Assembly (NCBI RefSeq): GCF_030372065.1
Contig: NZ_JAUDEA010000008.1
Coordinates: 1 to 64,000 of the forward strand
Length of the DNA stretch: 64,000 nt
DNA from: Thermophilibacter provencensis
Lineage (GTDB): Bacteria > Actinomycetota > Coriobacteriia > Coriobacteriales > Atopobiaceae
Reading direction: 5' to 3'
Made by a program: the position numbers and the translations under genes
Notes under the pieces: generated by a model
Told to the model about the DNA's origin: nothing
What the model saw: only the letters and a program-made list of their open reading frames with translations
Databases searched by the model: none
Shown: piece by piece, positions 1 through 64,000 of the stretch
How positions within the stretch are numbered: position 1 is the first letter of the stretch
How the letters are laid out: every line of letters starts with the position of its first letter

Positions 1-52
1 TCTGCCCTGTCACCCCTGTCATGACCCCCGCCGCCACCGTCCCAAACGGCAG

Positions 53-81
53 AGCCCCCGGCGGGAAAGGTTCCGGGGGCT
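53..81 (-). terminator. Hairpin downstream of tatA
   Basis: A 9-bp perfect stem (AGCCCCCGG/CCGGGGGCT) with an 11-nt loop begins 14 bases after the tatA stop codon. It is GC-rich but is followed by only a short T stretch, so termination may be imperfect. Position and structure are seen; the role is inferred. Confidence 0.55.
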
Positions 82-94
82 GGGAGGAAGGACG

Positions 95-277
95 CTACTG
101 AATGGGCTCTTCATGAGAGGGCCCCGAGTCGCCGGAGCCCTCCTCCATGCCCTCGCGCACGTTCTTGACGGTCTTGCCAATGGCCGAGCCGATCTTGGGT
201 AGGTTCTTTGGCCCAAAGATAACGAGCACCACAACAAGGATGATGGCAAGCTCGGGAATTCCCATGCCAAGCAACAT
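95..277 (-). CDS. tatA: Sec-independent translocase subunit TatA
   Basis: The 60-residue protein has one N-terminal membrane helix (about residues 8-22), the FGPKNLPKIG hinge and a short amphipathic helix, which is the complete TatA plan. TatA oligomerises to form the pore that exports folded twin-arginine precursors across the cytoplasmic membrane. The first ATG is chosen because AGGAGG lies 5 bases upstream; an internal ATG four codons later would also give a normal TatA. No tatC is adjacent. A likely client is the RRNF-containing lipoprotein encoded at 30854-31708. Confidence 0.9.
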   Translation of the reverse strand: MLLGMGIPELAIILVVVLVIFGPKNLPKIGSAIGKTVKNVREGMEEGSGDSGPSHEEPIQ

Positions 278-351
278 GGCTGCCTCCTAGGACGCGGTTC
301 TTCTCGCCCTATGGTAGGTCGCTGTCAGCCCACGGTAAAATACATAAAAGA

Positions 352-386
352 GGGGTCTGCCATACAAGCCGTGTATGGCAGACCCC
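352..386 (-). terminator. Terminator of the ACT/paaK operon
   Basis: A 14-bp perfect stem (GGGGTCTGCCATAC) with a 7-nt loop lies about 30 bases after the ACT gene. On the minus strand it is followed by CTCTTTTATG, a reasonable intrinsic terminator. Confidence 0.8.
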
Positions 387-418
387 TTCACCGCGATCAA
401 GTGCCGAGAAGCACTCCC

Positions 419-847
419 CTACTCGATCTCATCCTGGTCAAAGACGTGGAAGCCGGCCTTCTCGATGGCCCAGCTCGCCTCCGCCGCGCTGGCAGGGTCG
501 GCGATCTTGAGCGCCAGGACGGCAAGGTCGTCGGTGGTGGAGAAGCAGTAAAAGTACTCGATGTTCACGTCAAGGTCATCGAGCTTCTCGAGAAGGTCCG
601 CGGCGCCACCCGGGTGGTGCGGCACGGCAATAGCCATGACCTCGGTCTTTATGGCGCGGTATCCGCCGGCATCAAGCGCCGCCAGCGCAGCGGCGGTGTT
701 GCCACAGATGATGCGCACGATACCGTACTCGGTGGTATCGGCCACCGAGAGCGCCGCCATGTTGATATTGGCATCACCGAGGGTGCGGCAGAGCGCCGCG
801 ATGCGGCCCTTCTCGTTCTCGAGGAAAACCGTAATCTGTTCAATCAT
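419..847 (-). CDS. Tandem ACT-domain protein
   Basis: The 142-residue protein consists of two ACT folds (about 1-68 and 70-142). The first begins MIEQITVFLENEKGRIAAL with the usual G-R-I-A turn where an amino-acid ligand binds. Such tandem-ACT proteins are commonly encoded beside phenylacetate-CoA ligase and probably sense an amino acid or aryl acid. The start overlaps the stop of the upstream paaK gene (TAATG), so the two are translationally coupled. Its exact ligand cannot be read from the sequence. Confidence 0.85.
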   Translation of the reverse strand: MIEQITVFLENEKGRIAALCRTLGDANINMAALSVADTTEYGIVRIICGNTAAALAALDAGGYRAIKTEVMAIAVPHHPGGAADLLEKLDDLDVNIEYFYCFSTTDDLAVLALKIADPASAAEASWAIEKAGFHVFDQDEIE

Positions 848-2148
848 TACTTGATCCCCTTTCGCAGGTCGACGATGCGCTTTGCCTTGCCCTCGCTGCG
901 CGCGATGGTCTTGGGCTCCACGAGCTTGACCTTGACGCCCACGGAGAGCGCCGTCTTGAGGCGCGCCGAGATCTCCTTCTGCAGGCGCTCGACCGCGGCG
1001 ACGGAGTCGAAGGCAAAGTCGGGGTTGACCTCGGCCTTGAGCGTGACCATGTCGAGCGAGCGGTGGTCGGTGTCGACCTCAATCTGGTACCAGGAGGAGA
1101 CCTGGTCGAAGGTCTTCATGACGTCCTCGATCTGGCTCGGGAAGATGTTGACGCCGCGGATGATGAGCATGTCGTCGGTGCGGCCGTGGATGCGGTCGAT
1201 GCGGCGGTGCGTGCAGCCGCAGGCGCACTCGCCCGGCAGGATGCGCGTGATGTCACGCGTGCGGTAGCGCACGACCGGAGATGCCTCGCGGTCGATCGTG
1301 GTGAGCACGAGCTCGCCCCACTCGCCGTCGGGCAGGACCTCGCCGGTGTTGGGGTCGATGATCTCGGCGTAGAAGTAGTCCTCGGCGAGGTGCAGGCCGT
1401 TCTGCTCCCAGCACTCGATGGCCACGCCCGGGCCCATGGTCTCGGTGAGGCCGTAGACGTCGAGCACGTGGTAGTTGAGCTTGCGCTCGAGGTCACGACG
1501 GAAGTTGTCGGAGAAGGGCTCGGCCCCGTGGATGCCCGCGCGCAGGTGGAAGTCGCGCGCCGGGTCGATGCCCATCTCGAGGGCAGTGTCGGCGATGTGC
1601 ATGGCGTAGCTCGGCGTGCAGCAGATGATCGTGGAGCCCATCTCCTTGAGCACGCGGATCTGGCGCTCGGTGTTGCCCGCAGACATGGGGATCGTGGTGG
1701 CGCCGGAGTAGAGTCCGCCGTAGTGCGCGCCCAGGCCGCCGGTGAAGAGGCCGTAGCCGTAGCAGACGTGGACGACGTCATCCTTGCCGCCGTTGGCGTA
1801 CTCGATGCCGCGCGCGAAGCACTCGCCCCAGATGTCGAGGTCATGCTGCGTGTAGCCGCCCACCGTCGCCACTCCGGTGGTGCCGGAGGACATGTGGATC
1901 TCCTTCACCTCGGAGAGGGGCGTGGCAAACATGCCGTAGGGGTAGTTGTCGCGCAGGTCCTGCTTGGTGACGAACGGCGCCTTTTGCAGGTCATCGAGGG
2001 CCTTGACGGCATACGGGTCAAAGCCGGCGTCGTCGAAGCTCTTCTTGTAGAACGGCACGTTCTCGTAGCACGCGATCACGGTCTTCTTGATGCCCTCGAG
2101 CTGGATCTGCTCGATCTGCTCGTGGGGCGCGTGGAGAATCTCCTGCAT
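847..2148 (-). CDS. paaK: Phenylacetate-CoA ligase
   Basis: This ANL-superfamily enzyme activates aryl acids such as phenylacetate with ATP and CoA in the cytoplasm. Visible motifs are the P-loop SSGTTGVATVGGYT near residue 90, the A5-type motif YGLTETMGPG, YRTRDIT, and the hinge segment GRTDDMLIIRGVNIFPSQIE. The start at 2148 gives 433 residues, typical of the family, and has GGGTAGGGCAA before the ATG; the frame is open about 10 codons further. In gut anaerobes such ligases often handle phenylacetate or indoleacetate from amino-acid fermentation, which fits the coupled ACT protein. Confidence 0.88.
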   Translation of the reverse strand: MQEILHAPHEQIEQIQLEGIKKTVIACYENVPFYKKSFDDAGFDPYAVKALDDLQKAPFVTKQDLRDNYPYGMFATPLSEVKEIHMSSGTTGVATVGGYTQHDLDIWGECFARGIEYANGGKDDVVHVCYGYGLFTGGLGAHYGGLYSGATTIPMSAGNTERQIRVLKEMGSTIICCTPSYAMHIADTALEMGIDPARDFHLRAGIHGAEPFSDNFRRDLERKLNYHVLDVYGLTETMGPGVAIECWEQNGLHLAEDYFYAEIIDPNTGEVLPDGEWGELVLTTIDREASPVVRYRTRDITRILPGECACGCTHRRIDRIHGRTDDMLIIRGVNIFPSQIEDVMKTFDQVSSWYQIEVDTDHRSLDMVTLKAEVNPDFAFDSVAAVERLQKEISARLKTALSVGVKVKLVEPKTIARSEGKAKRIVDLRKGIK

Positions 2149-2304
2149 TTGCCCTACCCTTTCTGGAACCCAAACCACAGATGGGGAGATTTTATGGCGA
2201 ATGGGGCGGGCTCGCCACGGGCGTTCGCAAACGGAAACGGTTGTCTACGGGAGTCCGCCCCCGCGGAACGCATTTTCCCGACAATCTGACCGACTCGCTC
2301 TTTT

Positions 2305-2424
2305 GTAGTGTAGTTTGCTGCCGCCCCGTGAAGTACTGCCCAGCTGGTGGCAATTCGTGTGCCAGCGGATTTGCTCGTCACGCGGCGAGAGGCTACTTGA
2401 GGGGACGCCCGCAAACTACACTAC
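2305..2424. promoter_or_regulatory. 14-bp perfect inverted repeat upstream of paaK
   Basis: GTAGTGTAGTTTGC at 2305-2318 is repeated as its exact reverse complement at 2411-2424, with 92 bases between. The pair lies in the 386-base gap between paaK and the gene at 2535. It may be a pair of operators for an unknown regulator of paaK. Nothing else recognisable is seen in this gap. Confidence 0.45.
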
Positions 2425-2534
2425 TTACGCAGATTGATCCTCAGAGAGGCGCACAATCCCATGGCGAGGCCTTCTGCCAGGATGGAGAGACCCGATGGGG
2501 GCAGCATCCCGTTGGCCGGCGCGACCCGGGAGCC

Positions 2535-2954
2535 TTAGCTCAGTGCCTCGAGGCGGCGGAGCACCGTCTTGGTTGCCTTGATCGCCGCCTGCACGTTCTC
2601 CTCAGCGTCATCGATGCGCTTCTGCACGTAGAGGTCAACGAAGGGATTGTCCACGAGGATGTCGAGCGCGGAGGCGAGGCCACCCACGTTCACGCGGAGC
2701 TCCTCGATGCCACGGACGTCCGAGACCTCGCGCGTGAACGCATAGAGGTCGGCGCGGGCGCGCTCGAGCGCCTCCTCGGCGTCATCGAGCCGGGAGCGTT
2801 TGACGAGGCTCGAGATGATGCCGCCAGCGAGGATGTCGAAGAGGCCCCAGTTGCTCGCGCTGCCGAGGGCGTCCGCCGCCGTCTCAAGAGAGGTGAGCGC
2901 GCGACGTCCCGCCGCCACTGCCTCGGCCACCTCTCGTCGCTCGTCAGCCCTCAC
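2535..2954 (-). CDS. Conserved hypothetical protein with GGG-centred motif
   Basis: The 139-residue soluble protein is rich in Ala, Glu and Arg and probably helical. It carries NWGLFDILAGGIISSLVKRS near the middle, a pattern I associate with uncharacterised proteins of Gram-positive bacteria. No catalytic motif is visible. It stands alone between paaK and 6-phosphofructokinase. The start follows GAGGAGCCGTG. Function unknown. Confidence 0.7.
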   Translation of the reverse strand: MRADERREVAEAVAAGRRALTSLETAADALGSASNWGLFDILAGGIISSLVKRSRLDDAEEALERARADLYAFTREVSDVRGIEELRVNVGGLASALDILVDNPFVDLYVQKRIDDAEENVQAAIKATKTVLRRLEALS

Positions 2955-2997
2955 GGCTCCTCCTCAGCTCGACGCTCTTATCGCCATAGTAGCAGTG

Positions 2998-3044
2998 GTG
3001 ACAGGGGGACAGAGCGGCGACAAAGCCTCCGTCCCCCCTGTCAC
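2998..3044. repeat. GTGACAGGGGGAC hairpin (TGACA-type repeat)
   Basis: A 13-bp stem (GTGACAGGGGGAC against GTCCCCCCTGTCAC, one bulged C) lies in the divergent gap before pfkA. It contains the GACAGGG core shared with the hairpins at 30738, 62614 and 62750. Confidence 0.6.
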
Positions 3045-3138
3045 ACTGGGAACGATACCGCTCACGGAGATTATTCCGCATCACACCGAACGAGGTGCAT
3101 ACTTTGACTATCTGTGAGCACGAGGGGAAGGATGCACC

Positions 3139-4218
3139 ATGCTTCGAGTTGGTCTTCTCACGAGCGGCGGCGACTGCCAGGCGCTCAACGCCACCATGCG
3201 CGGCATTGTCAAGACGCTCTACCGCCAGTCCGACGAGCCCGTTGAGGTCTACGGCTTTGAGGACGGCTACCAGGGCCTCATCTACGAGCGCTACCGCATG
3301 ATGGACAACCGCGACTTCTCCGGCCTCCTCACTCGCGGCGGCACCGTGCTCGGCACGAGCCGCACCCCCTTCAAGCTGCTCGACACGCCCGAGGCCGACG
3401 GCGTCAACAAGGTCCAGGCGATGAAGGACACCTACAAGAAGCTCAAACTGGACTGCCTGTTCATGCTCGGCGGCAACGGCTCCACCAAGACCGCCAACCG
3501 CCTCTCCCAGGAGGGACTGAACGTCATCGCGCTGCCCAAGACCATCGACAACGACACCTACGGCACGGACATGACCTTCGGATTCACGAGCTCCGTCGAG
3601 GTTGCCACCCGCTGCATCGACGAGATCCACACCACCGCGAGCTCCCACGGCCGCGTCTTCGTGATCGAGATCATGGGCCACAAGGTCGGCTGGATCCCAC
3701 TGTACGCGGGCGTTGCCGGCGGCGCCGACGTCATCCTCATCCCCGAGATCCCCTATGACATTGAGAACGTCATCCGCGTAATCGAGGAGCGCGACAAGGC
3801 TGGTTCCCGCTTCACTATCGTCGTCGTCGCCGAGGGCGCCATCTCCAAGGAGGAGGCCGCGCTTCCCAAGAAGGAGTACAAGAAGCTCGTGGCCGCCCGC
3901 ACCACTCCGTCGGTTGCCTACGACATTGCCAACGAGATTGACAAGCGCACTGGGCGCGAGATTCGCATCGCCGTCCCCGGTCACACCCAGCGCGGCGGCA
4001 CCCCGGACGCCCAGGACCGCATCTTTGCCACGCAGTGCGGCGTCGAGGCGGCGCTCGCCTGCCTCAAGGGCAAGTTCGGCGTCATGATTGCCCAGGTCAA
4101 CGGCAAGATGTGCCGCGTTCCGCTCGAGGATGTTGCCGGTAAGCTCAAGTACGTCGACCCCAAGGGCGACCTCGTCAAGGAGGCCAAGGCCCTCGGCATC
4201 AGCTTCGGCGACGAGTAG
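3139..4218 (+). CDS. pfkA: 6-phosphofructokinase
   Basis: The enzyme phosphorylates fructose 6-phosphate to fructose 1,6-bisphosphate. Its 359 residues fit the actinobacterial-type PFK: LTSGGDCQALN at the N-terminus, GGNGST at 111-116 and PKTIDND at 133-139. A Gly at the second position after GG with a Lys in PKTIDND is the pairing reported for ATP-dependent Streptomyces PFK; a PPi-dependent enzyme would usually carry Asp at the first site. ATP use is therefore inferred. The start follows GGGGAAGGATGCACC. The stop codon lies in the palindrome at 4215-4370. Confidence 0.93.
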   Translation: MLRVGLLTSGGDCQALNATMRGIVKTLYRQSDEPVEVYGFEDGYQGLIYERYRMMDNRDFSGLLTRGGTVLGTSRTPFKLLDTPEADGVNKVQAMKDTYKKLKLDCLFMLGGNGSTKTANRLSQEGLNVIALPKTIDNDTYGTDMTFGFTSSVEVATRCIDEIHTTASSHGRVFVIEIMGHKVGWIPLYAGVAGGADVILIPEIPYDIENVIRVIEERDKAGSRFTIVVVAEGAISKEEAALPKKEYKKLVAARTTPSVAYDIANEIDKRTGREIRIAVPGHTQRGGTPDAQDRIFATQCGVEAALACLKGKFGVMIAQVNGKMCRVPLEDVAGKLKYVDPKGDLVKEAKALGISFGDE

Positions 4219-4370
4219 GCCCGCCAAAAGGGGGCGTGTCAAAAGGGGACGTGTTTTTCCTCTCAGAGAAATGGGGACAGGCCCCGGAGCCAAGGCTCCG
4301 GGGCCTGTCCCCATTTCTCTGAGAGGAAAAACACGTCCCCTTTTGACACGCCCCCTTTTGGCGGGCCTAC
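4215..4370. repeat. 156-bp palindrome with 77-bp perfect arms
   Basis: Positions 4215-4291 and 4294-4370 are exact reverse complements separated by AA. The arms include the stop codons of both convergent genes (pfkA and the exonuclease). Inside the arm are the blocks AAAAGGGGACGTG, CTCTCAGAGAAA and GGGGACAGGCC, which recur in the palindromes at 35233 and 60551. It could act as a bidirectional terminator, but it is far longer than termination needs. Confidence 0.9.
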
Positions 4371-5329
4371 AGCATGTTGCGGGCAGCAAACTCGGCCTGA
4401 ACCGTGGCAAGCATGAGCTCCACGTCGTCGAGGCCGAGGTGGCGCTCGGACTCCCCCGCCTTGAGCGTGCCGCGACGGCGCGCCCAGCTCTCAAGCGAGG
4501 CAGGGCGCATCTCGTGCGGCAGCGTGCGCGTCTCGGGGTCCACGCGCCGGCAGATGTCGCGCGAGTCGATGGGCACCACGCGCCCGGCCTTGCGCGCCTC
4601 GGCGTAGCCGTCAATGTGCAGCATGAACCAGGAGTCCTCAAAGGCCGCGTTGTGCGCCATGAACGGGTACGCGCTCATGGCGGCAAGAAGGGCCTCCTGC
4701 ACCTGCTTGTCCTCGCGGAAGGGGCGGCGCCCCTCGAGGTCGGACCACTGGATCTTATGGATGTCCGCCAGCGGCACGCCCTTCTCGGCGTACATCTGGG
4801 GCAGGCCAAAGTAGCCGGCAAACGGGTCGTGCGGCTTGGCCTTGGGGCCGATGGTCATGAACTCGAGGCCCACGTTGATGATGTAGCCGCGCGCGGGGTC
4901 GCGGTCCGTGGTCTCGATGTCGATGCCCACCACCATGCCGGAGACCGGTGCGTCCACCCACGCGATGTTGAGGTCGCGCGCGTCCGGGCCGGAGATGGCC
5001 GCCACCTGGGCGTCCGAGCGGTGCTGCAGGACGGCCACGGCGTGGATGAGCTCGGCATTGGAGAGGCCGCGCGAGAGGCTCGAGGGAGAGACGTCGCGGA
5101 GCTTCTCGATGCCAAAGCGGTCGCAGACGTCGCGGTTCCTGTCCGCGAGCGAGAGGACGAGGTCATAGGAGAAGGGCTCCCTGCCCGCCGGCGCGTCTGC
5201 CCAGGCGGCGCGCAGCACCCCGAGCGCCTCCTCGTTCTTGGCCCGCTCCGCGGAGAGCGAGGCGTCGTCGGTGAGAAACCCCGGAAAGACGAAGGCGCTC
5301 GCGCACTCTATGGCTTGGCTGAGGTCCAC
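4367..5329 (-). CDS. DEDDh-type 3'-5' exonuclease (DnaQ-like)
   Basis: The 320-residue protein has an N-terminal region of about 130 residues of unknown function, then a DnaQ exonuclease fold: Exo I GIDIETTD near residue 135, Exo II HNAAFEDSWF, and Exo III HLGLDDVEL. These supply the D-E-D-D residues and the catalytic His for two-metal hydrolysis of DNA or RNA 3' ends. It starts with GTG behind GGGGGAGTA. Whether it proofreads, repairs or degrades RNA is not shown. Confidence 0.85.
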   Translation of the reverse strand: MDLSQAIECASAFVFPGFLTDDASLSAERAKNEEALGVLRAAWADAPAGREPFSYDLVLSLADRNRDVCDRFGIEKLRDVSPSSLSRGLSNAELIHAVAVLQHRSDAQVAAISGPDARDLNIAWVDAPVSGMVVGIDIETTDRDPARGYIINVGLEFMTIGPKAKPHDPFAGYFGLPQMYAEKGVPLADIHKIQWSDLEGRRPFREDKQVQEALLAAMSAYPFMAHNAAFEDSWFMLHIDGYAEARKAGRVVPIDSRDICRRVDPETRTLPHEMRPASLESWARRRGTLKAGESERHLGLDDVELMLATVQAEFAARNML

Positions 5330-5350
5330 TACTCCCCCGTTTCACAAAAG

Positions 5351-5383
5351 TTGCCTAAAAGGGGACAGTCCCCTTTTAGGCAA
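5351..5383. repeat. 16-bp-arm palindrome, AAAAGGGGAC type
   Basis: TTGCCTAAAAGGGGAC and its exact complement flank a single A. It sits between the exonuclease start and the nitroreductase stop, about 17 bases after the latter, and may terminate that gene. The AAAAGGGGAC block is shared with the longer palindromes. Confidence 0.75.
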
Positions 5384-5400
5384 GGCTAGCACGTCCTGTG

Positions 5401-5922
5401 CTACTTGGCGTAGAAGACGCGGCCCTCGGCGCGCGGCTTGGGCTCCGGCGTCTCGGCGGGATAGCCCAGGATGCAGTGGCCGATGCCCTCGTAGTCGCCC
5501 TCCACGCCCAGCTCGGCCAGGATGGCCTTACCCTCGGGCGTGTCAAACTCCTCACGCGCGCGGTGGATCCAGCAGCTTCCCAGCCCGAGCGCGTGCGCCG
5601 CGAGCATGAGGTTGCCCATCACGAGGCTGCCGTCGTAGACGCGGTTGGGCTGGTCGCGCGGCGCAAGCACCACCAGCACGACGGGCGCGCCGTAGAACGG
5701 GTCGCGGCTCGGGTCACCTATGACCTCGGCGTTCATGGCAGAGAGACGATCGCGCAGCTCGCAGTTGGTAACGGCCACGATGATGGGGCCTTGCCGGTTC
5801 ATGCTGCTCGCAGCCCAGAGGCCCGCCTCGATGACCTGCTCGATCTGCTCGTCCGTGGGCATCTCGTCGGTGTAGGCGCGCACGCTGCGGCGCTCCTCCA
5901 TGGCCTGGATGATCTCGTTCAT
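5401..5922 (-). CDS. Nitroreductase-family FMN oxidoreductase
   Basis: The 173-residue protein begins with the family signature MNEIIQAMEERRSVRAYTDE, in which the RRSVR segment binds the FMN phosphate. Further family features are LWAASSMNRQGP, MLAAHALGLGSCWI and the C-terminal GYPAETPEPKPR. These enzymes reduce nitro compounds, quinones or flavins with NAD(P)H in the cytoplasm. The ATG at 5922 is chosen because AAAGGAGGCAACC precedes it; the frame stays open further upstream through repeat sequence that is not coding. Substrate unknown. Confidence 0.9.
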   Translation of the reverse strand: MNEIIQAMEERRSVRAYTDEMPTDEQIEQVIEAGLWAASSMNRQGPIIVAVTNCELRDRLSAMNAEVIGDPSRDPFYGAPVVLVVLAPRDQPNRVYDGSLVMGNLMLAAHALGLGSCWIHRAREEFDTPEGKAILAELGVEGDYEGIGHCILGYPAETPEPKPRAEGRVFYAK

Positions 5923-6080
5923 GGTTGCCTCCTTTGTTGACCCTGGGATTGTTATACCCCAACGAGCGGAGGGGGCGCGGCTTCTCACGACGCCAAGATG
6001 CGCCGCAGCCCAAAACGGGAACTTTTGCGTTTTGCGTCTCTGCGCGCTCGTGGGGCTGTCCTTCTCGCTGCGTTTTCCCT

Positions 6081-6266
6081 GGTTTTGGGCAACATCTTTT
6101 ATATCCGTTTTGCGAGAAGGACCGGCGAGGGCACACATTTCCCGGATTCAGCCTGTTGTGGGCAACACCTTTGATGCGCAGGCGAGAAGGACCATCAAAG
6201 GTGTTGCCCAATTCTTCCTCAAACGTGCGGGGTCCCCAGAGCCCATCAAAAATGTTGCCCAAAACC
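6081..6266. repeat. Nested GGGCAACA inverted repeats
   Basis: An outer pair, GGTTTTGGGCAACAT at 6081-6095 and its complement ending at 6266, encloses an inner perfect 17-bp stem (GGGCAACACCTTTGATG, 6160-6176 and 6193-6209). The inner loop contains GGCGAGAAGGAC. Matching facing pairs occur at 17405-17536 and 25517-25663. No gene is visible in the 420 bases between 5922 and 6344. Confidence 0.8.
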
Positions 6267-6271
6267 CCAGT

Positions 6272-6321
6272 GGGGACCCGCGGCGACATTTCTGGCGAGA
6301 AGACCGTCGGCCCGCGTCCCC
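6272..6321. repeat. 50-bp hairpin unit, single copy
   Basis: The unit runs from GGGGACCCG to CGCGTCCCC with the complementary inner blocks GGCGACA and CCGTCGGC, so it folds on itself. Five more units of about the same length lie at 13161-13332 and 56314-56424. Confidence 0.75.
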
Positions 6322-6343
6322 ACATCGCGGGCGGCAGCCGCGC

Positions 6344-6712
6344 CTATCCCTCGACCTCGCGCAGCAGGTCGGCCGGGTCAACGCCGTAGAGGCGCGCGAG
6401 CTTCACGAGATTGGTGGTCGAGGGCTCGGACGCCCCCTGCTCCCACTTGGAGACCGCCTGCCGGCTCACGCCGATCTTCTCGGCCACGAACTCCTGCGTC
6501 ATCTTGCAGCGCTCCCTATGCGAGCGCAGCACCTCGGCAAGGGAGCGCCGCACCGCCACGCTCTGGGGATCCTTGCCGGCACGCTCCTGACGAAGGAACC
6601 AGCGGATGGCAAGGATGCACAACACCACAAAGAGCACCCAGGGCAGCACGTTAGCGATGATGAGCGGCAAAACGACCGCAAAGAGCTCCGCAGGTCCAAT
6701 CCCGTACAACAT
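6344..6712 (-). CDS. Membrane-anchored XRE-type HTH regulator
   Basis: The 122-residue protein has a hydrophobic N-terminal segment (about residues 10-38) and a C-terminal Cro/C1 helix-turn-helix: MTQEFVAEKIGVSRQAVSKW, then GASEPSTTNLVKLARLYGV. The DNA-binding domain would face the cytoplasm, tethered to the membrane. In the more common arrangement of this family the HTH comes first. AGGAGGCCGCC precedes the ATG. Target genes are unknown; it may regulate itself. Confidence 0.82.
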   Translation of the reverse strand: MLYGIGPAELFAVVLPLIIANVLPWVLFVVLCILAIRWFLRQERAGKDPQSVAVRRSLAEVLRSHRERCKMTQEFVAEKIGVSRQAVSKWEQGASEPSTTNLVKLARLYGVDPADLLREVEG

Positions 6713-6867
6713 GGCGGCCTCCTCTCTCCGTCTTCTTGCCCCACCTTAGGTCAGAGGGGGCGGTTGCGGCCAGCACCTATCGCGCAACGGCAGGTTGCGT
6801 TTTGGTTGCGGCCGCAAGGGGACGAAAAAACGCCAAGAAGGGCGCTGCGCCGCGCGGTTGCACCGCG

Positions 6868-7758
6868 CTACGCGAAGAGCGTCAGCCGGGAGAGAGCGTG
6901 GCGGAACTCGACGAAGTCCACCGACGAGGCGCCCTTGGGCGTGGTGAGGCAGATCGGGATGGCGAGCGCGTCGCCGGGGACGAGGGGGCGCATGACAAGA
7001 CCCTCGGCGGCACCGGTGACGTTGCCGCCCACTATGAAGGTGTATCCGTTCTTCTTGGTGAAGAACTCGATGCTCGTGTCGTGCGTGGTCACCTCATGGG
7101 GCTCGGAGAGCAGGCCATGCGCGAGGTAGGCGCTCAGCACCGCGTCATGGAAGTGCTCGAAGTTGGTGGGGTCGAGCACGGGATAGTCCGCGAGGTCATC
7201 CAGGGTGACGCACTCCTTGGCCTCGAGCGGGTGGCCCTTGGCAAAGAGCACGCAGGAGCCGATGGTGCCCAGCGCGCCGCACACCACATCGTCCCCCGAG
7301 ACCGGACCCACGGTGATGATGCCGTCAAGCTTGCCCGAGCGCAGGTCGTCGAGCGCCTCGGAGCAGGCTTCGAGGGTCACCTCGACCTTGCGGCCAAGGA
7401 CGCGGCCGGTAACCGTGGAGATGAGCATGCAAAACTTCTCGACGCCCGAGTAGCTGGGGCAGCAGAAGCCCATGCGAAAGGGCACGTCCGCGGCGCCGAG
7501 CGTGCTGTTGCGGGCAAAGCGCTCGAGGCTGTCCCACTCGTCGAGCACGCGTCGGGCACGAGCGGCAAAGGCGCGACCAAAGGGGGTGGGGCGCACGCCC
7601 ACGCTCATGCGCTCAAAGAGCGGGGTCCCGAGCTTGCCCTCGAGCTCGGCCATGGCCTTGGAAACTGCCTGAACAGAAACACCCTCACACGCCGCCGCCG
7701 AGGAAAAGCTCCCCGAGTCCACGATTGCGCAGACGTACTTGAGCTGCTTGATGTTCAA
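6868..7758 (-). CDS. LysR-family transcriptional regulator
   Basis: The protein has an N-terminal winged HTH (LNIKQLKYVCAIVDSGSFSS, then VSVQAVSKAMAELE) and a LysR-type effector-binding domain of about 200 residues. The start is a TTG at 7758, placed behind AGGAGGGATCCG; upstream ATG codons in frame lack a ribosome site and would add 36 unrelated residues. It lies divergently from the amylosucrase gene with a 245-base gap, so it could act on that promoter. Its ligand is unknown. Confidence 0.87.
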   Translation of the reverse strand: MNIKQLKYVCAIVDSGSFSSAAACEGVSVQAVSKAMAELEGKLGTPLFERMSVGVRPTPFGRAFAARARRVLDEWDSLERFARNSTLGAADVPFRMGFCCPSYSGVEKFCMLISTVTGRVLGRKVEVTLEACSEALDDLRSGKLDGIITVGPVSGDDVVCGALGTIGSCVLFAKGHPLEAKECVTLDDLADYPVLDPTNFEHFHDAVLSAYLAHGLLSEPHEVTTHDTSIEFFTKKNGYTFIVGGNVTGAAEGLVMRPLVPGDALAIPICLTTPKGASSVDFVEFRHALSRLTLFA

Positions 7759-8003
7759 CGGATCCCTCCTGATCCAAGGCCTGTTGCGTTTAGCCTTTCT
7801 ATATTGGCACGCAACGGGATGGAAACATGGACTCAGCACCTTCCTTAACGTTGGGTTGAGTATCAAGAAGTAGCTTTTCTTTTGTTAATGCGAGAACGTT
7901 CCCGCCATCATTTACCACGTTCGGAGAATTGATTCTTGCCCTCGCGATCGCACGACCTACAATGCACGGTTGTGAAGAAATCTTTGGGACAGAAAGGGCA
8001 CCC

Positions 8004-9887
8004 ATGGCGGAGAAGAAGGCCGGGACCACAAAGAGCGCCGCTGCGCAGGACGCACCCAACGCAACGTTTCAGAGCCGCCTGGAGCGCCACCACGACGAGC
8101 TCCGCTGGCTCTACATGGAGCTCTATGACAACGGCGACATGTTCGCCGAGCTCTGCGGCCAGATGAAGCGCTTCTTTGACGAGCGCCCCGCGGCGCTCAA
8201 GCGGCTCGACGCCGAGCGCGAGGCGGAGGGCGCGTGGTATCGCCGCCGCACCATGCTCGGCATGCAGATGTACGTGGACAACTTCGCCGGCACCCTCGCG
8301 GGCGTGGAGGAGAAGCTCCCCTACCTCAAGAAGTGCAACGTCAACTACCTCCACCTCATGCCGTTTCTTGACACGCCCGCCGACAAGAGCCGCTCCGACG
8401 GCGGCTATGCGGTCTCCGACTTCCGTCGCGTGAAGCCCAGCCTGGGCACGATGGACGACCTCGCTCACCTTGCCGAGAAGTGCCACGAGCGGGGCATCAG
8501 TCTCTGCATGGACTTTGTCATGAACCACACCTCGGACGAGCACGAGTGGGCGCGGCGCGCCCGGGCCGGCGAGGGCGAGTACATGAGCCGCTACTTCTTC
8601 ACCGCCGACCAGGCGCTCATCGACCAGTACACGCACGACGTGCCGCAGGTCTTCCCCACCACCGCACCCGGGCACTTCACCTACCTGCCGGAGCTCGGCC
8701 AGTCTGTGATGACGCAGTTCTACCCCTACCAGTGGGACCTCAACTATCGCAACCCGCGCGTCTTCAACGAGATGATGTACAACTTCCTCTTCCTGGCCAA
8801 CCAGGGCATGGACATCATCCGCATCGACGCCGTCCCCTACATCTGGAAGCAGCTCGGAACCAACTGCCGCAACCTGCCACAGGTCCACACCATCGTGCGC
8901 ATGATGCGCATGATCGGCGAGATCGTCTGCCCGGGCATCGTCCTTCTCGGCGAGGTGGTGATGGCGCCCGTGGAGGTGGTCCCCTACTTTGGGACCGTCG
9001 AGAAGCCCGAGTGTCACATGCTCTACAACGTCACCACGATGGCGACCACCTGGAACACCGTGGCCACGCGCGACACGCGGCTGCTCCGCGGGCAGCTCGA
9101 GGCCGTCTGCGGCCTGCCGCGCGAGTACACGTTCCTCAACTACCTGCGCTGCCACGACGACATTGGCTGGGGCCTGGACTATGCGACGCTCTCAAACTGG
9201 GGCATGGAGGAGGTCCCGCACAAGGCCTACCTCAACGAGTACTTTCAGGGGCACGTGCCCGGCAGCGTGAGCCGCGGCGAGCTCTACAACGCGGACCCCG
9301 TGACCGGAGACGCGCGCTTCTGCGCCACCACGGCCTCCATGTGCGGCATCGAGGCGGCAGGCTTTGAGGGCAACGCCGAGGCCATGGACGTGGCCATCCG
9401 CAAGGACGTCATGCTCCACGCCTATATGTTCAGCCAGTCCGGCCTGCCGATCATCTACAGCGGAGACGAAATTGGCCAGGTGAACGACTACACCTACAAG
9501 GACGACCCCGAGAAGGCCGAGGACTCGCGCTACATCCACCGCGGGCGCTTTCCGTGGGAGCTCACGGCCAACATCCGCAAGCGCAAGACAACGGTTCAGG
9601 GCCGTCTCTTTGGCGCGCTCTCGCGCCTCGAGGCCATCCGCCGCGAGGAGCCGGCCTTTGACGCCGACGCCGACGCCGAGGTCGTTGACTACAGCGACCC
9701 CTCGATCCTGTGGATTCGCCGCCGGATGGACGGGCGCGTGCTCGACGCCGTCTTCAACTTCTGTGACGAGCGCCGCACGCTCTGGATGCCCGAGGAGGGC
9801 GAGTACCTCGACCTCGTGAGCGGAGAGGCGGCCGAGTTCCAGACCTTCGAGCTCGAAAGCTGGGACTTCCGCTGGTACCTGCACTAG
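8004..9887 (+). CDS. Amylosucrase-type GH13 glucosyltransferase
   Basis: The 627-residue protein follows amylosucrase along its whole length: QWDLNYRNPRVF, RIDAVPYIWKQLGTNCRNLPQ (nucleophile D275), GEVV (acid/base E317), RCHDDIGW (D385), then SGLPIIYSGDEIGQVND. Amylosucrase splits sucrose, transfers glucose to an alpha-1,4-glucan and releases fructose. Sucrose hydrolase is a close alternative. No signal peptide is visible, so it should be cytoplasmic. The ATG at 8004 follows AAAGGGCACCC. The nearby LacI regulator and fructokinase support a sucrose role. Confidence 0.85.
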   Translation: MAEKKAGTTKSAAAQDAPNATFQSRLERHHDELRWLYMELYDNGDMFAELCGQMKRFFDERPAALKRLDAEREAEGAWYRRRTMLGMQMYVDNFAGTLAGVEEKLPYLKKCNVNYLHLMPFLDTPADKSRSDGGYAVSDFRRVKPSLGTMDDLAHLAEKCHERGISLCMDFVMNHTSDEHEWARRARAGEGEYMSRYFFTADQALIDQYTHDVPQVFPTTAPGHFTYLPELGQSVMTQFYPYQWDLNYRNPRVFNEMMYNFLFLANQGMDIIRIDAVPYIWKQLGTNCRNLPQVHTIVRMMRMIGEIVCPGIVLLGEVVMAPVEVVPYFGTVEKPECHMLYNVTTMATTWNTVATRDTRLLRGQLEAVCGLPREYTFLNYLRCHDDIGWGLDYATLSNWGMEEVPHKAYLNEYFQGHVPGSVSRGELYNADPVTGDARFCATTASMCGIEAAGFEGNAEAMDVAIRKDVMLHAYMFSQSGLPIIYSGDEIGQVNDYTYKDDPEKAEDSRYIHRGRFPWELTANIRKRKTTVQGRLFGALSRLEAIRREEPAFDADADAEVVDYSDPSILWIRRRMDGRVLDAVFNFCDERRTLWMPEEGEYLDLVSGEAAEFQTFELESWDFRWYLH

Positions 9888-9905
9888 GAGGCGCATCCCG
9901 CCGCG

Positions 9906-10439
9906 CTACGCCTGGGCCATGCCGCGCAGGAAGCGCACGAGCGCGAGCGTGACGACGTCCGTATCGCCCGTGACGGTCCGCTCGGAGGCGTCCGCGGCGG
10001 CGTCAAAGGCGTCGAGCTCGTCGTCGCACTCCGCCACGGCAACGCACGCCACCGCTAGGACGTCCGTGGGCGCAACGTCGCACAGGCCAGAGGCCAGCGC
10101 GTGGGAGACATCGTCAAACGCCTCGTCAAACATGGCGTGGAGGTCGTCGAAGTCGGCGTCGTCCTCGTTGGGGGCGGCCTCGGCAAGGCCGTCGAGCCAG
10201 GCCGACCAGAACGCGACGCCCGCACCGTGGCCCTCGATCCGCGAGACGGAGCGCGCAACGTCCTCAAAGAGGTCCTTGATGGAGCCGTCGGAGGCGGCCA
10301 CCGCGGCGCTTATCGCCGAGGCGACCTCGACCATGAGCTGACCCTCCGTAGGGTCGATCTGCTCGAGCTCGCGTTCCGACGTGATGATCTGCATGCTCGC
10401 GTGAAAGAGCCTCACCGCAAGCGCGTCCCGAGAGACCAT
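9906..10439 (-). CDS. Hypothetical acidic helical protein
   Basis: The 177-residue protein is soluble, acidic and apparently all-helical, with paired Asp/Glu-rich stretches (EDDADFDDLHAMFDEAFDD). I do not recognise the family. It has no membrane segment, Cys cluster or nucleotide motif. It is convergent with amylosucrase, 18 bases apart, and starts behind GGAGGGGAGTGCC. Function unknown. Confidence 0.65.
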   Translation of the reverse strand: MVSRDALAVRLFHASMQIITSERELEQIDPTEGQLMVEVASAISAAVAASDGSIKDLFEDVARSVSRIEGHGAGVAFWSAWLDGLAEAAPNEDDADFDDLHAMFDEAFDDVSHALASGLCDVAPTDVLAVACVAVAECDDELDAFDAAADASERTVTGDTDVVTLALVRFLRGMAQA

Positions 10440-10524
10440 GGCACTCCCCTCCTTGAACCGTGATGTGATTCTAAGGGGTGCGCAACCGAGAAAGACGCTG
10501 CTCAGGATATATGGACGCTCACCT

Positions 10525-10553
10525 TCGGCCAGCGGCGGCCCAACGCTGGCCGA
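10525..10553 (-). terminator. Probable terminator of the uvrA-like gene
   Basis: A 10-bp perfect stem, TCGGCCAGCG/CGCTGGCCGA, with a 9-nt loop lies 34 bases past the stop codon. No clear T run follows. Confidence 0.5.
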
Positions 10554-10586
10554 TACCCGGTCGCTCGGCGTCAGGGCCGAGCGCCG

Positions 10587-13085
10587 TCAGCGCAGCTCCT
10601 CGGCAAGGTAGCGGCCCGTGACGCTCTCCGGGCAGGCGGCAACTTGCTCGGGCGTTCCGGCACAGACGATGCGCCCGCCCGCGTCCCCGCCGCCCGGGCC
10701 CATGTCGATCACCCAGTCCGCCGCCGCGATCATGTCCAGGTCGTGCTCGATCACCACGACGGTGGCGCCGTTCTTAATGAGGCGCCGCAGCACGCCGAGA
10801 AGGACCTCCACGTCGAGCGGGTGAAGGCCGATGGTGGGCTCGTCAAACACGAAGAGGGCATCCGCCTGGTCACGCGTGAGCTCGCTTGCCAGCTTGAGGC
10901 GCTGCGCCTCGCCGCCCGAGAGCGCCGGCGTGGCCTCTCCGAGCGTGAGGTAGCCGAGCCCCAGGTCGTGCAGCACCTCGAGCTTGGCGCGCGCCGTGCG
11001 CAGGCGCGTCTCCGCGAGCGCCTCGAGCGCCTGGTCAACGGTGTAGCTCATAAGCTCCGGCAGGCTGAGGTCGCCCGCAAGGCGCACCTCCCACGCCGCC
11101 CGGGCGTAGCGCGAGCCGCCGCAGTCCGGGCACGGGATGTCCACGTCGGGCAAGAACTGCACGTCAAGCGAGATCTGCCCCGTGCCGTCGCAGGTGGGGC
11201 AGCGCAGGCTGCCGGTGTTGTACGAGAACGCGCCCGCCTTGAGGCCGCGCTCGCGGGCCTCGGGCAGCTTGGCGTAGGCGCGCCGCAGGTCGTCGAGGAC
11301 GCCCGAGTACGTGGCCACCGTCGAGCGCACGTTGGCGCCGATGGGCGTGGCGTCGATGAGGTTGGCGCGCCGCAGCCCGCCGGCCTCCACGCCGCGCACA
11401 TGCTCCGGCAGACGCTCCCCCGCAATGGCCGCGCGCAGGGCCGGCACCAGGCTCTCCAGCACGAGCGTGGTCTTGCCCGATCCGGAGACCCCCGTCACCG
11501 CCGTGAGGCGGCCGCGTGGGATCTCCACCGAGAGCGGCTTCACCGTATGGATGACATCCGTCTCCAGCCGCAGCGCACCGGCCGAGAACACCTCTCCCGC
11601 CGCGGCGCGCTCGCAGGCACGGACGCGCCGGTCGCCCGACAGAAACGGGCCGATCCGCGAGGCCGGGTCCCTCTCGACGTCCTCAAGCGTGCCCTGGCAG
11701 ATGACGCGCCCGCCGTCCGCGCCCGAGCCGGGGCCAATCTCAATCAGATGGTCCGCATGGCGCAGCACGCGCACGTCATGGTCCACCAGGACCACGGAGT
11801 TGCCGTCCGCCAACAGGTCGTCCACCACGCCGAGAAGCCCCTCCACGTTAGAGGGGTGCAGGCCGATGGACGGTTCGTCGAGCACGTAGAGCACGCCCGT
11901 CGTGCGGTTGCGAACGGCGCGCGCGAGCTGCACGCGCTGGCGCTCGCCCGTGGAGAGCGTGGCAGAGGCGCGGTCGAGCGAGAGATAGCCCAGGCCCAGC
12001 TGCACGAGGCGCTCCATGGGCTCCGCCATCTCGTCGCAGATGGCACGGGCCATGGCGCGCAGCTCGCCCTCCACAAGCGACGGCACGCGCGGAACCCACG
12101 CGCGCAGCTCGTCGAGCGTCATCGCCGTGGCGTCGGCGAGCGACATGCCGTCCAGGCGCGGCGCGCGGGCGGCCGCCGAGAGACGCGTGCCGCCGCAGTC
12201 CGGGCACACATCCTCGCGCAGGAAGCGAGAAACGCGCGCGAGGCCCTTCTCGTCCTTGACCTTGGAGAGGGCGTTCTCCACCGTGTAGACGGCGTTGAAG
12301 TAGGTGAAGTCCAGCTCGGCAAAGTCGTCACCCTTCTTGGGGTGATAGAGGATGTGCTTCTTGACCGCCGGGCCGTGAAAGACGATGTCGCGCTCCTCGG
12401 GCGTGAGCTCGCGGAAGGGCACGTTGGTGCGCACGCCCATGGCACCGCAGACCTGCTTCATGAGGTCCCACATGAGGCTGCCCCACGGCAGCACGGCGCC
12501 GTCATCGATGGAGATGGACTCGTCGGGCACGAGGCTCGCCTCGTCAACGGTGCGCACGATGCCGGTGCCGCCGCAGGTCTTGCAGGCGCCGGCGCTGTTG
12601 AAGGCCAGGTCCTCGGCGCCGGGGCCCATGAACTCGACGCCGCAGACGGGGCAGCGCGTCACGCGCCCGAGCGCCACATCCGGGCTCGGCTCCACGCGGT
12701 GCCCGTTGGGGCACACGTGGCTGCCAAGGCGCGAGAAGAGCAGCCGCAGGTAGTTGAGGAGCTCGGTGGAGGTGCCAAAGGTGGAGTGCACGCCGCCCAC
12801 ACCCGGGCGCTGGCGCAGGGCAAGCGCGGCAGGCACGTGGAGCACCTCGTCCACCGTGGCACGCCCGGTCTGGGAGATGCGGCGGCGCGTGTAGGTGGAA
12901 AGGGCGTCCAGGTAGCGGCGGCTGCCCTCGGCGTAGAGCGTGCCGAGCGCGAGCGAGCTCTTGCCCGAGCCCGACACGCCGGCAATGGCCACGAGCTCGC
13001 CGAGCGGGATGTCCACTTCCACGTTCTTGAGGTTGTGCACGCGCGCGCCGCGCACCTTGATGACGTCCGGCTGATTCGCCCGCAT
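10587..13085 (-). CDS. UvrA-like ABC ATPase (UvrA2 type)
   Basis: The 832-residue protein has two UvrA ATPase halves: Walker [11 protein letters not shown] near residue 33 and [10 protein letters not shown] in the second half, signatures [14 protein letters not shown] and [14 protein letters not shown], and several CxxC zinc sites ([32 protein letters not shown]). It is about 110 residues shorter than housekeeping UvrA (about 940), as in UvrA2 paralogues linked to drug or damage tolerance. The ATG at 13085 follows GAGGGGGCCGC. Whether it partners UvrB is uncertain. Confidence 0.85.
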
Positions 13086-13160
13086 GCGGCCCCCTCGAGG
13101 TTCTTCTCGCCACGGTTCTTCTTGGTTCATGATACGCCGCCCGCCGGCCGCCGGCGGTTT

Positions 13161-13332
13161 GGGGACCGGCGGCGACGCTTTCCGGCGGCAGACCGTCGGC
13201 GCATGTCCCCGTATCCAAGTGGGGACGCGGGCCGACACTCCTGGCGAGAAAACCGTCGGCGCGCGTCCCCGTCAATCATCCGTGGACGGGCGGCGACACT
13301 TCCGCCGACAAAAGCGTCGGCGCGCGTCTACG
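13161..13332. repeat. Three tandem 50-bp hairpin units
   Basis: Units lie at 13161-13210, 13221-13270 and 13282-13332, separated by 10-11 bases. Each starts near GGGGAC, has inner GGCGACA / CGTCGGC blocks and ends near GTCCCC, so each folds into a hairpin. They fill the gap between the divergent uvrA-like and lacI genes. Confidence 0.85.
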
Positions 13333-13396
13333 CTCGCAGAGCGCACCCCGCCATGCGCTACACTTTGAACGGGAAAGGGAAAGGCAGGGCTCAGAG

Positions 13397-14380
13397 ATGG
13401 ACATCAACCAGATTGCCCAGATGGCAGGCGTCTCCCGCGCGACGGTCTCGCGCTACCTCAACGACGGCTACGTGAGCCAGGAGAAGCGCGCGGCCATCCG
13501 CCGCGTCATCGAGAAGACCGGCTACGTCCCCTCCCAGCACGCAAAGACCCTGCGCACCGGCAAGACCAACGTGGTGGGGATCATCATCCCCAAGATCAAC
13601 TCGGCATCGGTGAGCCGCATGGTCGCGGGCATCACGCCCGTGCTCAACGCCGCCGGCTACCAGGTCCTTCTTGCCAACACGGACAACAATGCCTCGCGCG
13701 AGGTGGACTTCCTACGCTTCTTTTCCGAGAAGAACCAGGTAGACGGCGTCATCCTCATAGCCACCGTCATCACCGACGCGCACCGCGAGGCCATCGCCGC
13801 CCTGCCCGTGCCGATTGTGGTGCTCGATCAGGACGTGGACTGCTGCTCGTGCGTCTTCCAGAACGACTACGAGGCCATGCGCGAGGTGGCCGGCGTGGCG
13901 CTGCGCACGTCTCGCCGCCCCGCCTACATCGGCGTCTTTGAGGACGACGTGGCCGTGGGCCAGATGCGCCGGCGCGGCTTCCTTGATGCGTGCGCCGAGG
14001 CGGGCGTGGAGGTCCCCGAGCGCGCAATGCGCATCGCCCAGTTTACCGTGGACTCCGGCTACGAGCAGGCCGAGGCGCTGCTCGAGGACTACCCCGAGCT
14101 CGACGGCATCGTGTGCGCCACCGACGCCATTGCCTACGGCGCGCTCACCTGCCTGCGCGAGTACGGGCACCGCGTTCCGGAGGACGTGGTCGTGACCGGC
14201 ATCGACGACTCGGAGATCTCGCAGATCGTCACGCCCACGCTGACCACCGTCCATCACCCGTACAAGACCTCGGGCGACGCGGCGGCCAAGCTGCTCGTGG
14301 GCTTCATGACCGGCGAGGAGTACGTGCCGCGCAAGCTCAAGATGGGCTACGAGGTGATGACGAGGAACTCCACGCGGTAG
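13397..14380 (+). CDS. LacI-family repressor, probably of sucrose genes
   Basis: The 327-residue protein has an N-terminal LacI HTH (MDINQIAQMAGVSRATVSRY), hinge, and a periplasmic-binding-protein-like sensor domain with GIDDSEISQIVTPTLTTV near the end. The family represses sugar genes until a sugar or phosphosugar binds. It is followed by a PfkB fructokinase whose promoter contains a LacI-type palindrome, and amylosucrase lies 3.5 kb away; sucrose or fructose control is inferred. GGGCTCAGAG precedes the start, a weak ribosome site. Confidence 0.88.
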   Translation: MDINQIAQMAGVSRATVSRYLNDGYVSQEKRAAIRRVIEKTGYVPSQHAKTLRTGKTNVVGIIIPKINSASVSRMVAGITPVLNAAGYQVLLANTDNNASREVDFLRFFSEKNQVDGVILIATVITDAHREAIAALPVPIVVLDQDVDCCSCVFQNDYEAMREVAGVALRTSRRPAYIGVFEDDVAVGQMRRRGFLDACAEAGVEVPERAMRIAQFTVDSGYEQAEALLEDYPELDGIVCATDAIAYGALTCLREYGHRVPEDVVVTGIDDSEISQIVTPTLTTVHHPYKTSGDAAAKLLVGFMTGEEYVPRKLKMGYEVMTRNSTR

Positions 14381-14421
14381 ATGAGGCTGGGGCGCCCGCT
14401 CTTCTCGTTGGGGCGAGTTGT

Positions 14422-14508
14422 GGACGTTCCCGGGGCCCAAACCGTCCGCACGCCGCCCGCACCTCTCGCTGAGGCAAGTTCCGGACGTTTTCTGTCGTGA
14501 AACCGTCC
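14422..14508. repeat. Two 26-bp GGACGTT/AACCGTCC dyads
   Basis: Units at 14422-14447 and 14483-14508 each start GGACGTT and end AACCGTCC. An inverted copy lies at 20364-20389. They sit between lacI and the fructokinase promoter. Confidence 0.65.
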
Positions 14509-14567
14509 AAATGACGCCCGTTTGCCGAGAAGAACAGTGCGCTGGCGCATTCCGCGGCATAATGATG

Positions 14568-14581
14568 TGGAATCGATTCCG
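14568..14581. promoter_or_regulatory. LacI-type operator before fructokinase
   Basis: TGGAATCGATTCCG contains the perfect 12-bp palindrome GGAATCGATTCC with a central CG, typical of LacI-family operators. It overlaps a CATAAT -10-like box (14558-14563), so binding should block transcription of the kinase. The adjacent lacI product is the natural candidate. Confidence 0.7.
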
Positions 14582-14604
14582 CAGCCTGACCGAAAGGACT
14601 CCTT

Positions 14605-15558
14605 ATGTTCTCCGTCTCTGCCCTGGGCGAGCTTCTCATCGACTTCACCGACGCCGGCACCTCGGCGAGCGGGCAGCGCCTCTTTGAGCGCAACGCCGGC
14701 GGCGCGCCGGCAAACGTACTCGTGGCGCTGGAGAAGCTCGGGCACAAGACGGCGTTTCTCGGCAAGGTCGGCCAGGACATGCACGGCGAGTTTCTGCGCG
14801 CCACCCTAGAGGAGCAGGGCATCGACACCACGGGGCTCATCAGCGACCCGGACGCCTTCACCACGCTGGCCTTTGTTGCCCTCTCGGCGGACGGCGAGCG
14901 CGAGTTCTCCTTTGCCCGCAAGCCCGGCGCGGACACCCGTATCACCGAGGGTGAGCTCGCGCGCGACGTGATCGCCGCGTCGAAGGTCTTCCACGTGGGC
15001 TCGCTCTCGCTCACTGACGAGCCCGCCCGCTCGGCCACGCTCGCCGCGCTCGCCTGCGCGCGCGAGGCCGGCTGCACCCTCTCCTACGACCCCAACTACC
15101 GCGCGAACCTCTGGCCCTCGCGCGAGGCCGCCGTGGAGCAGATGCGCGCCGTGGTGCCGCAGATGGACCTCATGAAGCTCTCCGACGAAGAGTGCGAGCT
15201 GCTCACCGGCGAGAAGGACCCCAAGGCCGCGGCGGCAGCGCTCCTGACGCACGGCCCCAAGGTCGTGGCCGTGACGCTCGGCGCAGGCGGCGCGTACGTG
15301 CGCACGGCCGACGGCGGCGTAGAGGTCCCGGGTTTCCCCGCCGACGCCGTGGACGCCACGGGCGCCGGCGACTCCTTCTGGGGCGGATTTCTCGCGGGCT
15401 TCTGCGAGAGCGGCAAGGCGGCGGACGAGGTCACCGTTGAGGACGCCGCGGGCTTCGCGCGCCTCGGCAACGCCGTCGCATCCCTGTGCGTCCGCAAGCG
15501 CGGCGCCATCCCCGCCATGCCCGAACGCTCCGACGTGGAGGCCCTTCTCGCCGAGTAG
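14605..15558 (+). CDS. scrK: Fructokinase (PfkB family)
   Basis: The 317-residue ribokinase-fold enzyme shows both PfkB signatures: GGAPANVLVALEKLGHKTAF near residue 32 and DATGAGDSFWGGFLAGF with the catalytic Asp. Also visible are SYDPNYRANLW and KLSDEECELLTG. It should convert fructose to fructose 6-phosphate in the cytoplasm. GAAAGGACTCCTT precedes the ATG. The operator-like palindrome just upstream and the lacI gene before it indicate sugar-responsive control. Another sugar or nucleoside as substrate cannot be excluded. Confidence 0.85.
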   Translation: MFSVSALGELLIDFTDAGTSASGQRLFERNAGGAPANVLVALEKLGHKTAFLGKVGQDMHGEFLRATLEEQGIDTTGLISDPDAFTTLAFVALSADGEREFSFARKPGADTRITEGELARDVIAASKVFHVGSLSLTDEPARSATLAALACAREAGCTLSYDPNYRANLWPSREAAVEQMRAVVPQMDLMKLSDEECELLTGEKDPKAAAAALLTHGPKVVAVTLGAGGAYVRTADGGVEVPGFPADAVDATGAGDSFWGGFLAGFCESGKAADEVTVEDAAGFARLGNAVASLCVRKRGAIPAMPERSDVEALLAE

Positions 15559-15559
15559 G

Positions 15560-15592
15560 TCATGACAAAGGTGACAGGGTGAGTTGTCATGA
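15560..15592. repeat. TGACAAAGGTGACAGGG hairpin
   Basis: TCATGACAA and TTGTCATGA form a stem around AAGGTGACAGGGTGAG-type sequence between the convergent fructokinase and glycosylase genes. It overlaps the glycosylase stop codon. Confidence 0.7.
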
Positions 15593-16084
15593 AAGGGCGG
15601 CGCGCCAGCGCTCCGTGAGGCGCTCGAGGCCCCACGCGGCGTTGGCCGGGCTCGTGCTCGGCAGCACCTCGGCCTCAATGCCCGTCACGGGGAGAAGCCA
15701 CCGCCGGTAGAGGTGCCCCGCGGTGCCCCCGTTGCAGAGCACGGAGCGAATCGGCGCCGCGCGCGTTATTCTCGCCACGTCCGCCGGAACCACGTTGCGT
15801 ATGGAGGCATCAGACGAGCCGCGCACGTCGCAGCTCTCGATCACGTCCCAGAGCGCGATGCCGTGGCGCAGCAGCATCGCACGCTTGCCCGGGATGTCGT
15901 CCACGTCCGGGTCCGGCTCCCCCAGCACAGTCGCCATCACGCGCCAAAAGCGGTTCTGAGGGTTGCCGTAGTAGAAGCGGTTCTCGCGCGAGAGCACCGA
16001 GGGAAACGACCCCAGCACGAGCACGCGGCTCCGCTCGTCGAAGACCGGCTTGAATCCGTGGGATATGTGCTGGTACTCTGCCAT
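15587..16084 (-). CDS. DNA-deoxyinosine (hypoxanthine) glycosylase
   Basis: The 165-residue protein belongs to the uracil-DNA glycosylase superfamily, family 6 type: VLVLGSFPSVLSREN followed by YYGNPQNRFWRVM, and the C-terminal LPSTSPANA loop. Family 6 enzymes excise hypoxanthine arising from adenine deamination. An N residue in YGNPQN replaces the activating Asp of other UDG families. CDS start is the ATG of MAEYQHISHGF. No repair partner is adjacent. Confidence 0.83.
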   Translation of the reverse strand: MAEYQHISHGFKPVFDERSRVLVLGSFPSVLSRENRFYYGNPQNRFWRVMATVLGEPDPDVDDIPGKRAMLLRHGIALWDVIESCDVRGSSDASIRNVVPADVARITRAAPIRSVLCNGGTAGHLYRRWLLPVTGIEAEVLPSTSPANAAWGLERLTERWRAALS

Positions 16085-16225
16085 GGGCCCATGGTAGCGC
16101 GCCTACCGGCGCAAAGCTACCGCCCGCCGAGAGCCGCCCGCCCGCTCGGCGAGTTTTCCCGCCGCTCGCGCGCCGCGGGCTTAGGTTTATGGACGTGGGC
16201 ACGCTCCGACCCCCGAGAGGAAGCC

Positions 16226-16480
16226 ATGCTCGAGATACCCTGCGACATCACCGACCCCTTGGGCCTGCACGTACAGCTCGCGGTTCTTCTCGCCAGCGAG
16301 GCCGAGCGGTGGCGCAGCCGCGTGACCCTTGAGCACGCGGGGCGCAGCGTGGACGGCAAGCAGCCGCTCGAGATGATGATGCTCGGGGTCCGCTCCGGCG
16401 AGCACATCGTCGTGCGCATCGAGGGGCCGGACGAGGCCACCGCGGCGCAGGCCATCAAGAAGATCATGGCAACGTTCTAA
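16226..16480 (+). CDS. HPr-like phosphocarrier with altered active site
   Basis: The 84-residue protein has HPr length and fold pattern. His15 is kept in GLHVQLA, but the usual GLHARPA context is changed: Arg17 is Gln and Pro18 is Leu. The regulatory Ser46 region (KSIMGVM in typical HPr) reads KQPLEMMM, with no serine. It may be a specialised or non-phosphotransfer HPr paralogue. GAGAGGAAGCC precedes the ATG. No PTS gene is adjacent, and phosphotransfer is uncertain. Confidence 0.8.
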   Translation: MLEIPCDITDPLGLHVQLAVLLASEAERWRSRVTLEHAGRSVDGKQPLEMMMLGVRSGEHIVVRIEGPDEATAAQAIKKIMATF

Positions 16481-16495
16481 CCGCGCCGCGGGACG

Positions 16496-17266
16496 CTACC
16501 GGCACAGCTCGGAGAGGGCCACGCGCACGGCCTCGTCCTCGTCGTCGGTCATGACCACGAGCTCCGGGTCGAGCGGCGAGATGTTGCCCGCCTCGCGCAC
16601 CGTGCCCTCGAGCCAGTCCATGAGGCCCTGCCAGTACTCGGTGCCAAAGAGCACCACCGGCGTGCGCGCCACCTTGTGCGTCTGCACGAGGGTGAGCAGC
16701 TCGAAGGCCTCGTCGAGCGTGCCAAAGCCGCCCGGGAAGATGATGGCGCCGCTCGAGTACTTGACGAACATCGTCTTGCGCACAAAGAAGTAGCGGAAGG
16801 TGATGCCGAGGTTGACCCACTTGTTGATGCCCTGCTCGTGCGGGAGCTCGATCCCCAGGCCCACGGACTTGCCGCCGGCCTTGGCCGCGCCGCAGTTGGC
16901 GGCCTCCATGATGCCGGGACCGCCGCCCGTAATCACGGCCACGCCCTGCTCGGCCAGCTTACGACCCACGTGACGGGCGGCGCGATACATCGGGTCCGTG
17001 CGCGACGTGCGCGCCGACCCAAAGACGGTCACGGCCGGGCCCAGCTCCGCAAGCGCGCCAAAGCCATCGACAAACTCCGCCTGGATGCGCAGGACGCGCC
17101 ACGGGTCCATGTGCAGCCAGTCGGTGTCGGACTCCGGTTCCAGCAGGTTGGTCGTGGTGGTCTTCTCGGGGATCATCGGCCCACGCATGATGACGGGGCC
17201 GCGATGGTAGGTCTGACCGAGCGGGTCCTCGTCGTGATGGACCGCCGGGCTCTTCTCGTCTGCCAT
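16496..17266 (-). CDS. LOG-family protein (nucleotide 5'-monophosphate phosphoribohydrolase type)
   Basis: The 256-residue protein carries the LOG signatures GGGPGIMEAANCGA and PGGFGTLDEAFE in a Rossmann-like fold. Family members hydrolyse cytokinin riboside monophosphates or other nucleoside monophosphates to free base. Residues 1-60 are a charged extension beyond the core. The gene is convergent with the HPr-like gene, 15 bases apart. The start follows GGAGAAAAC. Confidence 0.85.
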   Translation of the reverse strand: MADEKSPAVHHDEDPLGQTYHRGPVIMRGPMIPEKTTTTNLLEPESDTDWLHMDPWRVLRIQAEFVDGFGALAELGPAVTVFGSARTSRTDPMYRAARHVGRKLAEQGVAVITGGGPGIMEAANCGAAKAGGKSVGLGIELPHEQGINKWVNLGITFRYFFVRKTMFVKYSSGAIIFPGGFGTLDEAFELLTLVQTHKVARTPVVLFGTEYWQGLMDWLEGTVREAGNISPLDPELVVMTDDEDEAVRVALSELCR

Positions 17267-17404
17267 GTTTTCTCCTTCTGACGGAAGGATTACGTTACGC
17301 CCGCCACGTCAGAGACGGGTAAGGGGCGCCATATGCTTTGTGTACCCATTTCCCGCGGCGGTTCGCGCGACGGCACGGGTGCCGAGCTTTGTCGCCTTCA
17401 GGCA

Positions 17405-17536
17405 GTTTTTGGGCAAATGTTTTATATGACGGAAAACAAAAGTCTGTGTTTCTAGCAAGACGGCGAGAAGAGCGCACGTTTGGGGAAGTTTTGCTCGCCC
17501 AAGAGTGACGCGATATCAAAAATGTTGCCCAAAACC
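17405..17536. repeat. GGGCAACA facing pair
   Basis: GTTTTTGGGCAAATGTTTTA at 17405 faces ATATCAAAAATGTTGCCC at 17514, with about 85 bases between that include GGCGAGAAGAG. It directly precedes the 29-bp array. Confidence 0.75.
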
Positions 17537-17550
17537 AGGGTGAACGCCCC

Positions 17551-17921
17551 GTGCCGAGAAAAGCCCGGGTCTGTACCACACAAGAGAGGCCGTGCCGAGA
17601 AAAGCCTGGGTCTGTACCACCTTCTGGAAATCGTGCCGAGAAAGTTGGTCCTCTGTACCAAGCAGCTCACACTCATGCCGAGAATACCGGCCGGCTGTAC
17701 CAGTGCATGTGAAGGGGTGCCGAGAGAATCATCCCGCTGTACCACTTATGCCGAGAAAAAAGCGTCCCTGTACCACTTGGTTGGTCGCGGGGATGAAGTG
17801 GAGAAGTATGCCCGGTACAGTCTCGCGATTTTCTCGGCGCGAATTCTGGAAAGCGGTACAGAGGGTGGATATTCTCGGCACGAGCCCCACCCGGCGGCAC
17901 GGCCGGCCGCTATTCTCGGCA
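17551..17921. repeat. Array of 29-bp GCCGAGAAAA-N8-CTGTACCA units
   Basis: Six units run in plus orientation (starts 17551, 17592, 17633, 17675, 17717, 17748), then two run in reverse (ending near 17838 and 17881) plus a reverse half unit at 17911-17921. Each unit is GTGCCGAGAAAA, eight variable bases, CTGTACCAC; spacing is mostly 12-14 bases. A second array of the same units is at 27345-27635. No gene is visible in 17267-17938. Confidence 0.92.
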
Positions 17922-17938
17922 TATCGCCGTGCGCGCGC

Positions 17939-20293
17939 CTACCCCAGACCGAGCGCCATGCCCACGAGGCGCACCACCAGCGCCACGACCCACGCCACGC
18001 CGCACTGCATGGCAACCACAGCCCACATCATGCGCGTGCCCAGCTCGGCCTTGACGGCCGAGACCGCAGCCACGCACGGCGTGTAGAGCAGCGTGAACGT
18101 CAGGAACGCAAACGCCGTGAGCGGCGAGAAGAGCTCCGGCAGCCCCGCCGTGGACCCGCCCATGAGGACGGTCAGCGTGGCCACCACGTTCTCCTTGGCG
18201 CCAAAGCCGGCCGCCAGGGCCGCCGCCGCGCGCCAGTTGCCAAAGCCGAGCGGCACAAAGAGCGGGGCCAGCAGCGCGCCGAGCGCCGCGAGCATGCTCG
18301 CGGACTGGTCGGAGACCACGTTGAGGCGTACGTCAAAGGTCTGCAGGAACCAGATCACCACGCTCGCCACAAAGATGATCGTGAACGCCTTGGTTGCAAA
18401 GCCCTTGGCCTTGTCCCAGGCAAGGCGCGCCACGGTGCGCGGCGCGGGCATGCGGTAGTTGGGGAGCTCCATCACAAACGGCACCGGGTCGCCCTTGAAG
18501 GCCGTCCCCTTGAGCACCAGTGCCACGAGGATGCCCACCACGATGCCCATGAGGTAGAGCGCAATAGTTACGAGCGGCGCGCACTCCGGGAAGAACGCCG
18601 CCGAGAAGAGCGCGTAGACCGGCACCTTGGCCGAGCAGCTCATGAACGGCGTGAGCATGACCGTCATCTTGCGGTCGTGCTCGGAGGGCAGGGTGCGCGT
18701 GGCCATGATGGCGGGCACGCTGCAGCCAAAGCCGATGAGCATGGGCACGAAGCTGCGGCCGGAGAGGCCCAGGCGCCGCAGCAGCTTGTCCATCACAAAG
18801 GCCACGCGCGCCATGTAGCCGGAGTCCTCGAGGATGGAGAGCAGGATGAAGAGCACCACGATGATCGGCAGGAAGGAGAGCACGCTGCCCACGCCGGCAA
18901 AGACGCCGTCTATGACCAGGCTGTGCACCACGGGGTTGAGCCCAAAGGCCGTGAGCGCGGCGTCAACCTGCGCCGTCACCCAGTCAATGCCCAGGGCGAG
19001 AAGGTCTGAGAGCCGCTGACCCACCACGTCAAAGGTGAGCCAGAAGACGAGCGCCATGATTCCGATGAAGACGGGAATGGCCGTGTACTTGCCCGTGAGG
19101 ATGCGGTCGGCCGCCACCGAGCGCGCGTGCTCGCGGCTCTCGTGCGGCTTGACCACGCACTCGGCGCACACGCCCTCGATGAACGAGAAGCGCATGTCGG
19201 CGAGGGCGGCCATGCGGTCGCGCCCGCTCTCCCCCTCCATCTGGCAGATGATGTGCTCCACGGCGTCGAGCTCGTTTTGATCGAGCCCGAGGGCGCGCAC
19301 GACGAGAACGTCGCCCTCGATGAGCTTGGTTGCCGCAAAGCGCACGGGGAGGCTCGCCGCCGCGGCGTGGTCCTCGATGATGTGGCAGATGCCGTGGATG
19401 CAGCGGTGCAGGGCGCCGTGGTCAGGGCCGTCCGCCGCGCAGAAGTCCACGCGCCCGGGGTGCTCGCGGAAGCGCGCCACGTGCAGCACGTGCTCAACGA
19501 GCTCTGAGATGCCCTCCTCGCGCGCCGCGGAGATGGGCACCACGGGGATGCCGAGCGCGGCCTCCAGGCGGTTCACGCTCACCGTGCCGCCGTTGGCCGT
19601 GAGCTCGTCCATCATGTTGAGCGCAAGGACCATCGGCCGGTCGAGCTCCATGAGCTGGAGCGTCAGGTAGAGGTTGCGCTCGATGTTGGTTGCGTCCACG
19701 ATGTCGATGATCGCGTCCGGGTTGTCCTCGAGGATGAAGCGGCGCGAGACCACCTCCTCGCTCGTGTACGGGGAGAGCGAGTAGATGCCCGGCAGGTCCG
19801 TGACCGTGGCCTCGGGGTGGCCCTTGATCTGGCCGTCCTTGCGGTCCACCGTGACGCCCGGGAAGTTGCCCACGTGCTGGTTGGAGCCCGTGAGCGCGTT
19901 GAAGAGCGTGGTCTTGCCGCAGTTCTGGTTGCCGGCCAGGGCCAGGGTGAGGGGACGACCCTCCGGGATGGCCTTGCCGGCGGCGCGGGGCGCGTACTTC
20001 TCGCCAATGGCGGGGTGGTCTGAGGCCTCCAGGCGCTCGATCCCGCGCGGGGCGTCGTGCATGTCGTGCACCTGCGTGAGCGCGATGTGCGCGGCGTCAT
20101 CGCGGCGCAACGTGAGCTCGTAGCCACGCAGGCGGATCTCCAGCGGGTCGCCCATGGGGGCGCGCTTCATGAGCGTGACCTCCACGCCGGGCGTGAGGCC
20201 CATGTCCAGTATGTGCTGGCGCAGGGACGCCTCGTCGCAGTCAACCGACGCAACGATCGCGTCCTTGCCTATCTCAAGCTCGTCAAGGTTCAT
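17939..20293 (-). CDS. feoB: FeoA-FeoB fusion, ferrous iron transporter
   Basis: The 784-residue protein joins a FeoA SH3-like domain (about 1-75, with DMGLTPGVEVTLMKRAPMGD) to a complete FeoB: G1 GNQNCGKTT, DLPGIYSLSPYT, G4 NMMD, then a polytopic membrane domain with two gate repeats. FeoB imports Fe(II) and depends on its GTPase domain. The ATG at 20293 follows GAGAGGGCCGC. A second, unfused feoA-feoA-feoB set lies at 45.4-48.8 kb. No GTTAG-N6-CTAAC box is seen upstream, so control may differ. Confidence 0.92.
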   Translation of the reverse strand: MNLDELEIGKDAIVASVDCDEASLRQHILDMGLTPGVEVTLMKRAPMGDPLEIRLRGYELTLRRDDAAHIALTQVHDMHDAPRGIERLEASDHPAIGEKYAPRAAGKAIPEGRPLTLALAGNQNCGKTTLFNALTGSNQHVGNFPGVTVDRKDGQIKGHPEATVTDLPGIYSLSPYTSEEVVSRRFILEDNPDAIIDIVDATNIERNLYLTLQLMELDRPMVLALNMMDELTANGGTVSVNRLEAALGIPVVPISAAREEGISELVEHVLHVARFREHPGRVDFCAADGPDHGALHRCIHGICHIIEDHAAAASLPVRFAATKLIEGDVLVVRALGLDQNELDAVEHIICQMEGESGRDRMAALADMRFSFIEGVCAECVVKPHESREHARSVAADRILTGKYTAIPVFIGIMALVFWLTFDVVGQRLSDLLALGIDWVTAQVDAALTAFGLNPVVHSLVIDGVFAGVGSVLSFLPIIVVLFILLSILEDSGYMARVAFVMDKLLRRLGLSGRSFVPMLIGFGCSVPAIMATRTLPSEHDRKMTVMLTPFMSCSAKVPVYALFSAAFFPECAPLVTIALYLMGIVVGILVALVLKGTAFKGDPVPFVMELPNYRMPAPRTVARLAWDKAKGFATKAFTIIFVASVVIWFLQTFDVRLNVVSDQSASMLAALGALLAPLFVPLGFGNWRAAAALAAGFGAKENVVATLTVLMGGSTAGLPELFSPLTAFAFLTFTLLYTPCVAAVSAVKAELGTRMMWAVVAMQCGVAWVVALVVRLVGMALGLG

Positions 20294-20352
20294 GCGGCCC
20301 TCTCTCATTGCTCCGTCCGGAGGCAATTGTAGCGTGAGGGCCCGCGGCAAAG

Positions 20353-20400
20353 GGGCAGCACGCGGACGGTTCTTCTCGCTGAAACGTCCGAGAGCTGCCC
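20353..20400. repeat. 26-bp GGACG dyad inside GGGCAGC arms
   Basis: The GGACGGTT...AAACGTCC unit at 20364-20389 encloses TTCTTCTCGCTG and is flanked by GGGCAGC/GCTGCCC. It is the inverted form of the units at 14422-14508. Confidence 0.65.
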
Positions 20401-20420
20401 GTATGAGAGGCGTGGGGCCG

Positions 20421-21275
20421 CTACCCCCTCATCGCAAAGGCCACGCCGATGGCGCCCGGCCCGCAGTGGGAGGTGATGACGTTGCCGGTCTCGTACCACT
20501 CGACCTCAACAAAGCCCCACTCGACGGCGCGGTCGGTCACGGCACGCCGCACCTGCTCGGGCAGACCGGGAGACTTCACGAAGACGATGCGCGCCGGGTC
20601 AAAGCCCTCCTCCGGAACGAGGTAGTCGAGCAGCGCGAGCGCAGCAGAGCCCATGGAGCCGCGCAGCTTCTTGGTGGCGACGAGCCTTCCATCGATGAGC
20701 TCCACCACCGGCTTGATCTTGAGCAGCGTGGCGCCGAGAAACGCCACGTTGGAGAGACGCCCTCCCGCGCGCAGGTAGCCGAGGTCACCGGGGAGAAACG
20801 CCATGCGCACGCGCGCGGAAAGGCCCTCGGCGTAGGCGCGTGCCTCGGCCGCGGTTGCCTCGGGGTGCTCGCTCACCCAGGCGAGGGTCTCTCGCACCAC
20901 GAGCCCCTGGCCAATCGTCACGTGTCGCGTGTCGAGCGTCGTGACGTAGTCGCGCCCCTCGGCCGCGGCGATGGCGGACTCAAGCGAGCAGGTCGTGACC
21001 GCCGAGTAGGCGATGTGCAGGATCTGCGCCTCGGGGTCCTCCTCGTGGATGCGGTCAAAGGCGACCTCGAAGTCGTGCGGGGTGCAGCCGCTCGTCTTGG
21101 GCAGCACGCCGAGCTGACGGCACTGCTCGAGCATCTCCGCGGCAGAGAGCTCGCCGTCGTCGATGGTCTTGTCGCCAATGGTCACGTGCATGGGCACGAG
21201 CACCACGCCCAGCTCCGCCGCCTCGGCCGCCGGGATGTCGCAGCCGGTCTCCGCCGTGATCACGATCCTTGCCAT
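20421..21275 (-). CDS. DegV-family fatty-acid-binding protein
   Basis: The 284-residue protein shows the DegV plan: N-terminal ITAETGCDIP, then KTSGCTPHDFE, the YLRAGGRLS segment, LKIKPVVEL and a C-terminal SHCGPGAIGVAF. DegV/FakB proteins bind a single fatty acid and present it to the kinase FakA; no fakA is in this window. The ATG at 21275 follows GGGAGGGGAGCT. Lipid specificity is unknown. Confidence 0.88.
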   Translation of the reverse strand: MARIVITAETGCDIPAAEAAELGVVLVPMHVTIGDKTIDDGELSAAEMLEQCRQLGVLPKTSGCTPHDFEVAFDRIHEEDPEAQILHIAYSAVTTCSLESAIAAAEGRDYVTTLDTRHVTIGQGLVVRETLAWVSEHPEATAAEARAYAEGLSARVRMAFLPGDLGYLRAGGRLSNVAFLGATLLKIKPVVELIDGRLVATKKLRGSMGSAALALLDYLVPEEGFDPARIVFVKSPGLPEQVRRAVTDRAVEWGFVEVEWYETGNVITSHCGPGAIGVAFAMRG

Positions 21276-21299
21276 AGCTCCCCTCCCAAACCTGAAACC

Positions 21300-21336
21300 T
21301 GACAAAAGTTGACAAAAGTGACAGGGTTAATTGTCA
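21300..21336. repeat. TGACAAAAG...GTGACAGGG repeat
   Basis: TGACAA and TTGTCA ends enclose a doubled GACAAAAGT and GTGACAGGG, in the divergent gap between the DegV gene and the DXS-type gene. It has the family sequence but a weak stem. Confidence 0.55.
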
Positions 21337-21521
21337 TCATCACCACCCGAGCGACCCGATTGTACGGGCAGCGGCCCCGCAACCCGGCCGCGCTTTTGCC
21401 GGGCGTGCGCCTTTTGCATTCCGAACGCTCTTTCCGCAGATGCGACACAACTCCGGCCTGAAAATGTGAGATGCTGTATTGCTGCAACTATGATGAGAGA
21501 CAACCGTGAGGAGGGGGCACC

Positions 21522-23297
21522 ATGTATCTTGAGCGCATCAGCTCGCCGGAAGACGTGCGCGCCCTCCCTGCCCGCGCGCTCCCCACACTCTGCGAGGAGA
21601 TTCGCCGCGGCATCATCGAGAGCTCGTCCGTCGTGGGCGGCCATATGGGCTCAAACCTCGCCGTCGTCGAGCTCACCGTTGCCCTGCACCGCGTCTTTGA
21701 GACCCCGCGGGACAAGATCGTCTTCGACGTCTCGCACCAGACCTACGCCCACAAGATGCTCACGGGCCGCGCGCCCGCGTTTCTCGACCCCGCGCGCTAC
21801 GAGGACGTCTCCGGCTTCTCCAACCCCGGCGAGTCCGAGCATGACCTCTTTGCGATGGGCCACACCTCCACCTCGGTGAGCCTTGCCTGCGGACTTGCCA
21901 CGGCACGCGACCTCGCCGGCGAGAAGTACGACGTGGTGGCCGTCATCGGCGACGGCTCGCTCTCCGGCGGCCTGGCCTTCGAGGGCCTTGACAACGCCGC
22001 CGAGCTGGGAAGCGGCCTCATCATCGTAGTCAACGACAACGAGTGGTCGATCGCGCCCAACCACGGCGGCATCTACCGCAACCTCGCTGAGCTGCGCGCC
22101 ACCCGCGGCGCGAGCGAGCACAACGTCTTCCGCTCGCTCGGACTCGACTACCGCTACCTCGAGAACGGCCACGACGTCGCCGCGCTCGAGGAGGCGCTGC
22201 GCGAGCTCGCGGGCACGGACCGCCCCGTGGTCCTCCACGTCCACACCGAGAAGGGCCACGGCTACGAGCCCGCGCTCGCCGACCCCGAGGGCTGGCATCA
22301 CGCCACCCCCTTTGACGTGGCAACCGGCAGCCCCGCGCAGGACCTCGGCTCGGACGACTACGCGAGCATCACGGCGGACCACCTCGTGCGCCGCATGGAG
22401 CGGGACCGCTCTCTCGTGGCCGTGAGCGCTGCCACGCCCTACATCATGGGCTTCACCCCGGAGCTGCGCGAGCGCGCTGGCGCCCAGTTTGTTGACGTGG
22501 GCATCGCAGAGGAGCACGCCGTCACCTACGTGACCGGGCTCGCGCGCGGCGGGGCGTGCCCGGTGCTCGGCATCTACGCAACCTTCCTCCAGCGCTCCTA
22601 TGACGAGCTCTGGCACGACCTCTGCCTCAACGCGGCACCCGCCGTCATTCTCGTCTTTGGCGCCTCGGCCTTTGGCACCACGGATGCCACGCACCTCGGC
22701 TTCTACGACATCGCCATGCTCGGCGACATGCCCGGCCTCCCCTACCTCGCTCCCACCTGCCGCGAGGAGTACCTCGACATGCTCGACTGGGCGCTCGACC
22801 AGACCGCGGGGCCCGTGGCCATCCGCGTCCCGGTGGCAGGCGTCGAGTCCAGGCCGGACTTCGCGCGCCCCTCCGACTACGCGTGCGGGTATGAGCTTGT
22901 GCGCAGGGGCTCCAAGGTGGCACTTCTCGCCCTGGGCGACCTCTTCCCGCTGGGCGAGAAGGTCGCGGACGAGCTCGCCGCGCGCGGCGTGAGCGCCACC
23001 CTGGTAAACCCGCGCCTGGCTACGACCGTCGACGAGGGGCTTCTCGCCGACCTTGCCGAGAACCACGAGCTGGTCGTCACCATTGAGGACGGCATCGTGG
23101 ACGGCGGCTTTGGCGAGCGCTGCGCTCGGGTGCTCGCCGAGCGGGGCCGCGTGCGCGTTCGCTGCTACGGACTGCCCCGCGCCTTCCCCGACCGCTACGT
23201 GCCCGAGGAGCTTCTCGCCAGCTGCGGCATGACGGCCGAGGGCATCACCGCGGACGTGCTCGAGACGCTGGGCGTCACCAACGTCCGCACGGCATAG
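21522..23297 (+). CDS. 1-deoxy-D-xylulose-5-phosphate synthase-type ThDP enzyme
   Basis: The 591-residue protein has the DXS domain order: a ThDP-binding N-half with SHQTYAHKMLTGR, GHTSTSVSLACGLA, IGDGSLSGGLAFEGLDNA and NDNEWSIAPNHGG, then a transketolase-like middle domain with DVGIAEEHAVTYVTGLA (catalytic Glu) and a C-terminal domain. DXS condenses pyruvate and glyceraldehyde 3-phosphate for isoprenoid, thiamine or pyridoxal synthesis. It is slightly shorter than canonical DXS (about 620), and SHQ replaces the usual GHQ, so it may be a DXS-like paralogue. GAGGAGGGGGCACC precedes the ATG. Confidence 0.8.
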   Translation: MYLERISSPEDVRALPARALPTLCEEIRRGIIESSSVVGGHMGSNLAVVELTVALHRVFETPRDKIVFDVSHQTYAHKMLTGRAPAFLDPARYEDVSGFSNPGESEHDLFAMGHTSTSVSLACGLATARDLAGEKYDVVAVIGDGSLSGGLAFEGLDNAAELGSGLIIVVNDNEWSIAPNHGGIYRNLAELRATRGASEHNVFRSLGLDYRYLENGHDVAALEEALRELAGTDRPVVLHVHTEKGHGYEPALADPEGWHHATPFDVATGSPAQDLGSDDYASITADHLVRRMERDRSLVAVSAATPYIMGFTPELRERAGAQFVDVGIAEEHAVTYVTGLARGGACPVLGIYATFLQRSYDELWHDLCLNAAPAVILVFGASAFGTTDATHLGFYDIAMLGDMPGLPYLAPTCREEYLDMLDWALDQTAGPVAIRVPVAGVESRPDFARPSDYACGYELVRRGSKVALLALGDLFPLGEKVADELAARGVSATLVNPRLATTVDEGLLADLAENHELVVTIEDGIVDGGFGERCARVLAERGRVRVRCYGLPRAFPDRYVPEELLASCGMTAEGITADVLETLGVTNVRTA

Positions 23298-23317
23298 GTC
23301 CGCGCGGGCGCCTCTCC

Positions 23318-23899
23318 CTATCCCTCCTGCTCGTCGCGCAGCTCTCCGCGCAGGCGCGAGAGCGTGACGGGCGTCATGCCGAGCAGGGACGCCACGTACT
23401 TGTTGGGGACCTCGTCGATGAGGCCGGGGTGGGTCTCCAGGAACCAGAGGTAGCGATCGCGGGCGCGCATCTGCGAGACGATGCGACGGACGGTCCAGTG
23501 CTCGCGCCACGCCTCGCTCAGAAGGCGAATGTAGAGGTGGTTGGCGGGCAGGCTCGTCTCCAGAAGACGGGCGATGAGCGGCAGTCCCACCGAGACGACG
23601 GTGCCGTCCGTGAGCATCTCAACGGTCGCGATGGACGGATCTCCGAGCTCTGGAGTGGGCGCGAGCACGCTTCCCGGCCGCCAGACGATGCAGTCCGTGA
23701 CCTCATGGCCGTCCGCGTCAAACGAGAAGCTCCGAGCCACGCCGGACGCGAGGAAGTGCACCGTGGTGGGCGTCTCCCCACGCGTCAGGAGGAGGTCGCC
23801 CTTCTTGAGCGCGGTCTCAGCCGCCGACTCGGCAAGAACATGAGCGAGGTTTGCGTCAGAGACGCCGACGACCTCGACGAAGAAAGTCTCGAGATTCAC
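23318..23899 (-). CDS. Crp/Fnr-family regulator
   Basis: The 193-residue protein has a cyclic-nucleotide-binding-like beta-barrel domain (about 1-115, with LLLTRGETPTTVHFLASGVA) and a short C-terminal helix-turn-helix, NKYVASLLGMTPVTLSRLRG. The N-terminal Cys residues of Fnr iron-sulphur sensors are absent, so the signal is probably a small ligand. It stands alone, 21 bases past the convergent DXS-type gene. Targets unknown. Confidence 0.82.
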   Translation of the reverse strand: MNLETFFVEVVGVSDANLAHVLAESAAETALKKGDLLLTRGETPTTVHFLASGVARSFSFDADGHEVTDCIVWRPGSVLAPTPELGDPSIATVEMLTDGTVVSVGLPLIARLLETSLPANHLYIRLLSEAWREHWTVRRIVSQMRARDRYLWFLETHPGLIDEVPNKYVASLLGMTPVTLSRLRGELRDEQEG

Positions 23900-23970
23900 A
23901 CATAGCCTCCCTGCCTAGCTTGCGAAACGCTTTTTGGGTCCAACAACTTTACTTCATCCCCCGGGGCATA

Positions 23971-25329
23971 TCACTCCACGTCGTCGGGCTCCACGGGCTT
24001 CTCGCTCCGCGCCTCCTCGAACTTCTCGCGCATCGTGGGGTTCTTCCACGTGAGCTTGCGGATGGTGAGCTCGTCGGCCTTCTTGTTGGCAAGGCGCAGC
24101 TGGTTCTCGGACGAGGTGAGGTTCTCCTTCACCTTCTGGAGGTGCTGAATCGTCTTGTCGATCTCCTCGATTGCGGTCTGGAACTTGCGGCTCGCCGTGT
24201 CGTAGTTCTTGCCAAAGCCCTCCTTGAACTTCTCGAGCGCGTCCTCAAAGTGCGTGATGTCAATGTTTTGCTGGCGAATCTCGGCGAGCTCGCGGCGGTA
24301 GGAGTGCGCGTTCTCGGCGGTGTTTCTCAGAAGCGTGATCATGGGGATGAAGAACTGCGGGCGGATGACGTACATCTTCTCGTACTCGTACGACACGTCG
24401 ACGATGCCCGAGTTGTAGAGCTCGCTCTCCGGCTCAAGCAGCGAGACCAGCACGGCGTACTCGCAGCCCTTGTTGCGCCGGTCCTGGTCGAGCTTCCTGA
24501 AGAAGTCCGAGTTCTTGTGGCGGCTGCGCGCGGCGGAAGCGTCCTCCTCGCTCTTCATCTCAAACATGATGGAGACGATCTCAACGCCGTCCGCGTCCTT
24601 CTCGCGAAAGACGTAGTCGCCCTTGGAGCCGTCCACGACCTCGTTGTCCTTGTGGAACTCCGCGTTGCGAAAGCCGAGGCTGCGCCAGCGGTTGAACTCC
24701 ATCTCGCAGTGCTGCTCGAGCGTCTCTCCGATGAGCTTGGTCGTGAGCTTGGAGCGCTGGTTGCGCAGGCGCTCGATCTCATCCTCGCGGTCGCGGATGG
24801 TCTGGTCCTTGAGGTTGGCCTGCTCCGTGAGCTGCTGCTTGAGGGATGCCTCCACCTGCTCGCGCTCGAGCTTGGCGGCGCGCAGGTCGCTCTCAAGGCG
24901 AACGATCTGCTTGTCCTGCTCGCCCGTTGCCTCCGTGATGGCGAGCGCCTTCTCCGAGGCAAAGGACGCTTCACGAGTCTTGAGCTGGGCCTCCAGCTCC
25001 GCAATTCGGCGCTCCCCCTCCGCAAGGCGCTCCGCGAGGGTCTTCTCGGCATTGGCGCGCTCGAGCGCAAGGGCATCCGAGCCCTCGCGAAGCTGGGCCT
25101 TCAGCCGCACGATCTCCGCGTCGCGCTCCGCGGTGGCCTGGGTGGCCTCCTGCCGGGCGAGGGCCACGGCGGCGTCCACGGCACTCGCGCGCTCGCGCTC
25201 CGCAAGGCGCTCGCGCTCCGCGAGCTCGCGCGTGAACTCGGCGTCTCGGACCTGTCGCACTATCTGGGCATACTCGGACTCGTCTACCTGAAATACCTCG
25301 CCGCAGTGCGGGCACTTGATCTCTGCCAT
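23971..25329 (-). CDS. DUF2130 coiled-coil protein
   Basis: The 452-residue protein begins with a zinc-ribbon-like CPHC motif, continues with about 170 residues of charged coiled coil, and ends in the DUF2130 domain (KLIGETLEQHCEMEFNRWR, GDYVFRE, SIMFEMKSE). The D...ExK spacing in the last two blocks resembles a PD-(D/E)xK nuclease core; this is inference. The C-terminal 80 residues are again helical. The start follows GGAGAGCCCC. Role unknown. Confidence 0.82.
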   Translation of the reverse strand: MAEIKCPHCGEVFQVDESEYAQIVRQVRDAEFTRELAERERLAERERASAVDAAVALARQEATQATAERDAEIVRLKAQLREGSDALALERANAEKTLAERLAEGERRIAELEAQLKTREASFASEKALAITEATGEQDKQIVRLESDLRAAKLEREQVEASLKQQLTEQANLKDQTIRDREDEIERLRNQRSKLTTKLIGETLEQHCEMEFNRWRSLGFRNAEFHKDNEVVDGSKGDYVFREKDADGVEIVSIMFEMKSEEDASAARSRHKNSDFFRKLDQDRRNKGCEYAVLVSLLEPESELYNSGIVDVSYEYEKMYVIRPQFFIPMITLLRNTAENAHSYRRELAEIRQQNIDITHFEDALEKFKEGFGKNYDTASRKFQTAIEEIDKTIQHLQKVKENLTSSENQLRLANKKADELTIRKLTWKNPTMREKFEEARSEKPVEPDDVE

Positions 25330-25516
25330 GGGGCTCTCCGTCCTTCTCGACTATGACCAGCTTACTCGTACCACCGGACAACAATTGCCGAGAAGTGCAT
25401 CGCGCCTTTGGAACGAGAATTGCCATAGTTTGATGTTTTTCATTCGCCCGGAATGCACCTGGCGCACTTTTGCCGTCCCGCGCTCGCGGGGAGGCCGTTT
25501 CCGTGAGGTTTGAGGT

Positions 25517-25663
25517 GGTTTTGGGCAACACTTTTTATGTACTCAATGCCTTTGGAAGGCATCGCGGGTCACGTGGTCAACGTTTCCGCAGGTCGTTCTG
25601 CTTGGCAGGGGCCCCTTAACGTGCAGGACGGCGTTGGATATCAAATCTTTTGCCCAAAACCGG
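25517..25663. repeat. GGGCAACA facing pair
   Basis: GGTTTTGGGCAACACTTTTT at 25517 faces ATATCAAATCTTTTGCCC near 25638, with about 95 bases between. It lies in the 452-base gap between the DUF2130 gene and htrA, which holds no gene that I can see. Confidence 0.75.
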
Positions 25664-25725
25664 TCGGTATCACCAGCGCCGAGAAGGGCATGGGGGTGGG
25701 TTGGTGACAAAGGTGGTGACAAAGA

Positions 25726-25753
25726 GGGCCCCACGGCAGATGCCGTGGGGCCC
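25726..25753 (-). terminator. htrA terminator
   Basis: A 13-bp perfect stem, GGGCCCCACGGCA with a 2-nt loop, lies 28 bases after the htrA stop and is followed on the minus strand by CTCTTTGTC. Confidence 0.8.
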
Positions 25754-25781
25754 GAGTCGCCGTTCTTCTTGCCTCTTGCGC

Positions 25782-27176
25782 CTAGCGGCCGCCGAAGGGA
25801 CTGTACTGCTGCTCCTGATACTGCTGGTAGAGATCGATGAGGTCCTCGAGGGAGACGTCCTGGCCGTTCACGTTGACGGTCTGGTTCTGCTGCTCCTGCT
25901 GCTGTTGCTGGAGGGTCTCGTCGGAGCCAAGGGTCACGTCGAAGGTCATCTGCTCGCTGCCGCGCATCACGGTCACGGGCACGGTCTCGCCCTCGCTGTG
26001 GGAGCGCACCGCGAGGATGGCTCCGTCGGCCGAGGTGATCTGCTCGTCGCCAATGGCGGTGATGACGTCTCCCACCTGGATGCCCGCCGCGGCTGCCGGA
26101 CCGCCCTCGGCAACCTCGACCACGTAGGCGCCCTGGTCAACAGCGAGGTTGTTCCTGAAGGCGTTCTGCGCGTTCACGGTCTGCATGGTAAGGCCGATGT
26201 AGGCGTGCGTGACCGTTTCTCCGGCGATGATCTTGTCGGCAACCTCCACGGCGTAGTCGCTCGGGATGGCATAGCCAATGCCGGCAAAGCTCTGCGTGTC
26301 GGACGAGTAGAGCGTGCAGATGCCCACAAGCTGGCCCTCGGCGTTCACGAGCGCGCCGCCGGAGTTGCCGGGGTTGATCGTGGCGTCGGTCTGGATGAGG
26401 TTGGTGTAGAGCGTGTTGCCCGAGGCGCCTTCCATGAGGGTGTTGCGCGAGAGGGCCGAGACAATGCCCTGCGAGACGGAGTTCTCAAGGCCAAACGGGC
26501 TGCCCACGGACATGACCCAGTCGCCCACCTGCAGGTCCGAGGAGTTGCCGATCTCCATGGGCGTGACCTCGGCATCGCCAAAGTCAGCGTGGATGACGGC
26601 CAGGTCGGAGGAGGCGTCGGTGCCCACGAGGGTCGCCGCGTAGCTCTGCCCGTTCATGGTAACCGAGATGGACTCGGCATCCTCGATGACGTGGTTGTTG
26701 GTAATGATGTTGCCGTTCTTGTCATAGATGACGCCGGAGCCCATGCCCTCGCCGTCGGCGTAAGTGCTGTAGACCGTGACCACGGAGGGCAGGGCCTTTG
26801 CCGCCACGGCGTTGGCTACGGTGGTGTCCTCGTCGTTGGGGTCAATCGTGACCTGCTGGCCCGAGCTGCCGCCGGCGACCACGGTGGTCTTGCCGATCAC
26901 GCCGCCCGCGTAGAGCGCGCCCGTGAGCGCCGCCGCACCGATCACGCCGCCAAGAAGGCCGGCGAGAACCGCCTTGAGCCCGGAGTACGCACGTTTGTTG
27001 TGCTGGTCGTGGTCCTCATGGTGAGCGTGGGCGGCGTGCTGTCCGTAGTCAAACTCCGGCGGCTCCGGGGTGGTGTTTGCACCCGGCACCGGCGGGGTGT
27101 ACGGCTCCGGGCGAACCTCGGTCTGGGGCTCCTCGGAACGCTCGGGATCGGAGGTCCCATATGGATACTCGCTCAT
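25782..27176 (-). CDS. htrA: HtrA/DegP-type membrane serine protease
   Basis: The 464-residue protein has a Pro/Glu/His-rich cytoplasmic tail, one membrane helix (about 66-92), an S1C protease domain and a PDZ domain (about 365-445). The catalytic triad is visible as H162 (TNNHVI), D191 (SSDLAVI) and S272 (NPGNSGGAL). HtrA degrades or refolds damaged envelope proteins outside the membrane. The start follows AGAGAGGCAGCC. The C-terminus is Gln-rich (QQQQQEQQNQ). Confidence 0.93.
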   Translation of the reverse strand: MSEYPYGTSDPERSEEPQTEVRPEPYTPPVPGANTTPEPPEFDYGQHAAHAHHEDHDQHNKRAYSGLKAVLAGLLGGVIGAAALTGALYAGGVIGKTTVVAGGSSGQQVTIDPNDEDTTVANAVAAKALPSVVTVYSTYADGEGMGSGVIYDKNGNIITNNHVIEDAESISVTMNGQSYAATLVGTDASSDLAVIHADFGDAEVTPMEIGNSSDLQVGDWVMSVGSPFGLENSVSQGIVSALSRNTLMEGASGNTLYTNLIQTDATINPGNSGGALVNAEGQLVGICTLYSSDTQSFAGIGYAIPSDYAVEVADKIIAGETVTHAYIGLTMQTVNAQNAFRNNLAVDQGAYVVEVAEGGPAAAAGIQVGDVITAIGDEQITSADGAILAVRSHSEGETVPVTVMRGSEQMTFDVTLGSDETLQQQQQEQQNQTVNVNGQDVSLEDLIDLYQQYQEQQYSPFGGR

Positions 27177-27344
27177 GGCTGCCTCTCTTCTTCTGACGCG
27201 CCAAACGTCGGCGCGGATGCGTCCTTCGTGGTCAAGAGGGAATGTACCCCCAGCGCTCCGCCGTCAAGACAGGTGTACGGGAATTGTCACATGCGTGCCA
27301 TGTTGCTTTTGGTTGTCTGAAAGGGCACGCCAGGCCTGTCTTGC

Positions 27345-27635
27345 GTGCCGACGAGAAATATCGGCCTCCGTACCACTTTCTCAAGACCGTGGCGAGAAAA
27401 TCAGGGGGCTGTACCACGCGCTTCGATGGGGTGCCGAGAAATACCGGCCCCTGTACCCGCCACCGCACTTCTCGCCGATAAAACCCGCCCTCTGTACCAG
27501 CATTGATCCGAATGCGGACCATCGGTTGGTACAGGGGGACGCTTTTCTCGGCAGGTCTTCGGACATCTGGTACAGCCCCGAGGTTTTCTCGGCGCTCATT
27601 TTGGAATCTGGTACAGAGGCGCGGTTTTCTCGGCC
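27345..27635. repeat. Second array of GCCGAGAAAA-N8-CTGTACCA units
   Basis: Four plus-oriented units (starting near 27345, 27389, 27431 and 27474) are followed by three reversed units (27527-27553, 27568-27594, 27609-27635). The first carries a 3-base insertion and the fourth is diverged. The array lies between htrA and the response-regulator gene, matching the placement of the 17.5-kb array downstream of one minus-strand gene and upstream of another. Confidence 0.9.
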
Positions 27636-27644
27636 CGCAGACGA

Positions 27645-28319
27645 CTAGATGCGGAAGAGGTAGCCCACACCGCGGATGGTGACGATGTGGCTTGCCACCT
27701 GCGGGCCCACCTTGGAGCGCACGCGACGGATGTGCACGTCAACGGTGCGCGTGCCGCCGCAGTACTCGAAGCCCCAGACGCGGTGCAGCAGCGTCTCGCG
27801 CGAGTAGGCACGGCTCGGGTGCGTGGCCAAAAAGGACAGCAGCGAGTACTCCATGAGCGTGAGGTCCACGGGCTTCTCGTCAATGTAGACCTGATACGTG
27901 GCCAGGTTGATGGTCATGTTGTCCACGGTGACAAGGTCTGCCGGGGCGCTCTCCTCGCCCGGCCAGAGCAGAAGCGTGCAGCGCAGCTCAAACTCGGCGG
28001 AGCCTGCAGTGGAGAGGATAAAGTCGTTGGAGCCCTGCGTGGGCATGTGGAGCATAGCCAGCTTGTCGGGGTCCTGGACAAGCAGCATGGGGATGAAGCC
28101 GTTCTCCTGGACAAAGGCGTCAACAGCATTGAGGATGTCCTGGCTCATGCCCTCGCCGTCAAGAATCACAAGGTCAAACTCATGCCCTGAGCTCACGGCC
28201 TGCGAGAAGGTCTCCTCGTTTGCAAGGGCAATGGAGACGTCGATGGCGTGAGAGAGCTCTCGCATGCGATCGTGCAGGAGCGTGGTGGCGGAGACAAGCA
28301 GAATGTTCTTGTGATGCAT
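27645..28319 (-). CDS. Orphan OmpR-type regulator with degenerate receiver
   Basis: The 224-residue protein has a receiver-like N-terminal domain and a winged-helix DNA-binding domain (LLHRVWGFEYCGGTRTVDVH, HIRRVRSKVG, IRGVGYLF). The receiver keeps an Asp in LVILDGEG but lacks the acidic pair that binds Mg (ILLVSATTLL), so phosphorylation is doubtful. No histidine kinase is adjacent. This architecture resembles actinobacterial GlnR. The amino-acid transporter operon and glutamine synthetase nearby make nitrogen control plausible, but this is inferred. Confidence 0.85.
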   Translation of the reverse strand: MHHKNILLVSATTLLHDRMRELSHAIDVSIALANEETFSQAVSSGHEFDLVILDGEGMSQDILNAVDAFVQENGFIPMLLVQDPDKLAMLHMPTQGSNDFILSTAGSAEFELRCTLLLWPGEESAPADLVTVDNMTINLATYQVYIDEKPVDLTLMEYSLLSFLATHPSRAYSRETLLHRVWGFEYCGGTRTVDVHIRRVRSKVGPQVASHIVTIRGVGYLFRI

Positions 28320-28395
28320 CCGGTCGACCCCCCGAAGTAAGGACGCATGAACTACCGAATACTACCACAAAGACTTCTACTCCACCTCACACGAG

Positions 28396-28534
28396 GAGCC
28401 CCTTCGACGTTCCTCCAGAAAGTGCGCTGCGCGGAACTTTCTTACGGAACGTCGAAGGGGCTCACGACGGCCGCCGGAATGTTCCGTAGAGAAGTTTCGC
28501 GAAGCGCACTTCTCGAAGGAACATTCCGGCGGCC
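28396..28534. repeat. Two large hairpins with shared inner stem
   Basis: Hairpin one pairs GAGCCCCTTCGACGTTCC (28396-28413) with 28446-28463. Hairpin two pairs GGCCGCCGGAATGTTCC (28469-28485) with 28518-28534. Both loops contain an inner stem, GAAAGTGCGCTGCGCGGAAC-like or its reverse form. They lie between the end of the ABC transporter operon and the regulator start, so they may terminate the operon. A third copy follows gpmA. Confidence 0.85.
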
Positions 28535-28554
28535 CACAGCGCGAGAAGAAGGGG

Positions 28555-29418
28555 CTACTTGATCGAGCCGAGGAACTCGGCGGTGCGGGGGTTCTCGGGG
28601 TGGTCGAAGACCTTCTCGGGGAGGCCCTGCTCCACCACCACGCCCTCCTCCATGAAGACCACGCGGTCGGCCACGTCACGCGCGAAGCCCATCTCGTGGG
28701 TCACGACGATCATGGTCATGCCGGAGTTCTCCGCGAGGTCGCGCATGACGTCGAGGACGCCGCGCACGAGCTCGGGGTCAAGGGCCGAGGTGGGCTCGTC
28801 AAAGAGCAGCACGTTGGGGTGCATGGCAACCGCGCGCGCGATGGCCACGCGCTGCTGTTGGCCACCGGAGAGCTGCGCGGGCTTAAAGTCCGCGCGGTCC
28901 GCAAGACCCACGGCATCGAGCTGCTTCATGGCCTCCGCCTCGGCCTCGGCCTTGTCCTTCTTGAGCACCTTGGTCTGGCCGATCATGACGTTTTCCTTGG
29001 CCGTGAGGTGCGGGAAGAGGTTGAACTGCTGGAAGACCATGCCCACGTCGCGGCGCAGCTTGTTGACCTCAGCGGCGCTCTTGTTGGTGATCTCGTCATC
29101 CTCGATGAGGATGTGACCGGCGCTCGGCGTCTCGAGTAGGTTGATGCAGCGCAGCATCGTGGACTTACCGGAGCCGGAGGGACCCAGGACCACCACGACC
29201 TCGCCAGGCCAGACGTTGAGGTTCACGTCCTTCAGGACGAGCGTGTCGTCAAAGCTCTTGTTGAGGTGTTCGATGCGCACGATGGGGTGCTCGCCGGGCG
29301 TGAAGTGGTGGCTCGTGAGGCCCTGGTCGGCCTCGTAGGCAATGCGCGCGGCCTCCTCGGCGGGAAGCGCCGGCGGGACGTCGATGGTGCGCGCGTGACC
29401 GAACTTCTTAGCAGGCAT
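28555..29418 (-). CDS. Polar amino-acid ABC transporter ATPase
   Basis: The 287-residue protein is a GlnQ-type ATPase: Walker [11 protein letters not shown]-loop [11 protein letters not shown], signature [14 protein letters not shown], Walker [12 protein letters not shown] and H-loop VTHEMGFA. An N-terminal extension of about 45 residues precedes the usual start. It powers uptake through the permease encoded just upstream, with which it overlaps by 11 bases. Two binding-protein genes complete the operon. Substrate is probably glutamine, glutamate or another polar amino acid. Confidence 0.92.
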
Positions 29419-30724
29419 CGGCGGCGACCTCCTTCATCTGGGCGGCGGCGTTGTCGGCCACGTCGGCGCGGCGCTTGGGGCGCGGGCCGCCGCCACGCTC
29501 GGAGCGGGCGATGTTCTCCTCGACGATGCCCACGACCTTGATCAGCGGCAGCGTGACGATGAGGTAGAAGATGCCGGCGGCCACGTAGGGGGTGATGTTG
29601 CCGGAGACCGTGGTGAGGTTCTTGGAGAACATCATGAGCTCCATGACGCCCACCGAGGAGAGCAGCGACGTGTCCTTGAAGGCGGTAATGAAGTCGCTCG
29701 TCACGGTGGGGATCACGCGGCGCACGGTCTGCGGCAGGATGATGGTGAACATCGTCTGCACGTAGTTCATGCCAAGCGAGCTCGCGGCCTCGTACTGGCC
29801 CTGCGGGATGGACTGGATGCCCGCGCGGAAGATCTCGGCGAGGTAGGCCGATGAGTTGATGGCCATGACGATGATGCCCAGCAGGTTGTTGTCGATGTTG
29901 ATGTTGAGCATCGGCAGGCCAAAGAACATGATGTAGATCTGCAGGAAGAGCGGCGTTCCGCGCAGCACGTTGATGTAGATCACCGCGATGGCGCGCAGGA
30001 TGCGCCACTTGGAGATCTTGAGCATGGCAAACAGCAGTCCCAGCGCGATGGCAAACGGGTAGGCCGCCACCACGATGCCCAGGCAGAGGATCCAGCCCGG
30101 CGCAAGGGACGAGAAGGACGTCACGAGCAGCTGGGGCTTGAGGAACATGCCCAGGAACTGGTTTGAGTTCCACGCCTCCACCCACGGCTGCTCGTCGAGC
30201 CAGTTGACGATCGACTGCAGCGGGGTGTTGGCGATGGTCTCGATGGGCTTGGAGTCGGCGAGCTCGTGGGTCTGGCCCGCGCTCTCGTAGCTGCCCGAGA
30301 CGACGCACTCCCCACCCTCGGAGGGGAACTGCATGTTGGTGATCTCAAGGCGCAGGAGCGACCCCTCGGGAACGGGCTGGTCAAAGCTCACCGTGATGGA
30401 GGGGCCCGAAGGCGTGGCCTCGCCGGTGACGTCCATGCGCTTCAGGCCCTCGAGGGCGGTGATGCGCGTGGTGGAGCCGTCAAACGTGGAGCCCTCGGGA
30501 AGGGTCAGCGTGACCGAGGTGACCTCCTCGCCGCCCTCGACCGTGCCCTCCCAGGTGAGGCGCGTGTCCATCCCGCCAATGACACCGTCACCGCCGTCCT
30601 CGTTGGGACGAGCGGTGGCCTTCTCGGTGGTGAGCGCCTGAGCGGGCTGCGGCGCCGCGAGCGCAAAGACGCCCGTGAGCGCCAGCGCGAGCGCAACGAG
30701 AAGCGCCCCCCGTTTATGCTGCAT
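29408..30724 (-). CDS. Amino-acid ABC permease with N-terminal extracellular domain
   Basis: The 438-residue protein starts with a signal peptide ([19 protein letters not shown], cleavage near residue 30) and about 150 residues of extracytoplasmic beta-rich domain. A GlnP/HisM-type permease domain follows, with the [20 protein letters not shown] loop that contacts the ATPase. Ordinary permeases of this class are about 220 residues, so the front domain is extra. The ATG at 30724 follows CGGAGGAAGC. A 36-bp-arm hairpin lies just upstream, between it and the second binding-protein gene. Confidence 0.88.
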
Positions 30725-30737
30725 GCTTCCTCCGTTT

Positions 30738-30828
30738 CGGTGCTGACAAAGGTGACAGGGCACTTTGTCATGATGCGCGTGGGCCGCGGCAATCATGACA
30801 AAGTGCCCTGTCACCTTTGTCAGCACCG
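30738..30828. repeat. Intraoperonic hairpin, 36-bp perfect arms
   Basis: Positions 30738-30773 and 30793-30828 are exact complements containing TGACAAAGGTGACAGGGCA. It separates a binding-protein gene from the permease gene in the same operon and ends 14 bases before the permease start, next to its ribosome site. It could lower permease expression relative to the binding proteins by termination or RNA stabilisation. Confidence 0.9.
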
Positions 30829-30853
30829 GCCGCGGCCCGCAGGTTCTTCTCGC

Positions 30854-31708
30854 TTAGATCTCGGTGGTGCCGAACCACTTCTGCTTGAGCTCGTCCATCG
30901 TGCCGTCCTCCTCGATCTGGGCGAGGGCGTCGTTGATGGCGTCCTTGAGGCCCGGGTTGTCGTAGGAGACGGCGATGCCGTACTGCTCGCCCGTGGGGAT
31001 CTCCTCGAGGACCTTGAGGTCGGAGAAGGACTGCGCGAGCATGTTCTGGGCAACGGGCAGGTCGATGACCATGGCCTGGTAGGAGCCCGTGGAGACGCCC
31101 ATCATGCCGGCCGTGACGTCAGCCAGCGGCACGCGCGTGGCATTGGGCAGGTTCTCCTGGATCCAGGCGTCGCCGGTGGTGCCGGTCTGGCATGCGATCT
31201 GGATCTCCTCGGTGTCGAGGTCGTCGGTGGCGTAGCTGGAGCTGGCGGCCACGATGAGGGCCTGGTTGGAGTTGAGGTAGGGATCGGAGAAGTCAACGTC
31301 CTCAAGGCGCTCGTCGGTGATGGTGACGCCAGCGATGGAGATGTCGGCCTTTCCGCCCTGCTTGATGGTGGGGACGAGCGTGTCGAAGGCCTGGTTGGGC
31401 AGCCACTCGCAGGTGAGACCCATCTTCTCCGCAATGGCGTTGGAGAGGTCCACGTCAAAGCCCACGGTGTTGCCGTCCTCGTCGATGTACTCGAAGGGCG
31501 AGAAGCCGAGCTCGGCCACGTTGGTGAGCACGCCCTCCTTCACGAGGGTGTAGGAGGCCTCCTCGGGGGTCTGGTCGGTGGTCTGGTCATCGGTGGTCTG
31601 GTCGGTGGTGTTCTCGGCGGGCTGCTCGGAGCCGCCGCAGCCGGCGAGGGCGAGGGCGCCGGCGGCGCCGAGGGTTGCGACGAAGTTGCGACGGGTCATG
31701 CTGGACAT
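30854..31708 (-). CDS. Amino-acid-binding lipoprotein with Tat-like signal
   Basis: The 284-residue protein has the signal MSSMTRRNFVATLGAAGALA, combining a twin-arginine motif with a lipobox LAGC, followed by a Thr/Asp-rich linker. The mature part is a family 3 solute-binding protein (FDVDLSNAIAEKMGL, FDTLVPTIKQGGKADI). It would be lipid-anchored outside the membrane and deliver a polar amino acid to the permease. The ATG at 31708 follows GGGAGGAAATGAA. It is about half identical by eye to the next gene upstream. Confidence 0.9.
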   Translation of the reverse strand: MSSMTRRNFVATLGAAGALALAGCGGSEQPAENTTDQTTDDQTTDQTPEEASYTLVKEGVLTNVAELGFSPFEYIDEDGNTVGFDVDLSNAIAEKMGLTCEWLPNQAFDTLVPTIKQGGKADISIAGVTITDERLEDVDFSDPYLNSNQALIVAASSSYATDDLDTEEIQIACQTGTTGDAWIQENLPNATRVPLADVTAGMMGVSTGSYQAMVIDLPVAQNMLAQSFSDLKVLEEIPTGEQYGIAVSYDNPGLKDAINDALAQIEEDGTMDELKQKWFGTTEI

Positions 31709-31729
31709 TTCATTTCCTCCCATTGTGAT

Positions 31730-31756
31730 GTGCAAAGGTTCCTGTCCCCTTTGCAC
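31730..31756. repeat. Short intraoperonic hairpin GTGCAAAGG
   Basis: GTGCAAAGG pairs with CCTTTGCAC around TTCCTGTCC, between the two binding-protein genes and upstream of the ribosome site of the second. Confidence 0.7.
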
Positions 31757-31764
31757 GCTTACTG

Positions 31765-32592
31765 CTAGAGCTCGGCGCCGAGCCACTTGACCTCGAGCTC
31801 GGAGATGTAGCCCTCCTCCTCGAGCTCGGCCAGGGCGCCGTTGATGGCCTCGGTGAGGCCGGGGTTGTCCTTGTTGACGGCAATGCCGTACTGCTCGCCC
31901 GTGGGGATCTCGATGGCCACCTGGCAGTCGGTGAACGAGCTGGAGCAGAGGTAGGTCATCACGGGCAGGTCCGCCACCGCGGCGGAGTAGAGGCCGGTCT
32001 GCACGCCGGTGATCGCGACCACCGGGTCGTCAAGCGCCACGATCTCCGCGTTGGGCAGGTTCTCCTCGGCCCAGGAGGCGCCGGTCGTGCCCGCCTGGAC
32101 GGCGATCTTGGTGCCCTCGACGTTGAGATCGTCCTCGGTCACGTCCGCGTTTGCCGCAAGCGTCACGAGGCCCTGGTTGGAGTCCATGTAGGAGTCGGTG
32201 AAGTCCACCTGCTCCATGCGGGCGTCCGTGATGGTGATGTTGGAGACGCCCACGTCGGCCTTGCCGCCCTGCTCGATGAGCGGGACGATGGTGTCGAACT
32301 TCATCGCGGGAAGGACCTCGCACTCTAGGCCGAGCTTGTCGGCCACGGCGTTGATGAGGTCGATCTCAAAGCCCTGGGCCTCGCCGGTGTTCTCGTCAAC
32401 AAAGTCGAGCGGGGCGTTGGCCAGGTCGGAGGCAACGGTGATGGTGCCATCGGTGACGAGGGTGTAGGACGCCTCGGAGGTGTTGTCAGAGGCGGGGGTG
32501 CTGGTCTGCCCTCCCCCGCTGCATCCCGCGATCGTCACGGCGAGTGCGCAGGCAACCGCAAGGCCGCCCGCAATCCGGCTGGAGAGCTTCAT
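31765..32592 (-). CDS. Amino-acid-binding lipoprotein
   Basis: The 275-residue family 3 solute-binding protein has a Sec-type lipoprotein signal (MKLSSRIAGG, lipobox IAGC) and the motifs FEIDLINAVADKLGL and FDTIVPLIEQGGKADV. It is the first gene of the four-gene transporter operon and a paralogue of the next one. Two binding proteins sharing one permease could widen substrate range. GGAAGGAACCCTATC precedes the start. Specificity unknown. Confidence 0.9.
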   Translation of the reverse strand: MKLSSRIAGGLAVACALAVTIAGCSGGGQTSTPASDNTSEASYTLVTDGTITVASDLANAPLDFVDENTGEAQGFEIDLINAVADKLGLECEVLPAMKFDTIVPLIEQGGKADVGVSNITITDARMEQVDFTDSYMDSNQGLVTLAANADVTEDDLNVEGTKIAVQAGTTGASWAEENLPNAEIVALDDPVVAITGVQTGLYSAAVADLPVMTYLCSSSFTDCQVAIEIPTGEQYGIAVNKDNPGLTEAINGALAELEEEGYISELEVKWLGAEL

Positions 32593-32995
32593 GATAGGGT
32601 TCCTTCCCCCAGTGCTTTGGCGCGTGGTCACGCCCTTTCCCGACAGAGGGCACGGGGTCTTCCCCGTGTCGAGGCCGCGGCCTCGCCTGTCGCCAAGGAG
32701 CTAGTTTGGTTCATTTGCCCTCATAAGCCCCGCGCCTTTGGCTTTCTTAACAAGATTGACATGATTTTGCGCGCGAGAACCCGCTGGTCTGCATACTCGT
32801 CCTCAAGGTTGCGGTTTTCTGCATACTTCGAGAAGAAAATTGCATATTTGACCACTGTGGCCACTTTCAGCATGCGCTCCGTGCCCCCCCGCGCTGACCA
32901 CCGCCAAATCTACGCCGCACGGAGAAGCGCAGGGTCAAAACGTGACGCCCGCGCGTATGGTGAGAGAGGCCAACATCGTCACAGGAGGGTACGCC
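32593..32995. other. Divergent regulatory gap
   Basis: This 403-base gap lies between the transporter operon and the secreted-protein gene and holds no gene that I can support. It contains a CACGGGG/CCCCGTG hairpin (32651-32668), the palindrome CGAGGCCGCGGCCTCG (32670-32685) and an AT-richer stretch near 32720-32870 that probably carries both promoters. Confidence 0.5.
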
Positions 32996-33736
32996 ATGAC
33001 GCGCATGGGATATGCAGGAAAGCACGCCGCACTTCTCGCCGTTGCGCTTGTCACCGCCCTGGCGCTTGTCGCCGGCTCGCCCCTGGCGGCCCGCGCGGAC
33101 GAGGCTGTTGTAGACTCCCCCACCACCGACGAGGTAGTGGTGCAGGAGCCAAATGAGGACCAGGGCGAGAAGGACCCGCAGGGCGAGCCCGAGGAGCAAC
33201 CGGAGGAGCGGCCCGAGCAGGGGACGGATCCCGATGAGTCGGCCGAAGAGGCACCGGAGCCGGAGCCAACGCCCGAGCCGGAGCCGGAACCGGAACCCGA
33301 ACCTGAGCCCGAGCCCACTGACATGACGATGCTGCGCTTCTACAACCCCTACACCGGCGAGCATCTCTACACTGCGGACGCCGACGAGGGCGAGGCGCTG
33401 GTCGAGCTGGGCTGGTCCGCCGAGGGCGAGGCCTGGACCGCGCCCCTCTCGTCAAAGACGCCCGTCTACCGGCTCTACAACCCCTACGTGAGCGGAGGGG
33501 ACCACCACTACACCACAAACAAGGCCGAGTATGACCAGCTTGGGCGCCTCGGCTGGCGGCAGGAGGGTATTGGCTGGTACTCGGATGACGAGCGCGGCGT
33601 GCGGCTCTACCGGCTCTTTAACCCCTACGCCCAGACGGGCTCGCACCACTATACCACGAGCTACGACGAGCTCGTAGCCCTCAAGCGCCAGGGCTGGTGC
33701 TACGAGGGAACGGCCTGGTACGGCATGGCACAGTAA
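32996..33736 (+). CDS. Secreted protein with three DUF5648-type repeats
   Basis: The 246-residue protein has a signal peptide (about residues 1-34), an acidic linker ending in a run of Glu-Pro pairs, and three repeats of about 45 residues around FYNPYTGEHLYT, LYNPYVSGGDHHYT and LFNPYAQTGSHHYT, each ending GW..EG.(A/G)W. This repeat type is found on cell-surface and lysozyme-like proteins of Coriobacteriia and Firmicutes and may bind cell wall. The ATG at 32996 follows AGGAGGGTACGCC. No catalytic domain is present. Confidence 0.85.
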   Translation: MTRMGYAGKHAALLAVALVTALALVAGSPLAARADEAVVDSPTTDEVVVQEPNEDQGEKDPQGEPEEQPEERPEQGTDPDESAEEAPEPEPTPEPEPEPEPEPEPEPTDMTMLRFYNPYTGEHLYTADADEGEALVELGWSAEGEAWTAPLSSKTPVYRLYNPYVSGGDHHYTTNKAEYDQLGRLGWRQEGIGWYSDDERGVRLYRLFNPYAQTGSHHYTTSYDELVALKRQGWCYEGTAWYGMAQ

Positions 33737-33740
33737 GAGA

Positions 33741-33771
33741 GGAGCCGCGTGCCCAAGCGGCTCGCGGCTCC
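33741..33771 (+). terminator. Terminator after the secreted-protein gene
   Basis: GGAGCCGCG pairs with CGCGGCTCC around TGCCCAAGCGGCT, five bases after the stop codon. It could also serve the convergent glnA. Confidence 0.7.
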
Positions 33772-33805
33772 CTTGCGCTCATTCGGGGCGGCCCCATTGA
33801 CGGGC

Positions 33806-35146
33806 TTAGACGCCACCGTAGTAGTGCTCGCGCTCCCAGTCCGTGACGGCGGTGCAGAACTCCTCCCACTCGCGGCGCTTCTCGCGCACGAAGTAGGTGA
33901 AGATGTGGTCGCCGAGAACCTCGCGCATGAGCTCGGAGGACTCAAAGCGGTCGATGGCCTCGCCGAGGGTGCGCGGCAGGCGGCAGATCCCCTTGGCGGC
34001 GAGCTCGGCCTCGCTCAGGTTGAAGGTGTCGCACGTGGACTCCTCGGGCAGCGGGAGTCTCTCCTCGATGCCCTTGAGTCCGGCCGCGATGGTGACGGCG
34101 AGCGCCAGGTACGGGTTGGCCGTGGGGTCGGGGCTGCGCAGCTCGATGCGCGTGGCGATGTGCTTGCCGGGCTTGTGCGTGGGGATGCGCACGAGCGCGG
34201 AGCGGTTGCGGCGACCCCAGGTGGCATAGGTGGGCACCTCGCCCGTGGAGACAAAGCGCTTGTAGGAGTTGACCGTGGGGTTGGTGACCAGCGTGAACTC
34301 CGGGGCGTACTTGAGGATGCCCGCAATGTAGTGCTGCCCGATGTCGGAGAGGTGCGCGGGGTGGTGCTCCTTGGGGCCCCAGAAGAGGTTCTCGCCCTCG
34401 TGGTCGAGAAGGGACTGGTAGAGATACATCGCCGATCCCGGGGCGCTCGCGATGGGCTTGGGCATGAACGAGGCGAACATGCCCTGGCCCGCAGCCTCCT
34501 GCTTGATGACCAGGCGCGCCGTCATGATGTTGTCCGCGCAGCTCACGGCCTCGGTGAAGCGCAGCTCAACGCCGTTCTGGGACGGGCCGGCGGCGTGATA
34601 GGAGTACTGCACCGGGATGGACATCTTCTCCAAGGTGAGCGTGGTCTGGCGGCGCAGGTCGTTGGCGCGATCCATCGGCGTGAGGTCAAAGTAGCCGGCG
34701 GTGTCCAGCGGCACGGGATCGAGGTCGTTATCGAAGTAGAAGTACTCGATCTTGGGACCCACGTTGGGAACAAAGCCCTGCTCGTCGGCCTTCTCGAAGA
34801 CCTTGCGCAGGCAGCGGCGCGGGTCGCCGTCAAAGGGCTCGCGCGAGGGGGTGGAGACGTCGCAGAAGACGCGCGCCACGCCGGACTCCTTGGGACGCCA
34901 CGGGAGCAGCGCAAACGTGGCAGGGTCCGGGAAGGCCAGCATGTCCGACTCCTCAAGAGAGGCAAAGCCGTCAACGGCGGAGCCGTCAAAGCCAATGCCC
35001 TCCTCAAAGGCCTCCTCCAGCTCCTCCGGCGAGATGGCAAAGCACTTGAGGTTGCCAAGAACGTCCGTGAACCACAGCTGCACGAAGCGGATGTCGCGCT
35101 TCTCGACGGTGCGCAGGACGAAGTCGATGTCTTTCTCGGTGCTCAT
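33806..35146 (-). CDS. glnA: Glutamine synthetase type I
   Basis: The enzyme makes glutamine from glutamate, ammonia and ATP. The 446-residue length and motifs (GIGFDGSAVDGF, GPKIEYFYF, AGPSQNGVELRF, HKPGKHIATRIELRSPDP) match GSI-alpha as in Bacillus. The adenylylation loop with its Tyr, expected near residue 390 in GSI-beta, is replaced by NLSEAELAAKGICRLP, so control by adenylylation is unlikely and feedback or transcriptional control is expected. GGGGAGGACCTCGC precedes the ATG. Confidence 0.95.
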   Translation of the reverse strand: MSTEKDIDFVLRTVEKRDIRFVQLWFTDVLGNLKCFAISPEELEEAFEEGIGFDGSAVDGFASLEESDMLAFPDPATFALLPWRPKESGVARVFCDVSTPSREPFDGDPRRCLRKVFEKADEQGFVPNVGPKIEYFYFDNDLDPVPLDTAGYFDLTPMDRANDLRRQTTLTLEKMSIPVQYSYHAAGPSQNGVELRFTEAVSCADNIMTARLVIKQEAAGQGMFASFMPKPIASAPGSAMYLYQSLLDHEGENLFWGPKEHHPAHLSDIGQHYIAGILKYAPEFTLVTNPTVNSYKRFVSTGEVPTYATWGRRNRSALVRIPTHKPGKHIATRIELRSPDPTANPYLALAVTIAAGLKGIEERLPLPEESTCDTFNLSEAELAAKGICRLPRTLGEAIDRFESSELMREVLGDHIFTYFVREKRREWEEFCTAVTDWEREHYYGGV

Positions 35147-35232
35147 GCGAGGTCCTCCCCGGTGCGGACGCGAGCGGTTCATAGTCTTTCGTAGGTTCTC
35201 ACAGAAGTGTTTCGCCCCTGTTTCCCATTAGG

Positions 35233-35347
35233 AGCTGTAAAAGGGGGACGGGTTCTACCTCTCAGAGTTTTTGGGACAGGCCTCGAACAACACTCGAGGC
35301 CTGTCCCAAAAACTCTGAGAGGTAGAACCCGTCCCCCTTTTACAGCT
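35233..35347. repeat. 115-bp palindrome with 54-bp perfect arms
   Basis: Positions 35233-35286 and 35294-35347 are exact complements around ACAACAC. The right arm includes the CTG TAA end of the Cys-rich gene at 35340. Blocks AAAAGGGGGACGG, CTCTCAGAG and GGGACAGGCC match the palindromes at 4215 and 60551. On the other side lies the glnA promoter. Confidence 0.92.
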
Positions 35348-35540
35348 TGTTGAGGCGGTCCTCCACGTGGCTGAGCATATCCTTGGCAGCGGGGCACGGC
35401 GCACCGGTAACGTGCGCGGAGCAGCTCCCGCGGCTGCCGCAGTCCGAGCAGCCGTTGGCTTGAGACCGCACGATGGAGCGTACGGCAAGCACCAGCAGCA
35501 CCGCAATCACCGCTATGACAAGAAAATCGGTCGTACTCAC
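35340..35540 (-). CDS. FeoB-associated Cys-rich membrane protein
   Basis: The 66-residue protein has one N-terminal membrane helix (about 5-24) followed by CSDCGSRGSCSAHVTGAPC, the pattern of FeoB-associated Cys-rich proteins. Such proteins are thought to assist ferrous iron handling at the membrane. It starts with GTG behind GGAGGGAGCGGGAGC. It is not next to a feoB but opens the 35-49 kb metal block. A TTAACCTAAC sequence lies about 35 bases upstream. Confidence 0.82.
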   Translation of the reverse strand: MSTTDFLVIAVIAVLLVLAVRSIVRSQANGCSDCGSRGSCSAHVTGAPCPAAKDMLSHVEDRLNKL

Positions 35541-35669
35541 GCTCCCGCTCCCTCCGACAGCTGAAAAACCTCAGTGTTAACCTAACGCAACTATACCCAT
35601 TGCGTCATACTATACATGTTGGGCGGCGCCCGCCGCACAAACTCAGCATCGAGAAGGGACGTGTCTCCA

Positions 35670-36434
35670 ATGAACGACGATCAGACCATGCAGCTCGTCA
35701 TCGTCCGCCACGGCGAGTCCGAGTGGAACAAGCTCAACCTCTTCACCGGCTGGACCGACGTTGACCTCACCGACACCGGCCGCGAGGAGGCCCACGCGGG
35801 CGGCAAGGCCCTCAAGGAGGCCGGCTACGACTTCGACGTCTGCTACACCTCGCTGCTCAAGCGCGCCATCCACACGCTCAACTGCGTGCTCGACGAGCTC
35901 GACCGCAACTGGTTGCCCGTCACCAAGGCCTGGCAGCTCAACGAGCGCCACTACGGCGCCCTCCAGGGCCTGAACAAGGCCGACGCCGCTGCCGAGCACG
36001 GCGAGGACCAGGTCAAGATCTGGCGTCGCTCCTTTGACGTTCAGCCGCCCGCCCTCGAGCCCGGCGACGAGCGCGACCCGCACGTCCAGGAGATGTTCCG
36101 CGACGTACCCAAGGAGGACCTCCCCTACACCGAGTGCCTCAAGGACACCATCGCCCGCGCCTGGCCGTACTTTGAGCAGGAGATCAAGCCGCAGATGGAG
36201 GCCGGCAAGCGCGTGCTCATCGCCGCTCACGGCAACAGCCTGCGCGCCCTCGTCATGCAGTTCGAGAAGCTGACCCCCGAGGAGATCCTCGAGGTCAACA
36301 TCCCGACCGGCGTGCCGTGCGCCTACACCTTCGACAAGGACTGGAACGTCGTCGACAAGCACTACATCGGCGACCCGGCCACCATCGAGGCCAAGATCAA
36401 CGCCGTTGCCAACCAGGGCAAGGTCAAGAAGTAG
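35670..36434 (+). CDS. gpmA: 2,3-bisphosphoglycerate-dependent phosphoglycerate mutase
   Basis: The 254-residue enzyme interconverts 3- and 2-phosphoglycerate in glycolysis. It shows the phosphohistidine motif VIVRHGESEWN near residue 12, NERHYGALQGLNK, and the second catalytic His in IAAHGNSLRAL. The ATG at 35670 is chosen because GAAGGGA lies about 10 bases upstream; an ATG six codons later is an alternative. It is divergent from the Cys-rich gene. Confidence 0.95.
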   Translation: MNDDQTMQLVIVRHGESEWNKLNLFTGWTDVDLTDTGREEAHAGGKALKEAGYDFDVCYTSLLKRAIHTLNCVLDELDRNWLPVTKAWQLNERHYGALQGLNKADAAAEHGEDQVKIWRRSFDVQPPALEPGDERDPHVQEMFRDVPKEDLPYTECLKDTIARAWPYFEQEIKPQMEAGKRVLIAAHGNSLRALVMQFEKLTPEEILEVNIPTGVPCAYTFDKDWNVVDKHYIGDPATIEAKINAVANQGKVKK

Positions 36435-36461
36435 GCTGCGTTCGCCCCTGAGCGCGTAGAG

Positions 36462-36527
36462 AAGGCCCCCGGAGTTCCTACGAGAAGTGCGCTGCGCGAA
36501 ACTTCTCTCCGGAACCCCGGGGGCCTT
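36462..36527. terminator. Bidirectional terminator with inner GAGAAGT stem
   Basis: AAGGCCCCCGGAGTTCC pairs, with one mismatch, with 36511-36527. The loop holds an inner GAGAAGT/ACTTCTC stem around GCGCTGCGCGAA, the same inner element as the hairpins at 28396-28534. It lies between the convergent gpmA and flavodoxin genes. Confidence 0.85.
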
Positions 36528-36594
36528 GCGCGTTCCGGGTCGCGGGTCGCCGACCGCGGGCGGGATGCCGGCGGCGGGGCGGGCCGGCGGGGCG

Positions 36595-37023
36595 CTAGGC
36601 CTTAACGAGGGCCTCGGCGGCGGCCTTGAGCTCGGAGACGGCGGCAGCGTCGGACGCCAGGTTGGCGATGACCGCGGCGACCACGTTCACGCCAGCATCC
36701 TCCGCACCCTCCTTCCACGTGTCCATCCACTCTCCGGTCCCCCAGTCGTAGCTGCCGAACAGCACCACGGGCTTCTCGCCCAGCGCGTCCTTGCAGGCGT
36801 CCCAGACCGGCTCGAACTCGTCCGCCTCGAGCTCCTCGGCGCCCATGGCGGGGCAGCCGAAGGCCAGGGCGTCGTAGTCGGAGACCTCGTCTGCCGAGAA
36901 GTCGGCGACGGCGACGAGCCGCGCCGTGCCGCCCGCCTCGCCGACGCCCTCCTCGAGGGCGCGCGCCATCTCCTCGGTGTTGCCCGTGCTCGTCCAGTAC
37001 ACGATCGCGACGTTCTTGCCTAT
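36595..37023 (-). CDS. Flavodoxin, probable AUA start
   Basis: This is a short-chain flavodoxin. The FMN phosphate loop TSTGNTEEMA is near the N-terminus, and GCPAMGAEELE and GSYDWGTGEWMD form the other flavin loops. A GTG at 37002 is in frame but would cut off the first beta strand (GKNVAIVYW). An ATA at 37021-37023, five bases after AAAGGA, restores a normal flavodoxin N-terminus of 142 residues, so AUA initiation is my preferred reading. The product would shuttle electrons at low potential, often under iron shortage. DUF3793 is just upstream. Confidence 0.82.
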   Translation of the reverse strand: MGKNVAIVYWTSTGNTEEMARALEEGVGEAGGTARLVAVADFSADEVSDYDALAFGCPAMGAEELEADEFEPVWDACKDALGEKPVVLFGSYDWGTGEWMDTWKEGAEDAGVNVVAAVIANLASDAAAVSELKAAAEALVKA

Positions 37024-37059
37024 TGCGTTCCTTTCTCGCGCGGCCGGTGGCCGCAGCCC

Positions 37060-37794
37060 TTATGCCGCTCCCATCCGCAGCAGCTCCCGCATGGGGACCC
37101 CCGCGGAGAAAAGCCTCTTGACGTGGCTATCCGCCCGGTCCAGCTCCTCGAAGCGCCGCCGGGCGGCACGCACGTCCCCGTAGACCTTCCACCTGCCGCA
37201 CGCCGCGGCGTTGCGGCCGCCGTCGGCCAGGAACCCCTCGACGTCCTCGACCGGGTATCCCAGGACGATCCCCACCTCGTGCGGGAAGGGGCGCCGACCG
37301 GCGTAGTATGAGCGGAGAAGCCCGGCGAGCCTGGAGACGAGGGACGCGGGGTCGCCCGGGAGCCCGCGGCGCGCCAGGAAGCGGCGGACCTCCCGCTCGG
37401 CGAGAAGAACCTCGACGAGCTCGGGCCTCCAGACGAGCAGCATGACGCGCTCGCCGCGCCACCCGAGGCACGAGATGCGAAGCCCCAGCGGGCGCGTCTG
37501 CCCCGCATAGACCGAGAGCAGCCGCGCGACGAGGCGGCGCGGGTGCGGTGTACTCGGCTCGCGTGGCGCCGCGACCGCCGCGCGTGTCGCGTCCGCCGTG
37601 CGTGCCGCCGCGCCCGCGGTGTCCGTCGCATCCGTCGTGCGCGGCCTGAAGCCAAAGACCGCAGCGGGCTTGCGACCCGCCATCACCAGACCGGCCTGGC
37701 ACACGAGGCATCGGACGAGCTGAGCCTCGAGGAGCTCCTCGGGCGTCGCAGCCATCCCGAGGCCGACCGCGCTGCTGTCCATGCCCTGTCCCAC
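37060..37794 (-). CDS. DUF3793 protein
   Basis: The 244-residue protein matches the DUF3793 pattern: an N-terminal half ending in a helical segment and the C-terminal block LGYPVEDVEGFLADGG, GRWKVYGDVRAARRRFEELD. Family members are usually next to flavodoxin and iron genes; biochemical function is unknown. A CxxC (RCLVCQ) lies near residue 30. It starts with GTG behind AAAAGGAGACGGAC. A GTTAG-N6-CTAAC box lies 15 bases upstream. It likely forms an operon with the flavodoxin gene. Confidence 0.82.
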   Translation of the reverse strand: MGQGMDSSAVGLGMAATPEELLEAQLVRCLVCQAGLVMAGRKPAAVFGFRPRTTDATDTAGAAARTADATRAAVAAPREPSTPHPRRLVARLLSVYAGQTRPLGLRISCLGWRGERVMLLVWRPELVEVLLAEREVRRFLARRGLPGDPASLVSRLAGLLRSYYAGRRPFPHEVGIVLGYPVEDVEGFLADGGRNAAACGRWKVYGDVRAARRRFEELDRADSHVKRLFSAGVPMRELLRMGAA

Positions 37795-37808
37795 GTCCGT
37801 CTCCTTTT

Positions 37809-37824
37809 GTTAGATGACACTAAC
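37809..37824. promoter_or_regulatory. GTTAG-N6-CTAAC box before DUF3793/flavodoxin
   Basis: GTTAGATGACACTAAC is a perfect 5-bp dyad with 6-bp spacing, directly upstream of the DUF3793 ribosome site. Identical half-sites with the same spacing occur at 40098 and 48171. Probably a metal-regulator operator. Confidence 0.7.
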
Positions 37825-38109
37825 TTCAGTCGATAAAGTACGCCATGGTTTACTCGTTGTCCAGAGAGGGCTGGCTGAGACTCGCTTGCCCATGCTCGAG
37901 GGCTGAAAGCGCAGCAAAGACGCAGCAGACAGACACGCCGGCAGCTGACGCCACACACAAAGGCGCCACCTGCCGCAGAGGGGGTTGGCAGGTGGCGCGA
38001 AGGTGCGCCGTTCGCGGCGGGGAGAGGATCCGCCGCTTGGGCAGGGTTAAACGCACTGCGCCGGTCCGAGACGCTGTCGCTTCGAGTCGCTTGTTCTTCT
38101 CGGCGCATA

Positions 38110-38125
38110 GTTAGAATAGGTTAAC
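38110..38125. promoter_or_regulatory. GTTAG-N6-TTAAC box
   Basis: GTTAGAATAGGTTAAC matches the GTTAG-N6-CTAAC dyad with one mismatch. It lies about 300 bases upstream of the DUF3793 start; the gene it serves is unclear. Confidence 0.5.
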
Positions 38126-38141
38126 TTGCTTCGAATCCCTA

Positions 38142-38161
38142 GTGTAAACCTAGGTTAACAC
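38142..38161. promoter_or_regulatory. Extended dyad GTGTAAACCTAGGTTAACAC
   Basis: A 20-bp near-perfect palindrome (one mismatched pair) centred on CCTAGG lies 17 bases after the preceding box. Its arms resemble DtxR-family half-sites. Confidence 0.55.
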
Positions 38162-38293
38162 ACTTTCTTCACAACTTGCCCGAGGCTGGTCACCTAGGTC
38201 TGTCCCACTTAGGGACAGGGACCTTTTGGGACAGCGGCGCACGCCGCGAGGCAACCGGGCGGCGCCCACGCAGCGGCGGCGCGGCCGCGCGCC

Positions 38294-39103
38294 CTACCCC
38301 AACGCCACGTCGAGCACCATCATCACCACAAAGCCGGCGATAAACCCGAGCGTGCCCACGTTGGAGTGCTCGCCGAGATGCGCCTCGGGGATGAGCTCCT
38401 CCACCACCACATAGATCATCGCGCCCGCGGCAAAGGCCAGAAGCCATGGCATATATGGGGCAATCCAGCCGCTGGCCAGCACCACCGCCACGCCGAAGAC
38501 CGGCTCCACGATGCCGGAGAGGCTGCCGGCGAGAAAGGCGCGCCTGCGGCTCATGCCCTCGCGCGCGAGCGGCAGGGAGATCGCCGCGCCCTCCGGGAAG
38601 TTCTGCAGGCCGATGCCCATCGCCAGCGCCACGGCCATGCCGAGGTAGGCTTCCCCCGCCGCGCCCGAAGACTGCGCCGCCATCGCAAACAGCAGCCCCA
38701 CCGACATTCCCTCGGGGATGTTGTGCAGCGTCACCGCGGATACCAGAAGCGTCGTGCGCTTCCACCCGGAGGGCACGCCCTCGGGCTCCTCGGCGTCCGC
38801 GTGCAGGTGCGGCAGGAAGGTGTCGAGCGCCATTAGGAAGGCCACGCCCAGGACGAAGCCGCCCGCGGCGGGCAGCCATCCCGGGACGCCCTGGGCCTCG
38901 GCCTGTTCGATCGCTGGGTTGAGCAGCGACCACACGCTCGCCGCCACCATGACGCCCGCGGCAAAGCCGAGGAAGATGTGGTGCATGAGCTTGCGCTCGG
39001 ATCGGAAGAAGAACACCACCGCCGAGCCCGCCGTGGTCATGATCCACGTGAAGCCGCAGCCGAGCGCCGCCCACGTGAACGCCTGCGGGATGTTGTCGAC
39101 CAT
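38294..39103 (-). CDS. ZIP-family metal transporter
   Basis: The 269-residue protein has about eight membrane helices with the metal-binding helix 4 motif HNIPEGMSVG and helix 5 motif NFPEGAAISLP, plus a His/Glu loop (LPHLHADAEEPEG). ZIP proteins bring Zn(II), Fe(II) or Mn(II) into the cytoplasm; ZupT-like broad specificity is likely. The ATG at 39103 follows CCAGGAGGGCAC. Its place in the iron block is consistent with metal import. Confidence 0.9.
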   Translation of the reverse strand: MVDNIPQAFTWAALGCGFTWIMTTAGSAVVFFFRSERKLMHHIFLGFAAGVMVAASVWSLLNPAIEQAEAQGVPGWLPAAGGFVLGVAFLMALDTFLPHLHADAEEPEGVPSGWKRTTLLVSAVTLHNIPEGMSVGLLFAMAAQSSGAAGEAYLGMAVALAMGIGLQNFPEGAAISLPLAREGMSRRRAFLAGSLSGIVEPVFGVAVVLASGWIAPYMPWLLAFAAGAMIYVVVEELIPEAHLGEHSNVGTLGFIAGFVVMMVLDVALG

Positions 39104-39199
39104 GTGCCCTCCTGGAGAAGTCCGGCGAGGCCCCGCCGTCGTCGGCCCGCATGCGGCGCGCTCCTTCGCCGGCGCGACAAGTACCGTCAAACAGTACCA

Positions 39200-40092
39200 T
39201 TATCTGTCAAAAGGGGACGGGTCCGTTTTCGCTGTCAAAACGGACCCGTCCCCTTTTTGCAGCGAAAACGGACCCGTCCCCTTTTGACCGCCGTCCCCTT
39301 TTGACCGCCAGGCGCGCGGGTAGCCCACGGCGCTCGCAACCTCGGCCACGCTCACCGACGCCACCTCGAGCAGGTTTGCCGCCCGCTCCATGCGCGCGCG
39401 GCGCACGTAGGCGCCCAGGCCCTCGCCAGTCTCCGCCCGGAAGGCCGCGCACAGCCTCGAGCGGCTCGTGAGCAGGTCGCGCGCGATCCCGTCGAGGGTG
39501 AGGCTCTCCCCCAGGTGCTGCGCCACGTGATGGCGCGCCGCGCACACGAGCCGCGCCTGCTCGAGCGTGCCGGCCGCCGCCTCGGCGCGCTCGCGCTCCT
39601 CGTGCCAGACGAGCGCCACCTCCGCCGCGCGCCCCATCTGCCGCATCACCTGACCCTCGTCCGCCAGCGCTCCCCCGAAAAGCGGCGTCACGGCGCGCAG
39701 GAGCGCGTCGAGCGCGGCCGCAACCTCGCCCGTGCACGTCTCCCCCACGCCATAGACGAGCTCGCGGGCTGCGTCGCGCCGCGCGCCCTCGAGGCGCCCG
39801 AGCCACTCGGGCAGCAGCGTCATCGAGACCGCGTCCTGCACCGAGCCTGCGCGCAGGGGGTAGGTGCGCTCTGAGCGGTCCTGCCCGAAGACCGCCACGC
39901 CGCCGCCCGCCCGGCGCCCGGCCGGCGCGCCGCCCCCGCGACGGCCACGCGCGCCGCCAGCAGCGCCGCGCCGCGGCGCCGCAGCTCCACGCCGAACTGC
40001 TCGACCTGCGCCATGTAGAGCTCCGAGAGCTCCGCCCACTTTCGAATCCGTCCCAATCTCGCTCCCCGGAACGCCCCGCCGAACACGCCCAT
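39200..40092 (-). pseudogene. AraC-family regulator, frameshifted and 3'-truncated
   Basis: The coding signal starts at ATG 40092 (MGVFGGAFRGARLGRIRKWA) and must change frame near 39932-39936, a run of five G on the minus strand, to continue into VAVFGQDRSERTYPL and an AraC DNA-binding domain (LTLDGIARDLLTSRSRLCAA, VAEVASAVGYP). The second HTH breaks off after GYPRAW and the last 20 or so residues come from the GGGACGGGTCCG repeat at 39206-39307. It resembles YbtA-type regulators beside YbtPQ-type transporters. A single-base sequencing error may explain the frameshift, but not the lost C-terminus. Confidence 0.75.
39206..39307. repeat. AAAAGGGGACGGGTCCG inverted repeat cluster
   Basis: A 28-bp perfect inverted pair (39207-39234 and 39260-39287) encloses a third copy at 39234-39257. 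Short CCGTCCCCTTTTGACCGC copies follow. It forms the 3' end of the damaged araC reading frame. The same GCGAAAACGGACCCGTCCCC block occurs at 45384. Confidence 0.85.
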
Positions 40093-40097
40093 AGTAA

Positions 40098-40113
40098 GTT
40101 AGTCAGTGCTAAC
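40098..40113. promoter_or_regulatory. GTTAG-N6-CTAAC box before the ABC gene
   Basis: GTTAGTCAGTGCTAAC is a perfect dyad between the divergent araC remnant (start 40092) and ABC gene (start 40143), placed to control both. Confidence 0.7.
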
Positions 40114-40142
40114 AAACAACCGAGAAGAACCGGGAGGCATCT

Positions 40143-41926
40143 ATGTCCAAGCAACCTGGGCCCGTCGGGCGCCTGCTCGCCTTCGCCGGGCCGCGGCGCG
40201 CGCTCACCTATCTTGGCCGCGCGCCCTCCGCCGTCTCCATGCTCGTGAGCTTTGGCCCCTACCTCTGCATCTGGCTGGTGGCACGCGAGCTCATCTCCAT
40301 CGAGCCCGACTGGGGCGCCGCGACCGGCATCGCGGGCCTGGGGTGGCGCGCGCTCGGGCTCTCCGTGCTCTCCATCCTGCTCTACTTCGCGGGCCTCATG
40401 TGCACGCACCTCGCCGCCTTCCGCACCGCGGCGAACATGCGCAAGGCAGCCACGGAGCACCTCATGCACACGAGCCTGGGCTACTTCGACGACCATGCCT
40501 CGGGCGCACTGCGCCGCGTCGTGGACGGCTGCGCCGCCGAGACCGAGGGGCTTCTCGCACATAAGCTCCCTGACACCGCAGGCAGCATTGCCATGATCGT
40601 CGGCATGCTCGCGCTCTTCTTCGTCTTTGACTGGCGCCTGGGGCTCGCGTGCCTCGCGTCGGTGGTCATCTCGCTGGCGTGCATGCTCTACATGATGGGC
40701 GGCCGCGGCATGGACTTCATGACCCGCTACCAGGGCGCGCTCGTCAAGATGAACAAGACCGGCACCGAGTACGTGCGCGGCATCCCCGTGCTCAAGGTGT
40801 TCCAGGCCACGGTCCGCTCCTTCCGCGCCTTCCACGACGCCATCGAGGAGTTCACGCGCCTCGCCCAGGACTATGCCGTGAAGTGGTGCCAGGTGCCGCA
40901 GTCGCTCTCGCTCACGGTCATCAACTGCGTGGCGGCGTTCCTGGTGCCCGCCGCCATCCTCGTCGCGCCCGGCGAGGGGGACTTCGCCGCGTTTCTCGCC
41001 AACTTCGCGTTCTACACGATCTTCTCGGCCGTGATCCCCACCGCGATGACGCGCGTGATGTTCATGTCCGAGGCCTTCCAGTCGGCGGCGGACGCCGTCA
41101 GCCGCGTGGACGAGGTGCTCGCGGCGCCCGTGATCGAGGGGCCCGCCGCGCCGCAGACGCCCCGCGACGCCTCCGTCGAGCTGCGCGACGTGAGCTTCAC
41201 CTACCCCGGCGCCGAGGCGCCCGCGCTCGACCACGTGAGCGTCACGGTGCCCGCGGGCTCGACGGTCGCCCTGGTGGGCCCCTCCGGCGGCGGCAAGACC
41301 ACGGCCGCCTCGCTCGTGCCGCGCTTCTGGGACGTGGGCGCGGGATCGGTGCTGGTGGGCGGCGTGGACGTGCGACAGATGGACCCGCACGTCCTCATGG
41401 AGCAGGTGGCCTTCGTCTTCCAGGCAAACTGCCCGTTCAAGGCCAGCGTGCTGGAGAACGTCCGCGCCGCGCGCCCGGACGCCACCCGCGAGGAGGTCCT
41501 GGAGGCGCTCTCCGCCGCGCGGTGCGACGACATCGTAGCCAAGCTCCCCGACGGCATCGACACGGTGGTGGGCGCCGGCGGCGTCTACCTCTCCGGCGGC
41601 GAGGTCCAGCGCCTCATGATCGCCCGTGCGATTCTCAAGCGCGCCCCGATCGTGGTGCTCGACGAGGCAACGGCCTTCGCGGACCCGGAGAACGAGGCGC
41701 GCATTCAGGCCGCCTTCAGGCGCCTCGCGCGCGGGGCGGACGGCAGCCGCCGCACCGTGCTCATGATCGCCCACCGGCTCTCCACCGTGCGCGGCGCCGA
41801 CAAGATCTGCGTGCTCGACGGCGGGCGCATGGTCGAGCAGGGCTCGCCGGCGGAGCTTCTCGCGGCCGGGGGGCGTTCGCGCGCATGGTGGAGCTGCAGC
41901 GCGCGGGGGAGGACTGGACGCTGTAG
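40143..41926 (+). CDS. YbtQ-like ABC transporter half, frameshift near the 3' end
   Basis: The protein fuses a six-helix ABC membrane domain (about 1-330) to an ATPase domain: Walker A GPSGGGKTT, signature LSGGEVQRLMIARA and DEATAFADPENE, a sequence typical of siderophore-related YbtPQ/IrtAB transporters. After PAELLAAGG the frame breaks in a run of six G (41868-41873); one more G restores the expected ending FARMVELQRAGEDWTL and a stop at 41926. Without it translation would run into the antisense of the ATPase gene. Only one half-transporter is present. The start follows CCGGGAGGCATCT. Confidence 0.82.
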
Positions 41927-41929
41927 GCC

Positions 41930-41986
41930 GCGGCGGGCGCGCGGGGCGGGTGCCGGGCGCGCCGGCGCGCGGCCCGCCCGCGCCCC
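41930..41986. terminator. GC-rich bidirectional hairpin
   Basis: GGGCGGGTGCCGGG and CGGCCCGCCC can pair around CGCGCCGGCGCG between the convergent ABC and P-type ATPase genes. There is no T run. Confidence 0.45.
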
Positions 41987-41987
41987 C

Positions 41988-44099
41988 CTACTCGCGCAGA
42001 AGCGGGCGCGCGTTGAGCGCCGTGATCGCGAGCGTCGAGGCGTTGTGCAAGTAGGCTGCGGTGGTAAGCGAGATCGCGCCGCCGAGCCCCAGGGCTATGA
42101 GCAGCGTGTTGAACCCCACGATGAGGCGGTAGTCGCGCCGGATGCGGGCCATGAGGCGCTCGGAGAGGTCGCGCGCCGTCACGAGCGCCCCGAGCGAGGG
42201 CTCCGTCACGAGCACGTCGGCCACGGCGCGCGCCACGTCGCTCGCGTCGCCCATCGCGACGGAGACGTCTGCCGCGGCGAGCGCAGGCGAGTCGTTGATG
42301 CCGTCGCCCACCATCATGACCGTGCGGCCCTCCCGGCGAAGCGCCTCGACGTGGGCGCTCTTGCCCTCCGGCAGCACCTGCGCGCGGTACGACGTGAGCC
42401 CGAGCTCCGAGGCCACCCGGCGCGCCGCGGGCTCGGCGTCGCCCGTGAGCATCACGAGCTCGTCCATGCCGCGCCCGCGCAGCTCCCTCACGACCTCGCT
42501 CGCCTCCGCGCGCGGCGGGTCGCTCACGCAGATGGCACCCACCAGGGCGCCGTCGCACGCCACGTAGATCACCGACGCGGCCGGAGCCTCGCGCTCCACG
42601 AGCTCGTCGAGCCCCGCGGGCCGCTCGACGAGCTCGTCCTCAAAGAGGAAGTGGGCGCTGCCGATGAGCACGTCCTTCTCGCCCACGCGCGTGGCGATGC
42701 CGTGCGCCACGATGTAGCGCACCTCCGCATGGAGCTCGCTTTCGTGGGAGAGCCCGCGACGCTCCGCCTCCGCCACGATCGCGCGCGCCATGCTGTGCGG
42801 GAAGTGCTCCTCTATGCAGGCGGCCAGGCGCAGGACCTCGTCCTCGCCGAGGTCCCCGAGGGAGATCACGCGCTCCACGGCGGGTGCGGCGTTGGTGAGC
42901 GTCCCCGTCTTGTCAAAGACCACCGTGTCCGCCGCAGCCATGGCCTCGAGGTACCTGCCGCCGCGCACCACTATGCCGTGGCGGGCGGCCTCGTTCATGG
43001 CGCTCATGACCGCCACCGGCGTGGAGAGCTTGATCGCGCACGAGTAGTCCACCATCAGGACCGACATCGCCGTGCGCAGGTTCCTCGTCACGGCCAGGAT
43101 GCCGAGAAACGCGAGGAAGCTGTACGGCACGATGGCGTCCGCCAGGCGCTCCGCCCTGCCCTGGGCCGAGGCCTTGAGGTCGGAGGACTCCTCCACCATG
43201 CGGGCGATCCGGTCTATGCGCGCGGCGCCGGGGACGGCGGCCACGCGGACGAGCAGGTCGCCGTCGCGCAGCGCGGTGCCGGCGAAGACGGTGGACCCGG
43301 CCTCCTTGCGCACGAGCGCCGCCTCGCCGGTCATCGAGGACTCGTCGAGCTCGCCCACGCCGCCCACGACGGTGCCGTCTACGGGAAGGACACCGCCCTG
43401 CGCGAGGTGGAGCACCATGCCCTCCCGCACGTCCACGGTGGCGATGCGCACGTCCCTGCCGTCGACCACCTGCCAGACGCTCTCCGCGCGCACGACGAGG
43501 CCGTCGCGCAGCGCGAGGCGCGCCCGGGCGTTGACGTGCTCCTCCATGAGGGAGGAGAGGCGCAGGAGAAACGCGATCGTCCCCGCCTCCGAGAAGGACC
43601 TCCGGGAGAGCGCCGCGGCGAGCGCGGCCGCGTCGAGCACCTCGACGGCCATGCGGCCGGAGAGCAGGACCCGAATGCCGCGCAGGATGTGACGTGCGGC
43701 GCGCACGCAGACGAGCGCGACGCGCGCCGGGGCGGGCACGAGCGCGCGGCGGGCGGCGCGCGCGAGCAGGAGGCGCACGACCCTCATCTGAAAGCGGTTG
43801 TTCTCGAGCGCCATCTCGAGCTCCGTCTCGCGCGGGCCAAGCCCGGGCTCCTCGACGGACGGCAGCGCGAGAACGTCAAGCGAGCGCACGGCATCGAGCG
43901 CCGCCGTGCGCGCGGCGGGGTCAGCCGGGTCCGTGCGCAGGAGTATGGAGCCGTTGGCGGCATGCGCCTCCGCGAAGAGGACGCCGGGCACGGCCATGAG
44001 CGAGTGGGAGACCCCGCGAGCCTCGGCCTCGGTCATGAGGTCGCGCCCGCATCGCAGGCGCAGGCGCCCCGGAATCTCCGAGACGATCTCAAAGAGCAT
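41988..44099 (-). CDS. Heavy-metal P-type ATPase with SCAIK motif
   Basis: The 704-residue protein has an N-terminal HMA-like region without CxxC (EIPGRLRLRCG), P1B core motifs TGEA, DKTGTLT (phosphorylated Asp), HP (EEHFPHSM) and GDGINDSPAL. The membrane metal site is DYSCAIKLSTP, in place of the CPC of copper pumps; I associate this variant with Mn, Zn or Fe exporters such as CtpC, but specificity is not settled. The ATG follows the DUF6110 stop by five bases, and the gene is the last of the feo-linked run. Confidence 0.88.
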   Translation of the reverse strand: MLFEIVSEIPGRLRLRCGRDLMTEAEARGVSHSLMAVPGVLFAEAHAANGSILLRTDPADPAARTAALDAVRSLDVLALPSVEEPGLGPRETELEMALENNRFQMRVVRLLLARAARRALVPAPARVALVCVRAARHILRGIRVLLSGRMAVEVLDAAALAAALSRRSFSEAGTIAFLLRLSSLMEEHVNARARLALRDGLVVRAESVWQVVDGRDVRIATVDVREGMVLHLAQGGVLPVDGTVVGGVGELDESSMTGEAALVRKEAGSTVFAGTALRDGDLLVRVAAVPGAARIDRIARMVEESSDLKASAQGRAERLADAIVPYSFLAFLGILAVTRNLRTAMSVLMVDYSCAIKLSTPVAVMSAMNEAARHGIVVRGGRYLEAMAAADTVVFDKTGTLTNAAPAVERVISLGDLGEDEVLRLAACIEEHFPHSMARAIVAEAERRGLSHESELHAEVRYIVAHGIATRVGEKDVLIGSAHFLFEDELVERPAGLDELVEREAPAASVIYVACDGALVGAICVSDPPRAEASEVVRELRGRGMDELVMLTGDAEPAARRVASELGLTSYRAQVLPEGKSAHVEALRREGRTVMMVGDGINDSPALAAADVSVAMGDASDVARAVADVLVTEPSLGALVTARDLSERLMARIRRDYRLIVGFNTLLIALGLGGAISLTTAAYLHNASTLAITALNARPLLRE

Positions 44100-44104
44100 G
44101 GGCC

Positions 44105-44416
44105 TTACGCCTCTGCGGCGGCGCTCTCGGCGTCGACCTGCGCGGTGACCTCTGCCCGGACCTTGCCCTCGAGAGTGGCGAGGCGCTCTGCGACCGCCGC
44201 GTCGATCTTGGCCTGGCGGCGCGCCTCGGCGCAGGCGTCGTTGGCGTCGTCCACGACGGACTGGGCCTCGGCGCTCACGGCGTCGGAGACGCGCATCGCC
44301 GCGGTGGTGGCGGCAACGGCCGCCCTGTGCAGGGTGCCCTTGGCGGCGAGGCCCGCGGTCACACCGGCGAGCGCGGCGCCGCCCAGGGCAAAGAGAACGT
44401 GATGGTGAAGAGACAT
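44105..44416 (-). CDS. DUF6110-like small membrane-associated protein
   Basis: The 103-residue protein starts MSLHHHVLFALGGAALAGV with a Gly/Ala-rich membrane segment, followed by a long charged helix. It resembles DUF6110 proteins that sit directly before this type of P-type ATPase; function unknown, perhaps a partner of the pump. AGGAGGAGCC precedes the ATG. Confidence 0.75.
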   Translation of the reverse strand: MSLHHHVLFALGGAALAGVTAGLAAKGTLHRAAVAATTAAMRVSDAVSAEAQSVVDDANDACAEARRQAKIDAAVAERLATLEGKVRAEVTAQVDAESAAAEA

Positions 44417-44507
44417 GGCTCCTCCTTCGTCTGGCCGTCTTGTCCCCGACAGTATTGTTCCTCTCGGCGCGGAGGTCGACCCGTCGCTCCAAAAGGGCGT
44501 ACCGTGT

Positions 44508-44867
44508 CTAACTTCTCGGAAGGCCGGCGCCCGCGCGCGGGCGGTAGCGCTCCCGGAACGCCGTCGGGCTCAAGCGCAGGCAGCTGGCGAAGGCGCGGGC
44601 GAACTTGGACGCGTTGGCGTAGCCCAGGGCGCGCGCCACGTCCGCCACCGGCAGGTCGGTCCGCGCGAGCAGGCGCGCCGCGGCGATCATGCGGCGGCGG
44701 CGCGCCCACTGGTAGACGGGCATGCCAAACTCCTCGCGGAAGGCCTCCTTGAGGACGGTGGGCGACGTGCCGCACGCCCGGGCGAGCTCGGAGATCGTGG
44801 GGTGGCGGGAGAGGTCGGCGAGAAGGACCTCGCGCGCCCTGCGGGCGACCTCCTCTCGGCCGGGCAT
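44508..44867 (-). CDS. Stand-alone AraC-type DNA-binding protein
   Basis: The 119-residue protein is only a double-HTH AraC domain: ISELARACGTSPTVLKEAFR and VADVARALGYANASKFARAF, ending LSPTAFRERYRP. It has no ligand-binding domain, so its level or a partner must carry the signal. It lies in the feoB-to-ATPase run, 9 bases after the HMA protein gene, and probably regulates metal genes. Confidence 0.87.
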   Translation of the reverse strand: MPGREEVARRAREVLLADLSRHPTISELARACGTSPTVLKEAFREEFGMPVYQWARRRRMIAAARLLARTDLPVADVARALGYANASKFARAFASCLRLSPTAFRERYRPRAGAGLPRS

Positions 44868-44876
44868 CGCGCGCCC

Positions 44877-45242
44877 CTAGCCGGCCACGTGGTAGCCCGC
44901 GGCCTCAACGGCTGCGGAGAGCGCCGCCCGGTCGACGGGGTCCTTCGAGAGGACGCGCACGCGGTCGGGCAGGCTCGCGCGGGCCCACACGCCGCCGATC
45001 GCGTCGAGCGCGGACTCGACCGAGGCCAGGCAGTGCTCGCAGTGCATCCCCTCGACGGTGAGGTCGACCGCGTAGGGGTAGTGGGCCTCGTCGGTGTCGG
45101 CCACCGTCGGGCGCGCGACGTGTGCCTCGTCCCTGCCCGAGCAGCCGCAGCCGCAGCCGCCGCGGCGCAGCGTGCGCACGTAGCGCCCGGCGACCACGAT
45201 CACCGCCATCACCACCACGACGAAGATGATTGCATCTGCCAT
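44877..45242 (-). CDS. Membrane-tethered HMA metallochaperone
   Basis: The 121-residue protein fuses a FeoB-associated-type N-terminus (one membrane helix, about 4-22, then GGCGCGCSG) to a C-terminal HMA domain with the metal-binding VEGMHCEHCLASVE. The HMA domain would sit on the cytoplasmic side and could pass metal between FeoB and the P-type ATPase encoded in the same run. AGGAGACGGCA precedes the ATG. The fusion is unusual; metal identity is unknown. Confidence 0.85.
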   Translation of the reverse strand: MADAIIFVVVVMAVIVVAGRYVRTLRRGGCGCGCSGRDEAHVARPTVADTDEAHYPYAVDLTVEGMHCEHCLASVESALDAIGGVWARASLPDRVRVLSKDPVDRAALSAAVEAAGYHVAG

Positions 45243-45329
45243 TGCCGTCTCCTCCCTCTCGCGAGAAGGGCGCGCCGCCAGCAGGGGTTGCCGACGACGC
45301 GCCCGGATGGTACGAAGGGTGCCTGCCCC

Positions 45330-45410
45330 TTTGTGGGACCCTTTGTTGGTCGGTGGCCCAAAAGTGACCTGTCCTTTTTTGCTGCGAAAACGGACCCGTC
45401 CCCTTTTGGG
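45330..45410. repeat. GGGACC/GGGACGGGTCCG repeat remnant
   Basis: The gap between feoB and the HMA gene contains GCGAAAACGGACCCGTCCCC at 45384, identical to the element at 39263, and CCTTTGTGGGACCC pieces. It lies just past the feoB stop and may attenuate read-through. Confidence 0.65.
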
Positions 45411-48074
45411 TTACGCGAGCTGGGCGAGGACCTTCTCGTCCTTCTCGTCCTGCTTGGGCATCGGGCGCACGATCTGGAAGATCATGCCCGCGAGCAGCAC
45501 GAACGCGACCACCGTCCACAGCCCGAAGCTCCCCAGCACGAAGAGCTCCCAGAGCTGGTTGATGATCAGGCCCACGCACCAGGCGAAGACGCACTGGTAG
45601 CCAATGGCGAACCAGAACCACTTGGGCGAGTCCATCTGCTTGCGGATGGTGCCGATGGCGGCGAAGCACGGCGCGTCGAGCATGTTGAAGGCCACGAAGG
45701 CGCACATCGCACCGACGTGCAGGATGCCGGAGGCGTCGGTGAACATGCCGGCGAAGCCGCTCCACATGGTCACGGAGTTCTCGGTGGCGTCGCCGATGCC
45801 GTAGATGACGCCGAAGGTGGAGACGAGGTTCTCCTTGGCGATCAGCGCGTTGATGGAGGCAGCGGCGGCCTGCCAGCTGTCCGCGCCGAGCGGCGCGAAG
45901 ATCCAGGCGATGGCGTTGCCCACGATGGCGAGCAGCGAGTAGTCGGTGTAGTACTCGGGCACGCCGGGCATGAGCGACATGAAGCCGAAGGAGCCGTCGC
46001 CGCCCTCCCAGTTGGCAAAGCCAAACTCAAGCAGGAACCACACCACCACGGACGCGGCGAAGATGATCGTCGTGGCCTTCTTGAGGTACGCGGAGATGCG
46101 CTCCCACACATGCAGCCACCAGCTCTTAATCGTGGGGAGGTGGTAGTTGGGCAGCTCCATCACAAACGGCGCGGGGTCGCCGGCGAACATCTTGGTCTTC
46201 TTGAGCATGAGCGCGGAGACGATGATGGCGGCAAGGCCCAGGAAGTAGAACATCGGGGCCACCCACCAGGCGTCGGAGCCGCCGATGAGCACGCCCATGA
46301 CCAGGGCGATGATCGGGGTCTTGGCGCCGCACGGGATCATGGTGGTGAGCATGGCCGTCATGCGACGGTCCTTCTCGTTCTCGATGGTCTTGGTGGCCAT
46401 GACGCCGGGCACGCCGCAGCCGGACGAGATGAGCATGGGGATGAAGCTCTTGCCGGAGAGGCCGAAGCGGCGGAACACGCGGTCCATGACGAAGGCCACG
46501 CGGCTCATGTAGCCGCAGTCCTCGAGGAACGCGAGCATCATGAACAGCACGAGCATCTGCGGGATGAAGCCGAGCACCGCGCCGACGCCGGCGACGATGC
46601 CGTCGAGCACGAGCGCCTGGACGAAGTCGGAGGCGCCGGCGGCCACGAGCGCCCCCTCGATGAGCGAGGGGATCGACGGCACGAAGCTGCTGTAGTCATC
46701 GAGTGCCGGCGCGCTCTCCTGCGCCGCGACGGCCTCCTCGAAGTCGGCGGCGGTCACGGTGTCGATGACCGCGAGCTCCTGCCCGTCGGCCAGCACCGGG
46801 TCGCCGTTGGCGTCGATGCGCGTGACGACCTCCTCGTTCGAGTCGAGGAAGTTGCCGTCGCCGTCATGCATCGGGACGTCGGTGGCCACGACGCCGGCAG
46901 CCTCGGCCTCGGCGACGAAGTCGGTGACGACGGCCTGGGCGTCGGCGGCCTCCGGGTCCTCGGCGAGGGTGGCGACCGCGTCGGCGACGCCGTCCGTGCT
47001 CACGCCATCGGCCTCTGCCGCCGCCAGGAAGCCGTCGATCTTGTCGCCGTAGTAGCCGGCGTCATACTCCTCGGTGGCCGTCTCGTAGGCCGCCTGGTCC
47101 GCGGGGTTCCACAGCCAGCCGTCGCCGAAGACGCCGTCGTTGGCCCAGTCGGTGCCCCAGGTTCCCACCGTGGAGACCGCGAGGTAGTACACCACGAACA
47201 TCACGGCCACGAAGATCGGCAGGCCGAGGACGCGGTTGGTGACCACGCGGTCGATCTTCTCGGAAACGCTGAGCTTCTTGGGGGCCTTCTTCACGCAGGC
47301 GCCCATGGTCTCGGCGATCCAGTCGTAGCGGTCGGAGGTGACGATGGACTCGGCATCGTCGTCGCGGCTCTTCTCGACGGCCTTGATGACCTTCTCGGCC
47401 TGGTTGAGCTGCGCTGAGCTGAGGTGCAGCTGCTTTACCGCCTCAGCGTCGCGCTCAAAGACCTTGACCGAGTACCAGCGCGCGAGGTTGGCGTCGCAGC
47501 TGCCGGAGATGATGCCCGCGATCTGCGTGAGCGCATCCTCCACCTCGGGCGAGAAGCACTTGGCGCCCGGCTGGACCTTTCCCGCCTGACCGGCGGACAC
47601 GGCCCTTCTCACCAGCTCGTCGAGGTTGGTGCTGTGCAGCGCCGAGACCTCCACCACCGGCACGCCCAGCGCCGCGGAGAGCTTCTTGGCGTCGATGACG
47701 TCACCGCGCTCCTTGAGCAGGTCGCACATGTTGAGGCCGATGACCACGGGGCGCCCTGCCTCGAGCAGCTGCGTGGTGAGGTAGAGGTTGCGCTCGAGGT
47801 TGGTCACGTCCACGAGGTTGATGATCGCGTCCGGGCGCTCGCCGACGATGTAGTCGCGCGAGACGACCTCCTCGGGCGTGTAGGGTGAGAGCGAGTAGAT
47901 GCCCGGCAGGTCGACGAAGGTGACCGACTTGTCGGCGCGCCAGCTCGCCTGCTTCTTCTCGACGGTGACGCCGGGCCAGTTGCCGACGTAGCCGTTCGAG
48001 CCCGTGAGCTCGTTGAACAGCGTGGTCTTGCCGCAGTTTGGGTTTCCTGCGAGACCGATGGTTGTCTCTGCCAT
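45411..48074 (-). CDS. feoB: Ferrous iron transporter FeoB with large acidic insert
   Basis: The 887-residue protein has the G domain (GNPNCGKTT at 10-18, DLPGIYSLSPYT, NMCD) and the FeoB membrane domain with two gate repeats. Between the first helix (about 286-303) and the next lies an acidic segment of about 150 residues (305-465) rich in Asp, Glu and Ala, predicted outside the membrane. Usual FeoB proteins are 650-780 residues. AAGAAAGGCACGGT precedes the ATG. A perfect GTTAG-N6-CTAAC box is about 100 bases upstream. Confidence 0.93.
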   Translation of the reverse strand: MAETTIGLAGNPNCGKTTLFNELTGSNGYVGNWPGVTVEKKQASWRADKSVTFVDLPGIYSLSPYTPEEVVSRDYIVGERPDAIINLVDVTNLERNLYLTTQLLEAGRPVVIGLNMCDLLKERGDVIDAKKLSAALGVPVVEVSALHSTNLDELVRRAVSAGQAGKVQPGAKCFSPEVEDALTQIAGIISGSCDANLARWYSVKVFERDAEAVKQLHLSSAQLNQAEKVIKAVEKSRDDDAESIVTSDRYDWIAETMGACVKKAPKKLSVSEKIDRVVTNRVLGLPIFVAVMFVVYYLAVSTVGTWGTDWANDGVFGDGWLWNPADQAAYETATEEYDAGYYGDKIDGFLAAAEADGVSTDGVADAVATLAEDPEAADAQAVVTDFVAEAEAAGVVATDVPMHDGDGNFLDSNEEVVTRIDANGDPVLADGQELAVIDTVTAADFEEAVAAQESAPALDDYSSFVPSIPSLIEGALVAAGASDFVQALVLDGIVAGVGAVLGFIPQMLVLFMMLAFLEDCGYMSRVAFVMDRVFRRFGLSGKSFIPMLISSGCGVPGVMATKTIENEKDRRMTAMLTTMIPCGAKTPIIALVMGVLIGGSDAWWVAPMFYFLGLAAIIVSALMLKKTKMFAGDPAPFVMELPNYHLPTIKSWWLHVWERISAYLKKATTIIFAASVVVWFLLEFGFANWEGGDGSFGFMSLMPGVPEYYTDYSLLAIVGNAIAWIFAPLGADSWQAAAASINALIAKENLVSTFGVIYGIGDATENSVTMWSGFAGMFTDASGILHVGAMCAFVAFNMLDAPCFAAIGTIRKQMDSPKWFWFAIGYQCVFAWCVGLIINQLWELFVLGSFGLWTVVAFVLLAGMIFQIVRPMPKQDEKDEKVLAQLA

Positions 48075-48170
48075 ACCGTGCCTTTCTTGTGCGTGCCTCT
48101 GTGTGCCGTGCGCGCTTCTCGCGTGCGCGCCTCTTCGAGTTAGCCAATTGCTACTTGCGTGGTATCACTT

Positions 48171-48186
48171 GTTAGAAATGGCTAAC
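48171..48186. promoter_or_regulatory. GTTAG-N6-CTAAC box before feoB
   Basis: GTTAGAAATGGCTAAC is a perfect dyad in the 176-base gap between feoA and feoB. A degenerate second dyad (GTTAGCCAATTGCTAC) lies at 48139. feoB probably has its own metal-controlled promoter. Confidence 0.7.
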
Positions 48187-48250
48187 TTGTTCGGCGAGAA
48201 AAACGGCCGCTCCCGGCCGTGCCTGCGACCCGCGGGGAGTCCCGCCGCCG

Positions 48251-48490
48251 CTACTCGCCCTGCCTGACGTCGGTGACCTCGACGTACGCTGCCTCGTCCT
48301 TGCGGATGGAGAGCTCGTAGCCGCGCACCGTGATCTCGATGGGGTCGCCGAGCGGGGCCACCTTGCGCACGTACACGCCCGTGCCCTTGGTGAGACCCAT
48401 GTCCATGATGCGGCGCTTGAGCGCTCCGGTGCCCGTGAGCTTGGACACCGTGCAGCTCTCCCCCACCCTCACGTCCTTGAGTGTTGCCAT
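48251..48490 (-). CDS. feoA: FeoA
   Basis: The 79-residue protein is a single FeoA SH3-like domain with RRIMDMGLTKGTGVYV and GDPIEITVRGYELSIRKDEA. FeoA is a cytoplasmic accessory needed for FeoB-dependent iron uptake. GAAGGGAAGGTAC precedes the ATG. It lies between another feoA and feoB. Confidence 0.93.
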   Translation of the reverse strand: MATLKDVRVGESCTVSKLTGTGALKRRIMDMGLTKGTGVYVRKVAPLGDPIEITVRGYELSIRKDEAAYVEVTDVRQGE

Positions 48491-48539
48491 GTACCTTCCC
48501 TTCTTCCGCGACGCCGGGGGATCGGTCCCCTCGCGTCAG

Positions 48540-48773
48540 TTAAAGCATCACGGTGATGTGGTTTGCCATCGTGCGGTTGAGCGCAAGGCGCGCGCCCTTC
48601 ACGCTTACGATGACGTCACCAGCAGCACGCGAGATGACCTTGACCTCCGAGCCCTCAACGAAGCCGAGCTCGGCGAGATGCTGGCGCAGGTCGGCGTCGC
48701 CGCGAACCCGCGTCACGCGCGCCACCTCGTCGGGGCCGACCATCGCCAGCGGGAGCTGTGCAGATGCAGCCAT
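48540..48773 (-). CDS. feoA: FeoA, second copy
   Basis: The 77-residue FeoA domain has LRQHLAELGFVEGSEVKVIS and VSVKGARLALNRTMANHI. It is clearly diverged from the neighbouring FeoA, so the pair may be an old duplication with separate roles. It is the first gene of the feo run. GAGGAGGCTCT precedes the ATG. Confidence 0.92.
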   Translation of the reverse strand: MAASAQLPLAMVGPDEVARVTRVRGDADLRQHLAELGFVEGSEVKVISRAAGDVIVSVKGARLALNRTMANHITVML

Positions 48774-49420
48774 AGAGCCTCCTCAGACCTCTGCGGGTCC
48801 TTCTCGTACCCCTTCGGGCGCTCCCGGGACGCGCTCGGCCGTGTCTGGACGGGCGTTTGCCGCGCTCGACGCGCTTTGTCGCCCCGCGCCGCCGCCTGCC
48901 GCGCTTGGCCGCCCCGGAAGTTACCCTTCACCAACTGAACACAAGTAATATAGGACTAACTCATGGAAACGCAAGGGCCGCTCGCCGATTTTGTAACATT
49001 GGGCGAACTTTTGGGACGCGCAGGCGGCGGCAACAAGCCGTCTGGCCACATCCGGGGCGTCTGACGCCGCGCCGACCACCTGCGTTACGCTTTTGCCGGT
49101 CATGGCACAAAATCTCTCGCGAGCGTTTCGAAATCTTGAGTCATGTCACTGTCCCCTCAAGGAGACGAGCGTCCGTTGCGACCCCCGCACGCCCCTTTTC
49201 AGTGCCGCGGCCCAAAATTCGCAACATTCCGGCCGACCTAAGCCTCCGGAGGGGGGCCGGACAAGTCTCCCTCGATGGCGCGTTGTTTTGTGGTGTAAGA
49301 AGGCCTGCGCCCCCGTCGGTGCCTCCGGGGCGCCGGCCCAGCCCCGCCCCCGTCGACCGCGCGGCGTCACGCTGGGCAAGAAAACGGGAACAAGGTAGAA
49401 AACGCAAGCAGGGAGGCAGC
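48774..49420. other. Divergent gap between feoA and PPK2
   Basis: No gene is supported in these 647 bases, although open frames run through them. The part near 48940 is AT-rich and holds a diverged dyad, GTAATATAGGACTAAC (48945-48960), suited to control feoA. CCCCCGTCGG and GGCCGGAC-type GC-rich segments near 49230-49370 show no clear structure. Confidence 0.5.
48945..48960. promoter_or_regulatory. Diverged GTTAG-N6-CTAAC box before feoA
   Basis: GTAATATAGGACTAAC keeps the CTAAC half and spacing, with mismatches in the left half. It overlaps a TAATAT -10-like sequence. Confidence 0.5.
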
Positions 49421-50311
49421 ATGGACATCCGAGACTTCACCGTGACGGGCGAGAAGAACCTCAAGCTGGAGCGCTTTCCCACCTCGCTCAAGATCGACTC
49501 CGCGCGGCGACCCGAATACGAGCGGACCCTCGCCGACAACAAGGCGCGCATCGAGGCGCTGCAGGACCGCCTCTACGCCGAGGCGCGCGAAAGCGTCATC
49601 ATAATCCTGCAGGCCATGGACGCCGCGGGCAAGGACTCCATGATCCGCCACGTGCTGGGCGGCATCAACCCCACGGGCATCGACGTGCGCAGCTTCAAGC
49701 AGCCCACCAGCGTGGACCGCGCGCACGGGTTTCTCTGGCGCAGCTTCGGCGCGCTGCCGCCGCGCGGCAAGATCGCGGTGTTCAACCGCTCCTACTACGA
49801 GGAGTGCCTGGTCGTGCGCGTGCACGGTCTCTGGCGCAGCTACCAGCTGCCGCGCCGCTGCACGGACATGAGCGAGAGGCGCTACTTCGAGGAGCGCTTC
49901 GAGGACATCCGCGCCTTCGAGCGCTACCTCTGGCGCACCGGCAACCGCGTGGTCAAGGTCTTCCTCAACGTGAGCGCGGACAAGCAGCGCGAGCGGTTCC
50001 TCGAGCGCATAGACGACGACGCCAAGAACTGGAAGTTCTCCGAGAGCGACCTCGCCGAGCGCATGGAGTGGGACCAGTACCAGCGCGCCTACGAGGACAT
50101 GATTGCCGGCACCGCCACCGAGCGGGCGCCCTGGCACGTGATTCCCGCAGACCAGAAGTGGGTCGCGCGCGCGTTGGTCTCGGAGGTGCTGCTTGGCGTG
50201 CTCGAGGACATCGACCCTCACTACCCCGAGCTCCCCCGCAGGGCGCGCGAACGGCTCGCCGACTGCCGGCGCGCCCTCACGGACGGCCCCGCCGCGGACG
50301 TGGACCGCTAG
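49421..50311 (+). CDS. PPK2-family polyphosphate:nucleotide phosphotransferase
   Basis: The 296-residue protein has the PPK2 Walker A MDAAGKDSMIRHVLGG near residue 67, the lid FNRSYYEECLVVRVHG and WKFSESDLAERMEWDQY. PPK2 enzymes move phosphate from polyphosphate to AMP or ADP (or GDP), or the reverse. The HGFLWRSFGALPPRG stretch matches the class that handles AMP and ADP; nucleotide choice is inferred. The ATG at 49421 follows AGGGAGGCAGC. Confidence 0.9.
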   Translation: MDIRDFTVTGEKNLKLERFPTSLKIDSARRPEYERTLADNKARIEALQDRLYAEARESVIIILQAMDAAGKDSMIRHVLGGINPTGIDVRSFKQPTSVDRAHGFLWRSFGALPPRGKIAVFNRSYYEECLVVRVHGLWRSYQLPRRCTDMSERRYFEERFEDIRAFERYLWRTGNRVVKVFLNVSADKQRERFLERIDDDAKNWKFSESDLAERMEWDQYQRAYEDMIAGTATERAPWHVIPADQKWVARALVSEVLLGVLEDIDPHYPELPRRARERLADCRRALTDGPAADVDR

Positions 50312-50824
50312 AGGGCGAGAAGAACGCGGCTTTTGGAGCGGTGCCCGCACGCTCATGACTTCGGACGTTGCTTCCATCGCGTGTCCCCTCCCCCAGTGCC
50401 GCGTCTCTATCCCTTGCCCGGAGCATAGCAGCGTGACCGGACATAAAAAGAACATATGTTTCTGCTGAGACACGTCCCTTGCCGCGCGTCAGGCGGCCGG
50501 GGGAACATTGCCCACGGGTCTACTATTCGTTTATTTTCTTGTGCTGGGCAAGGCCGACAAACGTGGGCCCGGTGCTAAATCTCATGTATACGTCAATAAC
50601 GAGATGGGAGGGGCTTTGATAAAATATAAACGCGAAACAGTTTGTTCTTCTCGCCTATTCGCATTTCGTACACATACATAAAAATAAAATATTAGACCCC
50701 GGGCCCTAATTGGCGCCCTGTGGAAAATACCCAACTGACGGCATGCCAAGAGCACGAAAGCGGCGCCACGGCCCCACAGGCAACTTGGCACAGGGCCCGG
50801 CGCCATCGCCCGGCGCCGGCAGCG
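50312..50824. other. AT-rich gap between convergent genes
   Basis: This 513-base gap has no convincing gene. Positions about 50500-50720 are strikingly AT-rich for this genome, with TTGATAAAATATAAACGCG at 50618 and AAAATAAAATATTAGACC at 50681. Promoter-like sequence between two gene ends suggests an unrecognised small RNA or a foreign remnant. Confidence 0.5.
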
Positions 50825-53503
50825 TCACCCCGTGTTCTGCAGGCCCGCCGCCACGCCGGAGACGGTGCAGAGAATGAGGTACGTGAGACGGTCGCGCTGC
50901 TCGGGCGTGAGCTCCTCCCCGCGCAGACGGCGCAGCGCCAGGGCCTGCGTCACGGAGAGCACGTTCACAAATGGCAGACGCATGCGAATCACGGGGCCGA
51001 GCACGCGACGGTGCTGCAGCGGCCACTCGTCGCCCACGATGGCGAGCACCCAGCGGCGCGTGAGCTCCATCTCTTGCACGACCTTCTCGGCAAGCTCCTC
51101 GCGGTTGCCCAGGCCCAGGTAGAGCCGCGCGATGCGCTCGTCCACCTTGGAGAGCGACATCTCGACGTTGTCCACAAAGGTGGTGAAGAGCGGCCACTCC
51201 GCGTACGCCGCGCGCAGGCGCTCGAGGTCGCCCACGCGCTCGCAGGCCGTGCCCAGACCGTACCACGCCGCAAGGTTGATGCGCGCCTGGCTCCACGAGA
51301 AGATCCACGGGATGGTGCGCAGGTCGTCGAGGGACTTGGCGCCCAGGCCGCGCTTTGCGGGGCGCGAGCCAATGGGCATGAGGCCCACCTCGGTGAGCGG
51401 CGTCACGGTGGAGAACCACTCGGCAAAGCCCTCGGTGTGCAGGAGGTCGAGGTAGTGCTCGCGGGACGCCTCGTTCAGCTCGTGCGCGAGGTCGGCGTAC
51501 TTCTCGGTGGTGTTGGTGTTGGTCCACTCGATGGACGGCGCGGACTGCAGCAGCGTGGCGCCCACGACGGACTCCACGTGACGGCGCGCCAGCGTGGGGT
51601 TGCCGTAGCGCGCGAAGATGACCTCGCCCTGCTCGGTGAGCTTGAAGCAGCAGTTGACGGAGCCCTTGGGCTGCGAGAGCACGGCGCGGTTTGCGGGACC
51701 GCCGCCGCGCCCGACCGCGCCGCCGCGGCCGTGCATGAGCACGAGGTCGATGCTGTTCTCCTCCGCCCAGCGCGCGATGGCGCCCTGCGTGGCGTGCAGC
51801 ACGAGCGTGGCCGAGGTGGGGCCGGCGTCCTTGGAGGAGTCCGAGTAGCCGAGCATGACCTCGAGGCGACGTCCCGTCTGGTCGAGACGGCGCTGCACCT
51901 CCGGCAGGCGAATCATGGCGTCGAGCGTAGCAACGGCGTTCTCGAGGTCCTCCACCTGCTCAAAGAGCGGGATGACGTCGAGCACGGGGACGTCCGCCTC
52001 GTGCGCGAAGGCAAGGTGCGCCAGACGGTAGACGTTGGCCACGTCCTCGGCCGACTTGGTAAAGGAGATGATGTAGCGGCGCGCCGCGTTCACGCCGTTC
52101 TTGCGCTGGATCTGCGCGATGGCGCGGAAGGTGTCCAGCACCTCGCGCGTCATGGGCTCGAGCTCGCCGCGCTCGCCCCAGCGGCCGTGCTCCTCGATGT
52201 CAGCAAGCGCGCGGCGGTGCACGAGCGAGTGCTGGCGGAACTCCATCTCAACGAGGTGGAAGCCAAAGGTCTGCGCCTGCCAGATGAGGCGCTGGACGGG
52301 GCCGTAGGCCGTGCGCACCGCCCCGGCGCGCGCGAGCGAGGACTGAACGACGCGCAGGTCAGCGATGTAGTCCTCGGCACTGGCGTACATGACGTCCGCC
52401 GTGCGGTCTATGGTGGCGCGCAGGCGCTCGGCAATGACGAGCATGGTTGCGCGATGGAGCTCGCTCGCGGAGACGCCGAGGGCGCGCGCCGTGAGGGCCT
52501 CGCTCATCTCCACCTGATGGCTCCAGAGATTCATGAGCTGCTCGGAGGGCGGGGTCGAGATGGCATCGAGCGTGAGGTTGCGCCCGCACGCCTGCGTGGC
52601 GTCGGCCAGGCGCTCGAGGACGTGGCAGCGGAACTTCTCGGCCACCTGGCGGCTCACGCGCGCGGTGACGTTGGGGTTGCCGTCGCGGTCCGAGCCAATC
52701 CAGCTTCCCGGGTGGAAGAACGCCGGGCAGACGGGCGGCACGGTTCCGGCCTTCTCGCCGAGCTCCCAGTCGTCAAAGCGACGATAGACGTCCGGCACCA
52801 TGTCAAAGAGCGTGCTGTCGAAGATGTCGACGATGGTGTCGGCCTCCTCGACGGGTGTGGGCTTCTTGTGCGCGATCGGCGAGGTCCTAAAGAGCGCGTC
52901 GATCTCCTGCAGCAGGCGCCGCTCGTTCTCCGCGAGCGCCACGCCGGAAAGGCCCCCGCGCTCCCCCAGAAGGTCCGCGATGCGGCGAATCTTGCCCTCG
53001 ACGGCCTTGCGGCGCGCCTCGGTGGGGTGCGCGGTAAAGACCGGGCGAAATTCCAGCCGGCTCAGCAGCGCAATCGCGCGGCCGCGGCCGCACTCGTCCA
53101 CGAGCTGGCGATACGCCATCGTGATGTCGTTCACCGGATCGGCGGGCTCGCTCGTGGGAACGGCGCTCTCGCGGGCGCGCAGCGACGTCACGCGGTAGTT
53201 CTCCTCGCAGATGTTGGCGAGGTGGAAGTACGCGGTGAACGCGCGCATCACAAGGGTGGCGCGCTCCTCGGAGAGGCCGTCGATGATGCGGGTGAGGTCC
53301 TGGAAGGCCGTCTCGTCCACGCCCGCGCGGAAGGCGTCGGAGAGCAGGACGTCAAAGGTCTCGAGCAGGTCCGGGTCAAACTCGCCGAGCACGTTGCGCA
53401 CCAGGCGCAGGAACAGGTCCATGTTCTCGGCAATGCTCTCGGGAACGTCGAGGGCGGGCATAATAGAGGATGCGCCGTCCACGTGCATGGTCTTCTCGGC
53501 CAA
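50825..53503 (-). CDS. ppc: Phosphoenolpyruvate carboxylase
   Basis: The 892-residue enzyme makes oxaloacetate from PEP and bicarbonate. It contains VFTAHPTEARR (catalytic His), GYSDSSKDAG, the glycine loop HGRGGAVGRGGGP and the invariant C-terminal QNTG. The start is a TTG at 53503 behind AAAGGAGCAACG; the next in-frame ATG (five codons on) lacks a ribosome site. It is monocistronic. It would feed the reductive arm to succinate and amino acids. Confidence 0.95.
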   Translation of the reverse strand: MAEKTMHVDGASSIMPALDVPESIAENMDLFLRLVRNVLGEFDPDLLETFDVLLSDAFRAGVDETAFQDLTRIIDGLSEERATLVMRAFTAYFHLANICEENYRVTSLRARESAVPTSEPADPVNDITMAYRQLVDECGRGRAIALLSRLEFRPVFTAHPTEARRKAVEGKIRRIADLLGERGGLSGVALAENERRLLQEIDALFRTSPIAHKKPTPVEEADTIVDIFDSTLFDMVPDVYRRFDDWELGEKAGTVPPVCPAFFHPGSWIGSDRDGNPNVTARVSRQVAEKFRCHVLERLADATQACGRNLTLDAISTPPSEQLMNLWSHQVEMSEALTARALGVSASELHRATMLVIAERLRATIDRTADVMYASAEDYIADLRVVQSSLARAGAVRTAYGPVQRLIWQAQTFGFHLVEMEFRQHSLVHRRALADIEEHGRWGERGELEPMTREVLDTFRAIAQIQRKNGVNAARRYIISFTKSAEDVANVYRLAHLAFAHEADVPVLDVIPLFEQVEDLENAVATLDAMIRLPEVQRRLDQTGRRLEVMLGYSDSSKDAGPTSATLVLHATQGAIARWAEENSIDLVLMHGRGGAVGRGGGPANRAVLSQPKGSVNCCFKLTEQGEVIFARYGNPTLARRHVESVVGATLLQSAPSIEWTNTNTTEKYADLAHELNEASREHYLDLLHTEGFAEWFSTVTPLTEVGLMPIGSRPAKRGLGAKSLDDLRTIPWIFSWSQARINLAAWYGLGTACERVGDLERLRAAYAEWPLFTTFVDNVEMSLSKVDERIARLYLGLGNREELAEKVVQEMELTRRWVLAIVGDEWPLQHRRVLGPVIRMRLPFVNVLSVTQALALRRLRGEELTPEQRDRLTYLILCTVSGVAAGLQNTG

Positions 53504-53693
53504 CGTTGCTCCTTTGACGGGCGTGCGGTTTCTCTCTAGAGGGTACCCCGAGAGCGCCCCCGTGCGAAAGTCCCAACACAAAAGACCCCGGCGAGAAACG
53601 CGTTGTTCACGCGGGGGCATGCCTTACATTTCTGTCGCGGGCGGGCGGTACAATCGTGTGCCGAGAAGAACCTCGAGAGGAGACGCCCCGTCC

Positions 53694-55151
53694 ATGCCAC
53701 GCAACCCGTTCAAACGCCATGAGATCACCCCCGTGCGGCCGGCGCGCACGACGCCCAAGACGCCGCGCTACGGCGTGGTCACGAAGGCGCGCCGCAAGAA
53801 GCCGGCGCAGGCGTCCAGCAAGCAGCCCACCTTCTTGGCCCGCGTGGTGAACGACTGGTGGAACCGCCTCATCGCCGCCGTCTTTGGCGGCAAGTTCTCC
53901 GAGCAGACCGAGCAGTACCTCGCGCACCAGACCACGCGCGACTACGTGTGCAACACCATCGGCCAGGCAACGTGGGGCATGCTCTTTCCGCTGCTCACGA
54001 TGGTTGCCACCTGGCTCGTGGGCGCCGAGCAGGCGGGGCTTTTCTCCATGGCGTTCACGGTGGGCACGCTGCTTTTGTTCCTCGCCAACTACGGCGTGCG
54101 CACCTACCAGGTCTCCGACCTCGACGACATGCGCTCCTTCCTGGACTACCAGATCAACCGCTTTGTCACCTGCGCGGCCATGCTGCTCGTGGGCTGGATG
54201 TGGTGCCAGTTCCGCGGATACGACGCGTACATGTTCTCCATCTGCATGGGCGTGCTGGTGTTTCGCGCCGCCGACGGCCTCGCGGACGTCTACGAGGGAC
54301 GCCTGCAGCAGAAGGACAAGCTCTACCTGGCCGGCCTCTCGCAGGCGGCGCGCTGCGTGCTGGGGCTCGTGGCCTTCTCGCTGGTCCTGCTCGTGACGCG
54401 CAACCTTGCCGTGGCGAGCTTTGCCATGGCCGTGGGCGCTGTGGCCTCGCTCGTTCTTCTCACCGTGCCGCTGGCGTACTTTGAGACCGAGAAGAGCCTG
54501 CCCGCCACCGTACGTGGCGTGAAGGAGCTCTTTGTGGAGTGCTTCCCGCTGTTTGTGGCGCTCTTCCTCTACAACCTCATCGACTCGGTGCCCAAGTTTG
54601 CGATGGAGGGCGCGCTCTCCTATGACAACCAGCTCTACTACAACGCCATGTACTTCCCGGCGCACTCCATCCTCATGGTGGCGGGCTTCATCTACAAGCC
54701 GCAGCTCGTGCGCCTGGCGCGCATCTGGGATGATCCCGAGCGGCACCGGCGCTTTGACCTGCTCGTGCTTGCCATGATTGGTGTGATCGCGCTCATCACG
54801 GGCGGCATGGCGCTCGCCATGGGGACGGTGGGCATCCCGCTCATGAGCCTCATGTACGGCCTGGACTTCGAGCAGTTCCGCGGGCTCTGCCTGGTGATGG
54901 TGGGCACGGGCGGCGTGTGCGCGTGCATCGACTTCCTGTACCAGATCATCACGGTGCTGCGCGCGCAGGGCGAGGTCTCCAAGCTCTACCTCATCGCCTT
55001 TGCGTTTGCCGTTCCCGTGGCGATGCTGCTCGTCAACTTTGCAGGGCTGGCGGGCGCCGTGGTGGGCTCGCTCGTCTCGATGGCGATCCTGCTGGTGCTG
55101 CTGGTGATGGAGTACTTTGGCATCCGCCGGCGCATGAGCCGCGGATACTAG
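53694..55151 (+). CDS. Polysaccharide flippase-like membrane protein (MOP superfamily)
   Basis: The 485-residue protein has a basic cytoplasmic N-terminus (about 1-75) and about 12-14 membrane helices in the pattern of Wzx/MurJ-type flippases. It likely moves a lipid-linked sugar across the membrane. No glycosyltransferase is adjacent, so the cargo is unknown. The ATG at 53694 is placed by GAGAGGAG about 12 bases upstream. The stop overlaps that of the convergent flavin reductase gene. Confidence 0.82.
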   Translation: MPRNPFKRHEITPVRPARTTPKTPRYGVVTKARRKKPAQASSKQPTFLARVVNDWWNRLIAAVFGGKFSEQTEQYLAHQTTRDYVCNTIGQATWGMLFPLLTMVATWLVGAEQAGLFSMAFTVGTLLLFLANYGVRTYQVSDLDDMRSFLDYQINRFVTCAAMLLVGWMWCQFRGYDAYMFSICMGVLVFRAADGLADVYEGRLQQKDKLYLAGLSQAARCVLGLVAFSLVLLVTRNLAVASFAMAVGAVASLVLLTVPLAYFETEKSLPATVRGVKELFVECFPLFVALFLYNLIDSVPKFAMEGALSYDNQLYYNAMYFPAHSILMVAGFIYKPQLVRLARIWDDPERHRRFDLLVLAMIGVIALITGGMALAMGTVGIPLMSLMYGLDFEQFRGLCLVMVGTGGVCACIDFLYQIITVLRAQGEVSKLYLIAFAFAVPVAMLLVNFAGLAGAVVGSLVSMAILLVLLVMEYFGIRRRMSRGY

Positions 55152-55744
55152 CGGCGGCGCGGGCGGCGGTCCTTGGGCGCCTTCTTGCGCACGGAGTAGC
55201 CAAACGTCCCGAGGCGGCGCCCCAGCTCGAAGTACTCGCCGTGGCTGTAGGCCGTGAGGCAGGCGCGCGCCAGGTCGAGCTTGCCGTTAGCGTTGAGCAG
55301 GGCGTCGTCCACCTGCACGGCCAGGACGTCCGCAAGGAACAGGTGATGGCTCCCCAGCTCGAGCACGTCGCGCACGTGGCACTCAATGTTGACCGGGCTC
55401 TCCTCTATTGCGGGCGCAAGCTCGAGCTTTGCCGCCGATGCGGGTGTGAGGTGGCACTCCTCCCACTTGTCGTGGTCGCGGCCGGAGCGCACGCCGCACC
55501 AGTCGCACGCGCGCTGGAGCCGCGCCGTCACGAGGTTCACCACAAACTCGCCCGACTCACGGATAATGCCGTAGCTGTGCCGCTCCGGGCGCAGGGAGAT
55601 CGAGAGCATCGGAGGGTTGGTGCACACGGTGCCGGCCCACGCCACCGTGACGATGTTCTTCTCGCCGGCGGCGTTCGCACAGCTCACCATCACCGCGGGC
55701 AGCGGGTAGAGCATGTTGCCGCCCTGCCAGACCTGCTTTGCCAT
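55148..55744 (-). CDS. Flavin reductase-like FMN-binding protein
   Basis: The 198-residue protein has the split-barrel FMN-binding fold: PLPAVMVSCAN, TVAWAGTVCTNPPMLSISLRP, ESGEFVVNL and a long C-terminal extension. Such proteins reduce flavins or act as small flavoproteins in anaerobes. The ATG at 55744 follows ACAAGGAGGAGACAGC. A basic tail (RKKAPKDRRPRRR) ends the protein. Substrate unknown. Confidence 0.87.
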   Translation of the reverse strand: MAKQVWQGGNMLYPLPAVMVSCANAAGEKNIVTVAWAGTVCTNPPMLSISLRPERHSYGIIRESGEFVVNLVTARLQRACDWCGVRSGRDHDKWEECHLTPASAAKLELAPAIEESPVNIECHVRDVLELGSHHLFLADVLAVQVDDALLNANGKLDLARACLTAYSHGEYFELGRRLGTFGYSVRKKAPKDRRPRRR

Positions 55745-55771
55745 GCTGTCTCCTCCTTGTAGCACACCCCA

Positions 55772-55830
55772 CCTTACACGAAGGTCATTTTGGAGCTTCG
55801 ATCTTGCCTCATAATGGCCTTCGTGTAAGG
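55772..55830 (-). terminator. crcB terminator
   Basis: CCTTACACGAAGGTCATT pairs with 55813-55830 with one mismatch, just past the crcB stop and before the flavin reductase ribosome site. Confidence 0.75.
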
Positions 55831-55845
55831 TCGGCATCAGTACAC

Positions 55846-56220
55846 CTACGCCGCAAGGGCCCCGCCGAGGCGCGTGCCCGCCCACACGGCGATGAGGCAC
55901 GTTCCAACATTAAGTACCACATTAAGAGCAGCCCCCACGCCGTTGCCGGACTCGATCATCTGAAGCGTCTCGTTTGAGAAGGTCGAGAACGTGGAGAGGC
56001 CGCCGCACAGACCCACCGTGAGCAGCATGCGCGCGGGCTCCGGCAGCGGGGAGACGGCGTGCAGGCCGGAAACGACACCGATGACCAGGCCCGCGAGCAC
56101 GTTGGCCACAAACGTTCCCGCCGGCAACCCCGGCAGCAGCGTCGCGAGCAGGAGCCCCAGGCCCCAGCGCCCCACGCTGCCCGCGGCGCCGCCCACGGCA
56201 ACGGCGATAAGCTCGGTCAT
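55846..56220 (-). CDS. crcB: Fluoride channel CrcB/FluC
   Basis: The 124-residue protein has four membrane helices with GGAAGSVGRW, TFVANVLAG (the channel Asn) and GLCGGLSTFSTFSNE, the full Fluc signature. Fluc dimers export fluoride. A partner copy is not in this window, so it may form homodimers or pair with a gene elsewhere. GGGGAAGGGGACACCGC precedes the ATG. No fluoride riboswitch is evident upstream. Confidence 0.92.
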   Translation of the reverse strand: MTELIAVAVGGAAGSVGRWGLGLLLATLLPGLPAGTFVANVLAGLVIGVVSGLHAVSPLPEPARMLLTVGLCGGLSTFSTFSNETLQMIESGNGVGAALNVVLNVGTCLIAVWAGTRLGGALAA

Positions 56221-56313
56221 GCGGTGTCCCCTTCCCCACGGTTGACGGTTGGCCTCGCAACGATACCACGCCAGCACCGCCCCAGCGGAGACGCGCCCGC
56301 ATCCATGGCCTAT

Positions 56314-56424
56314 GGGGACGCAAACCGACACTTCTTCGGCAGAAAGCGTCGGCTCGCGTCCCCGTTTCTAAAGCGGGGACGCCAGGCGACACTTCCTGCG
56401 ACAAAAGCGTCGGCGCGCGTCCAC
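56314..56424. repeat. Two 50-bp hairpin units
   Basis: Units at 56314-56363 and 56375-56424 have GGGGACGC ends, inner CCGACACTTC / CGTCGGC blocks and 11-base spacing, matching the units at 13161-13332 and 6272-6321. Confidence 0.85.
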
Positions 56425-56457
56425 GCGAGCACTCGAGCGCGAGTCCTTCTCCCCCGG

Positions 56458-58296
56458 CTAGTCCAGCTCCTTGGCGCCGGTCCAGAGCTGCCAGTACTCG
56501 CCGCGCTGGGCGAGAAGCTCCTCGTGCGTGCCGCGCTCCACGATCCGCCCATGCTCGAGCACCATGATCGCGTCCGCGTTGCGCACCGTACTCAGCCGGT
56601 GCGCGATCACAAACACCGTGCGCCCCGCCATGAGCGAGTCCATGCCGCGCTGGATGAGCGCCTCGGTGCGCGTGTCGATGCTCGAGGTTGCCTCGTCGAG
56701 GATGAGAACCGGAGGGTTGGCAACCGCCGCGCGCGCGATGGCGAGGAGCTGCCGCTGGCCCTGCGAGAGGTTGGCGCCATCGGCCACCACGGGCGTGTCG
56801 TAGCCGCGCGGCAGGCGCGAGATGAAGCCGTCCGCGTTGGCCACGCGCGCCGCGGCGCGAACCTCCTCGTCGGTGGCATCGAGCTTGCCGAAGCGGATAT
56901 TCTCCGCGATGGTCCCCGCAAAGAGGTGCGTGTCCTGCAGCACGATGCCAAGCGAGCGTCGCAGGCTGGCCTTCTCGATGTCGCGCACGTCGATGCCGTC
57001 GTACGTGATCACGCCGGAGCGCGTCTCATAGAAGCGGTTGATGAGGTTGGTGATGGTGGTCTTGCCCGCGCCCGTTGACCCCACAAAGGCAATCTTCTGC
57101 CCCGGCTTGGCGTAGAGCGTGAGATCGCGCAGGACCGTCTGGCCCTCCTCGTAGCCAAAGTCAACGTTGTAGAAGCGCACGTCTCCCTGAAGCGGCACGT
57201 GCTCGCCGTCGATGAACCACGCCCAGCCCGCGGCACCGGCCGCCACGCGCGCGGCCTCCACGTCGTCGGCGTGCTCGAGGCGCACCACACCCTCGTCGAC
57301 CTCGGGCTCCATGCGCATCACGGAGAAGATGCGCTCCGCGCCGGCCAGCGCCGTGAGCAGGAAGTTGCCCTGCTGCGTGAACTGGTTGAGCGGGGCCGTT
57401 GCCTGGCGCACAAAGACGAGGTAGCTCGCGAGCGACCCCACGTCCATCTGCCCGCCCATGGCGAGAAGCGCGCCCAGAATGGTGACGACGGCGTAGTTGA
57501 TGTAGCCCACGCACACGGTCACCGGCACCATCGTGGACGCGTAGGCCTGCGCCGACGTGCCCGCCTCGCGCAGGCGCTCGTTGAGCTCGCGGAAGCCGGC
57601 GAGGTTGGCTGCCTCGTGGTTGAAGACCTTCACGACCTTCTGGCCGGAGATCATCTCCTCCACGTAGCCGTCGAGCGCGCCCAGCTCGTGCTGCTGGCGC
57701 GAGAAGAAGCGCCGGCTGCGGCCGCCCGAGAAGCGCACGTAGAGCGCAATGCCCAGGTCACACGCCAGGGTGACGAGCGTGAGGCGCCAGTCGAGCACCA
57801 GAAGCAGCGTGAGCGTGCCCACGATCTGCACGCCCGCCTGGACGAGGCTCGCAAAGCTGTTGTTGAGCGCCTCGGAGACCGTGTCCACGTCGTTGGTGAA
57901 GTAGCTCATCACGTCACCGTGGCGGCTGCGGTCAAAGAAGGAGAGCGGCAGGCGCTCGATGTGGTCAAAGAGGTCGCGGCGGATGTCAAAGACCACGCGC
58001 TGCGCCGCTCGCACCATCGTCTGCGTGTAGCCGGCAGCAGACGCCACGCCCAGCAGGTAAATCACCGCAGTCAGCGCAACGCCGGACGAGAAGGACGCGA
58101 AGTCGCCCTCCCCCACCGCGTTGACCACGGGCTTGATCATGTACGTGCCAAAGAGGTTGGCGAGCGCGCTCACGGTGACGAGCACCGCCACGAGCAGGAG
58201 CATCCAGCGCGCGTGGCTCATGTAGGAGAGGAGCGTCCTCAGCGTGGCGAGCGGGTTTTGCGGGCGCGCGGGCGCCGCGGTCTGACGGGACGGCAT
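56458..58296 (-). CDS. ABC exporter half with intact catalytic site
   Basis: The 612-residue protein has a six-helix exporter domain and an ATPase domain with GSTGAGKTT, a variant signature LSQGQRQLLAIARA, Walker B LILDEATSSID and IAHRLST. It starts directly after the stop of the partner gene. With the other half it should form a heterodimeric exporter like BmrCD or LmrCD for drugs or lipophilic compounds. MarR lies at the operon head. Confidence 0.92.
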   Translation of the reverse strand: MPSRQTAAPARPQNPLATLRTLLSYMSHARWMLLLVAVLVTVSALANLFGTYMIKPVVNAVGEGDFASFSSGVALTAVIYLLGVASAAGYTQTMVRAAQRVVFDIRRDLFDHIERLPLSFFDRSRHGDVMSYFTNDVDTVSEALNNSFASLVQAGVQIVGTLTLLLVLDWRLTLVTLACDLGIALYVRFSGGRSRRFFSRQQHELGALDGYVEEMISGQKVVKVFNHEAANLAGFRELNERLREAGTSAQAYASTMVPVTVCVGYINYAVVTILGALLAMGGQMDVGSLASYLVFVRQATAPLNQFTQQGNFLLTALAGAERIFSVMRMEPEVDEGVVRLEHADDVEAARVAAGAAGWAWFIDGEHVPLQGDVRFYNVDFGYEEGQTVLRDLTLYAKPGQKIAFVGSTGAGKTTITNLINRFYETRSGVITYDGIDVRDIEKASLRRSLGIVLQDTHLFAGTIAENIRFGKLDATDEEVRAAARVANADGFISRLPRGYDTPVVADGANLSQGQRQLLAIARAAVANPPVLILDEATSSIDTRTEALIQRGMDSLMAGRTVFVIAHRLSTVRNADAIMVLEHGRIVERGTHEELLAQRGEYWQLWTGAKELD

Positions 58297-60036
58297 CTAC
58301 GCCACCTCCCCACTGATCCCAGAGCCAATCTGGGACTCGTAGATCTCCTGGTAGATGGGATCGCTGGCGAGAAGTTCCTCGTGGGTGCCCTGGGCGTGCA
58401 CACGCCCGTCGTCCAGCACCACGATCTTGTCGGCGTCCATCACGGATGCCACGCGCTGGGCGATCACGATCTTGGTGACGTCTTTGAGCGTTGCGAGGTT
58501 TGCGCGGATCGTGGCATCGGTGGCCATGTCCACGGCGCTCGTGGAGTCGTCAAAGATGAGGACACGCGGACGCTTGAGCAGGGCACGCGCGATGCAGAGG
58601 CGCTGGCGCTGGCCGCCCGAGACGCCAGCGCCGCCCTGGCCGAGGTCCCCGTCCAGCCCGCCAATGCGCTCCAGGAACTCGTCAGCACAGGCGAGACGGC
58701 ACGCCTCGAGCATGTCCGCGTCCGATGCCGCGGCGTCGCCCCAGGCGAGGTTCTCCCTAACGGTGCCCGAGAAGAGCACGTTCTTCTGCAGCACCACGCC
58801 CACCGCATCGCGCAGGGCGGCGAGGTCGTAGTCGCGCACGTCACGGCCGCCCACGCGCACGGTGCCCGAGCTGGCGTCGTAGAGGCGCGCGATGAGCTGC
58901 ACGAGCGTGGACTTGCCCGAGCCCGTGCCGCCGAGGATGCCGATGGTGGAGCCCGCCGCAAAGTCCAGGCAGACGTCCTCGAGCACGTTCTTCTCGGCCG
59001 TGCTCGCGTACTTGAAGCTCACGTGGTCAAAGCTCACCGAGCCGTTGCGCACCTCGTGCACCGCCTGGCGCGGCGAGGCGATGGTGGGCTTCTCGTCCAG
59101 CACCTCGCCCACGCGCTCCACGCTCGTCACAGCGCGCGCGAGCAGCAGGAAGACGTTGGAGATCATCATGAGGGAGTTCACGATCTGCAGGACGTAGCTC
59201 ATGAAGCCGGTGAAGGTGCCCACCGTGAGCGTGCCGGCCAGGATCATCTGCCCGCCGAGCCACATGATGCCCACGCAGGAGGTATACATCGTGGCCTGGA
59301 AGATCGGCAGGTTGAGCACCGCGGTGCGGAAGGTCCGCGTGGCCGTGGAGGCGAGCTGGCCGTTCACGCCGGCAAAGCGCTCGGCGACATGTCCTTCTCG
59401 CACATAGGCCTTGATCACGCGGATGGCGGCAAGGTCCTCCTGCAGGGCGTCGTTGAGCTGGTCCATCACGCCCTGGAGCACGCGGTAGAGCGGGCCCACG
59501 CGGCGCACCACAAAGAAGACGGCCACGGCGAGCACGGGGATCACCGCAAAGAAGACCACCGCGAGCTCGGCGGACATGAGCGCGGCGCAGAGCAGGCCCA
59601 TCACCAGGATCACGGGCCCACGGACGAGCGGGCGCGTGCCGGAGACCAGCGCGTTCTGGATGACGGTGACGTCGGTGGTGAGGCGCGTCACGAGCGAGGA
59701 GCTCTCAAAGTCGTCGAGGTTTGAGAACGAGAACTCCTGCAGGTGGGCATACTCTGCCTCGCGCAGGCGCGAGCCCAGGCCCATGGCGGCGCGGGCAGAG
59801 AAGCGCGCGTAGAGAAAGCCCAGGCCCAGCGAGATGAGCGCGCAGACGAGCATGCCGGCGCCGCCGGTGAGGACGGTGCGGAGGCTGCCAGCCATGATGC
59901 CCTCGTCCAGGACGTAGGCCATGAGCACGGGAATGAAGATCTCAAGCGAGGTCTCAACGGCCACGCAGAGCACGGCGAGAAGGAAGTCCCGCCGATACGG
60001 GCCCAGGTAGCGGGCAATGAGGCGAACCCCGTCCAT
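58297..60036 (-). CDS. ABC exporter half with degenerate catalytic Glu
   Basis: The 579-residue protein has a six-helix exporter domain and an ATPase domain with GGTGSGKST and VSGGQRQRLCIARA. Walker B reads LIFDDSTSAVD, with Asp in place of the catalytic Glu, as in the inactive site of heterodimeric exporters such as TM287/288. It overlaps the marR stop (TGATG) and abuts its partner, so the three genes are translated together. Confidence 0.92.
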   Translation of the reverse strand: MDGVRLIARYLGPYRRDFLLAVLCVAVETSLEIFIPVLMAYVLDEGIMAGSLRTVLTGGAGMLVCALISLGLGFLYARFSARAAMGLGSRLREAEYAHLQEFSFSNLDDFESSSLVTRLTTDVTVIQNALVSGTRPLVRGPVILVMGLLCAALMSAELAVVFFAVIPVLAVAVFFVVRRVGPLYRVLQGVMDQLNDALQEDLAAIRVIKAYVREGHVAERFAGVNGQLASTATRTFRTAVLNLPIFQATMYTSCVGIMWLGGQMILAGTLTVGTFTGFMSYVLQIVNSLMMISNVFLLLARAVTSVERVGEVLDEKPTIASPRQAVHEVRNGSVSFDHVSFKYASTAEKNVLEDVCLDFAAGSTIGILGGTGSGKSTLVQLIARLYDASSGTVRVGGRDVRDYDLAALRDAVGVVLQKNVLFSGTVRENLAWGDAAASDADMLEACRLACADEFLERIGGLDGDLGQGGAGVSGGQRQRLCIARALLKRPRVLIFDDSTSAVDMATDATIRANLATLKDVTKIVIAQRVASVMDADKIVVLDDGRVHAQGTHEELLASDPIYQEIYESQIGSGISGEVA

Positions 60037-60509
60037 CAGGCCTCGCCTCCCCCGCTGCCGTCGATGGCGCTCCAGAGGTTGGCGCGGGCGCGGCCGAGAA
60101 GATCGGCAAACGTGGCGCGCTCCTCGGGTGTGAAGCCCGTGAGCATCACCTCCTGCTCCTCGGCGCAGACGGCGTCCCAGGCGTCCGCGGCGGCGCGACC
60201 ACGCTCCGTGAGGGCAAGTGCCTTGGTGCGGCGGTCACGGCCGGGGGCGGAGGTCACAAAGCCCGCGCGCTCGAGGGAGTCGAACATGCGCGAGACGGCG
60301 CCGGGGTCGCACTCAAAGAAGTCGGCCACCTCGCGCTGGCTGGACGGGCCGTGAACGGCCAGGTAGACGAGCATCTTCGGCTGGCCGGGACCAAGGCCGA
60401 GCTCGTCAACGTGGGGCTTGAGATAGGTGCGCTGCGCGTGAAAGGCGCGCATGAGGCGCATGTGGAAGTCCTCGAGCGACGACCCCGGCTCGGGCGGGCA
60501 ATCAGGCAT
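60036..60509 (-). CDS. MarR-family repressor of the ABC exporter
   Basis: The 157-residue protein has the MarR winged helix: PGQPKMLVYLAVHGPSSQRE, VSRMFDSLERAGFV and the wing DRRTKALALTERGR. It heads the exporter operon and probably represses it until an exported compound binds. The ATG at 60509 follows CCAAGGAGTGCCT. No operator palindrome stands out in the short gap upstream. Confidence 0.9.
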   Translation of the reverse strand: MPDCPPEPGSSLEDFHMRLMRAFHAQRTYLKPHVDELGLGPGQPKMLVYLAVHGPSSQREVADFFECDPGAVSRMFDSLERAGFVTSAPGRDRRTKALALTERGRAAADAWDAVCAEEQEVMLTGFTPEERATFADLLGRARANLWSAIDGSGGGEA

Positions 60510-60550
60510 AGGCACTCCTTGGCATGTCAATGGTTGTCTATGCAAGTGTA

Positions 60551-60652
60551 CTGTAAAAACGGGACGTGTTATTTGTCTCAGAGAAAAGGGGACAGGCCTT
60601 GCAAGGCCTGTCCCCTTTTCTCTGAGACAAATAACACGTCCCGTTTTTACAG
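60551..60652. repeat. 102-bp perfect palindrome
   Basis: Positions 60551-60601 and 60602-60652 are exact complements with no spacer. The right end includes the CTG TAA end of aspS. Blocks AACGGGACGTG, TCTCAGAGAAAAGGGGACAGG match the palindromes at 4215 and 35233. Confidence 0.93.
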
Positions 60653-62416
60653 AAGCCGGAGGGAGACCTCCTTGAGCTGCTTACCGGAAACCTCGCTCGG
60701 CGCGTCGGACATGAGATCGCTGCCGGAGCTGGTCTTGGGGAACGCCATGACGTCGCGGATGGAGTCCTCCCCTGCCAGCAGCATGCACACGCGGTCGAGG
60801 CCGAGAGCAAAGCCGCCCATGGGGGGCGCACCGTACTCGAGGGCGTCCATGAGGAAACCAAACTGCTCGCGGGCGCGCTCCACCGAGAAGCCCATGAGCT
60901 CGAGCATGTCGAGCTGCATCTGGGAGTTGTGGATACGCATGCCGCCGCCACCGGCCTCGCAGCCGTCCATGACGAAGTCGTACGTGGCAGAGCCAATGGC
61001 CAGCGGGTCCGCCTTGATCTTCTCGACGTCAAGCTCGGTTGGCAGGGTAAAGGGCTGGTGCTCGGCCTCGTAGCGCTTGGCCTCGTCGTCCCAATGGAAG
61101 AGCGGGAAGTTGACCACCCAGAGGAAGTCGTGGCCCTCGCGCGGGACGTCGAGCGCGTTTGCCATGTGCAGGCGCATGCCGCCCAGGATCTCGTCGGCGC
61201 CCTTGCGGTCGGCGACGGCAAACATCACGAGGTCACCCAGCTCAACGCCCATCTCCTCGCGCAGCGCCATCATCTCCTCGTCAGAGAAGAACTTGACGAT
61301 CGGGCTGTTCACGGAGCCGTCCTCGCGGAACGCAATCCACGCGAGACCCTTGGCGCCAAACTCTGCTGCCACGTTTGCCAGCTTGTCGATCTGCGCGCGC
61401 GGCCAGGCCCCGGCACCCTTGGCGTTGATGGCCTTGACGTACTGGCCCTCGGTGGCCGCCGCGCTCGCAAAGAGCTTGAACTTGGAGGCCTGGAAGATGC
61501 CGGTCACGTCATGGAGCTCCATGCCAAAGCGGGTGTCCGGCTTGTCGGAGCCGTAGGTGTCCATCGCGTCCCAGTAGTCCAGGCGGCGCAGCGGCGTGGG
61601 CATCTCGACGCCCATCTTGGCAAAGGCGTCGGACAGAACGTCCTCGAGCGCGCCCATGACGTCGTCCTGCTCGACAAAGCTCATCTCGATGTCCACCTGA
61701 GTGAACTCGGGCTGGCGGTCGGCGCGCAGGTCCTCGTCGCGGAAGCACTTGGCAACCTGATAGTAGCGCTCGACGCCGCCCACCATGAGCAGCTGCTTGA
61801 GCAGCTGCGGGGACTGCGGGAGGGCGTAGAAGTGTCCGGGTTGGGTGCGGCTCGGCACGAGGAAGTCGCGCGCGCCCTCGGGGGTTGACTTGAAGAGCGC
61901 GGGGGTCTCCACCTCGAGGAAGTCACGGTTGTGGAGTGCCTCGCGAATGGCAAAGGTGAAGTCGGAGCGCAGCTTGAGGTTGGCCGTCATGCGCGGGCGA
62001 CGCAGGTCGAGGTAACGGTAGCGCAGGCGGACGTCCTCGGAGGTGTCCACGTGATCCTCAATCTGGAAGGGCGGCGTCTTGGAGGAGTTGAGGACCTCGA
62101 TGGCGTCGATAAGGACCTCGATCTCGCCGGTCGCGAGCTTGGAGTTTTCCATGCCCTCGGGACGCTCTCGAACAACGCCCGTGACCTTGATCGGCCACTC
62201 GGAGCGGATGGTCTCGGCCGCGTGGAAGGCCTCGCCACCGGAGTGCTCCGGGTCAAAGGAGACCTGCGTCACGCCGTCGCGGTCGCGCAGGTCCACGAAG
62301 ATGAGGCCGCCGTGGTCGCGGCGGTGCCAGACCCAGCCGGTAAGCGTCACCTGCTGACCGATGTGCTCGCGGCGCAGCTCGCCGCAGGTGTGCGTGTGCA
62401 TGGTGTGGGAATCCAT
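60647..62416 (-). CDS. aspS: Aspartate--tRNA ligase
   Basis: The 589-residue class IIb synthetase has an N-terminal OB fold (VTLTGWVWHRRDHGGLIFVD), motif 2 CFRDEDLRADRQPEFTQVD, the bacterial GAD insertion and motif 3 GGFALGLDRVCML. It charges tRNA-Asp, and possibly tRNA-Asn if the genome lacks AsnRS. The ATG at 62416 follows GAGAAAGGCACCAT and gives the usual length. The stop codon lies in the palindrome at 60551-60652. Confidence 0.95.
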   Translation of the reverse strand: MDSHTMHTHTCGELRREHIGQQVTLTGWVWHRRDHGGLIFVDLRDRDGVTQVSFDPEHSGGEAFHAAETIRSEWPIKVTGVVRERPEGMENSKLATGEIEVLIDAIEVLNSSKTPPFQIEDHVDTSEDVRLRYRYLDLRRPRMTANLKLRSDFTFAIREALHNRDFLEVETPALFKSTPEGARDFLVPSRTQPGHFYALPQSPQLLKQLLMVGGVERYYQVAKCFRDEDLRADRQPEFTQVDIEMSFVEQDDVMGALEDVLSDAFAKMGVEMPTPLRRLDYWDAMDTYGSDKPDTRFGMELHDVTGIFQASKFKLFASAAATEGQYVKAINAKGAGAWPRAQIDKLANVAAEFGAKGLAWIAFREDGSVNSPIVKFFSDEEMMALREEMGVELGDLVMFAVADRKGADEILGGMRLHMANALDVPREGHDFLWVVNFPLFHWDDEAKRYEAEHQPFTLPTELDVEKIKADPLAIGSATYDFVMDGCEAGGGGMRIHNSQMQLDMLELMGFSVERAREQFGFLMDALEYGAPPMGGFALGLDRVCMLLAGEDSIRDVMAFPKTSSGSDLMSDAPSEVSGKQLKEVSLRLL

Positions 62417-62613
62417 ATGGTGCCTTTCTCGTCCTGCCGCCCCGTGCCGTACGGGCGGCGCCTCTCGGATGGCCGCAGCGCACGTAAACGGCGCACGTTG
62501 CGGCGAGGCTGATTGTACTACGGGCACAAGGGAGAGCACGCCCACGTAACCGGAACACAATAAACGGCGACCCAAAGGCTGAGGGCAGGCCATTTGGGCG
62601 CCAACCGTAAGGT

Positions 62614-62652
62614 GATGACAAAGGTGACAGGGTAATTGTCACCTTTGCCATC
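62614..62652. repeat. TGACAAAGGTGACAGGG hairpin
   Basis: GATGACAAAGGTGAC pairs with GTCACCTTTGCCATC (one mismatch) in the divergent gap between aspS and the phosphatase gene. Confidence 0.7.
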
Positions 62653-62681
62653 AAGTATGAGGCCGCGCGAAACCTTCTCCG

Positions 62682-62726
62682 CTGCGCAAAAAAGTCACTC
62701 GTGCCACAAGCGTCAGTTTTGCGCAG
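62682..62726. repeat. CTGCGCAAAA inverted repeat
   Basis: CTGCGCAAAA (62682) and TTTTGCGCAG (62717) form a perfect 10-bp stem around 25 bases in the same gap. It may be an operator or part of a promoter region. Confidence 0.55.
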
Positions 62727-62749
62727 AGCAAGACGCCGCCGGACTTGTT

Positions 62750-62824
62750 TGATGACAAAGGTGACAGGGTAGATTGTCACCATCAATAAGATGGTGACAA
62801 TCTACCCTGTCACCTTTGTCATCA
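62750..62824. repeat. TGACAAAGGTGACAGGG hairpin, 35-bp arms
   Basis: Positions 62750-62784 and 62790-62824 are exact complements around AATAA. It ends two bases before the GAAGGAG ribosome site of the phosphatase gene, so it is in the 5' leader, not at a gene end. Confidence 0.9.
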
Positions 62825-62838
62825 TCGAAGGAGCGTAC

Positions 62839-63519
62839 ATGCCTGCCTACAGAACCGCCGTCTTTGACCTCGACGGAACCCTACTCGACACGCTCGAGGA
62901 CCTTCACCTCTCCACCAACGCCGCTCTTGCGGCCCGCGACATGCCCACCCACACAATTGATGACGTGCGCCGCTTTGTGGGCAATGGCATCAAGCTGCTC
63001 ATTCACCGCGCCGTGCCCGCCGGAACGGACGCCGCAACGGAAGCGGCAGTCTACGAGGACTTCTGCGCGCACTATGCCGCGCACTGTGAGGATCACACCG
63101 GTCCCTATCAGGGAATTCCCGAACTTCTTGCCCACCTGCGCGCAGCGGGCGTGACGCTGGCCGTGGTCTCCAACAAGGGGGACTTTGCCGTCCAGGAGCT
63201 CGTGGCGCGACAGTTCCCCGGCGCCTTTGACGCGGTTCTCGGCGAGAACGAGGCAGCCGGCATCCGCAAGAAGCCGGCTCCGGACATGGTGCGCGCCGCC
63301 CTCAAGCGCATGGGTGCAACGCCCGAGGGCATGGTCTACATTGGCGACTCCGAGGTTGACGTGCAGACCGCCGCAAACGCGGGCTGCCCGTGCGTGAGCT
63401 GCACCTGGGGATTCCGCAGCGTGGACGAGCTTCTCGCCGCGGGCGCCACCACCCTCGTGGACACCCCCGCCGAGCTGGAGCGCGTTCTTCTCGGCTTGGA
63501 CGCGTCAGCCGCCCGCTGA
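62839..63519 (+). CDS. HAD-family phosphatase, Gph-like
   Basis: The 226-residue protein has HAD motif I FDLDGTLLDT at 9-18, a helical cap, motif II VVSNKG, motif III lysine in RKKPAPD and motif IV YIGDSEVDV. This matches phosphoglycolate phosphatase-like enzymes, with true substrate uncertain. The ATG follows GAAGGAGCGTAC. A 35-bp-arm hairpin lies directly upstream and could affect translation. Confidence 0.9.
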   Translation: MPAYRTAVFDLDGTLLDTLEDLHLSTNAALAARDMPTHTIDDVRRFVGNGIKLLIHRAVPAGTDAATEAAVYEDFCAHYAAHCEDHTGPYQGIPELLAHLRAAGVTLAVVSNKGDFAVQELVARQFPGAFDAVLGENEAAGIRKKPAPDMVRAALKRMGATPEGMVYIGDSEVDVQTAANAGCPCVSCTWGFRSVDELLAAGATTLVDTPAELERVLLGLDASAAR

Positions 63520-63628
63520 CCGCTCGGGCAACGCTCGCCTAACAATTTGTGAACCCGCGCATAACATCGGCCCGCACGGGTTATAGTCTTGCTAACGTCC
63601 GTTTGGCCTCCGACGAAAGGGGATCGCC

Positions 63629-63937
63629 ATGGGAAAGAAGGCTGCCGAGGCTCTCGACATCAACTACGAGGGTCTGGTCGAGTACCTGCACTGCAATCAC
63701 TCCGTCTACATGAAGATCGGCTCGTCCGTCTATTACCTCACCGACTGCAACTTTGAGTCCTGGCGCGCACAGGACACGAGCCGCCGCAACGAGAAGAACC
63801 ACTTTGTCGACTGCTCCGAGCTCGTCCCCACTGTTGACGAGTTCCTCGCGCTCCCCTTTGTCAACGGCAAGACCATCCAGGACGTCTTTGACCACGCCAC
63901 GTTCTACGCCTCCCTCTCCGGCGAGAAGGACGAGTAG
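63629..63937 (+). CDS. Hypothetical small protein
   Basis: The 102-residue soluble protein (MGKKAAEALDINYEGLVEYL at the start) has mixed alpha/beta composition, with aromatic-rich YMKIGSSVYYLTDCNFESW in the middle. I do not recognise the family. GAAAGGGGATCGCC precedes the ATG and a TATAGT -10-like box lies at 63582. It is followed by a strong terminator, so it is a separate transcript. Confidence 0.75.
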   Translation: MGKKAAEALDINYEGLVEYLHCNHSVYMKIGSSVYYLTDCNFESWRAQDTSRRNEKNHFVDCSELVPTVDEFLALPFVNGKTIQDVFDHATFYASLSGEKDE

Positions 63938-63970
63938 CGCCGCGCGGGCACACTCACTTAGAAACGCATC

Positions 63971-63998
63971 GGGGCCGGTTCCGTTGGGAACCGGCCCC
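63971..63998 (+). terminator. Terminator after the small gene
   Basis: GGGGCCGGTTCC and GGAACCGGCCCC form a perfect 12-bp stem with a 4-base loop about 35 bases past the stop. The window ends before any T run would be visible. Confidence 0.8.
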
Positions 63999-64000
63999 GT

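What the first reader, a model, noticed from the sequence alone, without database searches (positions are those of the whole stretch)
17551..17921. Direct-then-inverted array of 29-bp split-motif units
Six plus-oriented copies of GTGCCGAGAAAA-N8-CTGTACCAC are followed by two and a half reversed copies. Both ends of the unit are strongly conserved while the eight middle bases vary, which looks like a binding site with two half-sites or a structured RNA element rather than simple duplication. The converging layout would let a transcript fold into a ladder. I know of no named element with this sequence.
Basis: seen in the sequence. Interest (0 to 1): 0.75.

Follow-up and report, generated by a model that had tools for sequence, protein, structure and literature searches.

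The report
Face-to-face phased DNA-binding-site arrays
Between ordinary genes, some gut Olsenella bacteria carry dozens of arrays of a two-part DNA sequence spaced at whole turns of the double helix and pointing towards the array centre, which looks like landing strips for an unknown DNA-binding protein.

Summary
The array is real (9 units, 17551-17922). It is one of 32 fetched (I estimate about 35) in this Olsenella genome: 242 units at <=3 mismatches, reversed control 2. In 75 arrays from five genomes, all 71 two-armed ones run plus then minus; 82% of same-strand spacings are 41/42 bp and most others fall on whole helical turns. 41-bp spacers are AT-rich, 42-bp ones GC-rich (p 2e-21). Arms are not in register, so an RNA ladder is not supported. 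G000's arrays lie between predicted genes without a theme. A relative, G087, repeats the geometry with three unrelated sequences. In sister species G092, arrays are gone (15) or reduced (3) at 18 of 18 comparable sites. Best reading: clade-specific arrays on which unknown cooperative proteins assemble helically ordered complexes. The protein is not found and the function (architecture/insulation versus selfish DNA) is open; selection in place is not proved. REP/BIME, iteron, transposon-end and RNA definitions each fail at least one tested feature.

The parts
17551..17776 (+). Plus arm: six units (17551, 17592, 17633, 17675, 17717, 17748; 29 bp each), spacings 41, 41, 42, 42, 31
17812..17922 (-). 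Minus arm: three units (17812, 17853, 17894), spacings 41, 41; last one degenerate
17777..17811 (.). Array centre; last plus start to first minus start = 64 bp, one helical turn from the commonest centre distance of 54
27348..27500 (+). Second array, plus arm: four units (27348, 27389, 27431, 27472)
27526..27636 (-). Second array, minus arm: three units (27526, 27567, 27608); centre distance 54
16496..17266 (-). Left neighbour gene of array 1 (LOG/TIGR00730-like by recall; not family-searched)
17939..20308 (-). Right neighbour gene of array 1 (FeoB-like by recall; not family-searched); its stop codon lies 16 bp from the array

Best explanation
Each array is a set of binding sites for an unknown sequence-specific DNA-binding protein. 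One unit (RYGCCGAGAAAA-NC-N6-CTGTACCR) takes one protein, or a fixed complex, through two recognition blocks. Neighbouring proteins sit on one face of the helix, because spacings are whole turns, and touch each other head to tail along an arm; the two arms face each other at the centre. The result would be a helically ordered nucleoprotein complex of about 80-500 bp (the G000 array lengths) in gaps between genes. Shown: unit, register, convergence, location between predicted genes in G000, family diversity, loss in a sister species. Inferred: that a protein binds, that binding is cooperative, and that the most likely job is local chromosome architecture or insulation of neighbouring genes. Different sequence families with the same geometry imply related proteins with different specificity.
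For: 75 arrays and 582 units: 71 of 71 two-armed arrays are plus then minus; best spacing period 10.55 bp (arms) and 10.45 bp (centre). 357 of 436 same-strand spacings are 41/42; of 51 spacings not near a multiple of 41.6, 45 lie within 1.5 bp of whole turns (14.6 expected); 67 of 71 centre distances are in phase. 41-bp spacers 52% AT, 42-bp spacers 32% AT, p 2e-21, as expected if register and not length is kept. Half-sites 0.86-0.87 identical, N8 0.53, spacers 0.59 in 11 array pairs with both flanks shared (but see its control). In G087 families A', B, C and D repeat the geometry: 24 arrays, 0 order violations, reversed controls 0. G092 has no unit at 15 and fewer units at 3 of 18 comparable sites, and some sites keep what read as hybrid or half units, as expected if a trans-acting factor was lost.
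Against: No binding protein was found. No functional theme among neighbouring genes, by eye; no significant ori/ter bias (29 of 30 positions mapped, KS p 0.08); gene-orientation contexts look like the background (no formal test). Half-sites are equally alike between non-orthologous arrays (0.858 and 0.856), so in-place purifying selection is not separated from repeated regrowth. Fast turnover and dispensability in G092 fit selfish DNA as well. In other sampled genomes 41/42 arrays are rare.
Confidence: 0.6

Rival explanations
1. Selfish dispersed DNA: non-autonomous repeats whose units are bound and spread by an unknown transposase-like protein, the two arms being the two ends of an element without cargo.
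For: Several families per genome, species-specific, intergenic, quickly lost. Facing arms resemble the two ends of Tn7/Mu-type transposons, whose ends hold several TnsB sites (passages of PMC9371665). A specific RAYT, rve or recombinase subfamily as reader was not excluded.
Against: No excess of target-site duplications (6-bp repeats near both ends in 2 of 64 arrays, 4.9 expected). Among G000 arrays of three or more units no whole copies in the ten best-scoring hits (top 82% over 116 bp, longer ones at most 72%). Domain counts do not follow the arrays: RAYT in 28 of 31 genomes, rve and tyrosine recombinase in 9 of 9 genomes tested.
Confidence: 0.25
2. Operator arrays of a global transcription regulator acting on the flanking promoters.
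For: In 29 of 34 clusters at least one neighbouring gene starts towards the array; ten lie between divergent genes.
Against: Neighbours have no theme by eye; contexts resemble those of gaps over 200 bp in the same stretches; five lie between convergent genes.
Confidence: 0.1
3. A transcribed ladder hairpin or bidirectional terminator.
For: The array folds as RNA with z -7.1. Mirror N8 pairs outside the innermost one are slightly more alike than chance (0.512 against 0.441).
Against: Arms not in register and unequal in size; innermost N8 not matching; a 10.5-bp period and AT/GC compensation are properties of B-DNA; no Rfam match.
Confidence: 0.03

Closest known systems
REP / BIME elements with RAYT transposases
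   Same: Hundreds of short repeats, species-specific families, proposed protein binding and chromosome organisation (abstract of PMC2817692).
   Different: Units are not palindromic; orientation is blockwise plus then minus, not alternating, and spacing is helically phased. RAYT domains occur with or without arrays.
Iteron arrays of plasmid/chromosome initiators (recalled)
   Same: Arrays of asymmetric sites in helical register, bound cooperatively.
   Different: Dozens of dispersed loci, not one origin; no initiator-like gene seen beside them by eye; two facing arms.
Tn7/Mu-type transposon ends (TnsB/MuA sites)
   Same: Several sites per end, opposite orientation at the two ends.
   Different: No cargo, no excess of target duplications, up to 12 units in a G000 array, regular 41.5-bp spacing; ShCAST TnsB sites are 22 bp and unevenly spaced (passages).
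Convergent CTCF sites of animal genomes (analogy only, recalled)
   Same: Asymmetric sites facing each other between genes.
   Different: Unrelated organism; no looping data.

Membership tests
REP/BIME | Palindromic unit | tested here: not met
   582 units: self reverse-complement matches 12.42 of 29 against 12.36 shuffled; fold energy -4.42 against -5.16 shuffled
REP/BIME | Alternating orientation of repeats | tested here: not met
   0 of 71 two-armed arrays have a minus unit before a plus unit
REP/BIME | Cognate RAYT gene flanked by the repeats and tracking their abundance | tested here: inconclusive
   RAYT domain in 28 of 31 genomes, 3 in G000, 2 in array-poor G092. Only one G000 RAYT lies in fetched sequence (L079); the nearest unit there is about 2.8 kb away. 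A cognate subfamily was not looked for
Iteron array | Direct repeats in helical register | tested here: met
Iteron array | Single locus beside an initiator gene | tested here: not met
   34 clusters beside diverse genes, judged by eye from protein starts
Transposon ends / MITE | Target-site duplication | tested here: not met
   6-bp direct repeat within 12 bp of both ends in 2 of 64 arrays, 4.9 expected
Transposon ends / MITE | Near-identical copies at several loci | tested here: not met
   G000 arrays of three or more units: best-scoring hit 82% over 116 bp, the ten best seen; not tested in other genomes
Structured RNA | Arms able to pair in register | tested here: not met
   65 arrays with two or more units on both arms
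Structured RNA | Match to a known family | tested here: not met
   window 17200-18000, no Rfam match up to E 1
Protein-binding array | Bound by a specific protein | not testable with these tools
   needs pulldown or footprint

The most novel reading that the evidence does not exclude
A so far unnamed class of bacterial chromosome element: facing, helically phased arrays, each family read by its own member of an unknown DNA-binding protein family with quickly changing specificity. Species switch families while keeping the geometry, and losing the protein leads to genome-wide erosion of its arrays, as seen in G092.
Probability: 0.35. Interest if true: 0.95.

Novelty: categorically new. Interest (0 to 1): 0.8.

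Why it matters
One clade shows dozens of clean examples of a strict architecture (helical quantisation, fixed convergence, several unrelated sequences) that fits none of the families tested here. It makes a bacterial architectural or insulator protein directly findable: the bait DNA is known, and a sister species with few arrays serves as a natural control. If the arrays are selfish instead, they would be a new kind of repeat whose geometry gives away the machine that reads it.

Tried and rejected
RAYT, rve and tyrosine-recombinase domains as readers of the arrays: present with or without arrays (31 genomes, 9 genomes each); specific subfamilies not excluded. Viral contigs: 0 exact matches. 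Ori/ter organisation: 29 of 30 array neighbours placed on complete genome G111 (two had two places and were set midway), dnaA found, no significant bias; G111's gene order stands in for G000's. RNA ladder: rejected. Target duplications and whole-array copies: none found. Recent local duplication alone: rejected, although adjacent units are slightly more alike than units of different arrays (N8 0.506 against 0.441). The hit in a genome of another family (G144) lies on a 3.2-kb contig whose two flanking genes resemble, by eye, those of array L061 of G000; read as binning contamination. G109's four <=1-mismatch hits all lie on one contig, also suspect. A first impression that half-site conservation between orthologous arrays proves selection was withdrawn after the control. 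A first impression that the class fills the whole genus was narrowed.

Literature: search listings only, except the abstract and outline of PMC2817692 and passages of PMC9371665. Iterons, CTCF, and the gene names LOG and FeoB are recalled.

Full report
What is there. The window holds nine units at 17551-17922 (six plus, three minus) and a second array of seven units at 27348-27636. I fetched stretches round the listed sites; 214 of the 242 lie in the 32 fetched arrays of two or more units, so about 35 arrays in all is my estimate. Named matches identify the organisms as uncultured Olsenella: of 52 exact-match stretches in genome contigs, 40 are Olsenella (20 from bin SI.B29, 18 from T11 bin.2, one each from SI.A9 and O. 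pullicola; taken as G105, G108, G109 and G092 by matching coordinates) and 12 are single hits in unrelated taxa. In 395 genomes of the order at <=1 mismatch, 16 have a match: G000 135, G105 122, G108 100, G092 6, G109 4, G144 3, ten others one each.

Architecture. I pooled 75 arrays of two or more units (G000 32, G105 21, G108 20, G109 1, G092 1; 582 units; single hits left out). 71 have both orientations and all 71 run plus then minus. Same-strand spacings: 357 of 436 are 41 or 42 bp. Of 51 spacings not near a multiple of 41.6 bp, 45 lie within 1.5 bp of whole helical turns (14.6 expected). Centre distances are in phase in 67 of 71 arrays, and in 33 of 37 when the commonest class (53-55) is left out. 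Spacers of 41-bp steps are AT-rich (0.52) and those of 42-bp steps GC-rich (0.32), p 2e-21, as if angular register rather than length were kept. The short 31/32-bp step occurs 20 times: in 18 it is the innermost step of one arm while the other arm's is longer (counted from the list); of the other two, one is in a one-armed array (L068) and one is a second step (L083). I read all this as a B-DNA signature of proteins side by side on one face.

Not an RNA ladder. A transcript of the array folds well (z -7.1), but units of the shorter arm are in register with the other arm no more than after re-pairing arms between arrays (0.517 against 0.531 +- 0.045; 65 arrays), arm sizes correlate at 0.13, and N8 of the innermost plus/minus pair is no more alike than between arrays (0.423 against 0.441; mirror pairs further out slightly more, 0.512). 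Rfam has no match in 17200-18000.

Where. In G000 there are 34 clusters, two of them single units, one of which (score 18.1) lies in a coding region. All 32 with two or more units lie between predicted genes; this rests on my own simple gene caller, which leaves two gaps of over 1.5 kb and may miss genes there. Contexts of the 34: 13 --, 10 -+, 6 ++, 5 +-, against 30, 22, 12 and 8 for gaps over 200 bp in the same stretches. Arrays often abut stop codons (0-40 bp). The neighbours look like housekeeping genes without a theme, by eye. The location of arrays of other genomes was not tested in this way. On G111, 29 positions show no significant ori/ter bias.

A class with several sequences. In about 508 kb sampled from G087 (some stretches chosen for known family A' sites) there are: family A', a variant of the window's unit ending GTGTACCGGT (7 arrays); family B, GGGTTAgAA..TCGTCCCC (7 arrays, 41-bp steps, centre always 45); family C, CGTCCCgGAAtcGgcG..gTTC (7 arrays, mostly 41-bp steps, centre always 43, an innermost 31-bp step in two); and family D, GCTTAnGAA..GGGGTaGTTG (3 arrays, mostly 42-bp steps). 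Order violations 0 of 24, reversed controls 0. Family C at <=3 mismatches: G087 47, G098 31, G000 1, G096 1, the other 27 genomes 0. Of 30 FeoB 3' gaps examined, strong direct repeats at 41/42/62/82/84 bp of other sequences occur in G110, G099, G095 and G085 besides family A in G000, G105 and G108; some others repeat at unrelated offsets, such as 29 in G097, 34 in G103 and 43/27 in G089. Against a genus-wide claim: intergenic gaps with a 41/42 self-match are 20 of 183 in G087 but 0 of 35 in G111, 0 of 49 in G091, 1 of 23 in G097, 1 of 16 in G089, 1 of 77 in G099, 1 of 52 in G095 and 2 of 15 in G110, where control offsets (36/37, 46/47) give 0-1.

Loss in a sister species. G092 is sister to G000 in a single-gene FeoB tree (100/100). 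Of 32 G000 arrays, 18 have both flanking genes on one fetched G092 contig: 119 units in G000, 4 recognisable in G092, fewer at 18 of 18 and none at 15. The other 14 could not be compared, and contigs may break at arrays, so the sample leans towards lost arrays; G092 does keep some arrays at contig ends. I aligned 14 of the 18. At a few (arrays 0, 20, 21, 27) I read remnants: half units, or at array 21 the outer part of one plus unit joined to the inner part of another, which points to loss by recombination between units; at several others (such as 16, 18, 24) nothing recognisable is left, which would equally fit gain in G000. At the FeoB site G000 and G105 share spacers (0.74 identical; alignment), so that array predates G092's loss if the tree holds.

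Against my reading. In 11 array pairs with both flanks shared, half-sites are 0.866/0.857 identical, N8 0.529, spacers 0.585; between non-orthologous arrays 0.858/0.856, 0.495 and 0.536. Conservation in place is therefore not separated from regrowth. No protein was found; RAYT, rve and integrase domain counts do not track the arrays.

Conclusion. Helically phased, facing arrays of bipartite sites for an unknown cooperative DNA-binding protein are well supported as a structure; architecture or insulation is my preferred function, selfish DNA the main rival. I call the kind new because REP/BIME, iteron, transposon-end and RNA definitions each fail on a tested feature and the searches made showed no description (open-access papers only; 22 of 32 hits not seen).

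Noticed in passing
window, 17 sites, e.g. 17462-17473, 6181-6192, 63920-63931: GGCGAGAAGRRC occurs 17 times in the window against 0.11 expected; in five other sampled Olsenella its core is common between genes, by eye often just 3' of a -10-like box, and it also sits inside some array spacers of G087. It shares CGAGAA with the first block of the unit.
   Followed up: partly
L131-L133 (G097), L134-L135 (G089), L211-L216 (G095): A second repeat periodicity of 61/122 bp in intergenic regions of other Olsenella genomes.
   Followed up: no
L131:9135-9377 (G097): Long palindrome (two plus, two minus units, 29-bp step) in the FeoB-LOG gap.
   Followed up: no
L130:18884-19765 (G087): A partial RAYT-domain match (positions 7-84 of 121) in a stretch with GTGCAAAAG..CACTTTTGCAC repeats at its ends, perhaps the REP of this genus and unlike the array units.
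   Followed up: partly
window 17394-17423 and 17518-17547: Inverted pair (arms 73% complementary, with TTTGGGCAAA / TTGCCCAAAA) beside the array; a similar single pair, by eye, lies in the same gap of G107.
   Followed up: no
L142 (G144:C133), G109:C105: Contigs with arrays binned into genomes otherwise with few or no hits, probably contamination.
   Followed up: partly
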